Source: Deltaproteobacteria bacterium
GTDB taxonomy: Bacteria; Desulfobacterota; GWC2-55-46; JADFVP01
Length of the DNA: 62,380 nt
Reading direction: 5' to 3'
Assembly (NCBI GenBank): GCA_029262515.1
Contig: JAJCZH010000016.1
Location: 1 to 62,380 of the forward strand
Positions 1 through 62,380 of this stretch are shown here, piece by piece (position 1 is the stretch's first letter; the number at the start of each line of letters is the position of its first letter). The notes beneath the pieces are model-generated. The model had not been told where the DNA came from. It made no database searches and saw only the letters and a list, made by a program, of their open reading frames with translations. The position numbers and the translations under genes are program-made.

Positions 1-73
1 AAATATTGTCGCACCGCCTCATGCGCTCCAGGCACATCTGTTTGAACGCCTTCGAATGTCTTTTATTAGCCAC
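1..73 (-). CDS. IS transposase OrfA-like protein, N-terminus only
   Basis: A GTG start at 73 is preceded by a strong ribosome binding site (AGGAGGTG, plus positions 80-87) at six bases' spacing. About 24 codons are visible before the edge, giving an N-terminus rich in Lys/Arg with KRHSKAFKQMCLERMRR. That pattern (KRxSxxFK followed by a helix) is the usual opening of the helix-turn-helix OrfA of IS3-type transposases. The rest is outside the window, so family and integrity are uncertain. Confidence 0.5.
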   Translation of the reverse strand, partial: MANKRHSKAFKQMCLERMRRCDNI

Positions 74-139
74 TTGAAACACCTCCTATGTGTGACAAGT
101 GTGACATATTTTACTGTCTCAAAACAGGGGGGCAGTCCA
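1..139 (-). mobile_element. End of an IS3-like insertion sequence (partial)
   Basis: The start of a transposase OrfA lies on the minus strand and runs off the left edge of the window. Upstream of it, ending near 139, is a sequence reading TGGACTGCCCCC followed by TGTTTTGAGACAG on the minus strand. That layout (TG start, C-rich terminal repeat, then a short leader and a ribosome binding site) is typical of IS3-family left ends. The exact boundary and any target duplication cannot be fixed from one end. Confidence 0.5.
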
Positions 140-195
140 GCGGTTCTTGAAATGACCAAAGGGCTTGACATAAATGCCAAACCCCTTGATTTATT

Positions 196-271
196 TGGTG
201 GGCCGCGCAGGGATCGAACCTGCGACCCGCTGATTAAGAGTCAGCTGCTCTTCCAACTGAGCTAGCGGCCC
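196..271 (-). tRNA. tRNA-Lys (CTT)
   Basis: The minus strand folds as a full cloverleaf of 76 nt with encoded CCA. The acceptor stem is GGGCCGC/GCGGCCC with discriminator A, the T-loop is TTCGATC, and the anticodon loop CTCTTAA gives anticodon CTT, reading AAG. It lies next to the IS end and in the same orientation as the following tRNA-Arg. Confidence 0.95.
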
Positions 272-383
272 GTCAAAATAAAATAATTCCCTTCGTTAGT
301 TACCACAACAAAAATAAAAGTCTCAAGAGCGACCCGTAAAGTGCCGAGATAAAGTAAGCAACAGAGGCATAAATCATCCTCTC

Positions 384-459
384 TGGTGCGCCTGAGAGGA
401 TTTGAACCTCCGACCCTCGGCTTCGGAGGCCGATGCTCTATCCACTGAGCTACAGGCGC
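384..459 (-). tRNA. tRNA-Arg (CCG)
   Basis: A 76-nt cloverleaf on the minus strand with encoded CCA. The acceptor stem is GCGCCTG/CAGGCGC, the T-loop TTCAAAT, and the anticodon loop CTCCGAA gives anticodon CCG, reading CGG. It is upstream of tRNA-Lys in transcription order and probably cotranscribed with it. Confidence 0.95.
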
Positions 460-474
460 TCTGACCGATTATTA

Positions 475-503
475 AAGGTATAAGAAAAACCGAGCCATGT
501 CAA
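475..503 (-). promoter_or_regulatory. Likely sigma-70 promoter of the tRNA-Arg/tRNA-Lys pair
   Basis: On the minus strand a perfect -35 TTGACA (plus 498-503) is followed by TATACC at 15 bases' spacing (or TACCTT at 17), just upstream of tRNA-Arg. Confidence 0.5.
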
Positions 504-671
504 GAGATTCCGTGTCGGTCTGTTGCAACCCATCTCCAGAGCGAACTGGACTTAAACATTTAACGTCTCTATACATTAAATCTCCCAAGATGGTGTGCTC
601 TGACTACACCAAACAGAAGCACCTTAACCGGTTCTCCATTTTACTGTAATACGATAAAACCTGATAAGTCT

Positions 672-3050
672 ATGAATATCAATAAAAGCCTCCACTCGAA
701 AATACTCTTTCTTCTCATCGGCCTTATGACCATAGGCGTTGTTATCTCTATCTTATGGGAGCTGAAAAACAGAGAAAAGGAACTTCTGGGCGAAAAGCTG
801 CGCGCATCCCATTTCGTTGCACAACCTATCCTCAATGCTATCTACAAAGATATGCTCGAAGAACGTGCAGACATGGCTCGTCATCTTATAGGAGCACTGG
901 GCAATATCGACGGCCTCTCAATACAAATTATCAGGAGCAACGGTGTAGAACAGGCATTTAAGGACTTGAAGACCATTGAGGCTGTTAAAGAAGAGTTTGG
1001 CGAGATCAAGCCGGAGTGGTTAGCAGACCACCCCGACGAGCCGATCAATATAGCAAAAGGCATTGAGACTGCAAGTTTCAAAGAGGCCTTCAATAACTTC
1101 AAGACAGACTGGAGTATGGGACCGGTCTACTATGTGGAGAAGAGTGAACGGGTGCCGATCTTCACCTACCTCCAGCCTATAGAGAAGAAGGCAAAGTGCA
1201 ACAGTTGCCATACGGTCAAGGGGGCGAGGGGAATACTCATGATTACTACCCCGCTTGATAATATGTATACCATCCTGTACAAGCACAGAAACCAGTGGGT
1301 ACTTTCGGGAATACTGGCAATCGTCGGCGGAGCGGCTCTACTTTCACTTCTGATTCGTAGATCTATAACCGGGCCTATTAAAAGGAATGTCGAAGTTATA
1401 AAACGGATCGCCGAAGGTGGCGGAAGCATCAAAGAGCGTGTTACAAAAACCTCTGACGATGAGATCGGTTATCTTACCGACGCCTTCAACAGCATGCTGG
1501 ACACGCTTGAAAAACGGGCGGAAGAGAACGAGCGCCTCTTCCGCCTGGTAACCAAGAGTAAAACAGAGTGGGTCGCGACCTTCGATGCCATTCAGGACCT
1601 TATTTCTATTCACGATACGGATAACAGGATACTGAAGGTGAATATGGCGCTGGCAAAAAAATACAACACTACTCCAGAAGAACTTATCGGTAGAGAGTGT
1701 GGCGACCTCTTCTTTAGACAGGGAGAAGCAGACACTTTATGCCCGCACAAGATTACGCTCGCTACATGCAAGGTCGCAGACGCTGATTACGACAACCTGA
1801 CAATCGAAGGCTCATACAATATAACCACCTTCCCGGTACTCGACAATAACGGTATAGCCTGGGCAACAGTCCACATTATCAGAGACATAACTCATGAGAA
1901 ACTTCTCGGAGAGCAACTTCTTCATGCTGAAAAACTTTCAACCGTGGGCAAACTGGTAGCCGGGATTGCCCACGAACTGAACAACCCGCTTATGGGTATC
2001 ATGGGCTTTTCACAGATACTCATGGACATGCCGGGAGATAAAAAAGTCGAAGACGTAAAAGATAAGATCGGAAAGATATACCACGAATCCATGAGGACCG
2101 CCAAGATAGTTAAAAATCTGCTTACTTTTGCCAGGGCGAGCAAGACAGAGCGCGAATACCACGATATAAACAGTATCATCAACAAGACTTTTGAGATGAA
2201 AGAGTACTCTTTAAAAGCGAACAACATCACATTCAGCCTCGACCTGGAAAATAAGCTACCAAAGAGCATGGTAGATATCTACCAGATGCAGCAGGTCTTC
2301 ATAAACATAATAAACAATTCTGAAGACGCAATGGTAGAGCATAAGGGTAAAGGAAGTATCCTTGTCACTACCCGGACTCAGAACAATAATATAAACATCA
2401 CCTTTAAGGATGACGGACCTGGGGTACCGCAAGACATCATCCGCAAGGTCTTCGACCCCTTCTTCACTACAAAGGAAGTCGGAAAAGGCACCGGACTCGG
2501 GCTCTCGATCACGCACGGCATAATTACCGAACATGATGGAACCATTAACATAACTAAAGGTGCGAACGGCGGGGCCCTGATTACCATGGAACTGCCTATA
2601 CTGAAACCCGAGTCATGGACACAGTCTAAAGGGACGGTAGAGCAGAACAGCACTAAAGCCGGAAACAGCATGGCCGAACAGAGCAACAAACGGGTCCTGG
2701 TCGTGGACGATGAAAAGTCGATACGCGAGACATTGGCAGGGCTTCTGAGCGGCAAGGGTTTTGTGGTACAGACCGCACGAGACGGCCGTGAGGCGCTTGA
2801 GGCATTGAAAGAGACTCGTTTCGCACTCATGATATTCGATATAAAGATGCCCGGAGTCAGCGGTATTGAACTGCACAGAGAGATCATAAAGAGGCATCCG
2901 TACCTCAAAGGCCACCTGATTGCAGTAACCGGGGACGTCTTCAGCTCAGACGTAAAAGCCTTTCTCGCTACCACCAAATGCCCGTACTTCCTAAAACCGT
3001 TTGAACTAAAAAAGATGATGGGCCTCATAAATAGCATCATCGGCGATTGA
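672..3050 (+). CDS. Haem-binding hybrid sensor histidine kinase/response regulator
   Basis: A 792-residue membrane-bound hybrid kinase. Visible in order: a membrane segment (about 10-30); a periplasmic sensor region with a c-type haem site C-N-S-C-H (C176-H180), as in DUF3365/Tll0287-like sensors; a second membrane segment (about 209-229); a HAMP linker; and a PAS domain (about 295-410). These are followed by a HisKA domain with phospho-acceptor H434 (GIAHELNNP), a HATPase domain with N box (NIINNSEDA), G1 (DDGPGVP) and G2 (GKGTGLGLSI) boxes, and a C-terminal receiver with phospho-acceptor D723 (FDIKMPG). It probably senses redox state, a small gas or a ligand through haem and relays phosphate to its own receiver. 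No separate DNA-binding regulator is adjacent, so the output partner is unknown. No clear promoter or strong Shine-Dalgarno sequence is visible. Confidence 0.93.
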   Translation: MNINKSLHSKILFLLIGLMTIGVVISILWELKNREKELLGEKLRASHFVAQPILNAIYKDMLEERADMARHLIGALGNIDGLSIQIIRSNGVEQAFKDLKTIEAVKEEFGEIKPEWLADHPDEPINIAKGIETASFKEAFNNFKTDWSMGPVYYVEKSERVPIFTYLQPIEKKAKCNSCHTVKGARGILMITTPLDNMYTILYKHRNQWVLSGILAIVGGAALLSLLIRRSITGPIKRNVEVIKRIAEGGGSIKERVTKTSDDEIGYLTDAFNSMLDTLEKRAEENERLFRLVTKSKTEWVATFDAIQDLISIHDTDNRILKVNMALAKKYNTTPEELIGRECGDLFFRQGEADTLCPHKITLATCKVADADYDNLTIEGSYNITTFPVLDNNGIAWATVHIIRDITHEKLLGEQLLHAEKLSTVGKLVAGIAHELNNPLMGIMGFSQILMDMPGDKKVEDVKDKIGKIYHESMRTAKIVKNLLTFARASKTEREYHDINSIINKTFEMKEYSLKANNITFSLDLENKLPKSMVDIYQMQQVFINIINNSEDAMVEHKGKGSILVTTRTQNNNINITFKDDGPGVPQDIIRKVFDPFFTTKEVGKGTGLGLSITHGIITEHDGTINITKGANGGALITMELPILKPESWTQSKGTVEQNSTKAGNSMAEQSNKRVLVVDDEKSIRETLAGLLSGKGFVVQTARDGREALEALKETRFALMIFDIKMPGVSGIELHREIIKRHPYLKGHLIAVTGDVFSSDVKAFLATTKCPYFLKPFELKKMMGLINSIIGD

Positions 3051-3198
3051 TTTCGCACAGAGCCCACCTGTAACTAACCGGGGCCGACCTCCCTTTGCGT
3101 TATTAATCTGCACTCTGGACTCAAACCCACAAAATCTACTATAATCACTCTTATAAGTTCAAAAAACGCTGCTCTTCAAATGACAGGGGTAGGACGAG

Positions 3199-3897
3199 TT
3201 GAATATTTCGGTCATAATACCGTCACTGAACGAAGCTGAAAACATAACAGAGACTGTTCGCTCCATAGGCCCGGACACCGAGGTAATCGTAGTGGACGGT
3301 GGCAGTACCGACTCCACGGTAACCGTGGCAAAGGAACTCGGCGCCAATGTGATCTCCTCAGAGCAAGGCCGGGGCACGCAGATGGATACCGGAGCAGGGG
3401 TCTCAACCGGCGACGTGCTGCTCTTTTTGCATGCGGATACGGCACTGCCACCCTCGTGGCAAGAGCTGGTCAACGAGGCGCTGGAACAACCCGGGGCAAT
3501 CGGGGGCGCTTTCCAGCTTTATATCGATTCCGGAAGAAGAGCCCTGTCGATTGTTGCGGCCGGGGCAAACCTCAGGGCGCGCTTGCTCGGGCTAATCTAT
3601 GGGGATCAGGCGATCTTCGCAAAGAGAAGCGCCTTCTTTGCGGCCGGCGGCTTCGCTAAACTCCCCTTGATGGAAGACGTATATTGTGTTAAAAAATTAA
3701 GGAAACTCGGACGTATAGTGCTGGTAGATGCATCGGTAAGCACATCGGCTCGCAGATGGGCCGGTGAGAGTATTCTGCGCACTACACTTAGAAACTGGCT
3801 GCTGGTCTCACTCTACTTTGTCGGCATTTCGCCGGCAAAGCTTCACAAACGTTATTATCAGAACAGAACCGTAGCGCCTAGGGGGCTACATAAATAA
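3199..3897 (+). CDS. Family 2 glycosyltransferase, TIGR04283 type (arsenosugar-biosynthesis-like)
   Basis: A 232-residue GT-A glycosyltransferase. The N-terminus ISVIIPSLNEAENI and the nucleotide/metal region VVDGGSTDST, then FLHADT, match GT2 enzymes, and the whole protein resembles the short TIGR04283 group named for arsenosugar biosynthesis (features such as QGRGTQM and GDQAIF). The only plausible start is TTG at 3199, preceded by an AGGGGTAGGA-like Shine-Dalgarno sequence. The family is often found with the radical SAM enzyme ArsS, but no such partner is present here, so the acceptor sugar is unknown. It stands alone between the sensor kinase and the aldolase. Confidence 0.85.
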   Translation: MNISVIIPSLNEAENITETVRSIGPDTEVIVVDGGSTDSTVTVAKELGANVISSEQGRGTQMDTGAGVSTGDVLLFLHADTALPPSWQELVNEALEQPGAIGGAFQLYIDSGRRALSIVAAGANLRARLLGLIYGDQAIFAKRSAFFAAGGFAKLPLMEDVYCVKKLRKLGRIVLVDASVSTSARRWAGESILRTTLRNWLLVSLYFVGISPAKLHKRYYQNRTVAPRGLHK

Positions 3898-3942
3898 AAT
3901 TACTATTTTCTTCCATTATAAAGACTTTTAAAAGGGGGATGT

Positions 3943-5289
3943 ATGGAGCTGTTCGATTCTATAAGCGGTCTTTACCGACATATTGATAACTCCGTAGAGG
4001 AGGCCAGGGGGGGCGTACAGGTCTTCGATGCCGAGAGGCTGAGAAGCACCGACATAGACGGTATAGTCTATAACGCAGTCTTCAATGCCGCCGAAGAGAT
4101 CAGAGACGAAGCGCGCAGGATTATACGCCTTTGCGCTGCGGACATCGGCATAAAATCGGCCTCTATACAGGGACTCTACGACGCGATGGGAGCGCGCGAG
4201 TGCGGCGGCTTTACCGTACCGGCAATAAACATCCGGGGTATAACCTACGATGTGGCCCGCGCTATCTTCCGCTCCGCCGCCAAGCATAACTCCGGAGCCT
4301 TTCTCTTTGAAATAGCGAAGAGCGAAATCGGGTATACCGACCAGAGACCTGCCGAGTACACGGCATGCTGCCTCGCAGCAGCCATTAAAGAGGGGTGGAA
4401 GGGCCCGGTCTTCATCCAGGCAGACCACTTTCAGGTCAATGCTAAGAATTTCGCCGAAAACCCTCAAGAAGAGACCGAGTCGCTTAAGAGCCTTATAAAG
4501 GAGGCCCTCGACGCCCACTTCTACAATATTGACATAGACGCCTCAACGACCGTGGACCTCTCAAAACCGACGATAAAAGAGCAGCAGACCTCGAACTACG
4601 AAATGACCGCACTGCTGACAGAGTTTATCCGCGCAAACGAGCCCGAAGGCATTACGGTATCGGTCGGCGGAGAGATCGGCGAAGTAGGTAAAAAGAACTC
4701 TACTGAGGAGGAATTGAGGGCCTTTATGGACGGTTACCTTGAGAGCCTTAAAGAAGGCGTCACCGGCATCTCCAAGATCAGTATCCAGACCGGCACATCG
4801 CACGGCGGCGTGGCGCTGCCTGACGGCTCTATAGCCTCTGTCAAGGTTGACTTCGATACCATCGAGAAGCTCGACAAGATCTCAAAGGAGGCGTACGGCC
4901 TCGGCGGTGTAGTGCAGCACGGCGCTTCCACCCTGCCCGATGACGCCTTTCATGTCTTCCCGGAACGGGGAACCGCAGAGGTGCACCTTGCAACCGGTTT
5001 CCAGAACATGATCTACGAGAGCGGAGCCTTCCCAAAAGAGCTGCTGGACGAAATCTACACCCACCTCAAAGAGAAGCACTCCGATGAGCGAAAAGAGGAA
5101 GACACCGACGAGCAGTTCTACTACAAGACCCGTAAGAAAGGCTTCGGGCCCTTCAAGCAGAGGATGTGGGACCTCGACGACGAGATAAAAGAAACCATCG
5201 GGAAAGAGTTAGAAGAACGCTTCGACAGCCTCTTCACCAAGCTCAACGCAATCAACACGATAGAGCACGTCACAAAGACGGTCGGCTGA
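3943..5289 (+). CDS. Class II fructose-bisphosphate aldolase-family protein (long form)
   Basis: A 448-residue zinc aldolase-fold protein. It would catalyse reversible aldol cleavage of a sugar bisphosphate. Candidate metal ligands are H162 (QADHF), H287 (TSHGG) and H326 (VQHGAS), each in a context typical of class II aldolases; the VSVGGEIGEVG strand also fits. Compared with ordinary enzymes of about 300-350 residues it has an N-terminal extension of about 60 residues and a C-terminal acidic/basic tail of about 70. Such long forms are known in diverse bacteria, but their exact substrate is less certain. The start ATG has a good AAAGGGGG ribosome binding site. EF-P follows after 33 bases, so the two may be cotranscribed. 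Confidence 0.85.
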   Translation: MELFDSISGLYRHIDNSVEEARGGVQVFDAERLRSTDIDGIVYNAVFNAAEEIRDEARRIIRLCAADIGIKSASIQGLYDAMGARECGGFTVPAINIRGITYDVARAIFRSAAKHNSGAFLFEIAKSEIGYTDQRPAEYTACCLAAAIKEGWKGPVFIQADHFQVNAKNFAENPQEETESLKSLIKEALDAHFYNIDIDASTTVDLSKPTIKEQQTSNYEMTALLTEFIRANEPEGITVSVGGEIGEVGKKNSTEEELRAFMDGYLESLKEGVTGISKISIQTGTSHGGVALPDGSIASVKVDFDTIEKLDKISKEAYGLGGVVQHGASTLPDDAFHVFPERGTAEVHLATGFQNMIYESGAFPKELLDEIYTHLKEKHSDERKEEDTDEQFYYKTRKKGFGPFKQRMWDLDDEIKETIGKELEERFDSLFTKLNAINTIEHVTKTVG

Positions 5290-5322
5290 AAAACTTAAAA
5301 AGCAGAAACGGGGTTTGAATAG

Positions 5323-5889
5323 ATGATAGTAGCAACACAGGTACGGGCCGGAATGACCATACTGCACAATAACGAACCGCACACAGTGCTCACGGTTTCG
5401 CATATAACTCCAGGCAAGGGCCGCGGCATGGTCTCTTCAAAGCTGAGAAACTTAAAGACCGGGTCCACCACCGAGTACCGCTTCCGCTCCGACGAAAAGG
5501 TAGAGAAAGCCCGGCTCGAACAGCGCGAGATGGATTATCTCTACAACGACACCGCGGGTTACCACTTTATGGACAGCGCCACCTATGAACAGATTTCTCT
5601 CAACGCAGACCTGCTCGGTGATAATGTCTACTACCTTACAGAGAGTATCAAGTTCGTGGTCGAGTTCTACGACGGTACTCCTGTAGGCGTTGAGGCTCCA
5701 AAGGTGGTCGAGCTAAAAGTAATCGAGACCGCCCCCAGACTCAAGGGCGCAACCGCCACAGCATCGCAAAAACCTGCTACGCTAGAGACAGGGCTCGTCG
5801 TTAACGTTCCGGACTTCATAGAGACCGATACCATAGTACGGATAGATACCGTGGAGTGCAAGTACCTCGACCGGGCAAAGTCCGACTAA
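5323..5889 (+). CDS. efp: Translation elongation factor P
   Basis: A 188-residue EF-P, the usual length. It binds stalled ribosomes between the P and E sites and relieves arrest at polyproline stretches. The N-terminal KOW-like domain carries the tip loop TPGKGRG, with Lys32 in the position of the modified lysine; two OB-fold domains follow, ending near VRIDTVECKYLDR. I see no EpmA or EpmB gene beside it, so the modification route cannot be judged. It follows the aldolase gene closely and is closed by the hairpin at 5996-6048. Confidence 0.93.
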   Translation: MIVATQVRAGMTILHNNEPHTVLTVSHITPGKGRGMVSSKLRNLKTGSTTEYRFRSDEKVEKARLEQREMDYLYNDTAGYHFMDSATYEQISLNADLLGDNVYYLTESIKFVVEFYDGTPVGVEAPKVVELKVIETAPRLKGATATASQKPATLETGLVVNVPDFIETDTIVRIDTVECKYLDRAKSD

Positions 5890-5891
5890 GA

Positions 5892-5990
5892 AAGTCCGAA
5901 CAAAAAATACTCTTGGAGCATATTCCCTCCACGCCCGGACTCTATATAATAAAGTACGCACGGGCAGAGGTGCTCTATATGAACAGTACA
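5892..5990 (+). pseudogene. Decayed copy of the uvrC 5' end (GIY-YIG fragment)
   Basis: Between efp and uvrC, one frame (codons from 5892) reads KSEQKILLEHIPSTPGLYII and then K-Y-A-R-A-E-V-L-Y-M. It aligns without gaps to UvrC from IL(K)KIPSRPGVYIMK to GARGEVLYI. At the DNA level 5921-5980 and the matching part of uvrC (about 6143-6202) agree at about four bases in five, including an identical block GAGGTGCTCTATAT. There is no start or ribosome binding site, and similarity ends before the efp terminator hairpin. I infer a partial duplication or a fragment of a second GIY-YIG gene that has decayed. Confidence 0.7.
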
Positions 5991-5995
5991 AAGAC

Positions 5996-6048
5996 GGCCC
6001 GCCCTGCGAAACACGGATAAAAACGCAGACGCGGGCCTTATTTAATTT
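5996..6048 (+). terminator. Terminator-like hairpin after efp
   Basis: GGCCCGC-c-CTGCG pairs with CGCAG-ac-GCGGGCC across a 15-base loop (5996-6008 with 6024-6037), followed by a T-rich stretch TTATTTAATTT. It separates efp and the uvrC-like relic from uvrC. Confidence 0.65.
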
Positions 6049-6086
6049 CCATCTAAAAACAGCACAAGCTCTGCCATTACCTTGCT

Positions 6087-8009
6087 ATGACCAAAAAAAT
6101 AGAAAAAGAGAGTCCTGTAGAGGACATCTTAAAGAAGATCCCCTCCAGGCCCGGAGTCTATATAATGAAGGGCGCGCGAGGTGAGGTGCTCTATATCGGC
6201 AAGGCGAAGAGCCTCAAGTCCCGCGTGCGCTCCTACTTCCTGTCCGGCTCCGGAGATACCCGTTATGCTGTCAAGTTTCTCGCTACCAGAGTTAAAGATA
6301 TAGACTACATAGTCACGGCCAACGAAAAGGAGGCCCTGCTGTTAGAGGATACCCTCTTAAAGAAGCATAAACCGAGATACAATATAAGGCTCAAGGACTC
6401 AAAGACCTATGTGCGCATAAAGCTGACCATGACCGAAGAGTTTCCGCGTATACTCGTAACACGTACGGTGCGCGCCGACGGCTCGCGCTACTTCGGTCCC
6501 TATACTTCAGCCCGCGCCGTACGCGACACGATAAAGTTTATCCGCAGGATATTTCCGCTTCGCACCTGCTCCAACTCATTCTTTAAAAACAGAACTCGCC
6601 CATGCCTCGACTACCAGCTAGGTATCTGCGCGGCCCCGGCCGTGGGGCTTATCTCCAAAGAGGAGTACCAAACCCTGGTGAACGCCGCCGTACTCTTCCT
6701 GGAAGGCAAGAACAACGAACTGGTGCGCGCATTGAAGAACAAGATGAGCTCGGAGGCTGAGGCGCAAAGGTTCGAGGAGGCGGCCAGAACCCGGGATCAG
6801 ATAGAAGCGATAAAGACGATGCTCGAAACACAGCGCGTGGTCTCCGACTCTCCGGTCGAGTACGATATATTCGTAGTAGCAAGAGACTCAAATAGACTCT
6901 CCATAGAGGCGCTCGGCGTACGCGCCGGAAGGCTCGTTAGCGCAGAAGCGCACATCTTCGATGACGTCGGTTTTTCGGACTCCGAGCTGCTCGGCTCCTT
7001 CGTAACCGAGTACTACCGCAGCGGCAGATATGTGCCCGGAGAAATCCTTCTGCAAGACCAGGTCACCGAACGGACACTCTTGATCGACTGGCTCTCTGAA
7101 AAAGCTAAAAGAAGAGTACGAATAAGCGTACCGAAAAAAGGCAAAAAAGTACAACTCGTCTCCATGGCCAGAGAGAACGCATCTGAGGCACTGAGAAAGA
7201 GAACAGAAGATGAGTCCAAAGAGAGCGATACGATTGACGGGCTGAAGAGCCGTCTGAGGCTCACAAACCGCCCGGTCCGCATAGAGGCCTTCGACATATC
7301 GAACCTAGGCTCTAGTGACTGCGTTGGAGCCATGGTCTCTTTTGTCAACGGCAAAGCGGACAAGAGTTGCTACAGGCTCTTCAAGATAAAGGATGTAAAG
7401 GGACCGGACGACTACGCAATGATGCGCGAGGTGCTCTCAAGGCGGTACGGTAAGAGTACGAAAAAAGCTGCGGGAAAAAACAAAAAAGACGCCGCTCCCC
7501 TTCCACTCCCCTCAATGATACTGATGGACGGTGGCAAGGGACAGTTGAGCGTCGCGGTAAGGGTACTTGCGGAACTCGGCATTGAGGGTATCGACATCGC
7601 CGCGCTCGCCAAAGAACGGGGGTCGTTGGAAGACTTTAGAGGGCGCACAAAGAGTACCGGTTATAAAGGCGAGCGGGTCTTCAGGCCCGGAGTAAAAGAT
7701 CCCATACTTTTAAAAGAGGGCTCGAAACCGGATCTGCTTCTAAGGCGCATACGGGACGAAGTACATCGTTTTGCAATAACATACCAGAGAAAACTGAGAG
7801 GCAAGTCTGCTATTCGCTCAACGCTCGATACCGTTGCCGGCATCGGCAAAGAGAGAAAACGGGCGCTCTTTGAACGTTTCGGTGATATGGACGGAATCGC
7901 GAGTGCGTCCGTAGAGGAGATAACCACAGTAAAAGGGATTACCGAAAAGATAGCAAAGAGAATAAAAGAGGAGGCCACCGTAAAACATAACGTCGATCCT
8001 GAGAAATAA
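6087..8009 (+). CDS. uvrC: UvrABC excinuclease subunit C
   Basis: A 640-residue UvrC, which makes both the 3' and 5' incisions around DNA lesions with UvrA and UvrB. The N-terminal GIY-YIG nuclease has GVY (23-25) and YIG (36-38). The cysteine region CLDYQLGICAAP follows, then a UVR helical motif near 205-240 that binds UvrB, then the RNase H-like 5' nuclease domain (EAFDISNLG, MDGGKGQL) and C-terminal helix-hairpin-helix motifs (TVAGIGKERKRAL). A Lys/Ala/Pro-rich insertion (about 455-475) lies inside the nuclease domain. The ribosome binding site is poor (no clear GGAGG before the ATG). The 5' end of this gene has a decayed duplicate just upstream. Confidence 0.96.
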   Translation: MTKKIEKESPVEDILKKIPSRPGVYIMKGARGEVLYIGKAKSLKSRVRSYFLSGSGDTRYAVKFLATRVKDIDYIVTANEKEALLLEDTLLKKHKPRYNIRLKDSKTYVRIKLTMTEEFPRILVTRTVRADGSRYFGPYTSARAVRDTIKFIRRIFPLRTCSNSFFKNRTRPCLDYQLGICAAPAVGLISKEEYQTLVNAAVLFLEGKNNELVRALKNKMSSEAEAQRFEEAARTRDQIEAIKTMLETQRVVSDSPVEYDIFVVARDSNRLSIEALGVRAGRLVSAEAHIFDDVGFSDSELLGSFVTEYYRSGRYVPGEILLQDQVTERTLLIDWLSEKAKRRVRISVPKKGKKVQLVSMARENASEALRKRTEDESKESDTIDGLKSRLRLTNRPVRIEAFDISNLGSSDCVGAMVSFVNGKADKSCYRLFKIKDVKGPDDYAMMREVLSRRYGKSTKKAAGKNKKDAAPLPLPSMILMDGGKGQLSVAVRVLAELGIEGIDIAALAKERGSLEDFRGRTKSTGYKGERVFRPGVKDPILLKEGSKPDLLLRRIRDEVHRFAITYQRKLRGKSAIRSTLDTVAGIGKERKRALFERFGDMDGIASASVEEITTVKGITEKIAKRIKEEATVKHNVDPEK

Positions 8010-8014
8010 AAAGT

Positions 8015-8049
8015 GCCGCTCCGGTCTTTTTCAACCGAAGCGGCTCTTT
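8015..8049. terminator. Bidirectional terminator between uvrC and the phosphomannomutase gene
   Basis: GCCGCTCCGGT pairs with ACCG-AAGCGGC (8015-8025 with 8034-8044, one mismatch/bulge) and is followed by TCTTT. It lies between convergent genes. Confidence 0.75.
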
Positions 8050-8073
8050 AAACCTGCCACGTACTTACCCGGC

Positions 8074-9540
8074 TCAGATTCCGGAGCCGAGACCCGGGGT
8101 CACCTCCTCGAGTTTTGTGCGCATAAAATCCTTAGCACTTTCGAGCAACTGCTCTGTCGTCGATTCGAACCTCATAACAAGCACAGGCTGCGTATTAGAG
8201 GCACGCACAAGCGCCCAGCCTCCGTCAAAGTTTATCCTGAGGCCGTCTATCCTGATAACGTCCGTTATTTTCAGCGCCTCGGTACCATCGCCCAAGATAT
8301 CCGAAAGCTCTTCTATTACCTTGAACTTTCTATCATCCGCGCACTCAACACGTATTTCGGGAGTAACAATTGTCTCCGGCATACCATCGAGCAACGTAGA
8401 AAAAGCGTAACCCTTATCCGCCACCCTCTTGGCCGCAAGTATCTCCACAAGTCTACATGTCGCATAGACAGCGTCATCAAAACCGAACCACTTATCGGCA
8501 AAGAAGATATGGCCGCTCATCTCACCGGCCATAGCCGCATTCAGTTCCTTCATGCGAGACTTTATAAGAGAGTGTCCGGTCTTCCACATGACCGCTTTGC
8601 CGCCCCTGGCATCTATTTCATCGTACATCGTTTTGGAGCACTTTACCTCGCCGACCACAGTGGCTCCGGGATGCTCCTCCAGAATCGAGCGTGCATAGAT
8701 AACCATCAGCTTGTCGCCCCAGATTATGCCGCCTTTCTCATCGACTACGCCTATGCGGTCGGCATCTCCGTCATAGGCAACGCCAAAGTCAGCGCCTTCC
8801 CTCTTTACGGTCGCTATAAGCGCAGCAAGGTTCTCGGCAACCGTCGGATCCGGGTGATGGTTCGGGAAGTTCCCGTCCGGCTCGCAATACAACTCTACAA
8901 CTTCGCAACCGAGGTTTCCAAGAAGAGCTGGCGCCACAGGTCCCGCGGTGCCGTTACCGGCATCCAAGACTACCTTGATAGGTTTTTCGAGGTGCGGCAA
9001 GTTGAAACGCGCCGAGACGTCTTCAATGTAACTGGCTATTATCTCCACCCTGTCGACGGTGCCGACCTCTGTTGCCACCTCTACCGGTTTACCGAGCACC
9101 TCCTCGCGGATCACATCTTTTAATCTCTGTATCCCGCTTCCGTGTATAGTCTCTTTTCCAACGCTGATCTTGAAACCGTTATACTCCGGAGGGTTATGGC
9201 TGCCCGTAATCATAAACCCGCCGTCAACCTCCAGGGTATACATAGAGAAGTACTGTAACGGAGTCGGACACTCGCCTATGTCTATGCAATCGATGCCGCT
9301 CTCGGTGAGGCCCTTTATAAGCGCATCCCTGACGGTCGTGGAGCTTAACCTTACGTCGCGCCCTATGCTCACCGTCAACCGTCTCTTACCGGCGCCCCCA
9401 CCAGAAGAGGAACCCGTTGCCTTCTTTAAAAAAACGGCATACCCTCTGCCTATAAGCTCTGCGGTCTGCTCTGTAAGATCGGTACCGAAGACGCCTCTTA
9501 TATCATACTCGCGAAAAATATTATCAGACAGCTCAGTCAT
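8074..9540 (-). CDS. Phosphomannomutase/phosphoglucomutase
   Basis: A 488-residue alpha-D-phosphohexomutase of the AlgC/ManB type. It interconverts the 6-phosphate and 1-phosphate of mannose or glucose for surface polysaccharide and nucleotide-sugar synthesis. All four signature sites are visible: phosphoserine loop TGSHNPPEYNG (S114), metal loop DGDADR (257-262), sugar-binding GEMSGH, and phosphate-binding RASNTQP near the C-terminus. A Ser/Gly/Ala-rich insertion occurs near residues 42-52. The ATG at 9540 has a strong AGGGGGAGA ribosome binding site. It is convergent with uvrC and is followed upstream by tadA in the same orientation. Confidence 0.92.
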   Translation of the reverse strand: MTELSDNIFREYDIRGVFGTDLTEQTAELIGRGYAVFLKKATGSSSGGGAGKRRLTVSIGRDVRLSSTTVRDALIKGLTESGIDCIDIGECPTPLQYFSMYTLEVDGGFMITGSHNPPEYNGFKISVGKETIHGSGIQRLKDVIREEVLGKPVEVATEVGTVDRVEIIASYIEDVSARFNLPHLEKPIKVVLDAGNGTAGPVAPALLGNLGCEVVELYCEPDGNFPNHHPDPTVAENLAALIATVKREGADFGVAYDGDADRIGVVDEKGGIIWGDKLMVIYARSILEEHPGATVVGEVKCSKTMYDEIDARGGKAVMWKTGHSLIKSRMKELNAAMAGEMSGHIFFADKWFGFDDAVYATCRLVEILAAKRVADKGYAFSTLLDGMPETIVTPEIRVECADDRKFKVIEELSDILGDGTEALKITDVIRIDGLRINFDGGWALVRASNTQPVLVMRFESTTEQLLESAKDFMRTKLEEVTPGLGSGI

Positions 9541-9643
9541 CTACCATCTCCCCCTATTTCAAGTCTTCAATAACTATGATTATGTCCCGAGAATAAAATG
9601 CTATCTCAGAACCAGCCGGTTGAAAAACAGCTCAACAGCCGTC

Positions 9644-10123
9644 TTAAGAACTCTTTTTATTTCTTTCTCTTAAAACCGAAAAGAAGCCCTGAAGCAGCGC
9701 CTTCGACTCAGTGTTACAGATACCGGAGACGACCTCTACGCTGTGGTTGAGCCTCGGGTCGTCGGATACGTCGTAGAGCGAACCGCACGCCCCTGCCTTG
9801 GGGTCGAATGAGGCGAAGACGACGCGGTCAATACGGGCCTGAATAATCGCGCCCATACACATTAGGCACGGCTCGAGGGTAACGTAGAGCGTTGACGATA
9901 CCAACCGCCAGTTTTCTTCCCTTAACGAAGCCTCTTTAATAGCTATCATCTCGGCATGGGCGGTAGGGTCGCTCAAAGACTCCTTCAGGTTGTGGCCGCG
10001 CCCGATAACCTTGCCGTCACGCACCACCACCGCACCTATCGGCACCTCGTGGCGCTTCAAAGCAGCCCGCGCCTCATCCAAAGCGAGGGCCATAAACCCG
10101 ATATCCGTCTCTTTGTGCTCCAT
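9644..10123 (-). CDS. tadA: tRNA-specific adenosine deaminase TadA
   Basis: A 159-residue zinc deaminase that converts the wobble adenosine of tRNA-Arg(ACG) to inosine; a tRNA-Arg(ACG) gene, the usual substrate, is present at 21539-21615. Zinc and catalytic residues are H56-A-E58 (TAHAEM) and P85-C86-L-M-C89. The start at 10123 (MEHKETDIGF) fits the family length; an in-frame ATG at 10159 would add 12 residues with no family support. The Shine-Dalgarno sequence is weak for either start. Confidence 0.93.
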   Translation of the reverse strand: MEHKETDIGFMALALDEARAALKRHEVPIGAVVVRDGKVIGRGHNLKESLSDPTAHAEMIAIKEASLREENWRLVSSTLYVTLEPCLMCMGAIIQARIDRVVFASFDPKAGACGSLYDVSDDPRLNHSVEVVSGICNTESKALLQGFFSVLRERNKKSS

Positions 10124-10229
10124 TAACAGAACTACTACCCTGCACTCGTACCAGAGCACCCGATAATTGTACTCTACATCTGCGCTAAAGCCTCAAATTA
10201 CAATAAAAAAGCGCAGGTGTCAAGAAACG

Positions 10230-10263
10230 GCACCGCAGTAAGAAGAATCATTACTGCGGGTGC
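10230..10263. terminator. Strong hairpin upstream of tadA
   Basis: GCACC-GCAGTAA pairs with TTACTGC-GGGTGC (10230-10241 with 10251-10263, one bulged base) in the gap between the SGNH-protein gene and tadA. It has no clean T-run on either side, so termination is likely but unproven. Confidence 0.4.
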
Positions 10264-10345
10264 TTAACGATACTCTTTTAGTTTGGGTTAAACCTCTGAG
10301 GTTTATATAAAAAAAGCCTCCGTTGCCGCAGACCAAAGTAACTAT

Positions 10346-11269
10346 TTATTCGCAGCGGCCTTGCCCCCTTTTCGTCCAATACTTTATCTGTTCTTCTGTA
10401 ATCTGGGCCAATTGAGACCTTAAGAAGATCGTAAAATCCTCTGCGCTTTGCTCATCCAGGTGGTGACCATCACTTGTTTCATACTGGTCACTATCTGGTA
10501 TTGCAAGCCAGGGGTAAGATTCCGGCGGAAAGATACGCAATAAGGCTGTCCTGGTAAAGTTTGCTTTCGGGGAGTCCACCAGGCTTTGATGCACGGGCAT
10601 CTCAAGGAAGACCGGGACTACGCCTTCGCTGAGTAGAGAACAGACAGCCGAGTGCAACATTTCTAAACGCTCAGCAAACATTTTAGCATCCGGCTTCTGC
10701 GCATACCCCTTTTGCTGCATAGGCAGTATGACGTCGAACATGTTCTTCTTCGATTCCGGTTTCTGATTGACGAACGGAACTATCAATTTTTGCAGCTTTG
10801 GCTGGACAAACGAGACCGGCTGGTACTCCATTCTAAGCGCAGGAACATAATCCCGCAAGCTGTAAATGAGCGGGGTAAAGAGGCCATCCATGAATGAAGT
10901 ATCGATCGGCATCATCAATAAGTTTGTTTCAATAAAGAGAACGTCAGGATACCGGTTGCTTCTCTTGATTACCTCAAGGCCCGAAAAGATACTACCGCCC
11001 GTAAAAGACATATTAAAAAACTCCTCAGGCATCAGGTCTTTTCTGATACGGGCAGAGAGTGACGTGCCGACTACAACAGAATCGATGTCAGTATTCCTAT
11101 AGATATAGCGCTGCGCTTTGATTATATTTCTTTGCCACTGGCTTTGCGAAACCCCTCCGCCGGGAAAAAATAACGGTACCAATATAACGTAACTAGCAAA
11201 GAGCAGCACGAAAAACCCTAATGATTTCAGGATCAACTTAATTTTAGAACTGGAAATATATAAATTCAT
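10346..11269 (-). CDS. Membrane-anchored SGNH-hydrolase-like protein, partner of the MBOAT gene
   Basis: About 307 residues with one N-terminal membrane segment (about 10-30) and an extracytoplasmic domain. VVVGTSLSARI resembles the nucleophile block of SGNH/GDSL hydrolases (Ser in GTS), and DGHHLDE near the C-terminus resembles the catalytic Asp-x-x-His block. Proteins of this shape (AlgJ/AlgX/DltD-like) usually work with an MBOAT acyltransferase to O-acylate an exported polymer, and here the MBOAT gene is immediately upstream and overlaps by some 26 bases. ATG at 11269 is taken as the start; GTG at 11281 is possible. Because the MBOAT partner is interrupted, this gene may be without function. 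Confidence 0.65.
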   Translation of the reverse strand: MNLYISSSKIKLILKSLGFFVLLFASYVILVPLFFPGGGVSQSQWQRNIIKAQRYIYRNTDIDSVVVGTSLSARIRKDLMPEEFFNMSFTGGSIFSGLEVIKRSNRYPDVLFIETNLLMMPIDTSFMDGLFTPLIYSLRDYVPALRMEYQPVSFVQPKLQKLIVPFVNQKPESKKNMFDVILPMQQKGYAQKPDAKMFAERLEMLHSAVCSLLSEGVVPVFLEMPVHQSLVDSPKANFTRTALLRIFPPESYPWLAIPDSDQYETSDGHHLDEQSAEDFTIFLRSQLAQITEEQIKYWTKRGQGRCE

Positions 11270-11774
11270 CTGAAGAGCCACTATTTGTCAGGATTAAGAA
11301 GATTAGAAAAGCATAAAAAATAAACTCAACCTTGCCGTAAAAACTCATAACCGAAGCCTTGCTCTTTAAGAGGTATAACAGGTGGTAAGCAACTACCGGT
11401 AAAGAGTAGATTAGAACATTTGTAATAATTGGAAGATTATGCTGCAGGTGTGAGTTTTTGGCTATGCTTTCGAAATATAGAATGACTTGACCAAACTCCG
11501 GCAACTTGAAAAAGAGCCATGAAATTGTTACGCATGAAAAGACGAAGAAGACCTTTACATAACTCCAAAACGGCAGTTTACGAAAAGGCGTAAACGTTCC
11601 TTTAAGTAGCCGTTCAAGCAGCAAAAGCACGCCGTGCCATGCACCCCAAACAGCATAACTCCATGCGGCACCGTGCCACAGACCACCAAGAAGCATCACA
11701 AGCATAATGTTGATATACAACCGTACTCTCCCCTTACGGTTGCCGCCCAGAGGAATATATAGATAGGTCTTTAA
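11244..11774 (-). pseudogene. MBOAT O-acyltransferase, C-terminal part (downstream of amber codon)
   Basis: Directly after the TAG at 11775-11777 the same frame continues as LKTYLYIPLGGNRKGR, the most conserved MBOAT stretch, then MLLGGLWHGAAWSYAVWG with the catalytic-region His of the MBOAT family, and several membrane helices to the stop at 11244. An internal ATG (11720) could in principle start translation, but the product would lack most of the channel. It belongs to the same gene as 11775-12677. The C-terminus overlaps the SGNH-protein gene. Confidence 0.8.
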
Positions 11775-12677
11775 CTAGGTTGATAACGAGATATGCCAGC
11801 GTTGCCAGAACTCTGAAAATGATTGTGCTATATATGGAAAATTAAAATTGATAGGTAGCGTATAACCGAATAAAGATGCGGTTCCAATTGCAATCAATGA
11901 GTACCCGGCAAAATCGGAAAATATCTGGATTGAATACCCGTAGAGCATCGCGATGAGCGTAAGAGAAGAGTGAGTCTGAAAATATGGAAAGACTATCCAG
12001 AATGTTTGATCTTTCAGGTTATCCGCTATAACCATCTTCAGAAAATAACCTAGAACTATCGTTCTAAAGGCATATTCCCAATCAATATCCTTGAAGTATT
12101 TTGCTTCAATTTGAGGGAAAAACTGGTGCGCTTTTATTATAGGCCCGGCAATTAAATGAGGGAAGAACGATATAAATAAAGCGGTCTGTTGCAGGTGAGA
12201 AAAGAAGTTGGGTGCAATCTGCAAATTCGACCGGTCCTCTTTATTTGTACGAGAACGGTACGTATCCACTATAAGGCTAATTCCTTCAAAGGTAAAAAAG
12301 GAAATACCGATTGGTAAGGGTATCGACATAATAAAATGGGTAGTACTGGTTGGGTTTATGATATTGGCGGAAAGAAGTGTTTTAGAAATTAGCGTGCCAT
12401 ACTTGAAAAAGCCCAAGATCGACAGCCCGGCCACAACTCCGGCACCCATCCACATAGATCGCTTATTGATAAAATTGTAGCAGACCGCATAGCTGACAAT
12501 CGCAAAGAAAGAGAGGGAAAAGACCAATAATAACAACAAAACGGGTTTATCAAAGGCATAAAAGAGGAAGCTTGAGGCTATAAGAATCAATACTTGCAGT
12601 GACCTGAATAAAGGCAGGTAATATACCAGCATTGTGAGCAAAACAAGAAAAATAAACTCCCAACTATTAAAAAGCAA
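11775..12677 (-). pseudogene. MBOAT O-acyltransferase (AlgI/DltB-like), N-terminal part, ended by an in-frame TAG
   Basis: MBOAT proteins are polytopic membrane acyltransferases that move acyl groups across the membrane onto exported polymers. The visible part starts LLFNSWEFIFLVLL, the standard AlgI-like opening, has about eight hydrophobic segments, and reaches EFWQRWHISLST, where the next codon is TAG instead of the Trp usual in STWLRDYLYIPLGG. The frame is otherwise unbroken. TTG at 12677 with AGAGAGG upstream is the best start, although the frame is open to an ATG near 12722. Together the parts would give about 477 residues, normal for the family. A point nonsense mutation or a sequence error explains it. 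Confidence 0.8.
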
Positions 12678-12705
12678 CGAGTGCCTCTCTTTTATAATAC
12701 ACCCC

Positions 12706-12735
12706 ATAGTGGATAAGGCCATAGTGGATAAGGCT
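12706..12735. repeat. Tandem 15-bp duplication
   Basis: ATAGTGGATAAGGCC at 12706-12720 is followed at once by ATAGTGGATAAGGCT at 12721-12735, at the upstream edge of the MBOAT gene. Confidence 0.85.
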
Positions 12736-12910
12736 GTTCCTTTTATTGATCCACTAAAAAGGTGATCTACTACTTACTTTACTACTATTGACTAATAGAG
12801 TAAATGTACAGTATTTTGTTATGAACAACAACTGCTGTCTCGCCGCCTGACCAGTAAACCCGTCGAGTAAAATTACTGTCCGGTTTTTTAAATTGGAAGA
12901 GTTGGTAGGT

Positions 12911-13732
12911 TTAACGGCTTCTCAGGGAGCGGACGTCTCTACCGGTTTCAAAATTGTCTACCAGCTTACAGGCAAGGCCCGTCCTCTCCATACCCTTGTA
13001 ATACTTTGAGTCCGCAACCGGCTTGAGATCAAACGACCCTATAAGGCGCGCAAACCACGCCGGCATCTTGACCTTAAACTTAATCTCCATAACAGAGTAA
13101 CCCGGCATAAAGAGGCGCTGGCAATCAGCGGTGCTATCAAAAAGCCGATCGGTTACGATGAGCTCGAGAGCTGAGTCGAAAGTAATACGAAAATCCGAAA
13201 GGTAATCACTGATATACGGCCTGCGCTCATAATCAACCAGTAATCGAGGTCTCAGGTTCATGCGCTGGACATCGAAATTGAAGGACGAAAAGAGCGGATC
13301 GATGTGCGCTAGCTTAACAAACTCACCCCTAAACGTACAACCACCGTACTCAAGGGCCCGTATAATAGTCCGTGGCAATTCAACCCTGCGCTTATAGGCC
13401 CTCTCCTTAGACCTTCCCTTGACCTCTAGAAATACCGGGGACTCTTCATTTATAGAGTCGGTATAGGTACGTATCCTGTACTTGCGTCTTGCCGCATGTC
13501 TGTCACTACCCTCATAACTGTTGGTGTAGAGATCGTCATCAAAATAGAGGCTTCTCACAAAATATCTGTTGTGCCGCTCTTCTCTTACATTCGGATCTAG
13601 ATTCATGTAGAACTTGAGCACGTTCTCAAGTTCTACCCTTGTTTCCGCGTCTACCATGTATCTATTTTCATAGCGTAAAAATTTCTGTTGCAATCTCACG
13701 TACTCTCCCATGCCGTTATACAGTTCTTTCAC
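12911..13732 (-). CDS. VTC-domain protein (polyphosphate polymerase-like)
   Basis: A 273-residue protein with the VTC fold, a tunnel enzyme domain related to the eukaryotic vacuolar polyphosphate polymerase Vtc4. Expected basic and acidic tunnel motifs are in order: RYENRYMV, RSLYFDD, RRKYRIRTY, FLEVKGR, RPRLLVDYERR and VMEIKFK. No membrane segment is evident. Bacterial VTC-domain genes often sit with a DUF4956 membrane protein or CotH; neither is seen here, so the partner and substrate are unknown. A GTG start at 13732 follows ATAGGGTTAAG; ATG at 13711 is an alternative. It is on the same strand as the MBOAT/SGNH genes but separated by about 180-230 bases. Confidence 0.85.
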   Translation of the reverse strand: MKELYNGMGEYVRLQQKFLRYENRYMVDAETRVELENVLKFYMNLDPNVREERHNRYFVRSLYFDDDLYTNSYEGSDRHAARRKYRIRTYTDSINEESPVFLEVKGRSKERAYKRRVELPRTIIRALEYGGCTFRGEFVKLAHIDPLFSSFNFDVQRMNLRPRLLVDYERRPYISDYLSDFRITFDSALELIVTDRLFDSTADCQRLFMPGYSVMEIKFKVKMPAWFARLIGSFDLKPVADSKYYKGMERTGLACKLVDNFETGRDVRSLRSR

Positions 13733-13770
13733 CTTAACCCTATCCCGCCCAGTACCGCTTGCACCATGAT

Positions 13771-13995
13771 ATGAAAGGGCAGAGTACCAAAAACAGGTAC
13801 TATCGAAATAACGACAAAAAGACCGAAATACTTGAGGTGGAAATTCTACTCTCCAGAAGGCTCGAACTCATACCGGAGTCACTCTCCGACACGGTGGTAG
13901 AGCCTTTGCCCTTCTTCCTGTACCGCCACAATAGGTGCCTAGTGACCAAAACCGTGTTTCAAAAGGCCGAAGACCCCATCGGATCTTGTACATAA
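13771..13995 (+). CDS. Possible small ORF, unknown
   Basis: A 74-codon frame from ATG 13771 divergent from the VTC gene. The product is polar and mixed alpha/beta in character, with no membrane segment, no recognised family and no ribosome binding site. It may be chance or the relic of a gene once paired with the VTC gene. Confidence 0.2.
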   Translation: MKGQSTKNRYYRNNDKKTEILEVEILLSRRLELIPESLSDTVVEPLPFFLYRHNRCLVTKTVFQKAEDPIGSCT

Positions 13996-14304
13996 ATCTG
14001 TATCATGCCGGTTTATTTAATAAAAACCGTACAAATGCACGTTTCTTTGATCTCATGAGATAACCCCTAATCACCTGCTTTTATCGATTCGCACACATAT
14101 TTGCCTTATCAAGAGCTTAATCCTTAGAAAAAAAATATTAAATAATAGTTGCAACAGAATAGACTCATTTGTAATCCTGGTCACAGTGCTTATCCGCCTA
14201 TGTAACTATAATGAACTCACTTAAAGACAGGTTCTTAAATAAAGCTTCTGACCGAGGAGAACCTGAAAAGAGTGTGGAACGCTGAGCAAAAAGACTCGGT
14301 ACTG
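13996..14304. other. Intergenic region, AT-rich, no gene seen
   Basis: About 310 bases with no coding frame or RNA I recognise. Its right edge holds the promoter of the next gene. Confidence 0.5.
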
Positions 14305-14313
14305 TGATATAAT
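14305..14313 (+). promoter_or_regulatory. Extended -10 promoter for the Fn3/PKD gene
   Basis: TG-A-TATAAT at 14305-14313, an extended -10 element about 60 bases before the start codon; no convincing -35 is present. Confidence 0.45.
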
Positions 14314-14373
14314 TTTCATTGTACATAAACTGAATCGATTATGAGCTTGGCATAAACGGTATTTGAAAAAAAG

Positions 14374-16236
14374 ATGGTGGTTGGGGTGGTTGGATTGATA
14401 AATGCAGTACGCACTTCTTTTACTCTTCTATTAACTATAACAGTTCTGACTCTACTCGGCGCAACTGCGGTTTCAGCCGGAACTGCCACAATAAGCTGGA
14501 CGGCGCCTACTACCAGAATGGACGGCAGCTCTATAAACAACCTTGCAGGTTATAAGGTGTTTTACGGAACAGTTTCCGGCAGTTACTCATCACAGGTAGA
14601 TGTAGGAAACGTAACCAGCCACCAGTTCACCGGCCTTACCGACAACGTAACCTACTACTTTACGATTACGGCATACGATGCATTGAATTATGAGAGCAGC
14701 TCCTCACAAGAGGTCAGCTTTGCTGTTCAGTCCGCCGATACGACACCGCCGCAGATTTCGGGCATTTACTCCAGTTCAATAACAACTACTTCCGCACTTG
14801 TAAACTGGACTACCGACGAAGCAGCCGACTCTTTGGTAGAGTACGGGCTCAGCCCATCACATGGAAGCTCCACCGCGCTTAACACCCAGCTTGTGACCGC
14901 CCACAACCAATCCCTTACAGGTCTACAGCCCTCTACAACCTACTACTACAGGGTTATCAGCTCCGATTCGGCGTCCAACCAGGCGTTCTCTACATCCAAC
15001 TCGTTTACCACTGCGGCGCCCGCGGACACCACTTCACCGGTTATCGGCAACATACTATCAACGGACACCAGTTCCTCGTCCGCCACAATAAGCTGGACGA
15101 CTGATGAACCGGCAACTTCTCAGGTGGAGTACGGCACCGATACTTCTTACGGCACTCTCAGCGCCAAAGATACCGTCTACAAAACAAATCACTCCGTGGC
15201 AATCTCGGGGCTCAACAGTTTTACCACTTATGACTACAGGGTACGCTCGGAAGACGCTTCCGCAAACGAGAGTATCTCCACCAATTATAACTTTACTACC
15301 TCCAATGTCGGACCGTCCATACCAACAGTATTACTAAACCCGTCAAGCGGCACTGTCCCGCTATCCGTAACCTTTTCCGCCACTGCAACCGATACAGACG
15401 GATATATTACAACCTACGAGTGGGACTTCGACGGCAACGGCACCTATGATACGAACAGTGGAGCTAACTCCGGCACAACCCATACCTACACTGCTACGGG
15501 TACCTACAATACCAAGGTAAGAGTAACAGACAACGGAGGAACTTCGAGCGTCTCATCCGGTGCGACAGTTATCGTCAACTCTGTTGCGAACCAGCCCCCA
15601 CAAATCTCCTTATTTACAGCCTCTCAATCATCAGGATTAACATCGCTGAGCATGACCTTCTTTGTCACGGCAACCGATTCAGACGGATCGATAGTTCAGT
15701 ACGACTGGGACTTTGACGGTAACGGCACCTATGACGCTACAACTCTGTCCAGCCCTATATCACACACCTATCCCTCAGCCGGCACCTTCACGGCGACCGT
15801 CCGGGTGACTGACAATCAGGGAGGTGTCGCACTATCAAATACGGTAGTGACGGTAGAGGTGAACGAGTCCAAGAGCCCGGTAGCCGGTACGGACGGCGGG
15901 GCAGATGGAGGAGGTTGCTTCATAGCTACGGCAGCTTACGGAACCTATCTTGAGCCGGAGGTAATGGTACTGAGAAAGTTTAGAGATATGCACCTTCTGA
16001 CGAACCCTGTTGGCAGGACCTTTGTCAGGCTCTACTACGCAACCTCACCCCCGGTTGCCGGCTTTATCGCAAAACACGAGAACCTGAGGAGTATAGTCAG
16101 AGTTCTACTAGCTCCGCTTGTCTACGGAGTTAAGTACCCAAGAGCAGCTTTTCTGACGATTATGCTACTAAGCGCCTTAGTGATGCTATACCTTAAAAAT
16201 AGGCAAAAGCCGAAAAGTAAAGCTCTGCTCAAGTAA
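14374..16236 (+). CDS. Exported Fn3/PKD-repeat protein with C-terminal CFI-box membrane domain
   Basis: A 620-residue surface protein. A hydrophobic signal segment (about 14-34) ends at a likely cleavage site after VSA. Then come three fibronectin type III-like modules (about 35-118, 125-218 and 222-309; the second and third share the W-T-T-D-E core) and two PKD modules with the [18 protein letters not shown] signature (about 312-403 and 406-495). A Gly/Asp linker leads to [18 protein letters not shown], the CFI-box C-terminal domain, and a final membrane segment with a basic tail (about 587-620). Such proteins are displayed on the cell surface, but the ligand is not known. It opens a zone of repeat-protein genes and remnants. 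Confidence 0.88.
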
Positions 16237-16240
16237 CTTA

Positions 16241-16270
16241 AGAGCCTTCCGTATTAGAGCCTTCCGTATT
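16241..16270. repeat. Tandem 15-bp duplication
   Basis: AGAGCCTTCCGTATT occurs twice in a row (16241-16255, 16256-16270), identical, directly after the Fn3/PKD gene. Confidence 0.9.
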
Positions 16271-16512
16271 GGATACCAAGACAGACTAACCGTTTTATTA
16301 AAGTCGATCTGCCAGGAATTCACAGCACAGCCTGTCTACATAATAAACATCACGGTCTGAGCCAGAGAGCAGCATTCAAGTCTCATTAACCAAATCCAGC
16401 ACAATAAAGAATACTTCCTGTAGTCCGCAGTCGAAAAACTACTAATATTTTCTATATTTCTACCGATAGTTTATAGATAGGGTGGGCTGCTGGCAACCTG
16501 CTCAGCCATTTT

Positions 16513-17184
16513 ATGTACGGCACAAAGGGCAATGTGCCTGACTACATGACCAATGCCAGTGGAACCTATCGTATATACTCCGATCACCTCGGTAGCCCGA
16601 GGGTTGTTGTAGATACTGCAACCGGATCGATTGCACAGAGAATCGATTACGATGAGTTTGGTAATATTACGCAAGACACCAACCCGGGTTTTCAGCCGTT
16701 CGGTTTTGCAGGCGGTATTTACGATGCTGATACGGGCTTAACAAGGTTTGGTGCAAGGGGTTACGATGCCTATACGGGCCGCTGGACCGCCAAGGACCCG
16801 ATAGGTTTTGCCGGAGGCGATACCAACCTTTACGGTTATGTGCTTAATGATCCGGTGAACTGGGTGGATCCAAGTGGTGAAGTGATTTTTGTTCCAATAG
16901 CTATAATTGGAATTCATGTTGTAGCAATTGCAGTCTCTTATGTGGGCCTTAAGATAGCTCAGAGTGCCGTCAATTCAGTTGATGAGCCGGGTAAATGTGG
17001 ACCTAATATGAGTAATAAGGTTCTTAACGATACTATGACAAATATTGCAGTAATGCAGGCGGCAGGTGCTGCCATACCAATAACAAAAATGGCTGTGCCA
17101 TATGTTGCAATGCAAACAGGAACAGCATCTATTGCTGCTGGAGGTGCGGCGATGAACTTTGCACGGGCAAACAGAAGCAGTTAA
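16513..17184 (+). CDS. Orphan RHS core C-terminus with variable tip (5'-truncated, probably frameshifted)
   Basis: The 223-residue frame begins inside an RHS repeat-associated core: [23 protein letters not shown], then [20 protein letters not shown] and [17 protein letters not shown], the conserved end of the core. The N-terminal YD-repeat shell is missing; homology in the same frame extends only to about 16495 and an in-frame stop lies at 16474. After DPSG comes a variable tip with hydrophobic stretches ([18 protein letters not shown] and a Gly/Ala-rich segment), as in polymorphic-toxin tips, with no catalytic motif I recognise. The stop at 17184 appears to result from a one-base shift, since a tail typical of such tips continues in the next frame to 17290. 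Confidence 0.75.
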
Positions 17185-17290
17185 TCAGTTTGGGTACTTT
17201 TTAGAAGGTTTCTTGAGTTCAGGCCCACCGCCACAAAATATCGGCGGCCTTATTGGGTTTACAGTAGACTTTGCATTAGATATAAAGTAG
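17171..17290 (+). pseudogene. Frameshifted tail of the RHS tip
   Basis: In the +1 frame relative to the RHS gene, 17171-17290 encodes [20 protein letters not shown] followed by PQNIGG and a hydrophobic end, closing at TAG 17288-17290. A short PPP/IGG-containing end like this is common in RHS-associated C-termini. One extra base in the GCAAACAG run near 17167-17174 would join it to the upstream frame. Confidence 0.55.
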
Positions 17291-17344
17291 TTAATTTCTT
17301 ATTAGGCTCACAGGATATTTAAGTTATGCCTTGAGGGTTCTTTG

Positions 17345-17548
17345 ATGCTATATAAAATCTTAAATTTACTTGCTGGTTTATTAATGGTAATAACCGGAGT
17401 CAAAGTAACGCTACATCAAGAATTGATTAGATCACATGCTTATTATTTTGATTTTGGACAATATCATGCTGTGATTGGGGTAATAATTATTGTTGTAGGT
17501 TTGTATATGCTTTACATAGCGTTAAAAGCATGGACTAAAGCCGTGTAG
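17345..17548 (+). CDS. Small two-helix membrane protein, possible immunity partner of the RHS tip
   Basis: A 67-residue protein with two membrane segments (about 6-22 and 43-62) and a short polar loop. ATG 17345 has GAGGG six bases upstream. I recognise no family. It starts 55 bases after the end of the RHS tail, the usual position of an immunity gene behind a polymorphic toxin tip. Base composition is AT-rich like the tip. The role is inferred from position only. Confidence 0.55.
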   Translation: MLYKILNLLAGLLMVITGVKVTLHQELIRSHAYYFDFGQYHAVIGVIIIVVGLYMLYIALKAWTKAV

Positions 17549-17671
17549 GGTGGGCACAACCCACCATAAAGTTGCTTAATAAGGTATTAATAAAAAGATG
17601 TTGGGTTTCGCAGTAGCTCTACCCAACCTACGTACTTACCTAGCCGGGTAGGGTGGGCACTGCCCACCACG
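17546..17671. repeat. Cluster of three palindromic REP-like sequences
   Basis: GTAGGGTGGGCACAACCCACC (17546-17566) and GTAGGGTGGGCACTGCCCACC (17648-17668) are nearly identical palindromes with GTGGG/CCCAC type arms. Between them, about 17600-17632, GTTGGGTTTCGC pairs with CTACCCAAC followed by CTACG. The GTTGGGT/ACCCAAC unit recurs at 54206-54404. All three lie between short accessory genes. Confidence 0.75.
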
Positions 17672-17710
17672 TAAAATATATTCTGTTTCAAACACGTTAA
17701 GGTTTTATAA

Positions 17711-18427
17711 ATGTTAAAAGGTCACTCTAAAAATATATTTAATACTTCAACCGGCCTGCTCGGAGTTCTCTTTCTGCTGTTAGCGCTGCTACTGCCTTTA
17801 CAGGCGCAGGCGGAAGAGTGTACGGTAAGCGTACTCAACCGTACTGCCACGGTTCAGCCCGACGGCTCGTGGCTACTGCCCAACATTCCTTCTAACATGG
17901 GGCTGGTGCGCGCGCGCATGACCTGCGTGGTAAACGGAAAGACTATATCGGGCCAGAGTGATTACTTTACCGTATCTGCAAACAATACTTTAGATATCGG
18001 CGACATATACTTCGACGACTATGATGAAGTTCCAAACGCCGTATCGATAACAACCCCGACTACCAGCCTTACAGACATAGGCATGTCTACCCAGCTAGCG
18101 GTGACGGCTACGTACCCGTCGGGCGCCAATTCTGACGTAACGGCGGGCTTTAGCGGTACCACCTATACTTCGACCAACCCTGCTATCGCATCGGTATCTC
18201 CTGACGGCATTGTTACCTCCGGTACCGAGACCGGAAGGGTAATAATAACCGCCTCTAATGAGATGGTCTTAAGTTCGCTCTTCTTTACGATTACGCAGGG
18301 CAGCAACCCGGACTCCGACGGAGACGGCCTACCGGACGACTGGGAGATAGCAAACGGCCTAAACCCCAACGACCCGATAGATGCACTTAAAGACCCGGAC
18401 AGCCTAAAGCCTTTCCAAAAGTGTTGA
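17711..18427 (+). CDS. Exported Ig-like (BIG_2) protein, truncated
   Basis: A 238-residue secreted fragment with an N-terminal signal segment ending near QAQA. It then has a cysteine-containing domain (CTVSVLNRTATVQPDGSW), a bacterial Ig-like region (VSITTPTTSLTDIGMSTQLA through GRVIITASN) and a calcium-binding thrombospondin-3-type stretch DSDGDGLPDDWEIANGLNPN. The reading ends abruptly as DPDSLKPFQKC where another DGDG repeat would be expected, so the 3' part of a much larger surface gene is missing. N-termini of this type can head large RHS or adhesin proteins, which fits the detached RHS end just upstream. Confidence 0.7.
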   Translation: MLKGHSKNIFNTSTGLLGVLFLLLALLLPLQAQAEECTVSVLNRTATVQPDGSWLLPNIPSNMGLVRARMTCVVNGKTISGQSDYFTVSANNTLDIGDIYFDDYDEVPNAVSITTPTTSLTDIGMSTQLAVTATYPSGANSDVTAGFSGTTYTSTNPAIASVSPDGIVTSGTETGRVIITASNEMVLSSLFFTITQGSNPDSDGDGLPDDWEIANGLNPNDPIDALKDPDSLKPFQKC

Positions 18428-18711
18428 TACTTTCTACTGGAAATCGACATTTTTATGTCTTCTTCTGAACTATTTAGTAGCAGGTGTACTACGCATCTTA
18501 CACCCATCCTACAGCAAGCACTTCCTACTGATCATTCCCTTGCCAACCCTTCACAACAAATTAATCTCCTCGTTTACCTATAAGCCAAAAGCTGAACAGG
18601 CTACTTTAGCAACACATGTTATAGCCACACCTAACCATCTGTTTTTCGTGCCTTTTTTCCGTAAGGTTAATCGGAGATGTAGGAGATTCGCTCAGAAACA
18701 ATCAAAAAACC
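18428..18711. other. Intergenic region with no gene seen
   Basis: About 280 bases after the truncated Ig-like gene. Short frames are present but none has a ribosome binding site or recognisable product. It may be eroded sequence from the deleted part of that gene. Confidence 0.4.
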
Positions 18712-18740
18712 TTGAAAAAAATCAATAAACCTGCTACTAT
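18712..18740 (+). promoter_or_regulatory. Sigma-70 promoter upstream of the PD40 lipoprotein leader
   Basis: TTGAAA (18712-18717), 17-base spacer, TACTAT (18735-18740). Transcription would start near 18747 and give a leader of about 165 bases before the GTG start at 18912. Confidence 0.6.
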
Positions 18741-18845
18741 TATCAACGATTACTGCTGTTGCAGGCATGTTGCAGATATTATGATGCTACTCTTGTTCGC
18801 TCTGCGATATTACATTCTGTTACAACTATTTTACAGGTGATGGGG

Positions 18846-18890
18846 CCTGACATTGGGAGATTTTTGCCGTATGTCAGGTTTTTTTTATTT
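18846..18890 (+). terminator. Intrinsic terminator in the leader of the PD40 lipoprotein gene
   Basis: CCTGACAT (18846-18853) pairs with ATGTCAGG (18871-18878), followed at once by eight T and then ATTTTTT. It lies only about 20 bases before the GTG start codon, so it either ends a small RNA or acts as an attenuator. Confidence 0.75.
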
Positions 18891-18911
18891 TTTCTTGGGG
18901 GGGGGATAACT

Positions 18912-21158
18912 GTGCTCAAGCTTTCGCTTAGATTTGCTCTTCTACTACTGCTCGTGACCGGCCTGGTTAGCTGCGGCTCCGGCGGGGGCGGGGGTGGTGG
19001 CGGTACCGGAGGAAACAGCGGCTCTTCTTTACAGTACACCGGCAGTACATACCCGGCAGCCCTAACTGACATAAACTCGGTAGAGGTCTCAAAAGAGACA
19101 TACATGGGCGGCGGTACCGGTACGGCAATAGGCGGACGGAGCCTCAACTCGACAACAGGGTCGAACAAGGTACGACGCCCCAACACCTTTGTCCTCGCCT
19201 CGGTACTCGAAAGCGCTATAACCAAGGCCGACCTAACCTCAAGCACCGATCTGTCAAAGACTGCACTCAACGGAAACCTGATACCGGACGCCACCTGCGC
19301 GGGCGGATCCGGTACCGGTTCGCTCAGCCTCGATTACAACGACACCACCGGCTCCTTCACCGGTACCTTCACCTTCAATAGCTTCTGCTCCGAGGGCGTA
19401 AACCTGACCGGCACAGTAGCCACATCGGGACTGATAAATCCCTTTACGCTCGACATTATAGACTTCACCATGTTCTTCGACTCTCTGGCAGCGGTAGCGG
19501 CCGACTACTCAGATACCGCCAGCGGCACCATTACATACGCCATCTCCGGTTCATCAGAGACGGTAACACTAGACCTGCTGCTAAGAGACGACGCCACATC
19601 CAAGGTCTATAAGATGGAGAACTTCCATGTAGGTCTGCTTACGGTGTCGAATTATGTAGATATGACGATCCAGAGCGGTCGGTTCTTCCACCCTGACCAC
19701 GGTTATGTAGACGTAACGACCGTTACGCCGCTCAGGTATTATAACGACGAAGAGTGGCCGTCCGGCGGCGTGCTGATCTTTACGGGTTTATCTGGAGCCA
19801 GGGTGCGCCTAACGGTCTACCTCTCGGAATCCTATAGCGTCGAGACCGACTCTGACGGTAATGGGTCATACGAGTATGACTCAGGCATGCAGAGTTGGCA
19901 AGATACCGGTACTTCGGACGGTGACACGACAAGCCAACTGCTCCCCATAATACGTGCAAGCGTGGCTTCAGACGGTAATATCGGCAATAACCATAGCTTC
20001 CGTTCATCAATGAGCGGAGACGGACGGTACGTGGCTTTCGACTCATCATCATCAAACCTTGTAGCTAATGACACCAACAACGCACATGATGTATTTGTCC
20101 ATGACAGGCAGACCGAAACCACCACACGGATCAGCATCGCCTCGGACGGTACTCAAGGTAATAACAATTCAAGTTCTCCATCAATAAGCGCCGACGGGCG
20201 GTACGTGACCTTTGTGTCTTATTCAACCAACCTTGTAGCAAATGACACCAACGGAGAGGGTGACATCTTTGTCCACGACAGGCAGACCGGCAATATCACA
20301 AAAGTAAATATCACCTCGGACGGCACACAAGGTAATAACCATTCAAGTGCTCCATCAATAAGCGCCGACGGACGGTACGTGGCCTTTCAATCAGATGCTT
20401 CAAACCTTGTAGCAAATGATACCAATTACGCTTCTGATGTTTTTGTCCATGACAGGCAGACTGCTACCACCACAATAGTAAGTGTCGCATCAAACGGTAC
20501 GCAAGGCAATAGCTACAACGAGTTTCCATCAATAAGCGAAGACGGACGGCACGTAGCATTCACGTCTTACTCAAACAATCTGGTTACCAACGACAACAAT
20601 GTCAGACGAGACGTTTTTGTCCATGACAGGCAGACAGGGGAGACCACAATGGTCAGTGTCGCCTCGGACGGTACCCATGGCAACACCTTCAGCAAAGATC
20701 CATCCATAAGTGCTGACGGACGGTACGTGGCATTCTGGTCATGGTCAAATACCCTTGTAGACAATGATACCAACGACGTATACGATATTTTTGTCAGAGA
20801 CAGGCAGACCGAAACAACAACAAGAGTAAGTGTCGCATCCGGAGGCACTCAAGCTAGCGCCAATGGCCGAAAGCCATCAATAAGCCCCGACGGACGGTAC
20901 GTAGCCTTTTCTTCCAGCTCACCAGACCTTGTCACCAACGACACCAACAACGTGGAAGACATCTTCATCCATGACAGGCAGACCGGCACCACCACAAGGG
21001 TAAGCCATGATTCAAATGGCGCACAAGGTGAATTAACAAGCTATTACCCATCAATAAGTGCAGACGGACAGTACGTAGCCTTTACTTCTGTTGCATCCAT
21101 CTTGGTTACCGGTGATACTAATGACCGAGCTGATATATATGTTGCACCACATGAGTAA
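18912..21158 (+). CDS. Seven-blade PD40/TolB-like beta-propeller lipoprotein
   Basis: A 748-residue lipoprotein. The GTG at 18912 is chosen because it follows a G-run Shine-Dalgarno sequence and starts a perfect lipoprotein signal (MLKLSLRFALLLLLVTGLVS, then C21). A poly-Gly spacer and an unrecognised domain (about 40-330) follow. The C-terminal half holds seven repeats of about 55 residues, each with SxxGRYVAF, NLVxNDTN and D(I/V)FVHDRQT blocks, the PD40/WD40-like propeller unit. The frame is open upstream to 18759 but that part contains the terminator hairpin. Function is unknown; TolB-like propellers bind proteins or polysaccharides. The DNA of the repeats is itself repetitive (about 19960-21150). 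Confidence 0.85.
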   Translation: MLKLSLRFALLLLLVTGLVSCGSGGGGGGGGTGGNSGSSLQYTGSTYPAALTDINSVEVSKETYMGGGTGTAIGGRSLNSTTGSNKVRRPNTFVLASVLESAITKADLTSSTDLSKTALNGNLIPDATCAGGSGTGSLSLDYNDTTGSFTGTFTFNSFCSEGVNLTGTVATSGLINPFTLDIIDFTMFFDSLAAVAADYSDTASGTITYAISGSSETVTLDLLLRDDATSKVYKMENFHVGLLTVSNYVDMTIQSGRFFHPDHGYVDVTTVTPLRYYNDEEWPSGGVLIFTGLSGARVRLTVYLSESYSVETDSDGNGSYEYDSGMQSWQDTGTSDGDTTSQLLPIIRASVASDGNIGNNHSFRSSMSGDGRYVAFDSSSSNLVANDTNNAHDVFVHDRQTETTTRISIASDGTQGNNNSSSPSISADGRYVTFVSYSTNLVANDTNGEGDIFVHDRQTGNITKVNITSDGTQGNNHSSAPSISADGRYVAFQSDASNLVANDTNYASDVFVHDRQTATTTIVSVASNGTQGNSYNEFPSISEDGRHVAFTSYSNNLVTNDNNVRRDVFVHDRQTGETTMVSVASDGTHGNTFSKDPSISADGRYVAFWSWSNTLVDNDTNDVYDIFVRDRQTETTTRVSVASGGTQASANGRKPSISPDGRYVAFSSSSPDLVTNDTNNVEDIFIHDRQTGTTTRVSHDSNGAQGELTSYYPSISADGQYVAFTSVASILVTGDTNDRADIYVAPHE

Positions 21159-21199
21159 ACGGATCGGAAGTGAGCTTACCCCCCTGATTATAAAAAGTA

Positions 21200-21325
21200 A
21201 CGACCCCAGCTACATACCGGTGATCAGCGCGGCTGCAATATGTGGACTTCACTTCCAGCTCATCTAACATTGTAGCCGGTGACACCAATAACTTGCTTGA
21301 TGTATTCATTACGCCAAATCAGTAA
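21200..21325 (+). pseudogene. Decayed extra propeller blade after the PD40 gene
   Basis: About 40 bases beyond the stop, the sequence encodes SYIPVISA and, one frame over, LQYVDFTSSSSNIVAGDTNN then LLDVFITPNQ and TAA (21323-21325). This matches the last blade of the gene (SYYPSISADGQYVAF ... VTGDTNDRADIYVAP). It needs a frameshift near 21232, so it is a relic of a duplicated or exchanged C-terminus. Confidence 0.7.
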
Positions 21326-21474
21326 CGGTTCAACTCCAAAATAACCTCTACGTTTCACCTCAAGACAATACTTATCACAATACCCCGCTACGCTCCCTCA
21401 ACATAAGCACAATTTGGGCACAATCCACCCACAAACAGATTACGGAAACCCCGCAACCCATTCACTCCAGCGCA

Positions 21475-21531
21475 CAAAAAAGGGCCGCAACGATCTGATT
21501 TCATTAGCAAAAAATCAGAACATTACGGCCC
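21475..21531 (-). terminator. Terminator of the tRNA-Ser/tRNA-Arg unit
   Basis: On the minus strand GGGCCGTAATGTTCTGATTT pairs with AAATCAGATCGTTGCGGCCC (a few mismatches) and is followed by TTTTTTT (plus 21475-21481). Confidence 0.8.
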
Positions 21532-21538
21532 CGTAATA

Positions 21539-21615
21539 TGGTGCGCCTGGAGGGATTCGAACCCCCGACCTACGGATTCGTAGTCCGTCGCTCTATCCAG
21601 CTGAGCCACAGGCGC
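21539..21615 (-). tRNA. tRNA-Arg (ACG)
   Basis: A 77-nt cloverleaf on the minus strand with encoded CCA; acceptor GCGCCTG/CAGGCGC, T-loop TTCGAAT, anticodon loop CTACGAA giving ACG, which would be edited to ICG by TadA (gene at 9644-10123). Confidence 0.95.
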
Positions 21616-21626
21616 AAGAAAAAAAG

Positions 21627-21716
<90 letters not shown>

Positions 21717-21728
21717 TTAATAAAAAAG

Positions 21729-21745
21729 GTCTAAAGAATAGACCT
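21729..21745 (-). terminator. Hairpin with T-run directly 5' of tRNA-Ser
   Basis: GGTCT-attcttt-AGACC followed by TTTTTT on the minus strand, 12 bases before the tRNA-Ser 5' end. A second hairpin is at 21766-21786. Confidence 0.5.
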
Positions 21746-21765
21746 CTTCCTATGTAAAGCGAAAA

Positions 21766-21786
21766 TTGCCCGGCACAGCCGGGCAA
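21766..21786. terminator. Perfect GC-rich hairpin upstream of tRNA-Ser
   Basis: TTGCCCGG-cacag-CCGGGCAA, an 8-bp perfect stem, followed on the minus strand by TTTT. Confidence 0.5.
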
Positions 21787-21815
21787 TACGCACCCTTCTA
21801 TTTAACACGACTCTA

Positions 21816-21824
21816 TGCTATAAT
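21816..21824 (+). promoter_or_regulatory. Extended -10 promoter of the zinc-ribbon gene
   Basis: TG-C-TATAAT (21816-21824), a perfect -10 with TG extension, about 45 bases upstream of the start codon; no strong -35 is seen. Confidence 0.55.
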
Positions 21825-21869
21825 CAAGACCGCTTTTTCAATATCGATATAAAAATATGGAGGTTTATG

Positions 21870-22346
21870 ATGGACGAATCTACAAAACAGTGCCCCGAGT
21901 GCGGCGCCGAGTATTATGCCCATATAGAAGTGTGCGGTAGCTGTGATGTCAAGTTGCTCTCTTCACAAGATATTTCCGAGGGGCGCATCAATCCTACTTC
22001 GATCAGCGCGCTCGTCTGCATAATGGAGGGACCTATCGACAGGCTCAAGGAGATATCACACGGACTCGACCTGGCAGGCTTCGAAAGCCGTATACTTAAC
22101 GCCAAGAGCGAAGACGACGGCGACTGCTGCGCCACTGGCTGCGGCTCTGACACCTTCGGTATTTATCTGTCGCAAAGTGTGGCCGAGAAGGCAGCCTCTG
22201 TAGCGCGTGACCTGCAAAACCGTATGTATCCGGAAATCGCCGAGATGGAGGATCAGATAAGCCAAGGCAATTGCCCGGCATGCGGTCATAGCATAGAGTT
22301 CGCCCTAAAGGAGTGCCCTGACTGCGGCCTCTACATCGGCGCTTAA
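21870..22346 (+). CDS. Double zinc-ribbon protein with DUF2007-like middle
   Basis: A 158-residue soluble protein. An N-terminal zinc ribbon CPEC...CGSC (about 7-26) and a C-terminal one CPAC...CPDC (about 133-153) flank a central region of about 70 residues (ISALVCIMEGPIDRLKEISH ...) that resembles the small DUF2007/signal-transducing fold, with an unusual Cys cluster DCCATGC in between. ATG 21870 has GGAGG six bases upstream; ATG 21867 is also possible but too close. The family role is not established, and binding of protein or nucleic acid through the ribbons is a guess. Confidence 0.7.
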   Translation: MDESTKQCPECGAEYYAHIEVCGSCDVKLLSSQDISEGRINPTSISALVCIMEGPIDRLKEISHGLDLAGFESRILNAKSEDDGDCCATGCGSDTFGIYLSQSVAEKAASVARDLQNRMYPEIAEMEDQISQGNCPACGHSIEFALKECPDCGLYIGA

Positions 22347-22524
22347 ACAGACAGCACTCCATATACCGCCAGCTTCTAACCTAAATGTGTCGGCACCTGT
22401 CAGACTACCCGTACCACCCACCTTCTTGACCGTCATCCGGGTCTGTGGTACCGTTTACCTTAACGCACACAGACAATAATCGGCAGCCCGCGCCGTGCCA
22501 CCCGACACTATGGCCGCCTTATCT

Positions 22525-24768
22525 ATGCCCATACTTTCAGCACTTAATAGTACCGGTTGCAAAACCGCACTCCGCCTCTCTACTCTGGCAGTGCTCCTCA
22601 TCGTGCTCGGCATACTCTCGGGCTGCACGCCTAACGACCCGTACCGCCCTGAGGAGAAGAACCAGTCTATCTTCTACACCACCTTCGGAGAGCGGCCTAA
22701 ACATCTCGACCCGGCCCGTTCATACAGCTCAGACGAGTACGCCTTTATAGGAGTAATCTACGAACCGCCGCTCCAGTACCACTACCTCGACCGACCGTAC
22801 CGGCTCATTCCCCTTACGGTAGAGTCGGTGCCGATTCCAGCCTATTACGACAAAAAAGGCAAGCAACTCTCTGACAACTCGCCTGCCTCAAAGGTAGACC
22901 GGGCAGTTTACGAGATAAAACTTAAACACGGTTTAAAGTACCAGCCCCACCCGGCCTTTGCAACAGACTCCACGGGCGCTCCGCTCTACAGGAATATGAC
23001 CGAGGGTGAACTGCACGCCATACGGGAGATAAAGGACTTTAAAGAGACGGATACGCGTGAGGCGACCTCCGACGACTACATACGGCAGATAAAACGTCTC
23101 GCCGACCCTAGTGTCGAAAGCCCGGTACTGCCGATACTGGAAAAGTACATACTGGGGCTAAAAGAGTACTCCGAGAGCCTGAGAGCAGAACTCGAAGAGA
23201 TACGGGCCATCAGAAGAGAAGCAAAGGGAGCTTCTTACAACCAGATGTTAGATGAGCGGAGCAACCCGATCCGCTTCGATTATGACAAGTATGAACTCCC
23301 GGGCGTTAAACGTATAGACGACTATACCTACAAGATTATTCTTAGCACAAAATACCCCCAGTTCATCTACTGGCTCGCCATGCCGTTCTTCTCGCCCATG
23401 CCGAAAGAGGCTCTCGACTTCTATGCCCAAAGAACGCTGATAGAGAAAAACATCGTGCTTGACCGCTTTCCAATCGGAACAGGACCCTACATGATGGATA
23501 CTTACAACCCAAACATGGAGATGGTCTTAAAAGTTAACCCCAACTTCCACGGCGAGACCTACCCCTCGACAGGAGAGCCATCAGACCTGGAGAACGGACT
23601 CTTCAAAGACGCCGGGAAGGAGCTGCCCCTGACCGGGAAACTGGTCTTCAAACTTGAAAAGGAAGCTATACCGAGGTGGAACAAGTTCCTTCAGGGTTAT
23701 TATGACAACTCCGGTATAAACTCCGAGAGCTTCGACCAAGCGGTCTCCATGTCGGCCACCGGCCAGGCGGAACTAACAGCGGCTATGCGCGATAAAAAGA
23801 TCACACTCAAAACCGCTGTCCAGCCTACAACCATGTACATGAGCTTCAATATGCTCGACGGCCTCGTCGGTGGTTATACGGAAAAACAGCAGAAGCTGCG
23901 CCAGGCAATCAGTATTGCCCTAGACTACGAAGAGTTTATAGAGATTTTCAACAACGGTCGCGGAATCGCAGCCATGAGCCCGCTACCGCCCGGGATATTC
24001 GGAAGGCGCGAAGGCAGAGCCGGGGTCAATCCGTATGTCTATGATTGGGATACGGTTAAAGGCCGTCCAATAAGAAAATCGATAGAAGATGCGAAACAAC
24101 TTCTGGCCGAGGCGGGATATAAGGGCGGTCGCGCGCCTGACGGCAGGCCGCTCAAAATCACATTCGACAACGCATGGACCGGGCCGGACTTTACGCCCAT
24201 GATAAACTGGTACGTCAAGCGACTCAAGTTATTGGGGATCCAGCTCGAAAACCGCACCACCGACTACAACCGTTTCAGGGAGAAGGTGATGAAGGGAAAC
24301 TTCCAGCTCCTCTTCTGGGGCTGGAACGCCGACTACCCCGATCCCGAGAACTTCATGTTTCTGCTCGCGGGCCATAACGGCAAGGTAAAGTTTCAGGGCG
24401 AGAATACGGCAAACTACGCCAACCCGAGGTACGACGCGCTTTTTAAAAAGATGGAGAACATGAGCAATACACTCGAACGGCTCAAGATCATAGACGAGAT
24501 GACATTGATCCTGCAAAAAGACGCCCCGTGGGTCTGGGGTTACCACAGGGTCGCCTTCGGCCTCTACCACTCCTGGGTAGAAAACGTAAAGTCCAATGCA
24601 ATGGCGAACAATACAATGAAGTACATACGCATCGGCGTACCAGAGCGCAACAGTGCGCGCTCGTCATGGAACTCTCCGGTACTATGGCCGATTGCGGTTT
24701 TAGTTCTTCTTTTCGCTGCCATATCGATTCCGGCCATTGTGGCGATTCGCAGAAAGAGGGGCGGCTGA
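22525..24768 (+). CDS. Peptide ABC transporter substrate-binding lipoprotein with C-terminal membrane anchor
   Basis: About 747 residues. A family 5 (oligopeptide/dipeptide/YejA-type) solute-binding protein, longer than the usual 500-600. The signal ends in the lipobox L-S-G-C. Typical SBP_bac_5 elements are present, for example PKHLDPA near the start, IGTGPYM, and the late NADYPDPENF block. Unusually, after the binding domain there is a membrane segment (PIAVLVLLFAAISIPAIVAI) followed by RRKRGG, so the protein could be fixed at both ends. Start ATG 22525 is preferred because it gives a compact signal peptide; ATG at 22495 or a start nearby is possible. The permease gene begins 5 bases after the stop. 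Confidence 0.87.
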   Translation: MPILSALNSTGCKTALRLSTLAVLLIVLGILSGCTPNDPYRPEEKNQSIFYTTFGERPKHLDPARSYSSDEYAFIGVIYEPPLQYHYLDRPYRLIPLTVESVPIPAYYDKKGKQLSDNSPASKVDRAVYEIKLKHGLKYQPHPAFATDSTGAPLYRNMTEGELHAIREIKDFKETDTREATSDDYIRQIKRLADPSVESPVLPILEKYILGLKEYSESLRAELEEIRAIRREAKGASYNQMLDERSNPIRFDYDKYELPGVKRIDDYTYKIILSTKYPQFIYWLAMPFFSPMPKEALDFYAQRTLIEKNIVLDRFPIGTGPYMMDTYNPNMEMVLKVNPNFHGETYPSTGEPSDLENGLFKDAGKELPLTGKLVFKLEKEAIPRWNKFLQGYYDNSGINSESFDQAVSMSATGQAELTAAMRDKKITLKTAVQPTTMYMSFNMLDGLVGGYTEKQQKLRQAISIALDYEEFIEIFNNGRGIAAMSPLPPGIFGRREGRAGVNPYVYDWDTVKGRPIRKSIEDAKQLLAEAGYKGGRAPDGRPLKITFDNAWTGPDFTPMINWYVKRLKLLGIQLENRTTDYNRFREKVMKGNFQLLFWGWNADYPDPENFMFLLAGHNGKVKFQGENTANYANPRYDALFKKMENMSNTLERLKIIDEMTLILQKDAPWVWGYHRVAFGLYHSWVENVKSNAMANNTMKYIRIGVPERNSARSSWNSPVLWPIAVLVLLFAAISIPAIVAIRRKRGG

Positions 24769-24773
24769 GGCAT

Positions 24774-25754
24774 ATGCTTACTTATATAATACGTCGGCTA
24801 CTCTATGCAGTACCTATCGTCATAGGGGTCAACATACTGACCGCGCTGCTCTTCTTCTATGTCAACACCCCTGACGATATGGCGCGCCAGATTCTAGGCG
24901 AAAAGAACGTAACGCCGGCGGCTATCGAGAACTGGAAGAGAGACCACGGTTATAACCTTCCTGCCTTCGTCAATACAGAGGAGTCGGGGGTTGCAACAGT
25001 AACTCAGACTATCTTCTTCCAGAAATCGGTGCCACTATTCTGGTTCAACTTCGGGCACTCGGACCGTAACAATATCGACATAGGCGGCGAGATTCAGAGA
25101 CGGATGTGGGCGAGCCTCGCCATTAGCATACCGACATTTTTAATGAGTATCGTAATCAGCTTATGTATTGCAATGGGGCTCGCCTACTACAGAGGAACGT
25201 ATCTCGATATCTCTGGAGTCGTGCTCTGCGTTGTAATGATGTCGATCTCGGCGCTCTTCTATATCATCGCGGGCCAATTTCTCTTAGGCAAACTCCTTCG
25301 GTTATTTCCTATCTCCGGTTTCGACTCCGGTATCTACTCGCTCAAGTTCATGGTCATGCCGGTCGTTATCGGAGTGCTCTCGGGAGTCGGTTCGGGTGGG
25401 CGGTTCTACCGGACGGTCTTTTTAGAGGAGATAAACAGGGACTATGTTCGTACTGCGAGGGCAAAAGGCTTAAGCGAAGGTACCGTGCTCTTCAAACATG
25501 CGCTCAAGAATGCAATGATACCTATACTGACCAACGTGGTCGTCTCGATTCCGTTTCTCTTTTATGGTTCGCTCATAATGGAGAACTTCTTCTCCATACC
25601 CGGACTCGGCAGCTTTACGATCGATGCGATCCAGTCGCAAGACTTTGCCATAGTGCGCTCTATGGTCTATCTCGGTTCGCTGCTCTACATAGCCGGCCTG
25701 ATACTGACCGATATAAGCTACACGCTTGCGGATCCTAGAGTTCGCCTTGAATAA
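24774..25754 (+). CDS. ABC transporter permease, OppB/YejB-like
   Basis: A 326-residue inner-membrane permease with the typical N-terminus MLTYIIRRLLYAVPIVIGVN, a periplasmic loop, and a BPD_transp_1 domain whose EAA loop reads YVRTARAKGLSEGTVLFKHA (coupling to the ATPase). About six membrane segments. ATG 24774 has GAGG upstream and lies 5 bases after the binding-protein gene; an open frame further upstream overlaps that gene and is rejected. Second gene of the peptide transporter operon. Confidence 0.92.
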   Translation: MLTYIIRRLLYAVPIVIGVNILTALLFFYVNTPDDMARQILGEKNVTPAAIENWKRDHGYNLPAFVNTEESGVATVTQTIFFQKSVPLFWFNFGHSDRNNIDIGGEIQRRMWASLAISIPTFLMSIVISLCIAMGLAYYRGTYLDISGVVLCVVMMSISALFYIIAGQFLLGKLLRLFPISGFDSGIYSLKFMVMPVVIGVLSGVGSGGRFYRTVFLEEINRDYVRTARAKGLSEGTVLFKHALKNAMIPILTNVVVSIPFLFYGSLIMENFFSIPGLGSFTIDAIQSQDFAIVRSMVYLGSLLYIAGLILTDISYTLADPRVRLE

Positions 25755-25889
25755 GACCGTTCGGGCCTCTTATTTAAATGCTTTAAGGGTCTTTACGTTG
25801 ATCGAAGTGTAATTTAATGATGCACAATAAAACAAATAGGTAGAAAAAATATTGAAACCTAAAAACAACCAAATCATGGTGCCGAAGGC

Positions 25890-27062
25890 ATGCCGGTAAT
25901 TTTAGCTACAGACATAATACTTCTGCTGCTCTTCGCGGGCCTCGCTTATACCGTGCTCTTCGGCCGCAAACACGAGTCCGTGCAGGCCGTCTGGGCGGCG
26001 TTAAGAAAGAACCGGCTCGCCATGGTCTCTTTAATAATTCTGGCCCTCTACGCAAGCGTAGGGCTGCTCGATTCGATACGGTGGCGAAACCCGGTTACGA
26101 ACGATGACGGCAGCATAACTCTAACCGAGAGCGGAGCCACCATCTACTCGGGTTCGGCTTTAAGCCTGCTTGACCGCGCTGCGTCTGGTTTAAGAGAGAG
26201 AAGCGAAAAGACCTACTCCGCGCCATTTGCCGCGAAACTCTTCTCTAAAGAGAGCATTGAGCTCGCCGACGGTACGACGATCAGGAATTATCCGAAACTC
26301 TCTCACCCGCGTAGCCACCCGCTAGGGACCGACAAGGTAGGCTCCGACGTCCTATACGCGGCATTAAAAGGAGTGCGCACCGCCTTGGTAATCGGCTCAG
26401 GTACGACGCTTATTATAGTGCCTTTCGCAATCCTCTTCGGAGTGATTGCAGGGTACTACGGCGGTCTGGTAGACGATGTCATTCAATACGTCTACACCAC
26501 TCTCTCGTCTATTCCGGGCATTCTGCTTATAGTCGCCTTTATGCTGCTCTTCGGCGACTCCGGCTACCAGGGCGGGCTTATCTCGGATGCGGAGGTCTAC
26601 CTTAAACTCTTTGTGCCTAACGACCGCCTCTTCTGGCTCTGCCTCATTCTCGGCATAACCTCATGGACCGATCTCTGCCGCCTCATAAGAGGCGAGACGT
26701 TAAAGCTGCGCGAGATGGAGTATGTTCAGGCCGCACGCGCCTTTGGCGTAGCAGGACCCGGCATACTCTGGCGCCATATCGTGCCGAACGTGATGCACCT
26801 TGTGCTCATCACCTTTGTGCTCCAGTTCAGCGCGCTCGTCCTGGCCGAAGCGGTCTTGTCGTACATAGGCATCGGGGTAGGAGCGCAGATGGGCAGCTGG
26901 GGTAACATGATCAATACCGCTCGTCTCGAACTGAGCCGCGATCCAGTAGTCTGGTGGAACCTGGCAGCTTCGTTCCTCTTCATGTTCGGCCTTGTTCTTC
27001 CGGCCAACATCTTCGGCGACGCAATACGCGACGCCATGGACCCGAGGTTAAGGTATAAGTAG
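25890..27062 (+). CDS. ABC transporter permease, OppC/YejE-like
   Basis: A 390-residue permease. An N-terminal membrane segment and the KNRLAMVSLIIL opening are followed by a large periplasmic region (about 65-150) and a BPD_transp_1 domain with EAA loop YVQAARAFGVAGPGILWRHI. The large insert before the permease domain is seen in YejE-type subunits, which work with a YejF-type double ATPase, as here. A 135-base gap separates it from the first permease. The AT-rich gene starts 7 bases after its stop. Confidence 0.9.
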   Translation: MPVILATDIILLLLFAGLAYTVLFGRKHESVQAVWAALRKNRLAMVSLIILALYASVGLLDSIRWRNPVTNDDGSITLTESGATIYSGSALSLLDRAASGLRERSEKTYSAPFAAKLFSKESIELADGTTIRNYPKLSHPRSHPLGTDKVGSDVLYAALKGVRTALVIGSGTTLIIVPFAILFGVIAGYYGGLVDDVIQYVYTTLSSIPGILLIVAFMLLFGDSGYQGGLISDAEVYLKLFVPNDRLFWLCLILGITSWTDLCRLIRGETLKLREMEYVQAARAFGVAGPGILWRHIVPNVMHLVLITFVLQFSALVLAEAVLSYIGIGVGAQMGSWGNMINTARLELSRDPVVWWNLAASFLFMFGLVLPANIFGDAIRDAMDPRLRYK

Positions 27063-27068
27063 GAAACT

Positions 27069-27794
27069 ATGGAACTTACAAAAATAGAGATTTCAAAAGC
27101 TAAGTTAGATGCTATCCCTGAGGGTGAGCGCATTTTCTTTGTGCAGATCGGAAGTTTTCTCAATGATATAAATATGCTTCATAAACTTATACTCTTTACA
27201 CATAAGGTTATGCCAACGGATGCTGAGCAAAAAGCGCAAAATTCCTTATCGTTCTTTTTGCTAACAATGTTGGCTGGAAAATTGCGTGAAGGTTGGAGTA
27301 TAGTAGAAAAAAAATTTGTAGACACAAAAATAGCCACAGACTATGAAAAGTGCTTGAACCCAACAGCTAAAGAAAGCTTTGCCCGTCTTGAGAAATACTT
27401 CAAGAATCGCAGAACTCTAGTTTACACTGTAAGGAACAAATTTGCCTCTCATTATGAATCAAAAATAATCAAAAAAGAAATCGACAATACCCCTGAAGAG
27501 GAAATTTTTGAGCTATTTCTAACACCCGAACAAGGCAATTGTTTGTATTTTATGTCTTCATTATTATCGGGTTCCGCAATACTAAATACTCTTGGTGAGG
27601 CAGAGCCAAATGTAGCCTTAGATGTTTTTTTTAAAGAAATTTTAGAAACAGAAGTCGATTTTCAAACTTTTTTAAACGACTGCATATTAATTATTGCTAA
27701 AAGACATCTTGGTAAAAAGCATACTAAAGTTAAAATTACTGATCCACCAGATATTAATAGTGTATTCACTCCTTTTTTTGTAAAAAAAACATGA
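27069..27794 (+). CDS. AT-rich gene of unknown function inside the transporter operon; HEPN-like motif
   Basis: A 241-residue, largely helical, soluble protein with no recognised family. Its base composition is far more AT-rich than all neighbours. It contains R122-N-K-F-A-S-H128, which fits the R-polar-x(4)-H form of the HEPN ribonuclease motif; hydrophobic helices before it (KLILFT, LLTMLAGKLREGW) would suit a HEPN bundle. Start ATG has AGGAAACT upstream, and its stop overlaps the next start as ATGA, so it is positioned to be translated in the operon. It is not a known transporter part. HEPN assignment is an inference from one motif; it could be another helical family. Confidence 0.6.
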   Translation: MELTKIEISKAKLDAIPEGERIFFVQIGSFLNDINMLHKLILFTHKVMPTDAEQKAQNSLSFFLLTMLAGKLREGWSIVEKKFVDTKIATDYEKCLNPTAKESFARLEKYFKNRRTLVYTVRNKFASHYESKIIKKEIDNTPEEEIFELFLTPEQGNCLYFMSSLLSGSAILNTLGEAEPNVALDVFFKEILETEVDFQTFLNDCILIIAKRHLGKKHTKVKITDPPDINSVFTPFFVKKT

Positions 27795-29656
27795 AGACAC
27801 CCGTAATCGAAATAAAAGGGCTCCGCACCTACTTCCGCACGCCGCGAGGAGTAGCCAAGGCGGTTGACGGCGTTACTCTTTCCATAAACAGGGGCGAGAC
27901 CTTCGCGCTCGTCGGCGAGTCGGGCTGCGGCAAGTCGGTAACCGCGCTCTCGGCGATTCAGCTGGTCGAAAACGGGGCAGGTTATATTGCCGGCGGAGAT
28001 ATACTCCTGCACGGCCAGAGTATACTGACGTTGAATGAGAAAGAGAAACGGGCCATCAGGGGCAACCGCATCTCAATGATCTTTCAGGAGCCGATGACGT
28101 CGCTCAACCCGGTCTTTACCATCGGTGAGCAGATAACCGAGGTACTGAAACTACATCAGGGACTCAAGTCAACCGAGGCGAAGAGAGTCGCAGTGGAGAT
28201 GTTCGCTAAGGTCAAACTGCCGAACCCGAAGGAGCTGTTTACGGAATACCCGCACCGCCTCTCCGGCGGCATGCGCCAGCGCGTAATGATTGCTATTGCG
28301 CTCTGCTGCAAACCCGACCTCCTTATTGCCGACGAGCCGACCACCGCGCTCGACGTGACGATTCAGGACGAAATAATCGGTCTGATTCAGGAGCTGCAAG
28401 CAGAACTCGGCAGCGCGGTGCTCTTGATAACGCACAACATGGCGCTCGTCTACCAGAATGCGGACCACGTAGGCGTAATGTACGGCGGCAAAATAGTGGA
28501 AACGGCCCCGGCACGCTTTCTCTTTCGCAACCCCCTGCACCCCTATACGATAAAACTTCTGCGCTCTATCCCCGGACGCACCAATCGCGGAACCGAACTG
28601 GAGACGATTCCCGGCGCCGTGCCTGCGGCCACTTCTTATGCCCCCGGCTGCCGCTTCTCCGGACGGTGCGATCGCGAGATGGAGGGTTGCGAGTTTAAAG
28701 AACCGGAACTCAAGGAACACGACTTTGAACAGAGCGTTGCGTGCCACCTCTTCGACCCCGGGTTTATGGCCAGCGGGCTCGCCGTACCGAAGATGCAGAC
28801 AGGCCGTAAAATCGCGGCCGCTCACGACATAACTGCACCAATTGATAAACGGGACGAGCTCCTGCGCGTAGAGAAACTGAAGACCTACTACCCCGTTAGA
28901 AAAGGGCTCTTCAGGCGCACGGTTGGCTATGTAAAAGCGGTAGACGGAATAGACCTTGAGGTTAAGAGAGGCAGCACGCTTGCGCTTGTCGGGGAGTCTG
29001 GCTGCGGAAAGACCACGGCAGGCAAGTCGATTATCAGGCTCATTCAACCGAGTGGCGGAAGTCTCTGGTTCAACGGCACCGAGATATCGAAACTGAGCGA
29101 AAGGGGACTGAAGAGGTTTAGAAGCAAGGCCCAGATAATCTTTCAGGACCCGTATTCGAGCCTCAACCCGCGTATGATCGTAAAGAATATAATAGGCGAA
29201 GGCATAAAGACGCTCGCCCCTGAATTGAGCAAAAAAGAGCGGTTAGACAGAACCGTAGAAACGTTAGAGCGAGTGGGGCTCGGAGCCGAAACCTTAAACC
29301 GCTACCCGCACGAATTCTCAGGAGGGCAACGCCAGAGAATAGGCATTGCACGCGCGCTCGCCGTTGACCCGGAATTTATTATCTGCGATGAAGCGGTAAG
29401 CGCGCTCGACGTCTCGGTTCAGGCGCAGATACTCAACCTTCTAAAATCTATCCAGCGCGACTTCGGTATCTCATACCTCTTCATCACGCACGACCTCGGT
29501 GTAGTCGAGTATATCGCTGACGAAGTCGCCGTGATGTTCAACGGAAAGATAGTCGAATACGGCCCGACCGAAGAACTCTTTAAGAACCCGACCAACGACT
29601 ACACGAAAAAGCTGCTCGATGCTATTCCGGCCCTACCGCCTGCAAAGACCGATTAA
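27791..29656 (+). CDS. Double ATP-binding subunit of peptide ABC transporter (OppDF fusion, YejF-like)
   Basis: A 621-residue protein with two complete nucleotide-binding domains that would power the two permeases. First domain: Walker A GESGCGKS, signature LSGGMRQR, Walker [13 protein letters not shown]. It ends with the oligopeptide-transporter C-terminal Cys region ([16 protein letters not shown]). Second domain: Walker [10 protein letters not shown], signature FSGGQRQR, Walker [13 protein letters not shown]. The operon order (binding protein, two permeases, double ATPase) is like YejABEF. The start overlaps the AT-rich gene by four bases. Confidence 0.93.
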
Positions 29657-29658
29657 CA

Positions 29659-29694
29659 CACCTGCGGTGAGCAATATACTATAGTCTGCACTCT
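29659..29694. repeat. Dispersed intergenic repeat, copy a
   Basis: CACCTGCGGTGAGCAATAT (29659-29677) followed by CTATAGTCTGCA (29679-29690). The first block recurs with one change at 54177-54195, the second exactly at 53162-53173. Confidence 0.6.
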
Positions 29695-29729
29695 ACCGTG
29701 AGATATACGTCTTACAGTACGGAACACGC

Positions 29730-30782
29730 TTAGATCGATATTGGCGGGGTGGTGAGGGCCGTAGTCTCGTCGAGACCGAAGAGCAGGTTCATATTCTGCA
29801 CCGCAGCTCCTGATGCGCCCTTTACAAGATTGTCTATAACGGAGACGATGATGAGCTTATGATCATTCTCATCGTAATAGATACCTATGTCGCAGTAGTT
29901 AGAGCCGCGCACATCCGCGATATCTGGAAATAGGCCATACTCCAAAAGACGCACGAACGGCTCCGAGGTATAGGTATCTTTATAGAGCGTATGGATTGTG
30001 GAGGCCGTAACCGGCTCCTTCAGCCAGACGTATGCGGTTGTGAGGATACCACGCGATACCGGCAGAAGGTGCGGCGTGAACGTAACGCTGACCTCAGAAC
30101 CAGCAAGCGCAGAAAGCTCCTGGGAAATCTCCGGCGTATGACGATGAGAGCCGACCTTATAGGCCTTGAAACCCTCATTAAGTTCCACAAAAGAGGTCTC
30201 TACTGCGGCCTTACGGCCCGCGCCGGTAACCCCGGACTTCGAGTCGATTACAACCGGTTTGGAAACGTCATAAAGACAATTCATTATTGGCGCAAGCGCC
30301 AGAATCGCCCCGGTCGGAAAACAGCCCGGATTTGCCACAAGAGTTGCGCCCTTTATAGACTCCCTATAGAGCTCGGGCAGGCCATAAACGGCCTTGGAAA
30401 GATACTCAGAAGCCGTATGCCCGCAGTACCACTTCTCATAAACTTCGACATTATTAAGGCGAAAGTCGGCGCTCAGATCGATGACCTTTACTCCAGCCTC
30501 GATAAAGGGCAGCACAGAGGCCTGCGATACCCCGTGAGGAAGCGCGGAGAAGACAACGCCGGCCTTAACATTAGGGATACTTTCAGGCGAGATTTCGTCA
30601 GGGTCGCAGTAGGTCAAAGAGTCGTAGTAGCCTGAAAGCGACGGGTAGACAGTCGTCACTTTCGTTCCGGCGTACTGCCTCGAGGTTACGGCACAGATCT
30701 CGACATCCGGGTGGGACGCGAGCAACCGGAGCAGCTCTGCACCCGTATAACCGGAACCGCCTATTATTATCGCACTTAACAT
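29730..30782 (-). CDS. argC: N-acetyl-gamma-glutamyl-phosphate reductase
   Basis: A 350-residue ArgC, third step of arginine synthesis: NADPH-dependent reduction of N-acetylglutamyl phosphate to the semialdehyde. Visible: nucleotide-binding GGSGYTGAELLRLL at the N-terminus, active Cys154 in NPGCFPTG, SGVTGAGR, and HRHTPE with the catalytic His. Start ATG 30782 is chosen for AAGGAATG upstream and for the exact family N-terminus; the frame is open 16 codons further. It is downstream of rpsI on the same strand but separated from it by a strong terminator. Confidence 0.95.
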   Translation of the reverse strand: MLSAIIIGGSGYTGAELLRLLASHPDVEICAVTSRQYAGTKVTTVYPSLSGYYDSLTYCDPDEISPESIPNVKAGVVFSALPHGVSQASVLPFIEAGVKVIDLSADFRLNNVEVYEKWYCGHTASEYLSKAVYGLPELYRESIKGATLVANPGCFPTGAILALAPIMNCLYDVSKPVVIDSKSGVTGAGRKAAVETSFVELNEGFKAYKVGSHRHTPEISQELSALAGSEVSVTFTPHLLPVSRGILTTAYVWLKEPVTASTIHTLYKDTYTSEPFVRLLEYGLFPDIADVRGSNYCDIGIYYDENDHKLIIVSVIDNLVKGASGAAVQNMNLLFGLDETTALTTPPISI

Positions 30783-30870
30783 AAAAATCATTCCTTTATA
30801 CGAATCTGCATAACAGAAACGAGGTTTCAAAAACTCTTATACCAGTAGATACGTTTTAGCACAAGTTTAT

Positions 30871-30902
30871 AAAAAAAGGGGAAGGCCGTAGCGGCCTTCC
30901 CC
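30871..30902 (-). terminator. Terminator after rpsI
   Basis: On the minus strand GGGGAAGGCCG-cta-CGGCCTTCCCC followed by TTTTTTT. Confidence 0.92.
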
Positions 30903-30929
30903 TCGAATAAACTTTTTAATGGATAAAAG

Positions 30930-31322
30930 TTATCTCTTTGAGAACTGGAACCTCTTACGCGCACCCTTCTGGCCGAACTTTTTACGCTCTACCATTCTCG
31001 GGTCTCTAGTAAGGAGACCGGCCTTCTTGAGCACTGGCCTCAACTCGGGGTCGATATGCAATAGCGCCCTTGAGATACCGTGCCTGATAGCTCCTGCCTG
31101 ACCGCTCATGCCGCCGCCGTTGACGTTAGCAAAAACGTTATACTTATCTTTAAGTTCGGTCAGTACAAGCGGCTGAAGCACTATGTCGCGCAGAGTTTCG
31201 CGCGGGAAAAAGTCTTCGAAGGTCCTCTTGTTTACGGAAATATTACCGCTGCCGGCCAAAAGCCTTACTCTGGCTACCGAGCACTTGCGTCTTCCCGTGG
31301 CTATGTGCGTTGCATCAGCCAT
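30930..31322 (-). CDS. rpsI: 30S ribosomal protein S9
   Basis: A 130-residue S9. The opening [14 protein letters not shown], the central [19 protein letters not shown], and the basic C-terminal tail ending KRFQFSKR, which reaches the P-site tRNA, are all present. It follows rplM with a 68-base gap, the usual order. Confidence 0.97.
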
Positions 31323-31390
31323 TACTCTTCTCTCCTCTTAAAAGCTGGATAATATCGGCGCGTAGGCGCCGTACCTGTCTGTAAAATTCT

Positions 31391-31819
31391 TCAGTCTGCG
31401 AGCGCCTGCGGGTTCTGCGCCGCATGCGGGTGCGTCTCTGTGGCATAGACCTTTAACTTCTTGAACATTGCCCTGCCGAGCACTCCCTTGGGCAGCATGC
31501 CCCATACCGCTTTCTTTATCGCCTCTTCCGGTTTGCTCTCCAAAAGCCTCTCCAGAGATATCTCCTTGATACCGCCGGGATAACCGGAATGGTGATAATA
31601 CTGCTTATCGGCCAGTTTATTGCCCGTTACGCTTATCTTGCCGGCATTGACCACTACTACAAAATCACCCATGTCGAGGCTAGGCGTATAGAGCGGGGTA
31701 TGCTTGCCGCGAAGCACAGAGGCTATCTTAGAGGCGAGACGACCTAACGTCTTGCCTTCGGCGTCAACAATGTGCCACTTCTTCTTTGTCATATCTACTT
31801 GCGGATGGAACGTCTTCAT
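31391..31819 (-). CDS. rplM: 50S ribosomal protein L13
   Basis: A 142-residue L13, with [17 protein letters not shown] at the start, [12 protein letters not shown], and the YHHSGYPGG and GMLPKG motifs. First gene of rplM-rpsI. Ribosome binding site AGGGGAAA before the ATG. Confidence 0.97.
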
Positions 31820-31851
31820 GTCTTTTTCCCCTAATAGTATTTGAATTTATA

Positions 31852-31880
31852 AGACTAATTTATTTCCGGCACTTTGTCAA
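31852..31880 (-). promoter_or_regulatory. Possible promoter of rplM-rpsI
   Basis: Perfect -35 TTGACA (plus 31875-31880) with a weak -10 TAGTCT at 17 bases, or TATAAA a few bases further, about 30 bases upstream of the rplM start. Confidence 0.45.
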
Positions 31881-31961
31881 GATTTTTTTGCATTCGAGCC
31901 AAAATCTTCGGTATCGATTAATGAACACTTAAAGAACACTAAAAACAGCTCCTTAACATGA

Positions 31962-34112
<2,151 letters not shown>

Positions 34113-34155
34113 GCCTTAACGAATAGACCTCATAAAGAGAAAGGGGGGGAGAGTC

Positions 34156-34833
34156 ATGAGCAAAGTTCACCTGCTGCTTTTAACCGTAGTAATAAGTTTC
34201 GGTCTAATAACCGGCTGTTCCGGCGAAAAAAAGGATCCGGAAAAAGCGATGAAGAAGGCCCCAATGGAACAAGTTAAAGAGAGCGTTACCAAAGCCGTTG
34301 AGGCCGTACCAGAAAAGGCAACGGAAATGAAAGATGCTGCTGCCGAGGCCGTTAAAAAGACGGTCAAGGCCGCACCTGTTGCGGCCGGGGCAGTTAAAGA
34401 TACGATAGTACAAGCCGTAGAGGAGACGCCGGAAAAGGTCGTGGAGATGAAAGACAGAGTCGTGGAGGTAGCCGGAGCCGCAAAAGACCAGGTGACCGGC
34501 ATGGCAAAGGCCGGGACACCCGAACCGGCCACGGCTCCAGCTGATAAGGAAGCAGTCTCTGAGGAGACCGTACGGCTCGGTGGCTCTATCTTTAAGTCAA
34601 GGTGTGTCGCCTGCCACGGCACGGATGGCAAGGGCAGCACCATGGCCCCAGCTTTTGTCGGAAATGAATGGATCAAAGGCGCCGACATAACCGAGATATC
34701 TGCAGTAATAAAGAAAGGACGGACAGGGAGCGCAAAAAAATACAAAAAATTCCCTATCCCGATGCCGGCTCAAACGTCTATGTCGGAGAATGAAATCAGC
34801 GCGCTCGCACATTATATAAAGTCGATAAACTGA
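34156..34833 (+). CDS. Cytochrome c lipoprotein with helical Ala/Lys/Glu repeat stalk
   Basis: A 225-residue predicted lipoprotein (lipobox L-I-T-G-C). Residues about 35-125 form a charged Ala-rich helical stalk with two recognisable copies of about 40 residues (AVEAVPEKATEMKDAA and AVEETPEKVVEMKDRV). The C-terminal domain (about 138-225) is a class I monohaem cytochrome c: C150-V-A-C-H154 haem site, and Met in PIPMPAQ as likely sixth ligand. It would shuttle electrons at the membrane surface; the stalk could hold the haem away from the lipid anchor. The ATG has a very strong GGGGGGAGA ribosome binding site. No oxidase or reductase gene is adjacent. Confidence 0.88.
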   Translation: MSKVHLLLLTVVISFGLITGCSGEKKDPEKAMKKAPMEQVKESVTKAVEAVPEKATEMKDAAAEAVKKTVKAAPVAAGAVKDTIVQAVEETPEKVVEMKDRVVEVAGAAKDQVTGMAKAGTPEPATAPADKEAVSEETVRLGGSIFKSRCVACHGTDGKGSTMAPAFVGNEWIKGADITEISAVIKKGRTGSAKKYKKFPIPMPAQTSMSENEISALAHYIKSIN

Positions 34834-34860
34834 TATTTTTTGCTTTTCTTATGAGCTCGC

Positions 34861-34900
34861 CTGTTACCCGCCCGGCACCTTCTTGCCGGGCGGGTAACAG
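34861..34900. terminator. Perfect 17-bp hairpin after the cytochrome gene
   Basis: CTGTTACCCGCCCGGCA, 6-base loop, then its exact complement. No T-run follows (ACCAAAAAA on the plus strand), so it may be a strong transcript end or processing hairpin rather than a textbook terminator. Confidence 0.6.
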
Positions 34901-35155
34901 ACCAAAAAATAACAGGCAGGTGTACCCCCGGCTGGTATTCTGCCTGCCGAACGACCCTGTTCAGCCACCCAACATAAACACCCTTCTACTTTATTATTAC
35001 ACAAGCTCTCTCCAACGCTACCTCTACGACCTGAGGCATACTCTATGGACCGGGGTCTAAAAGCCGCTCGCAAGGCAGTCTGGCATCTCCCGCAAGCAGA
35101 ATTAATTCAAGTTTACATAAAAAAGACCGTATAAGAGTGTAACGACACTTAACAA

Positions 35156-35186
35156 ATAGAACCTGCCGCATTTAGGCAGGTTCTAT
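35156..35186. terminator. Perfect 12-bp hairpin upstream of the pentapeptide gene
   Basis: ATAGAACCTGCC-gcattta-GGCAGGTTCTAT, about 40 bases before the start codon. No T-run; it could be a leader structure of the following gene. Confidence 0.5.
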
Positions 35187-35224
35187 ACTCGCTTATACAT
35201 TTGCTTATATAATGGAGGTGAACT

Positions 35225-35566
35225 ATGGGTAATGGGCCCAAACAGAGCACAGACCCTATGTACCAGATGCTGAGAGATGAGCAGATAGAGACGTTCAACA
35301 CAAAAAAAGCTTCGGGTGAAAAGTTCGATCTAAGAGGAACCAACCTGCAGGGACTCGATCTGCGCGCTCTGGATGTAGAAGGCATCGACTTCACAGACTG
35401 CTATATGCGTGGAACCGACCTGCGAGGACTCGACTTCTCAACATGCACCCTCGAAGGGGTCAGCATAAGAAGCGCTAAAATCTCAGGCATATATCTTCCA
35501 AAAGAGTTGAGTTCGGAAGAGATACTGATGTCGCTCAACCACGGTACCCGCATGAGGTACAGGTGA
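35225..35566 (+). CDS. Small pentapeptide-repeat protein
   Basis: A 113-residue soluble protein. From about residue 33 to 85 it repeats A(D/N)LxG-like units (FDLRG TNLQG LDLRA LDVEG IDFTD, then MRGTDLRGLDF), the right-handed quadrilateral beta helix of pentapeptide proteins. The N-terminal 30 residues are helical and polar. A strong GGAGGTG ribosome binding site precedes the ATG. Such small proteins have varied or unknown roles; nothing links this one to gyrase protection. It is closed by its own terminator. Confidence 0.85.
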   Translation: MGNGPKQSTDPMYQMLRDEQIETFNTKKASGEKFDLRGTNLQGLDLRALDVEGIDFTDCYMRGTDLRGLDFSTCTLEGVSIRSAKISGIYLPKELSSEEILMSLNHGTRMRYR

Positions 35567-35585
35567 GGCATAAATGCCTTTTTTC
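35566..35585 (+). terminator. Terminator overlapping the stop of the pentapeptide gene
   Basis: AGGCA-taaa-TGCCT followed by TTTTT; the hairpin starts at the last base of the stop codon. Confidence 0.7.
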
Positions 35586-35860
35586 CTCTGTCAGCCCGGA
35601 AAACCAATAGACCGCGACATAAAACGCCGCTTCGAATTGTGCGCTTCTTTCTTACCGGCGCCACCACCTGTTAATAATCGATATTACACCCTGGTTATAT
35701 CCGACAGAGAGCAAAAAACTCCCGGACTCCTTAAGTGCCGCATGCTATAAAACATATCGATTGGCGTGGCTATAACCACTTAATATAAATAGATTTTTAT
35801 TCATCACAACTCAAACACAACAGACCGTAAGCCGCAAAACTTAAAGATCAGTATAAAGAC
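35586..35860. other. Intergenic region, no gene seen
   Basis: About 275 bases between the pentapeptide gene terminator and the motA promoter with no coding frame, tRNA or hairpin that I can support. Confidence 0.5.
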
Positions 35861-35888
35861 TAAAGTTTTGGCCTATATTGTTCGATAA
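35861..35888 (+). promoter_or_regulatory. Sigma-28 (FliA) type flagellar promoter of motAB
   Basis: TAAAGTTT (35861-35868), 12-base spacer, TTCGATAA (35881-35888), close to the sigma-28 consensus TAAAGTTT-N11-GCCGATAA, ending 50 bases before the motA start. Confidence 0.75.
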
Positions 35889-35938
35889 TAAAGATATAAA
35901 GAGAATAAACACCAATTACCTGATGAGGTTCAATTAAC

Positions 35939-36736
35939 ATGGATATAGCTACTATTGCGGGCATACTGCTAGGCTTCGGCCTGATTATCTTCTCGATTCT
36001 ACTCAGCGGCTCAATAATGGCCTTTATCAACATACCCGGGCTTGCAATCGTGGTAGGCGGAACCATTGCCGCCACCCTTATAATGCAACGCCTGGGCGTG
36101 GTGCTCGGAGCTATAAAGGTTGCGATAAACGTCTTAAAGGGGGGCACAACTTCCTCTGTCGATCTTATTAAAGAGATGGTAAAACTCTCCGACGTTTCCC
36201 GTAAAGAGGGGCTGCTGGCGCTGGAAAAGGCGAAAACGAAGAACCTCTTTCTCGCCAAGGGGCTCAGGTTGCTCGCAGACGGGGTTGACCTTCAAGATAT
36301 CGCGGCAATACTAAAGACCGAACTTCTATACATTAAGCAACGCCATAAGCGCGGGCAGAAAGTCTTCAAGTTCATGACCGCAACAGCCCCGGCAATGGGC
36401 ATGGTAGGTACGCTTATCGGCCTTGTACAAATGTTGATGGCCTTAAGCGATCCGGCGGCAATCGGCCCCGCAATGGCGGTTGCCCTGTTGACCACATTCT
36501 ACGGCGCCGTTCTCGCCTTCTTGATATTCGGCCCCATAGCCGCCAAACTCGAGAGCAGAACGGATGAAGAGAGCGCGCAGCTCGAAATGATACTGAGCGG
36601 TATAGCCGGAATCTACAACAAGGAAAACCCGAGAATGATAGAGCTTCGCCTCGCCTCTTTTCTCGACCCGAAAACGAGAAAGAGCATTGAAGGAGCAAAA
36701 GGTAAAGAGGATTCAAAAGATAAGAAAGCGGCTTAA
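35939..36736 (+). CDS. motA: Flagellar motor stator protein MotA
   Basis: A 265-residue inner-membrane protein of the MotA/PomA type with four membrane segments: 1-25 and 31-50 in the N-terminal hairpin, then about 148-168 and 180-200 (TATAPAMGMVGTLIGLVQM, with the conserved Pro, and AVALLTTFYGAVLAFLIFGP). The cytoplasmic loop between them contacts the rotor. With MotB it forms the ion-conducting stator. It is 83 bases upstream of motB and is preceded by a flagellar sigma-28 promoter. A Lys-rich tail ends the protein. Confidence 0.94.
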   Translation: MDIATIAGILLGFGLIIFSILLSGSIMAFINIPGLAIVVGGTIAATLIMQRLGVVLGAIKVAINVLKGGTTSSVDLIKEMVKLSDVSRKEGLLALEKAKTKNLFLAKGLRLLADGVDLQDIAAILKTELLYIKQRHKRGQKVFKFMTATAPAMGMVGTLIGLVQMLMALSDPAAIGPAMAVALLTTFYGAVLAFLIFGPIAAKLESRTDEESAQLEMILSGIAGIYNKENPRMIELRLASFLDPKTRKSIEGAKGKEDSKDKKAA

Positions 36737-36819
36737 CCAGCACCGGAGAACCCGAAAGAGCTATCACACCGCTTGAGGTAACGGCGTTGTTAAAGAACTA
36801 AATGTAGACGGAGAGAGAG

Positions 36820-37617
36820 ATGGCGGCAGAAATCGATTTTGATTGTAGCGGCGATGAAGAGGATGTTGAAGAGGGAGCCGCGTGGTTAGCTACTTTTGGC
36901 GACCTGATGAGCCTACTGCTCACCTTCTTCGTATTACTGCTCTCATTCGCCGAGATGGATATAGTAAAATTCAAAGACGCCATGGGCTCAATGCAGAACG
37001 CCTTCGGAGTAGTCCAGTCAGAGGGGAGACCCGGAGACTTGGCGCCGAGTTCCGTAGTAGATCTCGGCCATGAAAAGAAAGACCTGCTCTTTGAAGACCC
37101 TGTTGCCATGAACTTCCGGGCAACGGCGCCGAAGAGCAACAACGACATAAGTAAGAGCCAGGGTGATATAGAGAATGAAGAGATACTTAAACGGGTCAAT
37201 GCCTCTATCGAGGTGAACGGGCTTGAAAACTCCGTCGTTGTTGAGAATACCGGGCGAGGCGTAGTGATCAGGGTACGCGGGCAGCTCTTCTTCAGCTCTG
37301 GTTCTGCCGATTTAAAAGAGGAGGCCCAGCCGCTTCTCGACGACATAGTAGCCCTTGTGGAAGACTTTCCATACCGTATGAGCGTAGAGGGACATACCGA
37401 CAACCAGCCAATAAATACCGACCGTTTCCGCTCTAACTGGGAACTCTCTACTTCGCGGGCCATATCCGCTCTACGGTACATAATAGACACTAAAAGGATC
37501 GAACTGAACCGGCTCGGAGCCTCGGGCTACGCAGATACAAGACCGGTCACGGAGAACGATACCAGGGCCGGCAGGGGAGAGAACCGTAGAGTTGAATTCA
37601 TCTTCTTCAAAGAGTAA
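36820..37617 (+). CDS. motB: Flagellar motor stator protein MotB
   Basis: A 265-residue protein: a short acidic N-terminus, one membrane segment with the ion-binding Asp28 in TFGDLMSLLLTFFVLLLSF, a linker, and a C-terminal OmpA-like peptidoglycan-binding domain (VEGHTDNQPINTDRFRSNWE, then RRVEFIF). It anchors the MotA stator to the wall. No other flagellar gene is in the window, so the stator genes stand apart from the main flagellar cluster, as is common. Confidence 0.94.
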   Translation: MAAEIDFDCSGDEEDVEEGAAWLATFGDLMSLLLTFFVLLLSFAEMDIVKFKDAMGSMQNAFGVVQSEGRPGDLAPSSVVDLGHEKKDLLFEDPVAMNFRATAPKSNNDISKSQGDIENEEILKRVNASIEVNGLENSVVVENTGRGVVIRVRGQLFFSSGSADLKEEAQPLLDDIVALVEDFPYRMSVEGHTDNQPINTDRFRSNWELSTSRAISALRYIIDTKRIELNRLGASGYADTRPVTENDTRAGRGENRRVEFIFFKE

Positions 37618-37889
37618 CGGACTGCCGCTGCCTGCGACACAGACCGGTGCTCAAGTTACTTCACTATACCAACAAGGGGTTTTTTAGGCCTTTAAGGTCA
37701 GCAAACTGTCTGGCTTATAAAAGATCGTGCCCAGAGTGCGTTCCGTTAGCCGGCAAAGTTCGCCCGCCGCATGACAGATAAGGTGTTAAGCACAGCAACT
37801 TTGTGCAATAGCCTTGGCAAAAGAGAAGAACACCAGGACAATACAACAGAGACTCATCAACACCCAAGGGCTCAAACAAGATACCGTTA

Positions 37890-40475
37890 ATGAAAATAAT
37901 TCATAAACTCCTTATTCTATTCGTTTTTATAACGCTTCTTATCTGGATTGCCGGCTACTTTACCGTCAACTCAAGCCTCAAGGCGCTACGAGAGCCCCTT
38001 GCCGCCAATACCGAGCTGCTAGCCTCGAATGTCCTCTCGGAGATAGAAAGAAACCTCTACTCTAAAACAGAGACGCTACAGGCCTATTCCAGCGACCTCA
38101 TACTAACAGAGGCCCTTTTAGCTTCTAACAACAGTACAAAAGAGCTGGCAGGTGCAACCGCAACGGTTGAGAAGATCGATGCGGAGTGGAGAGGTGCGAC
38201 TGCGGCTACCGTAACGCCGACCATGCGCAAGATACTCAATAACAGGCTCTCAAAAGAGCTGATTGAGATAACCAACTTCTATGCCGAGAAGTACGGTTAC
38301 AACATCTTTAGCAATATCATAGTAACAGACCGCACGGGCAGAACAGTTGCCATGACGGGCAAGACAGAAAAGTACCTCCACGCCGACACGCAATGGTGGC
38401 AAGACACAATAACCACCTCGCTGTACTTCAGCAACATCTCCACTAACCAGAGGTCCAAAGACAACACCATGTCTATAGGGGTCAAGGTAGAGGACGACGA
38501 CGGCAACATAACCGGAGTAATAAAAGCCCAGTTGAGTATAAAGAGCATACTCGCACCCCTTGAGGATTTTAAAAAAGCAACAGTGCTCAACAACGACCTC
38601 GTTATCTATGCACTGTATAACAGAGACGGAGACCTGATAAACAACAGTACCAATTTTCCTGAAGCAGATAGGTACCTGAGCGCTAAAAACCTCGATCCAA
38701 GCAGACATACTACGGCTGGTGAGCATTTGTTGGTTAAAAAGAATGGCGGGCAGACAGTCTTCAGCGTCCACTCTCACTCCAACGGCCAAAAAGAGTTCCG
38801 CGAGCTTGGCTGGACACTTGCTGTCGAACAGGATGCATCAATACTCTTTGCGCCAATAAATAAATTGCGCCAGGGCATACTCATAGCATCCGTATCGTTT
38901 ACGCTGCTTCTCGCCCTCTTTGGCCTCTATGTGATACGCGCAATAGCCAACCCCGTTAAGAGGATCCACGAGGCAGCCAACCGGGTGACCGACGGAGACC
39001 TCGACATACGAGTAGAAGTAAACAAAGCAGACGAGCTCGGAAAGCTGGCCACAAACTTCAACCGCATGACCGAGAGCCTTCAACGCGCGATTCAGGTGCG
39101 TGACAACGAAATCATAGAACGCAAATCTTCAGAGGAGAAGGTACGCCATATCGCCTACCACGACAACCTTACCGGGCTTCCAAACCGTGCGCTCTTCATA
39201 GACCGCGTAGAGCAGGTGTTGCTGCGCGGACGGTGGCACAAAACGCTTGCGGCGATTCTTTTTCTCGACCTCGACCGCTTTAAGGCCATTAACGACTCCC
39301 TCGGTCATAATGTCGGAGACGAACTGCTTAGTACTGTCGCCTCAAGGCTTGCCGGTTGCCTTAGAGACGGTGATACTGCGGCACGTATAGGCGGTGACGA
39401 GTTCACCATACTCTGTCAGGACGTAGCCAGAGTTGAAGACCTTGCAATAATTGTAGACAAGATACTCAGTGCCTTCAGACAGCCCATAGTCATTCAGAAC
39501 CATGAGATCAACATCTCAACATCTATTGGCATAAGCCTCTACCCGACCGACGGACAGGACGCAGAGACACTGATAAAACATGCGGACCTCGCTATGTACC
39601 GCGCAAAATCGAGGGGGCGTAACACCTGCCAGCACTTCATGCCGAGCATGGCGGAGAAGTCTCTTGAGCGGCTGCAGATGGAAAACAAGCTCCATAATGC
39701 ACTCGAAACGATGGATTTTTCACTCCAGTACCAACCGCTAATAGACCTGAAAACCGGTTTGATAGCCGGCACAGAAGCGTTGATCCGCTGGAACGACAGC
39801 GAGCTGGGCAGTGTTAGCCCGGCTACCTTCATTCCAGTAGCGGAAGAGAACGGGGACATACTGCCGATAGGTAGATGGGTGCTTAAAAAGGCGTGCGAAC
39901 AGAACCGTGAGTGGCAGAAGATGGGCCTCGCTAAAATACCTATTGCGGTAAATATTTCTTCGAGAATTTTTCAAGAGCACAGTTTTATCGACATGGTGCG
40001 CGGTGTGCTGCGCGAGTCTGGTCTCGAACCGCAATACCTTGAACTCGAAGTAACTGAATCTATCATTATGAATAAGACCGACGAAGTGCTCTCTACAATG
40101 AGAGAATTAAGGGACTTAGGGGTGCTCTTCTCCATAGACGACTTCGGTACCGGGTACTCGTCTCTCAGTTACCTAAAGAAACTCCCGATCAGCAAACTGA
40201 AGATCGACCAAACCTTTATAAAAGAGATCGTGAACAATGTAGAGGACAGGTCGATCGTCAAGACGATCATTACTCTCGGTCATAACCTCGACCTTACGGT
40301 ACTGGCAGAAGGCGTTGAGACAGAACCACAGTTAAATGCGCTGCTCGATGTGGGCTGCGATATGATTCAGGGCTTTCTATTATCAAAACCGATGGAATCC
40401 GAAGAGTTCTTAGGGCTTCTTCAAAGCAACAGGCGGTTTGTGGTCAAAGGGCCGGGTTTTCGTAAGTCCGGCTGA
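37890..40475 (+). CDS. Membrane sensor with dCache, HAMP, GGDEF and EAL domains
   Basis: An 861-residue cyclic-di-GMP enzyme. Two membrane segments (about 7-26 and 330-350) enclose a periplasmic double-Cache-like sensor; a HAMP segment follows (about 351-405). The GGDEF domain keeps the full signature RIGGDEF (501-505) with an RxxD-like site not evident upstream. The EAL domain keeps E629-A-L, EVTES, the loop DDFGTGYSSLSYLK, and EGVE, so both cyclase and phosphodiesterase could be active. It lies downstream of motAB, consistent with control of motility or attachment, but has its own intergenic gap of 270 bases. Confidence 0.93.
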   Translation: MKIIHKLLILFVFITLLIWIAGYFTVNSSLKALREPLAANTELLASNVLSEIERNLYSKTETLQAYSSDLILTEALLASNNSTKELAGATATVEKIDAEWRGATAATVTPTMRKILNNRLSKELIEITNFYAEKYGYNIFSNIIVTDRTGRTVAMTGKTEKYLHADTQWWQDTITTSLYFSNISTNQRSKDNTMSIGVKVEDDDGNITGVIKAQLSIKSILAPLEDFKKATVLNNDLVIYALYNRDGDLINNSTNFPEADRYLSAKNLDPSRHTTAGEHLLVKKNGGQTVFSVHSHSNGQKEFRELGWTLAVEQDASILFAPINKLRQGILIASVSFTLLLALFGLYVIRAIANPVKRIHEAANRVTDGDLDIRVEVNKADELGKLATNFNRMTESLQRAIQVRDNEIIERKSSEEKVRHIAYHDNLTGLPNRALFIDRVEQVLLRGRWHKTLAAILFLDLDRFKAINDSLGHNVGDELLSTVASRLAGCLRDGDTAARIGGDEFTILCQDVARVEDLAIIVDKILSAFRQPIVIQNHEINISTSIGISLYPTDGQDAETLIKHADLAMYRAKSRGRNTCQHFMPSMAEKSLERLQMENKLHNALETMDFSLQYQPLIDLKTGLIAGTEALIRWNDSELGSVSPATFIPVAEENGDILPIGRWVLKKACEQNREWQKMGLAKIPIAVNISSRIFQEHSFIDMVRGVLRESGLEPQYLELEVTESIIMNKTDEVLSTMRELRDLGVLFSIDDFGTGYSSLSYLKKLPISKLKIDQTFIKEIVNNVEDRSIVKTIITLGHNLDLTVLAEGVETEPQLNALLDVGCDMIQGFLLSKPMESEEFLGLLQSNRRFVVKGPGFRKSG

Positions 40476-40639
40476 CCGGCTGAAGAATAACAGAGTAGAA
40501 GAGGTCCTTTTACGGGCTGATACGATAACGAATAACGAAGAAATCGAGCGAATCTAAGAGAAGAATAAAGACTAAAACCGACAAAAAAAAGATTTACCAC
40601 CCCTCTAAAACCGCCTGTCTAAATCTCAATTTATGAAAT

Positions 40640-40663
40640 AAAAAAAGGGGCTCAATAGCCCCT
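40640..40663 (-). terminator. Terminator of the smc-roadblock unit
   Basis: On the minus strand AGGGGCT-attg-AGCCCCT followed by TTTTTTT. Confidence 0.88.
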
Positions 40664-40751
40664 GTAACCACTGCCTGACATTACTCCCAATCGTTACTCC
40701 GGAACCACTAAAGTATCACCCGTATATTGCCCCGACATCAAGCGAGCACGG

Positions 40752-41129
40752 TTATCCCATCTCCAACTCTATCATCTTTACCGCATTTCTCGATTCATAA
40801 GCGGCCCTTGCGGACGAAACAGCTCTACCCATAAGAACGACCACCATATACCCTTCCTTAAGTGCGGTAACCGCAAGGCGCGCGCGTCCTGTTGAGACCG
40901 TAACCGTCTCAACAGGGTCAAGCTCGGGGCTCTGTTCGGCAACGCCAGCCAGCAGGTCGAGTACAACGGCATAATGAGCACCGACAAAATCGAGTTCCAG
41001 CCCCTCCCCCAATTCACTCGACCCGTTCAACCCGGAGGCCTCCACCACCTCTCCGTCTCCGGCAACCATTACAGCACCCAGAGCCCCGGACCTCTCCACA
41101 AGTTTGTCTAAGATCTTTTTAAAGGACAT
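40752..41129 (-). CDS. Roadblock/LC7-domain protein
   Basis: A 125-residue single-domain roadblock/LC7 protein (MglB-like fold). The N-terminal helix FKKILDKLVERSGALGAVMVAGDGEVVEASG is typical; members act as GTPase-activating or scaffolding dimers for small Ras-like GTPases. No MglA-type GTPase gene is adjacent. It lies 55 bases downstream of smc on the same strand and shares its terminator, so the two are likely cotranscribed. ATG 41129 fits the family; an in-frame ATG at 41144 adds five residues. Confidence 0.82.
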   Translation of the reverse strand: MSFKKILDKLVERSGALGAVMVAGDGEVVEASGLNGSSELGEGLELDFVGAHYAVVLDLLAGVAEQSPELDPVETVTVSTGRARLAVTALKEGYMVVVLMGRAVSSARAAYESRNAVKMIELEMG

Positions 41130-41184
41130 TACACGTACCCACATGTGCAGGCCGCCGCAGTCTAAAAACCTGGGTGACTGCCGC

Positions 41185-44100
41185 TTAAAACTCTACCGAT
41201 ATAAGCTTTGAAACTCCCGGCTCTTCCATGGTTACGCCGTAGAGCGAGTCAGCCATCTCCATAGTTCTCTTGGAGTGCGTGATAAGCAAAAACTGGCTTA
41301 TGTTCGACATCTCGCGGACAAAGGTGTTGAAGCGGTCTATATTGGCATCGTCGAGCGGGGCATCGACCTCGTCGAGCAGACAGAAAGGGCTCGGTTTGAT
41401 TAAGAAGATAGAGAAAATAAGCGCCACGGCAGTCAGCGCCTTTTCTCCACCCGAAAGCAGCACGATATTCTGTAGCTTCTTGCCGGGCGGCTGCACCACT
41501 ATCTCTATGCCGGACTCGAGCAGGTCTGCCTCGTCTGAGAGCCTCAGCTCCGCCTTTCCGCCGTTAAAGAGGCGCGGAAAGTTCTCCTTGAACTTTAAAT
41601 TGATCTCCTCAAAGGCGGTCTTAAAACGCTCGCGTGTTGTTCTGTTGATCCTCGTTATAGCGCTCTGGAGGCTATCGACGGACTTTTGCAGATCCTCTTG
41701 CTGTTCGGTCAGGAAGGTGTGCCGTTCGCTCAGTTCGTTAAACTCTTCGAGAGCGGAGAGGCTTACCTCTCCCATCGAGGTTACCCTCTCCCTCAATTCT
41801 CTTCTGCTAGCCTCAAGGGTCTCTATGTCGAGAACACCCTCGGCGCCAACGGCTTCGCCCGCCTCATTCCCTTCAAGCGCTTCGTCCCTTTCAACCGTCT
41901 CAATATCGACCCCGTAACGCTCTATAATACCCTCTTTGAGATGTTTTAATTTAAGATCTATCTCGGTGGTGGCGAGGTTGAGCTCGTTACTGCGGTTCTT
42001 GATACCGGCAAGTTCGCTGTTGAGGCTCTTTAGCTCTGAGTCCACTCTCTTTATCTTATCCGTCAGACTATCTATCAACTCCTGTCTCGATACCTCTTCG
42101 CCCCTGACCGACTCGGCGCTCTGTAGAAGCTCTTCTATCGCGCTCTTGATAGAGGTGACCGTACCGCGTTTTAATGTCGCTTCTGTTCTGCCGGACTCAA
42201 TCTCTTCGCTCTTAAACGCAATCTTGCCGTCGATATCCGAAATAGAGTCGCGGCGCTCGCCGAGCTGCCTGCTGAACTGCTCATGCCGTTCGGTTGCCTG
42301 AGCCAATGAGACCTTCAGCTCTGTCACAATACCCGAGAGCCTCTCTTTTTCGATTGCCATCTCGGCAGCCTCGGCGGTAATCGCCTCTATCTTGCCGTCG
42401 TTATCGAAGTTGCTCTTCTCAAGAGTGTCCCGCTCTATGCTATGTGCGGCCTTGAGCGTAGCGAGTTCGGTTACCCTGCTCCTGGTCTTCTCTATCTCGG
42501 CCCCGAGCCTCTCTTTCGCGCTCTCTAACCGCTCTATCTCCTCCTCTGCCGCCTTGAGCCTTGCCGTGCTGTTAACACTCTCTATCTCACAGGCATGAAG
42601 TCTCTCTTTAATCGCTTCGAGTTCCGCGCGCGCCTCTACAACCCCCTCAGCCGCAGCCGAGAGCTCGCCTTGGAGTCTTTCGGAATCGATGGCAAGTTTT
42701 GCCTCGCGATCCTTAATTTCGCGAACCTCGCTCTTTCTCTGGAGCAGACCGCCTGAGGTATCCCCGACAGGAGAACCTCCGGTAACGATACCCTCCGGGG
42801 TTACCACCTCACCCGCACGCGTAACAAGAGTTCTGTACAGGCCGTCTGCGCGCCATATATCGAGCGCAGTCGCAAGGTCGTCTACAACAAGCGTCTCGCC
42901 GAGCAGTGACTCAACGACCTTGGCATAGCCCTCTTTAACCAGGATCTCTCCTATAAGCTCTCTTGAGCCCGAAGGAGGATACGTACCTGTTGCAGAGGTC
43001 GCGAGGACCGGCAAAGCTCTCGCCTCACTCATAGAGACAAAAGCGGAACGGCCTCCGGAGTTCGCCTTGAGATACTCGATGGCATCGAGCCCCTCTTTAT
43101 GGCTCTCAACTATTACGCACTGAAGCCTGGCGCCCATGGCAGCCTCAACAGCACTCTCGTATCCGGGTTTAGGCTCTATAACATCGGCCAAGAGCCCATG
43201 TATGCCTTCGGTACCGGCCTTGAGCATTATAGACCTTGTGCCCTTGTCCACATTCTCGAAGTTCTTCTCCATCTCCTCTAGCGTAGCAAGGCGCGCGGCA
43301 GCTCTGGCGTACTCATCCTTAACCGAGTGAAGTTCTTCTTCGAGACCGCCCTTTTTACTCTCGGCAGCAGTCAGGTTCAGGGCCATCTGCTCCAACCCGG
43401 CCTCTAACGCACTCCTCTTCTCACCTATCTCCTCGGCGCTGAACCGTAACTTGGCAACAGGCACCTGCAGCTCCTGGCTCTCTTTTGTTCTCGCCTCAAG
43501 CTCTATACCTGTCTGCGCCTCTGTCACACGGCACTGCTCTTCCTCTTTAATACAGGACTGGAGCGCATGCCTCAAGTCCTGCAGCCGGGTCATGACGCTT
43601 AGAGACTCGGCCTTAAACTCCGCCTCTTCCCGCTCCTTCCCCTTCAACTTAAGCGCAAGGGACTCAAGCTCCGCAGCTCTCTCGCCTACTACGCGCGACT
43701 CCTCTTCTATGCGGGAGGCCGACTCTTCAAGCCAGCCCTCGCTCTGCTCGATCTCACGGGCCGTAGACTCCTTGAGCCTCATAAGCTCTTCAATCTCTTC
43801 ACTCAGGCGAGTTTCGTTGCGACCGAGTTCCTCTATGCGCATTACCGCAAGCGCGTTCGAGTTCTCTTCGTCCTGTATCCTCTTTTCAAGCGAATGGACA
43901 CGCTCTTTAACGGCCCTGAAACCCTCCTCTTCGAGCGTATAACTCTCGCGGCTCTCTTCGGCCTCGGCCTCTTTGGAGCCTATTGCCGAACTAATAGCGC
44001 TCTCCGAGTCAACAACCTCTATAAGGCTCTTTCTCGTCTCTTCAATCTCGGCTACCATACGGGCAAACTCTATATGGGAGAGTTTGAGGTCTATGCCCTT

Positions 44101-44775
44101 TAGCTCCTCCTTGACGACCTTGTACCTCTCCGCCTTCTTCGCCTGACGGTTCAAGGAGTTGAGCTGCCGCTTGACCTCGCTTACTATGTCACTCACGCGA
44201 GTCAGGTTCTCGTTCGTCGCCTTGAGCCTTCTTAGCGCGGCCTCCTTCTTCTGCTTGTACTTGTTTATTCCGGCGGCCTCCTCGAAGAGCACCCTGCGAT
44301 CAACCGGTTTGGCGTTAATTAACCAGCCGACCTGACCCTGTTCTATAATAGAATAGGCGCGGGTTCCGATTCCAGTATCGGTAAAGAGCTCCACAATATC
44401 GCGAAGCCTGCACTGGACCTTATTGATCCCGTACTCGGAGTCACCGGAACGGTAGAGGCGGCGAGATATTTCAATTTCAGGAAAGTTTGCAAAGCGCGCG
44501 GGCGCGCGCCCCTCTTTGTTCGAGAATGTGAGGACTACCTCGGCCATGCCGACCGCCTTACGGCCGTCGGTGCCGTTGAAGATAATATCCTCCATGGACT
44601 TGCCCCGTAAATGCCTCGGGTTCTGCTCACCTATAACCCAGCGAATCGCGTCTACGACGTTGCTCTTACCGCAACCGTTGGGCCCGATTATGGCAGAGGT
44701 ACCGCCTGAGAAGCCAAGAACGGTCTTGTCCGCAAAGGACTTGAAACCGTGAAGCGAAATCTTTTTTATCCTCAT
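41185..44775 (-). CDS. smc: Chromosome segregation ATPase SMC
   Basis: A 1196-residue SMC, core of the condensin-like complex with ScpA and ScpB (not in the window). Walker A GPNGCGKSN (31-39), Q-loop GEQNPRHLRG, two long coiled coils rich in Glu/Lys/Arg (about 170-500 and 670-1010), a hinge (about 505-660, GIHGLLADVIEPKPGYE onward), the ABC signature LLSGGEKAL and Walker B FCLLDEVDAPLDDAN close to the C-terminus. The Ser/Leu-rich frames seen on the opposite strand are shadows of the coiled coils. No strong promoter is visible upstream. Confidence 0.96.
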   Translation of the reverse strand: MRIKKISLHGFKSFADKTVLGFSGGTSAIIGPNGCGKSNVVDAIRWVIGEQNPRHLRGKSMEDIIFNGTDGRKAVGMAEVVLTFSNKEGRAPARFANFPEIEISRRLYRSGDSEYGINKVQCRLRDIVELFTDTGIGTRAYSIIEQGQVGWLINAKPVDRRVLFEEAAGINKYKQKKEAALRRLKATNENLTRVSDIVSEVKRQLNSLNRQAKKAERYKVVKEELKGIDLKLSHIEFARMVAEIEETRKSLIEVVDSESAISSAIGSKEAEAEESRESYTLEEEGFRAVKERVHSLEKRIQDEENSNALAVMRIEELGRNETRLSEEIEELMRLKESTAREIEQSEGWLEESASRIEEESRVVGERAAELESLALKLKGKEREEAEFKAESLSVMTRLQDLRHALQSCIKEEEQCRVTEAQTGIELEARTKESQELQVPVAKLRFSAEEIGEKRSALEAGLEQMALNLTAAESKKGGLEEELHSVKDEYARAAARLATLEEMEKNFENVDKGTRSIMLKAGTEGIHGLLADVIEPKPGYESAVEAAMGARLQCVIVESHKEGLDAIEYLKANSGGRSAFVSMSEARALPVLATSATGTYPPSGSRELIGEILVKEGYAKVVESLLGETLVVDDLATALDIWRADGLYRTLVTRAGEVVTPEGIVTGGSPVGDTSGGLLQRKSEVREIKDREAKLAIDSERLQGELSAAAEGVVEARAELEAIKERLHACEIESVNSTARLKAAEEEIERLESAKERLGAEIEKTRSRVTELATLKAAHSIERDTLEKSNFDNDGKIEAITAEAAEMAIEKERLSGIVTELKVSLAQATERHEQFSRQLGERRDSISDIDGKIAFKSEEIESGRTEATLKRGTVTSIKSAIEELLQSAESVRGEEVSRQELIDSLTDKIKRVDSELKSLNSELAGIKNRSNELNLATTEIDLKLKHLKEGIIERYGVDIETVERDEALEGNEAGEAVGAEGVLDIETLEASRRELRERVTSMGEVSLSALEEFNELSERHTFLTEQQEDLQKSVDSLQSAITRINRTTRERFKTAFEEINLKFKENFPRLFNGGKAELRLSDEADLLESGIEIVVQPPGKKLQNIVLLSGGEKALTAVALIFSIFLIKPSPFCLLDEVDAPLDDANIDRFNTFVREMSNISQFLLITHSKRTMEMADSLYGVTMEEPGVSKLISVEF

Positions 44776-45203
44776 CGACTATTCCAATCACTGTTTAATA
44801 ACCGAAGCCATGCTGCTTTTATCCATTTAAAGAAAGCGGCAGGAATGTTTTGATCTGTACCATAAATTTACCGGCTCCTACCCTCTTTGCTAATCTTAGA
44901 AGATAAGACGTATAGTATCTACGGATAAAGAGCAACCAGCGGCCATAGCCGTTTTTAGACACTTTTTATACAATAAAACCGATTCTAACGGTGCTGGTCG
45001 GAATCGTAGCAGAATCTTAACTGTTTGTAAAGCGAAAACGCAAGGTAGAGTGGTCTATTTAGCAAATAAATACCATATATTGGGTTTATACTCTCCAAGC
45101 TCTTTCGAAACTCTCAGGCGCAACCTCTCTATAATAGTGAGAAAAAACTGGCGTAATGGGAAGAGCAGGTGAAGTTGCAAAAAAACGGAAAGAGACTTTT
45201 ACA
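44776..45203. other. Intergenic region upstream of smc, no gene seen
   Basis: About 430 bases between smc and the ppdK terminator. No supported coding frame, tRNA or repeat. Only the smc regulatory region is expected here. Confidence 0.5.
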
Positions 45204-45241
45204 TAAAAAATACCCCCCTCCAGAGCGCAAGAGGGGGGTAT
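45204..45241 (-). terminator. Terminator of ppdK
   Basis: On the minus strand ATACCCCCCTC-ttgcgctctg-GAGGGGGGTAT followed by TTTTT. Confidence 0.92.
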
Positions 45242-45272
45242 TGGAGTAAATCGCTTTATTTAACGCTCCCCT

Positions 45273-47966
45273 TTACCCCTTCGGGAACTTTACGGCCGCC
45301 TGCGCAGCGGTAAGGCGCGCAATAGGCACCCTGAAAGGCGAGCAGGAGACGTAGTCAAAGTTATTTATGTGGCAGAACTCCACAGAGGCCGGGTCTCCGC
45401 CGTGCTCCCCGCAGATACCGACCTTGAGGCCCGGCTTGGCGCCCCGGCCCTTTTCGATTCCAATCTTGACGAGTTCTCCGACACCGTCCTGATCGAGCGA
45501 CTGAAAGGGGTCGGCCTTCAGTATTCCGGTCCGTTTTTCATCGACATAATCGGGCAGGAACCTTCCCGCATCATCGCGCGACATGCCAAGCGTCATCTGA
45601 GTAAGGTCGTTGGTGCCGAAACTGAAGAAGTCAGCCTCTGCCGCAATCCTGTCGGCCAGGAGCGCGGCTCTTGGAACCTCAATCATCGTACCGACAAGAT
45701 ACTCAACCGTAACACCCTTCTCCTCCATAACGGCGCTGGCTACTGCGCGAGTTCTGTCGGCCAGAAGTTTCAGCTCTTTATCGTCTATTATAAGGGGAAG
45801 CATAATCTCCGGAAGCACGTCGATCTGCTTCTCCTTGCAATCGCATGCCGCCTCAATTATGGCGCGCACCTGCATTTCGAGAATCTCGGGGTAAGTTATA
45901 CAGAGGCGTGCCCCCCTGTGCCCGAGCATCGGGTTCGCCTCGTGCAGCCTGTCTACCCTGCGCTTTAGCGTCTTGAAAGAGAGACCGATAACCTTGGCCA
46001 GGTTCTTCTGCTCCGTCTCCGTATGTGGAACAAACTCGTGAAGCGGCGGATCGAGCAGCCGAATGGTCACAGGCTTTCCGGCCATCGCTCTCAAGATTCC
46101 GATAAAATCCCTTCTCTGAAAAGGCAGCAGCTCGGCAAGGGCGCTTCTTCTGGTCTCATCATCGCCCGCGACTATCATCCTCTGTATAGCTATTCTGCGC
46201 TCATCTGTATCGAAGAACATATGCTCGGTCCTGCACAGGCCTATGCCCTCGGCCCCGAGCTGAATCCCCTTTTCGGCGTCATAAGGGGTATCCACATTGG
46301 TTCTGACCTTCAGGGTGCGCAGTTCGTCCGACCACTCCATAATAGTATCGTAAGAGTCCGGCAGTTCGGGCTCTTTTAGCTTGAGAGCGCCTAAAAAGAC
46401 CGCACCCGAAGAGCCGTTGAGCGTTATCTCGTCACCCTCTTTTACGACCGCCTCACCGACGCTTACCGTCTTCTCATCATAATCTATGATGAGATCGTCG
46501 CAGCCGACGATACAGCACTTGCCCCACCCGCGCGCAACAACTGCCGCGTGCGACGTCTTGCCTCCTGTGGCGGTAAGTATGCCCCTTGCGGCGTGCATGC
46601 CTCCGACATCCTCCGGGTTCGTCTCCTGCCTTACGAGGATAACCTGTCTGCCCTCGGCAGCCCACGCCTCCGCATCACCGGCGGTAAAGGCAACAACTCC
46701 CGACGCCGCTCCCGGAACCGCCGGTATACCGGTTGCAAAGAGCGCCTGGTTGAGTTCACTCGCTGAAATGGACGAGTCGATTACCGGGTAGAAGAGCCCT
46801 TCAATATCCGAGGCCGAAATGCGAGAAATGGCCTCGGCGCGGGTTACCAGCCCCTCTTTCTCCATGGCGAGAGCCATTTCGAAAGCGGCCAGCGGCGACC
46901 TCTTGCCGGTTCTGCACTGCAGTATATAGAGCTTGCCCTCTTCTATGGTAAACTCTATGTCCTGCATGTCTTTATAATGTTTTTCGAGCCTGGATCTCAC
47001 GTCGAGAAGCTGCTTATACGCTTCGGGCATAATAGAGTCGAGCTCATTCAGGTGGAGCGGCGTTCTTATACCGGCTACCACGTCCTCGCCCTGTGCGTTC
47101 ATCAGGAGGTCTCCGTAAAAGATATCCTCCCCGGTATTGGGATCTCTCGTAAAGCAGACTCCGGTGCCGGAGGTCTCGCCCAGGTTACCGAAGACCATCT
47201 GTACCATATTGACGCCCGTACCCATGAGCCCGGTTATGCCCTCGATTCTCCTGTAATCTATCGCCTTGTCCGCCATCCACGACTCTATTACCGCGTCGAT
47301 AGAGCCCCAGAGCTGTACCGCGGGGTCCTGCGGAAACTCTTCGTTGGCATTCTCACTATAGACCTTCTTGAGCCTCTTTATAAGCTCTTCGAGTTCCTCT
47401 TCATTGACCTCGGTATCGAGTATCGTACCTCCGGGCCGCTTATTGAGCCGTACGCGAGTCATCCTCTGCTTGATATCGTCGAACTCGACATCGAACTTGT
47501 GCCGGTCAATACCCTTTGCGGTCGAGCCGTACATGAAGATGAAACGCCTGTAGGCGTCGAGAGCAAAACGGCGGTTGGAGGTCTTTGCGGCAAGCCCCTC
47601 AACCGACTTGTCGTTGAGCCCCAGATTGAGTATCGTCTCCATCATGCCGGGCATCGACATAGCCGCGCCAGAACGGACGGAGATAAGCAACGGGTCGTCG
47701 GGATCGCCGAGCCTCTTGCCGGCAACATCTTCGAGCTGCTTTATATTCTCTTCAACACCGGCCTTAAAACCGTCCGGGTAGGTTTGCTTATTCTTGTAAT
47801 AATAATCGCAGACCTCTGTAGTCACCGTAAAGCCGGCCGGAACCGGCAGACCTATGTTGGTCATCTCGGCAAGCCCGGCCCCCTTACCGCCAAGCAGCGT
47901 CTTCATATCTCCCTTACCCTCGGCCTTACCGCCACCAAAAAAGTAGATATACTTTTTGCTTGCCAT
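45273..47966 (-). CDS. ppdK: Pyruvate, phosphate dikinase
   Basis: An 897-residue PPDK that interconverts pyruvate, ATP and phosphate with phosphoenolpyruvate, AMP and pyrophosphate. The N-terminal ATP-grasp domain has LGGKGAGLAEM and GAAMSMPGMM. The swivelling phosphohistidine domain has H473 in GGKTSHAAVVARG. The C-terminal TIM-barrel has GTNDLTQM and the catalytic Cys in GICGEHGGDP. The length is normal for bacterial PPDK. No regulatory-protein (DUF299) gene is next to it. It is monocistronic, divergent from gyrA. Confidence 0.97.
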   Translation of the reverse strand: MASKKYIYFFGGGKAEGKGDMKTLLGGKGAGLAEMTNIGLPVPAGFTVTTEVCDYYYKNKQTYPDGFKAGVEENIKQLEDVAGKRLGDPDDPLLISVRSGAAMSMPGMMETILNLGLNDKSVEGLAAKTSNRRFALDAYRRFIFMYGSTAKGIDRHKFDVEFDDIKQRMTRVRLNKRPGGTILDTEVNEEELEELIKRLKKVYSENANEEFPQDPAVQLWGSIDAVIESWMADKAIDYRRIEGITGLMGTGVNMVQMVFGNLGETSGTGVCFTRDPNTGEDIFYGDLLMNAQGEDVVAGIRTPLHLNELDSIMPEAYKQLLDVRSRLEKHYKDMQDIEFTIEEGKLYILQCRTGKRSPLAAFEMALAMEKEGLVTRAEAISRISASDIEGLFYPVIDSSISASELNQALFATGIPAVPGAASGVVAFTAGDAEAWAAEGRQVILVRQETNPEDVGGMHAARGILTATGGKTSHAAVVARGWGKCCIVGCDDLIIDYDEKTVSVGEAVVKEGDEITLNGSSGAVFLGALKLKEPELPDSYDTIMEWSDELRTLKVRTNVDTPYDAEKGIQLGAEGIGLCRTEHMFFDTDERRIAIQRMIVAGDDETRRSALAELLPFQRRDFIGILRAMAGKPVTIRLLDPPLHEFVPHTETEQKNLAKVIGLSFKTLKRRVDRLHEANPMLGHRGARLCITYPEILEMQVRAIIEAACDCKEKQIDVLPEIMLPLIIDDKELKLLADRTRAVASAVMEEKGVTVEYLVGTMIEVPRAALLADRIAAEADFFSFGTNDLTQMTLGMSRDDAGRFLPDYVDEKRTGILKADPFQSLDQDGVGELVKIGIEKGRGAKPGLKVGICGEHGGDPASVEFCHINNFDYVSCSPFRVPIARLTAAQAAVKFPKG

Positions 47967-48279
47967 ACCTTACCGATTCCTTTCGTCTAAATGCTTTTTG
48001 GTTGATTGGTGAGAAACAAGCTAACAGCCCGAACTACAAAGACTTTTTGAGCAAAAACCTTGAACGCAAAAACCCGCTTTCCAGCACAGGCAACAGAGCA
48101 CTGAAACCGTATTACCGATACAAAAAGATTAACAAATCTACTCTGCTTTGTCACCTGCTAATTTGCCATTTTCTTAAACATTTGTGGAACTCAATGCTCG
48201 GCAACCAGAAGACAGAGACAGGGCCTCATAAGCTTACCGGCAGCGCCCTTGATATAGACCCGCAAGAGAGTGAATATCC
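47967..48279. other. Intergenic region between ppdK and gyrA, no gene seen
   Basis: About 310 bases of divergent regulatory space. A 107-codon frame from 47960 on the plus strand has no ribosome binding site or recognisable product. Confidence 0.5.
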
Positions 48280-48308
48280 TTGACACATCACCTAAAGCCC
48301 CATAATAT
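48280..48308 (+). promoter_or_regulatory. Strong sigma-70 promoter upstream of gyrA
   Basis: TTGACA (48280-48285), 17-base spacer, TAATAT (48303-48308), giving a leader of about 245 bases before the gyrA start. Confidence 0.75.
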
Positions 48309-48559
48309 AGAACGTCAACATCAACAAGGTCCGGCAAATCTGTTGCGCCCTTGCGCCCTCTTTTTTCAAGTGATTTTCGTTACGGGCATATGGGGTAAAC
48401 AGGCAGGAGGCAGATAACCCCGAACGACTGTAAGCAGCCTGCCGGGTTCTTGCTGCTACTCATTCATTCATTTTTTTTAACAGAGCACACCCCCTTCTTC
48501 CTAGATAACAGGAGGGCTCGGGGTCAATCGAAATCGCACCATTGCTTTTGGGAGTTGAG

Positions 48560-51013
48560 ATGGCTCAGGAACAGATTTCAGTCTACATAGAAGACGAAAT
48601 GAAAAAGTCGTACCTCGACTACGCCATGTCGGTTATCATCGGCAGAGCGTTGCCCGACGTACGAGACGGATTAAAACCGGTACACAGGCGCATACTCTTC
48701 TCCATGCATGAACTCGGCGTTGAGTGGAACAAACCGTACAAAAAATCCGCCCGCGTAGTCGGTGACGTAATAGGTAAGTACCACCCTCACGGAGACTCGG
48801 CCGTCTACGACGCCATCACCAGGATGGTACAGGACTTCTCGCTCCGCTACCCTCTCATAGACGGGCAGGGTAACTTCGGCTCCATAGACGGAGACCGCGC
48901 TGCGGCCATGCGTTACACGGAAGTCCGCATGGCGCGCCTGTCGACCGAAATCTTAAAAGACCTCGAAAAAGAGACCGTAGACTTTACCCCGAACTACGAT
49001 GAATCCCTCGCCGAGCCGAGCGTGCTGCCGTCGGCAATGCCGAACCTTCTGGTAAACGGCTCTACGGGTATAGCCGTCGGCATGGCGACCAACATGCCGC
49101 CCCATAACCTGACCGAAATCATCGACGCGCTTATCCTTATCTCTGAAAAACCGGATGCGACCACAGCCGAACTGCTCGCCATAGTGCCCGGACCCGACTT
49201 CCCGACAGGAGGTTTTATCCACGGCACCAAAGGCATTAAAGACGCCTACTCTACTGGCCGGGGCATAATACAGGTACGCGCACGCGCAGCCATAGAGAAG
49301 AACCCGAGGACCAACCGCCAGTCTATCGTCATTACCGAAATCCCGTACATGGTCAACAAGACGCGGCTTATAGAGAGTATCGCCGCGCTCGTAAGGGATA
49401 AAAAAATTACCGGTATCGCAGATGTGCGCGACGAGAGTGACCGCGACGGCATGCGTCTCGTGATCGACCTGAAACGCGACGAAGTGGCGGAGGTAATACT
49501 GAACAACCTCTACCTCCATACGCAGATGAAGACGTCGTTCGGAATAATAAACCTCGCTATCGTAGACGGCCAGCCGCGCGTGCTCACGCTCTCAAACCTG
49601 TTAAGCGAGTTCCTGCGCTCAAGGAAAGAGGTCGTAACAAGGCGTACGCTCTTCGACCTGAGAAAAGCGAGAGAGCGGGCCCATATACTGGAAGGCCTCC
49701 AGATAGCGCTCGACAAGCTCGACGCAGTGATCAAACTGATTCGCGCCTCAAAAGGGCCGGCAGAGGCGAAAGACGGGTTGGTCGCAAAGTTCGAACTCTC
49801 GGTTCTTCAGGCCCAGGCTATCCTCGAGATGAGGCTCCAGAGGCTGACCGCTCTTGAGCGCGATAAACTCGCTGCCGAGTACAAAGAACTGTGCGAACGT
49901 ATAAAATCGCTCGGAGAAATACTGGCGAGCGACGCTCGCCTGATGGGCGTAATAACAGACGAGCTGAAAGTGGTAAAAGAGCGCTTCGGGGACGAGCGCA
50001 GGACCGAGATCGTAGAAGACCTCGGAGAGATAAACTTAGAAGATATTATCGCGGAAGAGGATATGGTGGTAACCATATCGAGCAAGGGTTATATAAAGAG
50101 AAACCCGACGAGCCTCTTCGGTATTCAGCGCAGAGGCGGCAAGGGCAAAAAGGGAATGTCGATGAAGGAAGAAGACTTTGTCTCGGCCCTCTTTATCGCC
50201 TCAACCCACTCCCACATACTCTTCTTCACCGACAAGGGAAAGGCGTACTCCCTCAAGGTCTACGATATACCGCAGGCCGGGCGCACGGCGCGCGGCAAGG
50301 CGATAGTCAATATCTTAAATGTAGAGCCTGGTGAAAGTATAGCGGCCTACCTGCCGGTAAAAGAGTTTACCAGAGACCGGTTTATCGTAATGGCCACGGA
50401 GCGCGGTTATATAAAGAAGAGCGACCTTATGAGCTTTTCCAACATCCGCAGCGGCGGCCTGATAGCGCTCACCATCGACCCCGGAGACTCTCTTATCTCA
50501 ACGCGCCTGACAGACGGCACGGCAGACCTCTTTATAGGCACCAAGTACGGCCAGGCTATCCGCTTCAGCGAAACGGAAGTGCGCGAGATGGGAAGAACTG
50601 CGCGCGGCGTCAAAGCTATCCGTTTGTCAAAAGACGATACCGTTGTCTCTATGGAGGTGGTAGAGACCAATGCCACGCTCTTAACCGTAACCGAACGCGG
50701 TTACGGCAAGAGAACCGACTTTAGCGCCTACAGGTCGCAGGGGCGCGGAGGAAGCGGCATAATTAACATCAAGGTCACTGATAAGAACGGCCCGGTTGTC
50801 GGCATAGCCAAAGTCGTGGACTCCGACGAGCTTATGATAACGACGAGCATAGGCAAGATCATCCGTATCGCCATGAAGGACGTCTCGGTAATAGGCCGTT
50901 CCACGCAGGGCGTAAAACTTATGGGCACCGAACTCGGCGAAGCGATTACGGGCCTCGCCTCTCTGGCAGAAAAGGTTGAAGAGGAGAACATGGCCGAAGA
51001 GGACGAAGGGTAA
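48560..51013 (+). CDS. gyrA: DNA gyrase subunit A
   Basis: An 817-residue GyrA. The catalytic Tyr119 is in AMRYTEVRM. The quinolone region reads [10 protein letters not shown] with S80 and D84, the susceptible residues at the E. coli 83 and 87 positions. The C-terminal beta-pinwheel has the GyrA box QRRGGKG, which marks gyrase rather than topoisomerase IV. The tail is acidic. ATG 48560 has GGGAG at five bases' spacing and the family start [20 protein letters not shown]; the frame is open six codons further. gyrB is not in the window. Confidence 0.97.
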
Positions 51014-51030
51014 GTGCTGCGCCCAGGGCA

Positions 51031-51210
51031 TGAACTAGTTCTATTCTTTCGGGTTCGCATACCAAACAGGTATCAACAGGCAAAGTGCTTCGCGTTCAAT
51101 AAAACCGGCGAACGCCGCGCGTGGGGCTAGAACCTATTACATTTTTCGGGTTCGCATATCTATACAGGTATAAACAGGCCGAGGGGTTTGCGCTCAATAC
51201 AAACACCGAA
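51031..51210. repeat. Imperfect direct repeat of about 80 bp
   Basis: Copy A (51031-51110) and copy B (51130-51210) share GAAC...CTATT..., TTTCGGGTTCGCATA, ACAGGTAT-AACAGGC, TT-GCG-TCAATA and ACCG-CGAA/ACACCGAA in the same order and spacing. The two copies lie between gyrA and the BamD-like gene. Confidence 0.75.
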
Positions 51211-51216
51211 GGTGCT

Positions 51217-52122
51217 ATGAAACTTTTTTCTGCCATACTTTTACCGTTACAGCGGTTAAGACGCGCTAATTTCGGCTCGACACTCCTGATTGCGCTCTTT
51301 CTGCTTACGCTTAGCGCAGGCTGTGCGAGCGACGAGGCCAGAAGCACGTACGATGAGGGCTCAAGGCTTCTCAGCAACGGGGAGTACCTCAGCGCACTGG
51401 CCAAGTTCGATACGGTAGCCCGCTTTCACCAGGACTCGCCCTACGCACCCAAGAGCCAATACATGCTCGCCTCTATCTACTCGCGCAACCTCGGCGAGAT
51501 AGAGAAAGCGAAAGACGCCTACTTCGCGCTCTACTACAACTACCCGGAGAGCCCCGAAGCGCTAAATGCGAGAAAAGACCTCGCAGACATCTACTCCACT
51601 TCGGGCGAGCACGAGCGTGCCGTAGTAGAGTACCAGTGGGTAGTCGATAAAAGCCCGGAAGAGCGGTACAAGTACAGGTACTTGATCGGTATGGAGTACC
51701 TGAAGATGAACGAGATCGCACAGGCGCGCGTGGAGTTTAACGACCTGCTGGCCCTAGGCCTTGAGCCGGAGCCGGACGGTACACAGCCAAAGGCGATAGA
51801 TTCCGAGTTGCTCGCCAACATCTACTTTCAGATAGCCGGTCTCCACTATCTCGAAGGCGACAACGAAGCGGCTATCGCCGCCTACGACGACTTTATTGAG
51901 CGCTTTGCAGGCCATCCGCTCGTACTCGAAGCCGGACTCAACAAGGCAAAATCACTAGAGGCCTCGGCGCGACTCGCCGAAGCTCTCAGCATTCTAAAAG
52001 GGATCGAAAAGGATTACCCCAATAAGGATGCGATAACTACATATATACGCTGGATCGAGAAGAAGATCCGGCAGGGACCCCGATACTATTCCAGGGAAAA
52101 AGGCAAGAGGTGGAGGAGATAA
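51217..52122 (+). CDS. BamD-like TPR lipoprotein
   Basis: A 301-residue predicted outer-membrane lipoprotein. A signal with lipobox L-S-A-G-C is followed by about six tetratricopeptide-type repeats (for example YDEGSRLLSNGEYLSALAKF, AALNKAK-like helices near the end), the architecture of BamD/YfiO and related beta-barrel assembly accessory proteins. ATG 51217 is preferred because it gives a compact signal; the frame runs open to 51121 through the repeat upstream. gpsA begins 5 bases after the stop, so the two are likely cotranscribed. Confidence 0.82.
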   Translation: MKLFSAILLPLQRLRRANFGSTLLIALFLLTLSAGCASDEARSTYDEGSRLLSNGEYLSALAKFDTVARFHQDSPYAPKSQYMLASIYSRNLGEIEKAKDAYFALYYNYPESPEALNARKDLADIYSTSGEHERAVVEYQWVVDKSPEERYKYRYLIGMEYLKMNEIAQARVEFNDLLALGLEPEPDGTQPKAIDSELLANIYFQIAGLHYLEGDNEAAIAAYDDFIERFAGHPLVLEAGLNKAKSLEASARLAEALSILKGIEKDYPNKDAITTYIRWIEKKIRQGPRYYSREKGKRWRR

Positions 52123-52127
52123 ATACA

Positions 52128-53120
52128 ATGGAGAAGGTAACCGTAATAGGAGCCGGCAGCTGGGGCACGGCGCTCGGGGCTCTGCTGGCCGAGAAGGGGC
52201 ACGAGGTAGTTATCTGGGCGCGCGAAAGTGAGGTCGCTGGCTCCATAACACGAGACCACGAAAACAAGTTATTTCTGCCGAGGGTTCTTCTGCCGTACGG
52301 GTTAAGAGGCTCAGGAGGAATAGAAGAGGCCCTTGAAGGCGCCGAGGTAATCGTAAGCGCGGTCCCTACTCAGGGACTTCAGGATATTATGGGCCGCGCC
52401 ATGCCTTTTATCTCTAACGATACGCCCGTAATAAGCGCCACCAAAGGTATCGAGCTCGGTACGCTGCGCAGACCTTCAGAAATACTTTCCGAGGTACTCG
52501 GCACGCCCGAGCGTCTTGCGGTACTCTCAGGGCCGACCTTCGCGCGCGAAGTCAGCAGAAAACTGCCCTCGGCAGTAGTCGCGGCCTCTTCTTCCGAAGC
52601 AACGGCAAAAAAATTCCAGTCCCTCTTTAGCGTAAAGCACTTCAGGGTCTATACAAACTCGGACATGATCGGCGTAGAGTTCGGAGGGGCGTTAAAGAAC
52701 GTAATCGCCATTGCCACCGGTATCTCCGACGGTCTTCAGCTCGGCCACAACGCACGCGCCGCGCTTATCACAAGAGGACTGGCCGAGATAACACGCTTAG
52801 GCGTTAAACTCGGCGCCGAGACCAAGACCTTCAGCGGTCTGTCCGGCATGGGCGACCTTGTGCTAACAGCAACCGGCCCTATGAGCAGAAATTACTCCGT
52901 AGGCATGGCCATCGGCTCCGGCTCCACGCTCGAAGAGATAACCGCAAAAACAAACAGCGTAGCCGAAGGCGTAAAGACCGCAGAGGCGGTAACCGCACTC
53001 GCCGCAAAACACAGCGTAGAAATGCCTATAGCAAATGCGGTCTGCGCTGTACTCGCGGGCGAGACCCCGCCCGAAGAAGCGGTCTACGAGCTGATGACCC
53101 GTGACCTCAAGGTCGAATAG
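52128..53120 (+). CDS. gpsA: Glycerol-3-phosphate dehydrogenase [NAD(P)+]
   Basis: A 330-residue GpsA, which reduces dihydroxyacetone phosphate to glycerol-3-phosphate for phospholipid synthesis. N-terminal dinucleotide fold GAGSWGTALG; SATKGIE; SGPTFAREV; catalytic-Lys region GGALKNVIAIATG; and SGMGDLVLT. ATG 52128 matches the family start and has GGAGGAG about ten bases upstream; a GTG at 52110 would overlap the previous gene. Confidence 0.96.
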   Translation: MEKVTVIGAGSWGTALGALLAEKGHEVVIWARESEVAGSITRDHENKLFLPRVLLPYGLRGSGGIEEALEGAEVIVSAVPTQGLQDIMGRAMPFISNDTPVISATKGIELGTLRRPSEILSEVLGTPERLAVLSGPTFAREVSRKLPSAVVAASSSEATAKKFQSLFSVKHFRVYTNSDMIGVEFGGALKNVIAIATGISDGLQLGHNARAALITRGLAEITRLGVKLGAETKTFSGLSGMGDLVLTATGPMSRNYSVGMAIGSGSTLEEITAKTNSVAEGVKTAEAVTALAAKHSVEMPIANAVCAVLAGETPPEEAVYELMTRDLKVE

Positions 53121-53140
53121 TCGCTACGCGGTGGGGCAAT

Positions 53141-53177
53141 ACTCCTGCGGAGGGCTGTATCCTATAGTCTGCAATCT
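53141..53177. repeat. Dispersed intergenic repeat, copy b
   Basis: CCTGCGG...GTATC followed by CTATAGTCTGCA (53162-53173), partly matching copy a at 29659-29694. It lies between gpsA and the AT-rich gene. Confidence 0.5.
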
Positions 53178-53207
53178 CCAATGTGGTAACCCGAGTGCGG
53201 TACGATA

Positions 53208-54038
53208 ATGAAAAAACCCAACGAAGATCCAAATGAAACACTTCTGGTTATGAAAGAGTATTTTGACAAACAAAATGCCCTTTTATCAAAACTATCAAAA
53301 GTTGTTTGCCGTGAAGTTAAGGCTGGAAGAGCACATAAGGTCTACCCACTATTGGTAAGCATTGTTAGTGCTGGTAAATCTATATCATTACTTATTGAAC
53401 AAAAGTTAATATTAGAAGCTTTTATAATGTTTCGTGCGTTTATCGAAAGAAGCATTAACCTATGCTACCTATTGCTATGTGATGATAATGAATTAGCGAA
53501 CTTTATAGATTACGGTCTGCAAAAAGGTTACCGCACAACATATTCACAAAGTATGGCCGTGAAACATTTGGGTACTAAATGGAATATTCCAAAACCAACA
53601 AAAGAGATACTAAACAAAGTTAAGAAATTTACCAGTTCGAAAGGCAAAGAGATAACAAGATGGACGAAATTATCGTTTGGGGAACGAATAGAATTTATTA
53701 ATAATAAAACTGAAGAAATATTAAGTCCTTTTCACGTAGAATTCTTTAAAAATATTTATACGGATGGATCAGAGTCTTCACATGGAACATTTTATGGCTC
53801 ACTACTCCACATGGGTTTCATCAAAGGTATCGGCTGTCCAACCCAAGGAGAACGTTATTTAATATACCACACCACACAAGTACTTTTAAACCTTGGCTTT
53901 TTAATAGATAATATTTTAAAGATAATTTCTGCGAATTCTGACATAGAACTAACCAGTTTTTTAAAACAATCTGCAAAAAACGATGACTGTACATCCACAT
54001 ATTTTAAGAAATTAATAGAACAAGAAAAAGGCTATTGA
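53208..54038 (+). CDS. AT-rich DUF5677-like protein
   Basis: A 276-residue soluble, mostly helical protein. LEAFIMFRAFIERSINLCYLLL resembles the R-x(2-3)-E helix of DUF5677 proteins, and TDGSESSHGTFYGSL resembles their late Ser-x-x-Ser-His block; I assign it to that family with moderate confidence. The function of the family is not established. Its composition is strongly AT-rich against GC-richer gpsA and the aminotransferase gene, and it is bracketed by short repeats (53141-53177 and 54175-54200), so it looks like an acquired single gene. Confidence 0.65.
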   Translation: MKKPNEDPNETLLVMKEYFDKQNALLSKLSKVVCREVKAGRAHKVYPLLVSIVSAGKSISLLIEQKLILEAFIMFRAFIERSINLCYLLLCDDNELANFIDYGLQKGYRTTYSQSMAVKHLGTKWNIPKPTKEILNKVKKFTSSKGKEITRWTKLSFGERIEFINNKTEEILSPFHVEFFKNIYTDGSESSHGTFYGSLLHMGFIKGIGCPTQGERYLIYHTTQVLLNLGFLIDNILKIISANSDIELTSFLKQSAKNDDCTSTYFKKLIEQEKGY

Positions 54039-54174
54039 ATGGAGACTGCCCACAAACACCTACGGTAAACAGCACCTAATTATCTACACTCTCCAATTTC
54101 ATATATCCCGTAAATCATAGCAATAAAGATCAATTCGGCTTTGTGGCTCCTGTTTAATAAAAACAGCGAACGCT

Positions 54175-54200
54175 GCACCTGCGGTGAGCAGTATCTGGTA
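54175..54200. repeat. Dispersed intergenic repeat, copy c
   Basis: CACCTGCGGTGAGCAGTAT matches copy a (29659) at 18 of 19 positions. It lies just outside the 199-bp element. Confidence 0.6.
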
Positions 54201-54205
54201 GCCGT

Positions 54206-54404
54206 GTAGGTTGGGTTAGCGCAGCGTAACCCAACATCTTTACTTTACCCACCAAAAGAGATTACAAGCCTCTAGCTAAAGACCGTTGGGTCTGGAGGAC
54301 TTTGTCCTCCCCGGTAAGGTATAGACCATTCCTATAGTTCGTCTTATCCCGCCCTACAAGGGCGTGAGTCGCCGAACACCCGGTCGTACCTCTACCCAAC
54401 CTAC
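54206..54404. repeat. REP/MITE-like element with inverted ends
   Basis: GTAGGTTGGGT (54206-54216) and ACCCAACCTAC (54394-54404) are exact inverted copies. The left end also forms its own hairpin GTTGGGTTA/TAACCCAAC (54210-54218 with 54227-54235). The interior has further small hairpins (GGAGGAC-ttt-GTCCTCC, GCCCT-aca-AGGGC). No open reading frame. Related GTTGGGT palindromes occur at 17546-17671. Confidence 0.7.
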
Positions 54405-54563
54405 AAAAGCCAGACCCAAACCCGGTTCAGCATCTCGGAGGCAATATCCAAGTATCAGTATTCCGCCTTTAAAAACACCGAATACGAGACACTCCACTCT
54501 TCTATAAAAGATCAAATAGACTTTCTATACCTGATATACGCCGTCGCGCGTAGCGACGCTTGA
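54405..54563 (+). pseudogene. Orphan C-terminal gene fragment (uncertain)
   Basis: A frame beginning at the right end of the REP-like element reads KSQTQTRFSISEAISKYQYS and continues to ...YLIYAVARSDA, ending at TGA 54561-54563. Composition is natural for a protein end but there is no start or ribosome binding site, and I do not recognise the family. Confidence 0.3.
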
Positions 54564-54588
54564 CACTGACCCCCTCTTGAGTTAGTAT
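54560..54588 (+). promoter_or_regulatory. Sigma-70 promoter of the aminotransferase-serA operon
   Basis: TTGACA (54560-54565), 17-base spacer, TAGTAT (54583-54588), about 75 bases upstream of the aminotransferase start. Confidence 0.7.
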
Positions 54589-54662
54589 AAACGGTCTGAT
54601 TTCACGAAATAATACGACTTTAATAGAAAAATATAGAACCACGAAGGAGGAATTCTCTTATC

Positions 54663-55805
54663 ATGCAGAAAAAGTATTTGTTAGCACCCGGACCGACCCC
54701 GGTACCGGAGTCCGCACTGCTCGCAATGGCGAGCCCTGTTATCCACCACAGAACCCCCCAGTTCTCGGCAATCTTCAAAGAGGCCGCAGAGCTGTTAAAA
54801 GATCTCTTTCAGACTCGTATGGAAGTCCTTATACTCGCCGCTTCAGGCACGGGCGCAATGGAGGGCACTATAACCAACTGTCTCTCTCCCGGAGACGAAG
54901 TAATCGCCATCAACGGCGGCAAGTTCGGCGAAAGGTGGGGCAAGATCTCAGAGGCTTACGGCCTTAAGGTCCACTGGATAAAGGTCGAATGGGGCCATGC
55001 GGTCGATATAGCCGAAGTTGAGAAAGTTTTGAACGACAACCCGAACGTTCGCGCCGTGCTGACGCAGGCGAGCGAGACCTCTACTACCGTGGCGCATCCG
55101 GTGCATGAGATAGCGGCCCTTACCAAAGACCGCGACTGCCTGACGGTTGTAGACGGCATTACGGCTGTCGGCGTCTTCGACGTGCCGATGGACGACTGGG
55201 GCATAGACGTACTCGTATCCGGGTCGCAAAAAGCGCTGATGCTGCCTCCGGGACTCGCATTCGCCGCGCTTAGCGAAAAGGCCTGGAAGTTCACCGAGAC
55301 CTCTACCTGCCCGCGCTTCTACTTCGATTTTGCCAAAGAGAGAAAGAACCTCGGAAACGATACCTCGGCATACACCCCGGCGGTCTCGTTAATAACCGGC
55401 CTGCTCGAATGTTTGAGACTCTTGAAAGAAGAAGGGCTCGAGAACGTCTTCAAGAGGCACGACAGGTTAGCGAGAGCCACAAGGGCCGCATGCGTTGCAT
55501 TAGGCCTTGAGCTTCTGGCTCCCGAGAGTCCGAGTGATGCCGCAACAGGCGCATTTCTTCCCGAAGGAATCGACGGCGGCAAGTTCGTAAAGTACATACG
55601 CGACGACGTGGGCGTAACCCTCGCAGGCGGTCAGGACCACCTGAAGGGCAAGATCATCCGCATTGCCCACCTCGGTTACGTAGACACATTCGACACAATA
55701 ATCGCTATCAGCGCAATAGAGATGGCGCTCAAAAAATTCGGCCATAACGTAATGCTCGGAGCGGGTGTTGCGGCGGCAGAAGAGATACTATCGGAGGGGC
55801 TGTAA
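54663..55805 (+). CDS. Class V aminotransferase (serine-pyruvate/alanine-glyoxylate type)
   Basis: A 380-residue PLP enzyme. LLAPGPTPVPE at the start, the ASGTGAMEG loop, VDGITAVGVF, and the Schiff-base lysine in SGSQKALMLPPGL are typical of the small class V (AGT/SPT) group. Because it is directly coupled to serA (start one base after its stop), it probably acts as the phosphoserine or serine transaminase in serine synthesis, an arrangement common in several phyla; this role is inferred from context. GGAGG lies upstream of the ATG. Confidence 0.88.
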   Translation: MQKKYLLAPGPTPVPESALLAMASPVIHHRTPQFSAIFKEAAELLKDLFQTRMEVLILAASGTGAMEGTITNCLSPGDEVIAINGGKFGERWGKISEAYGLKVHWIKVEWGHAVDIAEVEKVLNDNPNVRAVLTQASETSTTVAHPVHEIAALTKDRDCLTVVDGITAVGVFDVPMDDWGIDVLVSGSQKALMLPPGLAFAALSEKAWKFTETSTCPRFYFDFAKERKNLGNDTSAYTPAVSLITGLLECLRLLKEEGLENVFKRHDRLARATRAACVALGLELLAPESPSDAATGAFLPEGIDGGKFVKYIRDDVGVTLAGGQDHLKGKIIRIAHLGYVDTFDTIIAISAIEMALKKFGHNVMLGAGVAAAEEILSEGL

Positions 55806-55806
55806 G

Positions 55807-57390
55807 ATGAAAGTACTTATCAGCGACTCTATGTCGGCCAAGGCCACGGAAATATTCAACTCGCATCCTGAAATAGAGTGCGATGTCATAACCGGGCTTA
55901 CGCCCGAAGAGCTTAAAGAGAAGATCGGCGAGTATCACGGGTTAGCCATAAGAAGCTCCACTACCGTTACACCCGAGATTCTCGAAGCCGCTAAAAACCT
56001 GAAAGTGATCGGCAGGGCGGGCATCGGCGTGGACAACATAGATACCGACGTGGCAACACAGAACGGCGTAATCGTAATGAACACACCAGGCGGCAACACC
56101 ACCACCACGGCAGAGCATGCCGTGGCAATGATGATGGCTCTTGCGCGCAACATTCCTCAGGCTACCGCATCAATGAAGGGCGGCAAATGGGAGAAGAAGC
56201 GTTTTCAGGGCACCGAGCTTACCGGAAAGACTCTCGGAATACTCGGAGTCGGTAACATCGGAAGCATAGTGGCCTCTCGCGCAATAGGCCTCAAGATGAA
56301 CGTACTCGCCTTCGACCCCTACATCTCCACTGAGGCCGCAGATAAACTCGGCGTAACGCTCGCGGAAAAGGACGAACTTCTGGCAAAGAGCGACTTCATC
56401 TCGATCCATATGCCCGTAACGCCGGAGACCCGCAACATGATAGGCACAGAGGCCTTCGCAAAGATGAAGAAGGGCGTAAGGCTCATAAACTGCGCACGAG
56501 GCGGCATAGTCAACGAAACCGACCTCGTGGCCGCCATAGAGGACGGCACCGTAGCCGGCGCGGCGCTCGACGTCTTCGAGACCGAACCGCCTACGGCCGA
56601 CAACCCGGTACTTAACAGGGATGAGATCATCTTAACCCCTCACCTCGGGGCCTCCACGCATGAAGCGCAGGAGAACGTGGCGATAGCCATTGCCGAACAG
56701 ATTTCCGACTACCTGATAAACGGCACGGTCCGCAACGCGCTCAACGTGCCTTCGGTTCCGGCAGAGCTGCTCGCCTCCTTAGGCCCGTACATCAGCCTCG
56801 GAGAGAAACTCGGCAGCTTTCAGGGCCAGACCCTCAAGGGCGGAATAGAAGAGATTACGATCGAGTACTCGGGAGAGGTCGTCGATTACGATATCGCTCC
56901 CGTTACGATCGCCTGCATAAAAGGCTTACTCGGTCAGGTCCTAGACCTCAACGTCAACTTTGTAAACGCCCCGTTCGTTGCAAAGGAACGCGGCATAAAG
57001 GTGGTTGAGGTTAAGAGTTCCCGCTCCACCGACTTTACCAGCTCCATTACGATCAAAGTAAAGACAAAAGAGACGGAGAGTCTTGTTGAAGGTGCGCTAT
57101 TTGGAAAGAGCGAGCCGCGCATAGTCAAGATAGACGAGTTCTTCTTGGACGCAAGGCCCGAAGGCAACCTTCTATTTATAAAGAACGAGGACAAGCCCGG
57201 CGTCATAGGCAACCTCGGCAGCCTGCTTGCCGAAAACAGCCTCAACATAGCCCAGCTCCACCTCGGACGCGGCACTGTTGGCGGCGAGGCCGTAAGCATC
57301 TGGAATATAGATACACCGCCGAGCATAGAGATACTCGACAAGGTACTGGAGCTTCCGCACCTGCTATCGGCCAAGATCATTACGCTCTAG
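55807..57390 (+). CDS. serA: D-3-phosphoglycerate dehydrogenase
   Basis: A 527-residue SerA, first step of serine synthesis from 3-phosphoglycerate. The N-terminal catalytic domain encloses a Rossmann fold (LGILGVGNIGSIVA), with the catalytic Arg (NCARGG), Glu and His (HLGAST) in place. An allosteric substrate-binding domain (about 317-450) and a C-terminal ACT domain (LFIKNEDKPGVIG) follow, so it is the long type-1 form. ATG 55807 is chosen because it starts one base after the aminotransferase stop; the frame is open further upstream inside that gene. Confidence 0.95.
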   Translation: MKVLISDSMSAKATEIFNSHPEIECDVITGLTPEELKEKIGEYHGLAIRSSTTVTPEILEAAKNLKVIGRAGIGVDNIDTDVATQNGVIVMNTPGGNTTTTAEHAVAMMMALARNIPQATASMKGGKWEKKRFQGTELTGKTLGILGVGNIGSIVASRAIGLKMNVLAFDPYISTEAADKLGVTLAEKDELLAKSDFISIHMPVTPETRNMIGTEAFAKMKKGVRLINCARGGIVNETDLVAAIEDGTVAGAALDVFETEPPTADNPVLNRDEIILTPHLGASTHEAQENVAIAIAEQISDYLINGTVRNALNVPSVPAELLASLGPYISLGEKLGSFQGQTLKGGIEEITIEYSGEVVDYDIAPVTIACIKGLLGQVLDLNVNFVNAPFVAKERGIKVVEVKSSRSTDFTSSITIKVKTKETESLVEGALFGKSEPRIVKIDEFFLDARPEGNLLFIKNEDKPGVIGNLGSLLAENSLNIAQLHLGRGTVGGEAVSIWNIDTPPSIEILDKVLELPHLLSAKIITL

Positions 57391-57557
57391 GGTCAGCTTT
57401 CGGGGCCGTTTTTTCCTGAGTCACGCTGTAGGATAAGGAACAGCACAGAGGCGCCTTGGTTCTCTAGTAAAAAGCGATAGAGACATCGGCCTATGAAAAT
57501 AGTTAAGATGGCTCTATGCATTCAAGGAACTTATAACCACAAGCAGACGAGTAATTA

Positions 57558-58580
57558 ATGAACAACTGCCCTACAATATCCCTGCCTCACGGAGTGCGCG
57601 ACATACTGCCCGAAGAGGCGCGCAAGATCTCGGAGGTCGAAGCGAAGGTTCTGCCGGTCTTCGAGTCTCACGGCTTCGAAGGCATAAGAACGCCTATGCT
57701 CGAATACGTCGACGTTCTTTCGCTCGGCATGGGCAAGGGATTGCAGGATCAAGCTATAAAATTCATCGACCCCTCAACGGGACGCGTAGTGGCAATGCGG
57801 CCCGATACGACCGCACAGATAGCGCGCGTGGTCGCAACCAGGATGAGAAATTACCCTTTTCCGATCAAACTCTGTTATAACCAGAACGTAGTTCGGTACC
57901 CTGGTTCACAGAACTCGAAGAGCCGCGAGATTCAACAGATAGGCGCCGAGTACTTCAGCGCCGATACCACGCCGGAAGCCGATGCGGATATGATCTCCAT
58001 GGCCATAACCGCGCTGAAGGCACTCGGGCTTGAAAACTTCAAAGTAGATATCGGAGACGTTGCTTTTCTGCGCTCGATACTCGACCACCTTGAGATATCA
58101 GAAGAAGAGCAGGCCGGTATAAAGAACGCCATCGCTATCAAAGACTCTTCGGCGCTCTCTATACTTCTCGACAAGGTATCTGGGATTTCCGACACAGACA
58201 GAACCCTTCTCATAAACCTTACGACCTTCTACGGAGAGGGCGAAGTGCTTGAACGGGCAGCAGAGCTTGTAAAGGGCGAACCCGCAGAAGCCGTACTTGA
58301 GAACCTTAAGCGTATATACTCTCTCGTCTGCTCTAGCGGTCACTCGGAGAACGTAACTATAGACCTCGGCGAGGTACGCGGCTTCGACTACTACACCGGT
58401 ACTATCTTCGAGGGTTTCGCCTCGGGCGTGGGTAGCGCGATCTTCTCGGGAGGCAGGTACGACAACCTGCTGGAAAAATACGGGCAAAGCGCATCGGCAA
58501 CCGGCTTCGCCTTTGATGTGGAGAATATAGTGGCGGCGCTCGACCGAGAGAATTCTGGCAAAACAGATACGGAGTTATAA
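57558..58580 (+). CDS. hisZ: ATP phosphoribosyltransferase regulatory subunit HisZ
   Basis: A 340-residue HisRS-like protein lacking the C-terminal anticodon-binding domain of histidyl-tRNA synthetase. PHGVRDILPEEA, MRPDTTAQIARV, the QIGAEYF block and GGRYDNLL are class II synthetase-type motifs kept in HisZ. It serves as the regulatory partner of short-form HisG (not in this window). purA starts three bases after its stop, an arrangement common in deltaproteobacteria. No strong Shine-Dalgarno sequence is seen. Confidence 0.9.
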   Translation: MNNCPTISLPHGVRDILPEEARKISEVEAKVLPVFESHGFEGIRTPMLEYVDVLSLGMGKGLQDQAIKFIDPSTGRVVAMRPDTTAQIARVVATRMRNYPFPIKLCYNQNVVRYPGSQNSKSREIQQIGAEYFSADTTPEADADMISMAITALKALGLENFKVDIGDVAFLRSILDHLEISEEEQAGIKNAIAIKDSSALSILLDKVSGISDTDRTLLINLTTFYGEGEVLERAAELVKGEPAEAVLENLKRIYSLVCSSGHSENVTIDLGEVRGFDYYTGTIFEGFASGVGSAIFSGGRYDNLLEKYGQSASATGFAFDVENIVAALDRENSGKTDTEL

Positions 58581-59879
<1,299 letters not shown>

Positions 59880-59897
59880 AAGGGTTAAAATTAAAAT

Positions 59898-59947
59898 AGT
59901 AATAAGAAAGGCCGGTAGACTTTACTCTACCGGCCTTTCTTATTACT
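59898..59947. terminator. Bidirectional terminator between purA and the TPR lipoprotein gene
   Basis: Perfect 22-bp inverted repeat (59898-59919 with 59926-59947) around a 6-base loop, with A/T-rich ends that provide T-runs on both strands. Confidence 0.93.
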
Positions 59948-59976
59948 AAAAATCGACCGCCACTGGCCTAATTGAA

Positions 59977-60480
59977 CTACTCAGACCCCTTTTCGAGCTT
60001 TTTTATATGCTCCTGCGCCTTTAACGCCCATTTGCTCTCGGGTTCAACGCGACTCAAAAACTGATTCCAGTTCTTTAGCGCCGCATCCGTATTACCCTTA
60101 ACTTCAAACGCCAGCGCAAGACCGTAGTAGGCATTGGAGAACTCGGAATCGGCCTCGAGCGCACGCGCCTGGTACTCCAGGGCCTTTTCAACGTTACCTT
60201 GGTCGAAGTATGCAAAACCGATATTATTGAGAGTAGAAGCACTGTGCGGATTTATCTTCAGGCTCTTCTCAAACTCCTCTATAGCCGTATCGTAATTCTT
60301 CTCGTAGAGGTTGCTTATGCCGGCATCGAAGTGGAGCTTGCCCTGATCTACTTCGGTTTCAACCTTGGACTCACCGCTCATATCGTTCTTTTCACCACAC
60401 CCGGTAATGATAACAGCACCCAGGAGCAGGAATAACAACAGCGCCAACCGGCAGGTCTTTAACCCGTAAAACAGCCCCAT
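59977..60480 (-). CDS. TPR lipoprotein
   Basis: A 167-residue lipoprotein with lipobox I-T-G-C and then three to four tetratricopeptide repeats (AISNLYEKNYDTAIEEFEKS-like, NNIGFAYFDQGNVEKALEYQ, AYYGLALAFEVKGNTDAALK). Such small proteins act as scaffolds in the periplasm or outer membrane; the partner is unknown. ATG 60480 has GGGGGG upstream; the frame runs open 24 codons further without signal features. It is convergent with purA. Confidence 0.8.
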   Translation of the reverse strand: MGLFYGLKTCRLALLLFLLLGAVIITGCGEKNDMSGESKVETEVDQGKLHFDAGISNLYEKNYDTAIEEFEKSLKINPHSASTLNNIGFAYFDQGNVEKALEYQARALEADSEFSNAYYGLALAFEVKGNTDAALKNWNQFLSRVEPESKWALKAQEHIKKLEKGSE

Positions 60481-60657
60481 AATAGAGCCCCCCTTAATAT
60501 TAATCTTCTTGACTACAGAACAGAGCTTAACAAAAAAAAGTAAGCAAGACAAGCCTGCGAATAGAATTTATCGCTATAAAACATAGCAACAGAGGCAAGC
60601 TTCAGATCTGTCATGCGGTCTTAAAACAGCGCTACAAATAGAAAGCAAGAGCCTGCA

Positions 60658-61131
60658 ATGAGACCTCAAGTAAAGGAGAGAAGCAGCCGAAAAAGAGAGA
60701 TACAACGAAAAAGTTGTATTAACGCAAGATCACTACAAGGATTGCTACCAAAGATGAACAAGAGCGCAAACAGGGCCGAAAGACACGATCTCAAGATTAT
60801 TGGAGAGGTAAGCAATACACCAAAGGCAGGCGAAGTCAGCAAGCCGTTTCTGTGCAATACCATCAACATGAGCCTTACAGGGGCACTTGTTGAGACCAGC
60901 CACTCCATAAAACTCGGCGCACTGCTCAATTACTCGTTCCGCCTGCCGGGAGCGAACGACCAGGTAAAGGTGCTTACTGAAGTCGTACGGTGCAAGGCAA
61001 CAGACTCAAAGAGCACAGAAGCGAACCCTAAAAAGAACCAGCGCCGAAAGGCTTTAAATATCTACGGCATCCGTTTTCTTGAGGTAAAAAAGACCGACCT
61101 GTCTGCCATCAAGGCTTTTTTACTCGCTTAA
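60658..61131 (+). CDS. PilZ-domain protein
   Basis: Up to 157 residues. A PilZ domain is recognised by basic residues NRAERH at its start and the NMSLTG motif (a form of D/N-x-S-x-x-G), which together bind cyclic-di-GMP; the barrel continues to YGIRFLEV. It could respond to the GGDEF-EAL protein encoded at 37890, though not linked to it. ATG 60658 gives a Lys/Arg-rich lead of 32 residues; ATG 60754 would start directly before the domain, and neither has a strong ribosome binding site. Confidence 0.75.
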   Translation: MRPQVKERSSRKREIQRKSCINARSLQGLLPKMNKSANRAERHDLKIIGEVSNTPKAGEVSKPFLCNTINMSLTGALVETSHSIKLGALLNYSFRLPGANDQVKVLTEVVRCKATDSKSTEANPKKNQRRKALNIYGIRFLEVKKTDLSAIKAFLLA

Positions 61132-61166
61132 ACTACCCACTTTTCCATACGCTGCAACAAAAACAG

Positions 61167-61198
61167 GAGGCCCCGGTTCAGTACTGAACCGGGGCCTC
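61167..61198. terminator. Bidirectional hairpin between the PilZ gene and htpX
   Basis: GAGGCCCCGGTTCAGT followed directly by its exact complement (32-bp palindrome). It lies between convergent genes; T-runs are short. Confidence 0.75.
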
Positions 61199-61257
61199 TC
61201 AATATTTCTCGACTGTTCCTCTGTGTGCAAATACCTATAAACAGTCAGAAACGGCAA

Positions 61258-62118
61258 TCAGGCACCTGTACCCATAGCCTCAAGCCTTCTGATCCTCTCA
61301 TCTATCGGCGGGTGGGTACTGAAGAGTTTCGACATGGATCCGCCGCCAAAGAGCGGGCTTACTATAAACAGATGGGCCGTGGCCTTTGAAACTTCGTCGG
61401 AGACGGCATGCATCGGTATCTTTTTATTAAACTGATCGAGCTTTCTGAGCGCCCCTGCAAGGTCATGCGGAGAACCCGCATACTCTGCTCCGCGCCTATC
61501 GGCCGCATACTCCCTTGAGCGTGAAATCGCCATCTGGATAACCATGGCAGCCATGGGCGCGACTATCATCATGATTATCAGCACGAACGGGTTGCCGCCG
61601 CGATCGTTGTCCCTGCCGCCGAACAAAGAGGCAAAGTACGCCATGTGCGCCACATAACTTATGGCCCCTGCAATTGTAGCCGCAATGGTAGAAATCAGGA
61701 TATCGCGATTGCTGATATGGGCCAGTTCATGCCCTATTACGCCCCTGAGTTCGTTCCTCGTAAGAATTCTCTGGATACCCGAGGTAACTGCCACTGCGGC
61801 ATGCGACGGGTTACGCCCCGTGGCAAAGGCGTTTGGAGTATCGTTATCCATTATATAGACCTTCGGCATAGGTATACCGGCCGTAAACGTAAGGTCGCGC
61901 ACAATACCGTAAAGCTCAGGGGCCGTGGCCTCATCCACCGGATGCGCCTTATACATCTTCAGAACTATCTTATCGCTGAACCAGTAGCTGAAGAAGTTCA
62001 TGGCTCCGGCAAAAACGAGAGCTATTATCGCACCCTGCCTACCGCCGAGCATATCGCCTATAAAGACGAGCAAGGCCGTAAGGATAGCGAGTAAAACCGC
62101 TGTTTTAACGTAATTCAT
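61258..62118 (-). CDS. htpX: Membrane zinc metalloprotease HtpX
   Basis: A 286-residue inner-membrane M48 protease for quality control of membrane proteins. Two N-terminal membrane segments (about 5-22 and 29-46), the zinc site H130-E-L-A-H134 ([13 protein letters not shown]), two further segments (about 145-165 and 175-200) and the third-ligand Glu region [16 protein letters not shown] 62118 fits the family N-terminus; GGAGG lies 11 bases upstream, while the in-frame ATG at 62136 overlaps that ribosome binding site. Confidence 0.95.
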
Positions 62119-62136
62119 ATAAAAAAAGACCTCCAT

Positions 62137-62380
62137 AAAGTTCCGTTTATTCGATTCCAGCCTACTATTATATTATAGTTTCGAGGGTATGGGGTGTCAA
62201 GGCGGGCAGGGTGATATAACAGACAGAGGTGGAGTTCGAGAGTACACCTTGTATATTGTTTTTATCAGAGTAATGCTGATAATACTCTGATACGGGAAGG
62301 GAGAGACCGAAGTACACCTTAGGCCATTAAGAGCCTGTCTTGTAGATTGGTCCCCGCTCCCACCACCTCTAATGACGGAC
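62137..62380. other. Right-edge intergenic region with a hairpin
   Basis: No gene seen before the edge. It contains an exact 10-bp inverted repeat TATCAGAGTA/TACTCTGATA (62263-62292) and, on either side, AGTACACCTT at 62241-62250 and 62311-62320 as direct repeats. Confidence 0.5.

Follow-up and report, generated by a model that had tools for sequence, protein, structure and literature searches.

How can a gene be expressed when a stop signal for transcription stands between its apparent promoter and its start codon? This question is raised by a lipoprotein gene on a deltaproteobacterial contig of 62,380 nucleotides (the window, i.e., the whole stretch of DNA that was analysed). The features concerned are as follows:

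18712-18740, plus strand: promoter-like site TTGAAA-17-TACTAT, with TGC before TACTAT; shuffle counts are given below
18747-18845, plus strand: leader with an inferred start, a hairpin (18767-18776/18801-18810) and a 19-codon open reading frame (18781-18840)
18753-18765, plus strand: putative antiterminator strand, possibly pairing with 18845-18860
18846-18893, plus strand: intrinsic terminator, an 8-bp stem plus 3 pairs, then T8-A-T6; matched by 0 of 300 shuffles
18897-18905, plus strand: G9 tract, probable ribosome-binding site by anti-Shine-Dalgarno pairing
18912-21158, plus strand: lipoprotein gene of 748 amino acids, with GTG as the start codon and C-terminal PD40 repeats

Terminator, gene start and promoter-like site

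The intrinsic terminator at 18846-18893 is more than a chance occurrence and is real as a sequence feature. Its arms, CCTGACAT (18846-18853) and ATGTCAGG (18871-18878), form a perfect 8-bp stem, which is lengthened in the fold, with three extra pairs (18854-18856/18867-18869) and G-T pairs at its base. The stem is followed by T8 (18879-18886), an A and T6 (18888-18893), which bears out the 8-bp stem and T8 described in an earlier, sequence-only reading. The 55-nt terminator folds at -19.3 kcal/mol (z -4.4), a value equalled by 1 of 200 shuffles. When 18428-18911 was shuffled and the hairpin was required to carry at least seven T in eight, its energy of -16.5 was reached by none of the 300 shuffles and -14 by two. 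Among 82 terminator-like sites (-14 kcal/mol or below) from the window and 20 further stretches of its genome, the hairpin ranks only 55th, while its T-run is among the best, eight consecutive T being present in only five of them. A consensus-based terminator scanner missed the site because the loop is nominally 17 bases and the scanner has a loop limit of 8. On the minus strand, no T-run comes after the hairpin, and the terminator is, therefore, one-directional.

From the end of the T-run to the GTG at 18912 there are 18 bases, close to the 20 or so estimated before. They contain the G9 tract, which pairs with a generic anti-Shine-Dalgarno sequence at -10.5 kcal/mol and looks like a ribosome site. 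Tracts of G9 or longer occur at nine places in the genome (14 overlapping matches), about as many as expected from base composition by rough arithmetic. Out of five other tracts inspected, one immediately precedes an ATG, in the position of a ribosome site (contig C5), and another, judged by eye, is part of the reading frame for a DnaJ-like protein (contig C11). Phase variation at the G9 tract was also considered and set aside, as no special sign of a switch was seen.

The GTG opens VLKLSLRFALLLLLVTGLVSC, a lipoprotein signal peptide with what we take to be a lipobox, and PD40 repeats are found in the protein by Pfam. The assignment of the 18912-21158 product as a lipoprotein is thus a firm prediction, in agreement with the PD40 lipoprotein start proposed earlier. 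The N-terminal 350 residues make up a small lipoprotein family of their own elsewhere, with open frames mostly of 325-380 amino acids; here, this domain is continued by the PD40 repeats. A further PD40-like fragment follows the gene (21233-21343), and contig C15 has one that is broken.

The promoter at 18712-18740 is less certain than the terminator. The two boxes claimed for it, TTGAAA (18712-18717) and TACTAT (18735-18740), are indeed present with a spacer of 17 bases and match the consensus at 9 of 12 positions, but this score is at chance level. Four sites of the 9/12 type were observed in 17500-20500 against a shuffle mean of 3.2, and 43.5% of 1000 shuffles of 18428-18845 held at least one. 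TGC directly 5' of TACTAT makes an extended -10, and a site that is equally good including this TG is rarer (3.6% of 1000 shuffles of the same region). Judging from the position of the promoter, the RNA would start at about 18747, and the leader (18747-18845) would have the length of about 100 bases given to it before.

Search for a sensor in the leader

A control of the attenuator or riboswitch kind had been suggested for this leader, although no known riboswitch was recognised in it. With Rfam 15, there was likewise no match up to E 10 in 18420-18960, and nothing but tRNAs reached the gathering score in the whole window. Known riboswitches were rejected for the leader on these results. As a positive control, the same kind of search was run on seven stretches of the genome (136,000 bases) and detected a Moco riboswitch and a tRNA. 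This riboswitch, elsewhere in the same genome, is of the molybdenum/tungsten cofactor family (RF01055, 67.7 bits; L068 16084-16218, minus strand). The leader up to the terminator loop (18747-18862) does not fold better than its shuffles (z -0.83). The RNA of the whole promoter-leader-terminator unit does so mildly (z -2.15), mostly due to the terminator.

Riboswitches that act by terminating transcription carry, in the 5' UTR, a terminator and a competing helix. The present leader is similar in having a 5'-UTR terminator and in that a competing helix, which it had been advised to look for, can be drawn: 18753-18765 pairs with 18845-18860 at -15.1 kcal/mol (22 of 500 shuffles were as good), and before the 3' arm has been made, no predicted fold is better than its pairing with the 5' arm of the terminator. 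However, upstream pairing of equal strength was found in 29 of the 82 genomic terminators, and in 6 of the 34 with a similarly low G+C. As evidence, the pairing was therefore discarded, being mildly above shuffles but not above this genomic background. Unlike the terminating riboswitches, the leader also has no conserved aptamer and no Rfam match.

Attenuators of another kind rely on a leader peptide, translated from an open reading frame with its own ribosome site. In likeness to these, the 19-codon frame at 18781-18840 lies between promoter and terminator. It differs in that no Shine-Dalgarno-like sequence is present in the 16 bases before its ATG (18781), and neither a run of codons tied to the gene nor conservation was seen. 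Its stop codon shares bases with an ATG (18840) from which the reading frame runs across the terminator into that of the lipoprotein, a coincidence which may be due to chance. In all, there is no positive evidence for a switch and no basis for the name of a riboswitch or any other RNA family.

Relatives and the same genome

The leader is present as a single copy in its own genome. In a DNA search of 59 genomes, the matches outside this genome were at chance level only (best E 0.0046), and plasmid and phage records gave nothing of note. A covariance search in relatives had been advised. The model, built from the single leader sequence entered twice, gave only chance-level matches in the order's 47 other genomes, leaving no second copy above chance among the 48. 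Matches in G003, G006 and G028 (E 0.24-0.48) were judged to be chance, the one in G003 lying among tandem repeats with a poor alignment; a gammaproteobacterial MAG (L041) gave no match. The three nearest relatives (two congeners and one other member of the family) have neither the leader nor the lipoprotein gene. Lack of conservation was to have counted against a regulatory leader, and such a lack is indeed seen; nevertheless, it is a weak test because the gene itself is missing from these three.

Homologues of the N-terminal domain of the lipoprotein occur in 17 of 394 other genomes sampled from the phylum and in two more of the order, mostly at about 30-35% identity. The leaders were read in 17 of the 19 other genomes that matched at E 1e-8 or better; G177 and G204 were left out, as the match begins only at residue 127 or beyond in both. 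G039, matched at E 8.5e-4, looks like another protein and was not counted; a small hairpin (-11.7) with T5 stands 42 bases upstream of its match. Only one of the 17 (G014) has a terminator at 100 nt or less from the start; the other 16 have none at this distance. The unit in G014 (L034, minus strand) lies in the region about 75-280 bases upstream of the lipoprotein start: TTGACA-17-TAATAT is followed by a leader in which GGCA is repeated about seven times and by a strong terminator, some 75 nt from the ATG. The lipoprotein homologue there is apparently split into two frames, and the unit is a candidate for repeat-driven on/off switching. By eye, G016 and G035 have a TTGACA box some 80 nt upstream of the ATG with no terminator after it, and in G044, the nearest terminator comes after two tRNA-like genes. 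One case in 17 is too few for a claim of conservation.

Base rates within the same genome were taken from the window and the 20 stretches (440,219 of 2,497,218 bases) and depend on a crude picker of open reading frames and starts. By this count, 14 of 389 open reading frames (440 kb) have a hairpin with a T-run starting at most 70 nt before the start, six of these being at -15 or below. Besides the present terminator, one of the six is found on contig C11 (L077 1063-1210) and makes a second case of such a layout in this genome. There, TTGACA-17-TATACT with an extended -10 and a leader of about 100 nt come before the gene for an SLT lytic transglycosylase, with the hairpin and T-run about 70 nt from its start; Rfam matched only a tRNA in this stretch. 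The layout of promoter, leader, terminator and gene is thus uncommon but not unique in the genome.

Possible routes of expression

The terminator lies between the promoter-like site and the start codon, and no promoter of the 9/12 type follows it. As only 18 bases separate the T-run from the GTG, and these are filled by the G-rich ribosome site, a separate promoter does not fit there. Read-through is, therefore, the simplest route of expression, and expression of the gene probably depends entirely on RNA polymerase passing the terminator. The earlier interpretation is supported in part: that read-through is needed, or else that the leader is a separate small RNA, holds as the simplest reading, with the reservation that an 8/12 site overlaps the terminator, whereas a specific attenuator or riboswitch mechanism is not supported.

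To the following explanation we give about an even chance: the 5'-UTR terminator limits the expression of an accessory lipoprotein, which uses its own promoter and partial read-through, and releases a short RNA. The gene would be transcribed from 18712-18740. The RNA, starting at about 18747, would pass through the leader of about 100 nt, and most of the transcription would stop at 18846-18893, freeing an RNA of about 140 nt. Some of the polymerases would go on to transcribe the G-rich ribosome site and the start codon. Expression would thereby be kept low, and it might be increased through promoter strength or by a protein or RNA favouring read-through. The point at which the RNA starts, its termination in vivo, the read-through and the regulation of this are what we infer, and the expression of the lipoprotein here is likewise a prediction from sequence. 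Against this leader model stand the weak promoter score, the unconserved leader, the 16 of 17 homologues without a terminator within 100 nt and the absence of an outstanding sensor or antiterminator.

Within the portion of the literature consulted, the closest analogue is the Rli51-mpl leader of Listeria, and the lipoprotein leader would work like it. According to PMC11394854, the 121-nt Rli51 leader RNA has a terminator at its end, and the spacer of about 30 nt between this and the gene holds the ribosome site; most of the RNA stops at the terminator, while a fraction reads through into mpl. This geometry is the same as here: a short leader, a terminator, a ribosome site and the gene. Termination, read-through and action in trans were measured for Rli51, whereas the behaviour of the lipoprotein leader is predicted; no relation in sequence is expected. 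In a literature search on lipoprotein and terminator leaders, none with PD40 was among the matches listed.

It is also conceivable, though rather unlikely, that 18747-18890 encodes an independent small RNA of about 140 nt with a function elsewhere, and that the lipoprotein gene just happens to lie behind it with little or no expression. A promoter-like site and a strong terminator of its own would suit such a gene, and in G014 an apparently split lipoprotein homologue likewise lies behind a unit of this kind. On the other hand, it would be odd for an unrelated gene to have its ribosome site and GTG directly after the T-run, the RNA has no homologue in the genomes, plasmids and phages searched, and the fold of the unit gains little over shuffles apart from its terminator. 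We consider it quite improbable that the promoter of the lipoprotein gene overlaps the terminator, as TTGCCG (18864)-16-TATTTT (18886-18891), with the RNA beginning at the G-tract and the terminator serving only the upstream RNA. The 8/12 site is located exactly there and its RNA would begin at or just before the ribosome site, but a match of 8/12 is weak, given that even 9/12 sites are common by chance.

The same commonness of 9/12 sites would allow the promoter at 18712 to be a chance match and the terminator to end the transcript of the upstream gene (17711-18427). This is very unlikely: the gene ends 417 bases before the terminator stem, which would make for a 3' UTR of more than 400 nt, a weaker hairpin with T5 (-11.5 to -12.2 kcal/mol) already stands at its own end, and the lipoprotein gene would be left without a promoter. 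Equally doubtful is a switch that depends on a signal (a riboswitch, a peptide leader or an attenuator bound by a protein) with 18753-18765 as the antiterminator. The predicted fold before the 3' arm is made speaks for it, whereas the empty Rfam search, the 29 of 82 genomic terminators, the ordinary leader fold, the lack of a relative with the leader for covariation and the leader frame without a ribosome site speak against it. A long shot is an undescribed, lineage-specific leader in which 18753-18765 pairs with the terminator 5' arm around a two-hairpin junction, a signal switches the lipoprotein on and the 140-nt RNA acts in trans, as is reported of Rli51.

Taken as a terminator with partial read-through, the leader is a plausible case, specific to its lineage, of a type of regulation that is already known, and nothing in it hints at a new riboswitch. 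Provided that it functions in vivo, the terminator would add another accessory surface protein restrained by a stop signal directly before its gene and would leave the general understanding unchanged. A signal-dependent switch would be of more interest, and nothing here indicates one.

Genomic neighbourhood

Right of the lipoprotein gene, two tRNA genes are present at 21536-21716. From the tRNA at about 21536 rightward, G002 and G003 have the same sequence in the same order. The stretch to the left of the tRNA genes in the window is suspected to be an island, and no more than suspected because the contigs of G002 and G003 both end close to that tRNA. In G003, a phage-type integrase gene lies directly behind the same tRNA.

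About 150-240 bases 5' of the promoter, a dispersed repeat is found at 18475-18571. The first of its bases (18475-18488) form an inverted repeat, matching at 13 of 14 positions, with 18726-18739, the arm that contains the -10; this may be due to chance. The core of the dispersed repeat, GTAGGTGTACTACGCATCTTACACCC, occurs with up to three mismatches at four sites of the genome (C16, C29, C15 and C30). All four lie at the 3' end of a gene or close to it, the copy on C29 at the end of a phage-integrase gene. The repeat may represent an attachment site or a mobile 3'-end element.
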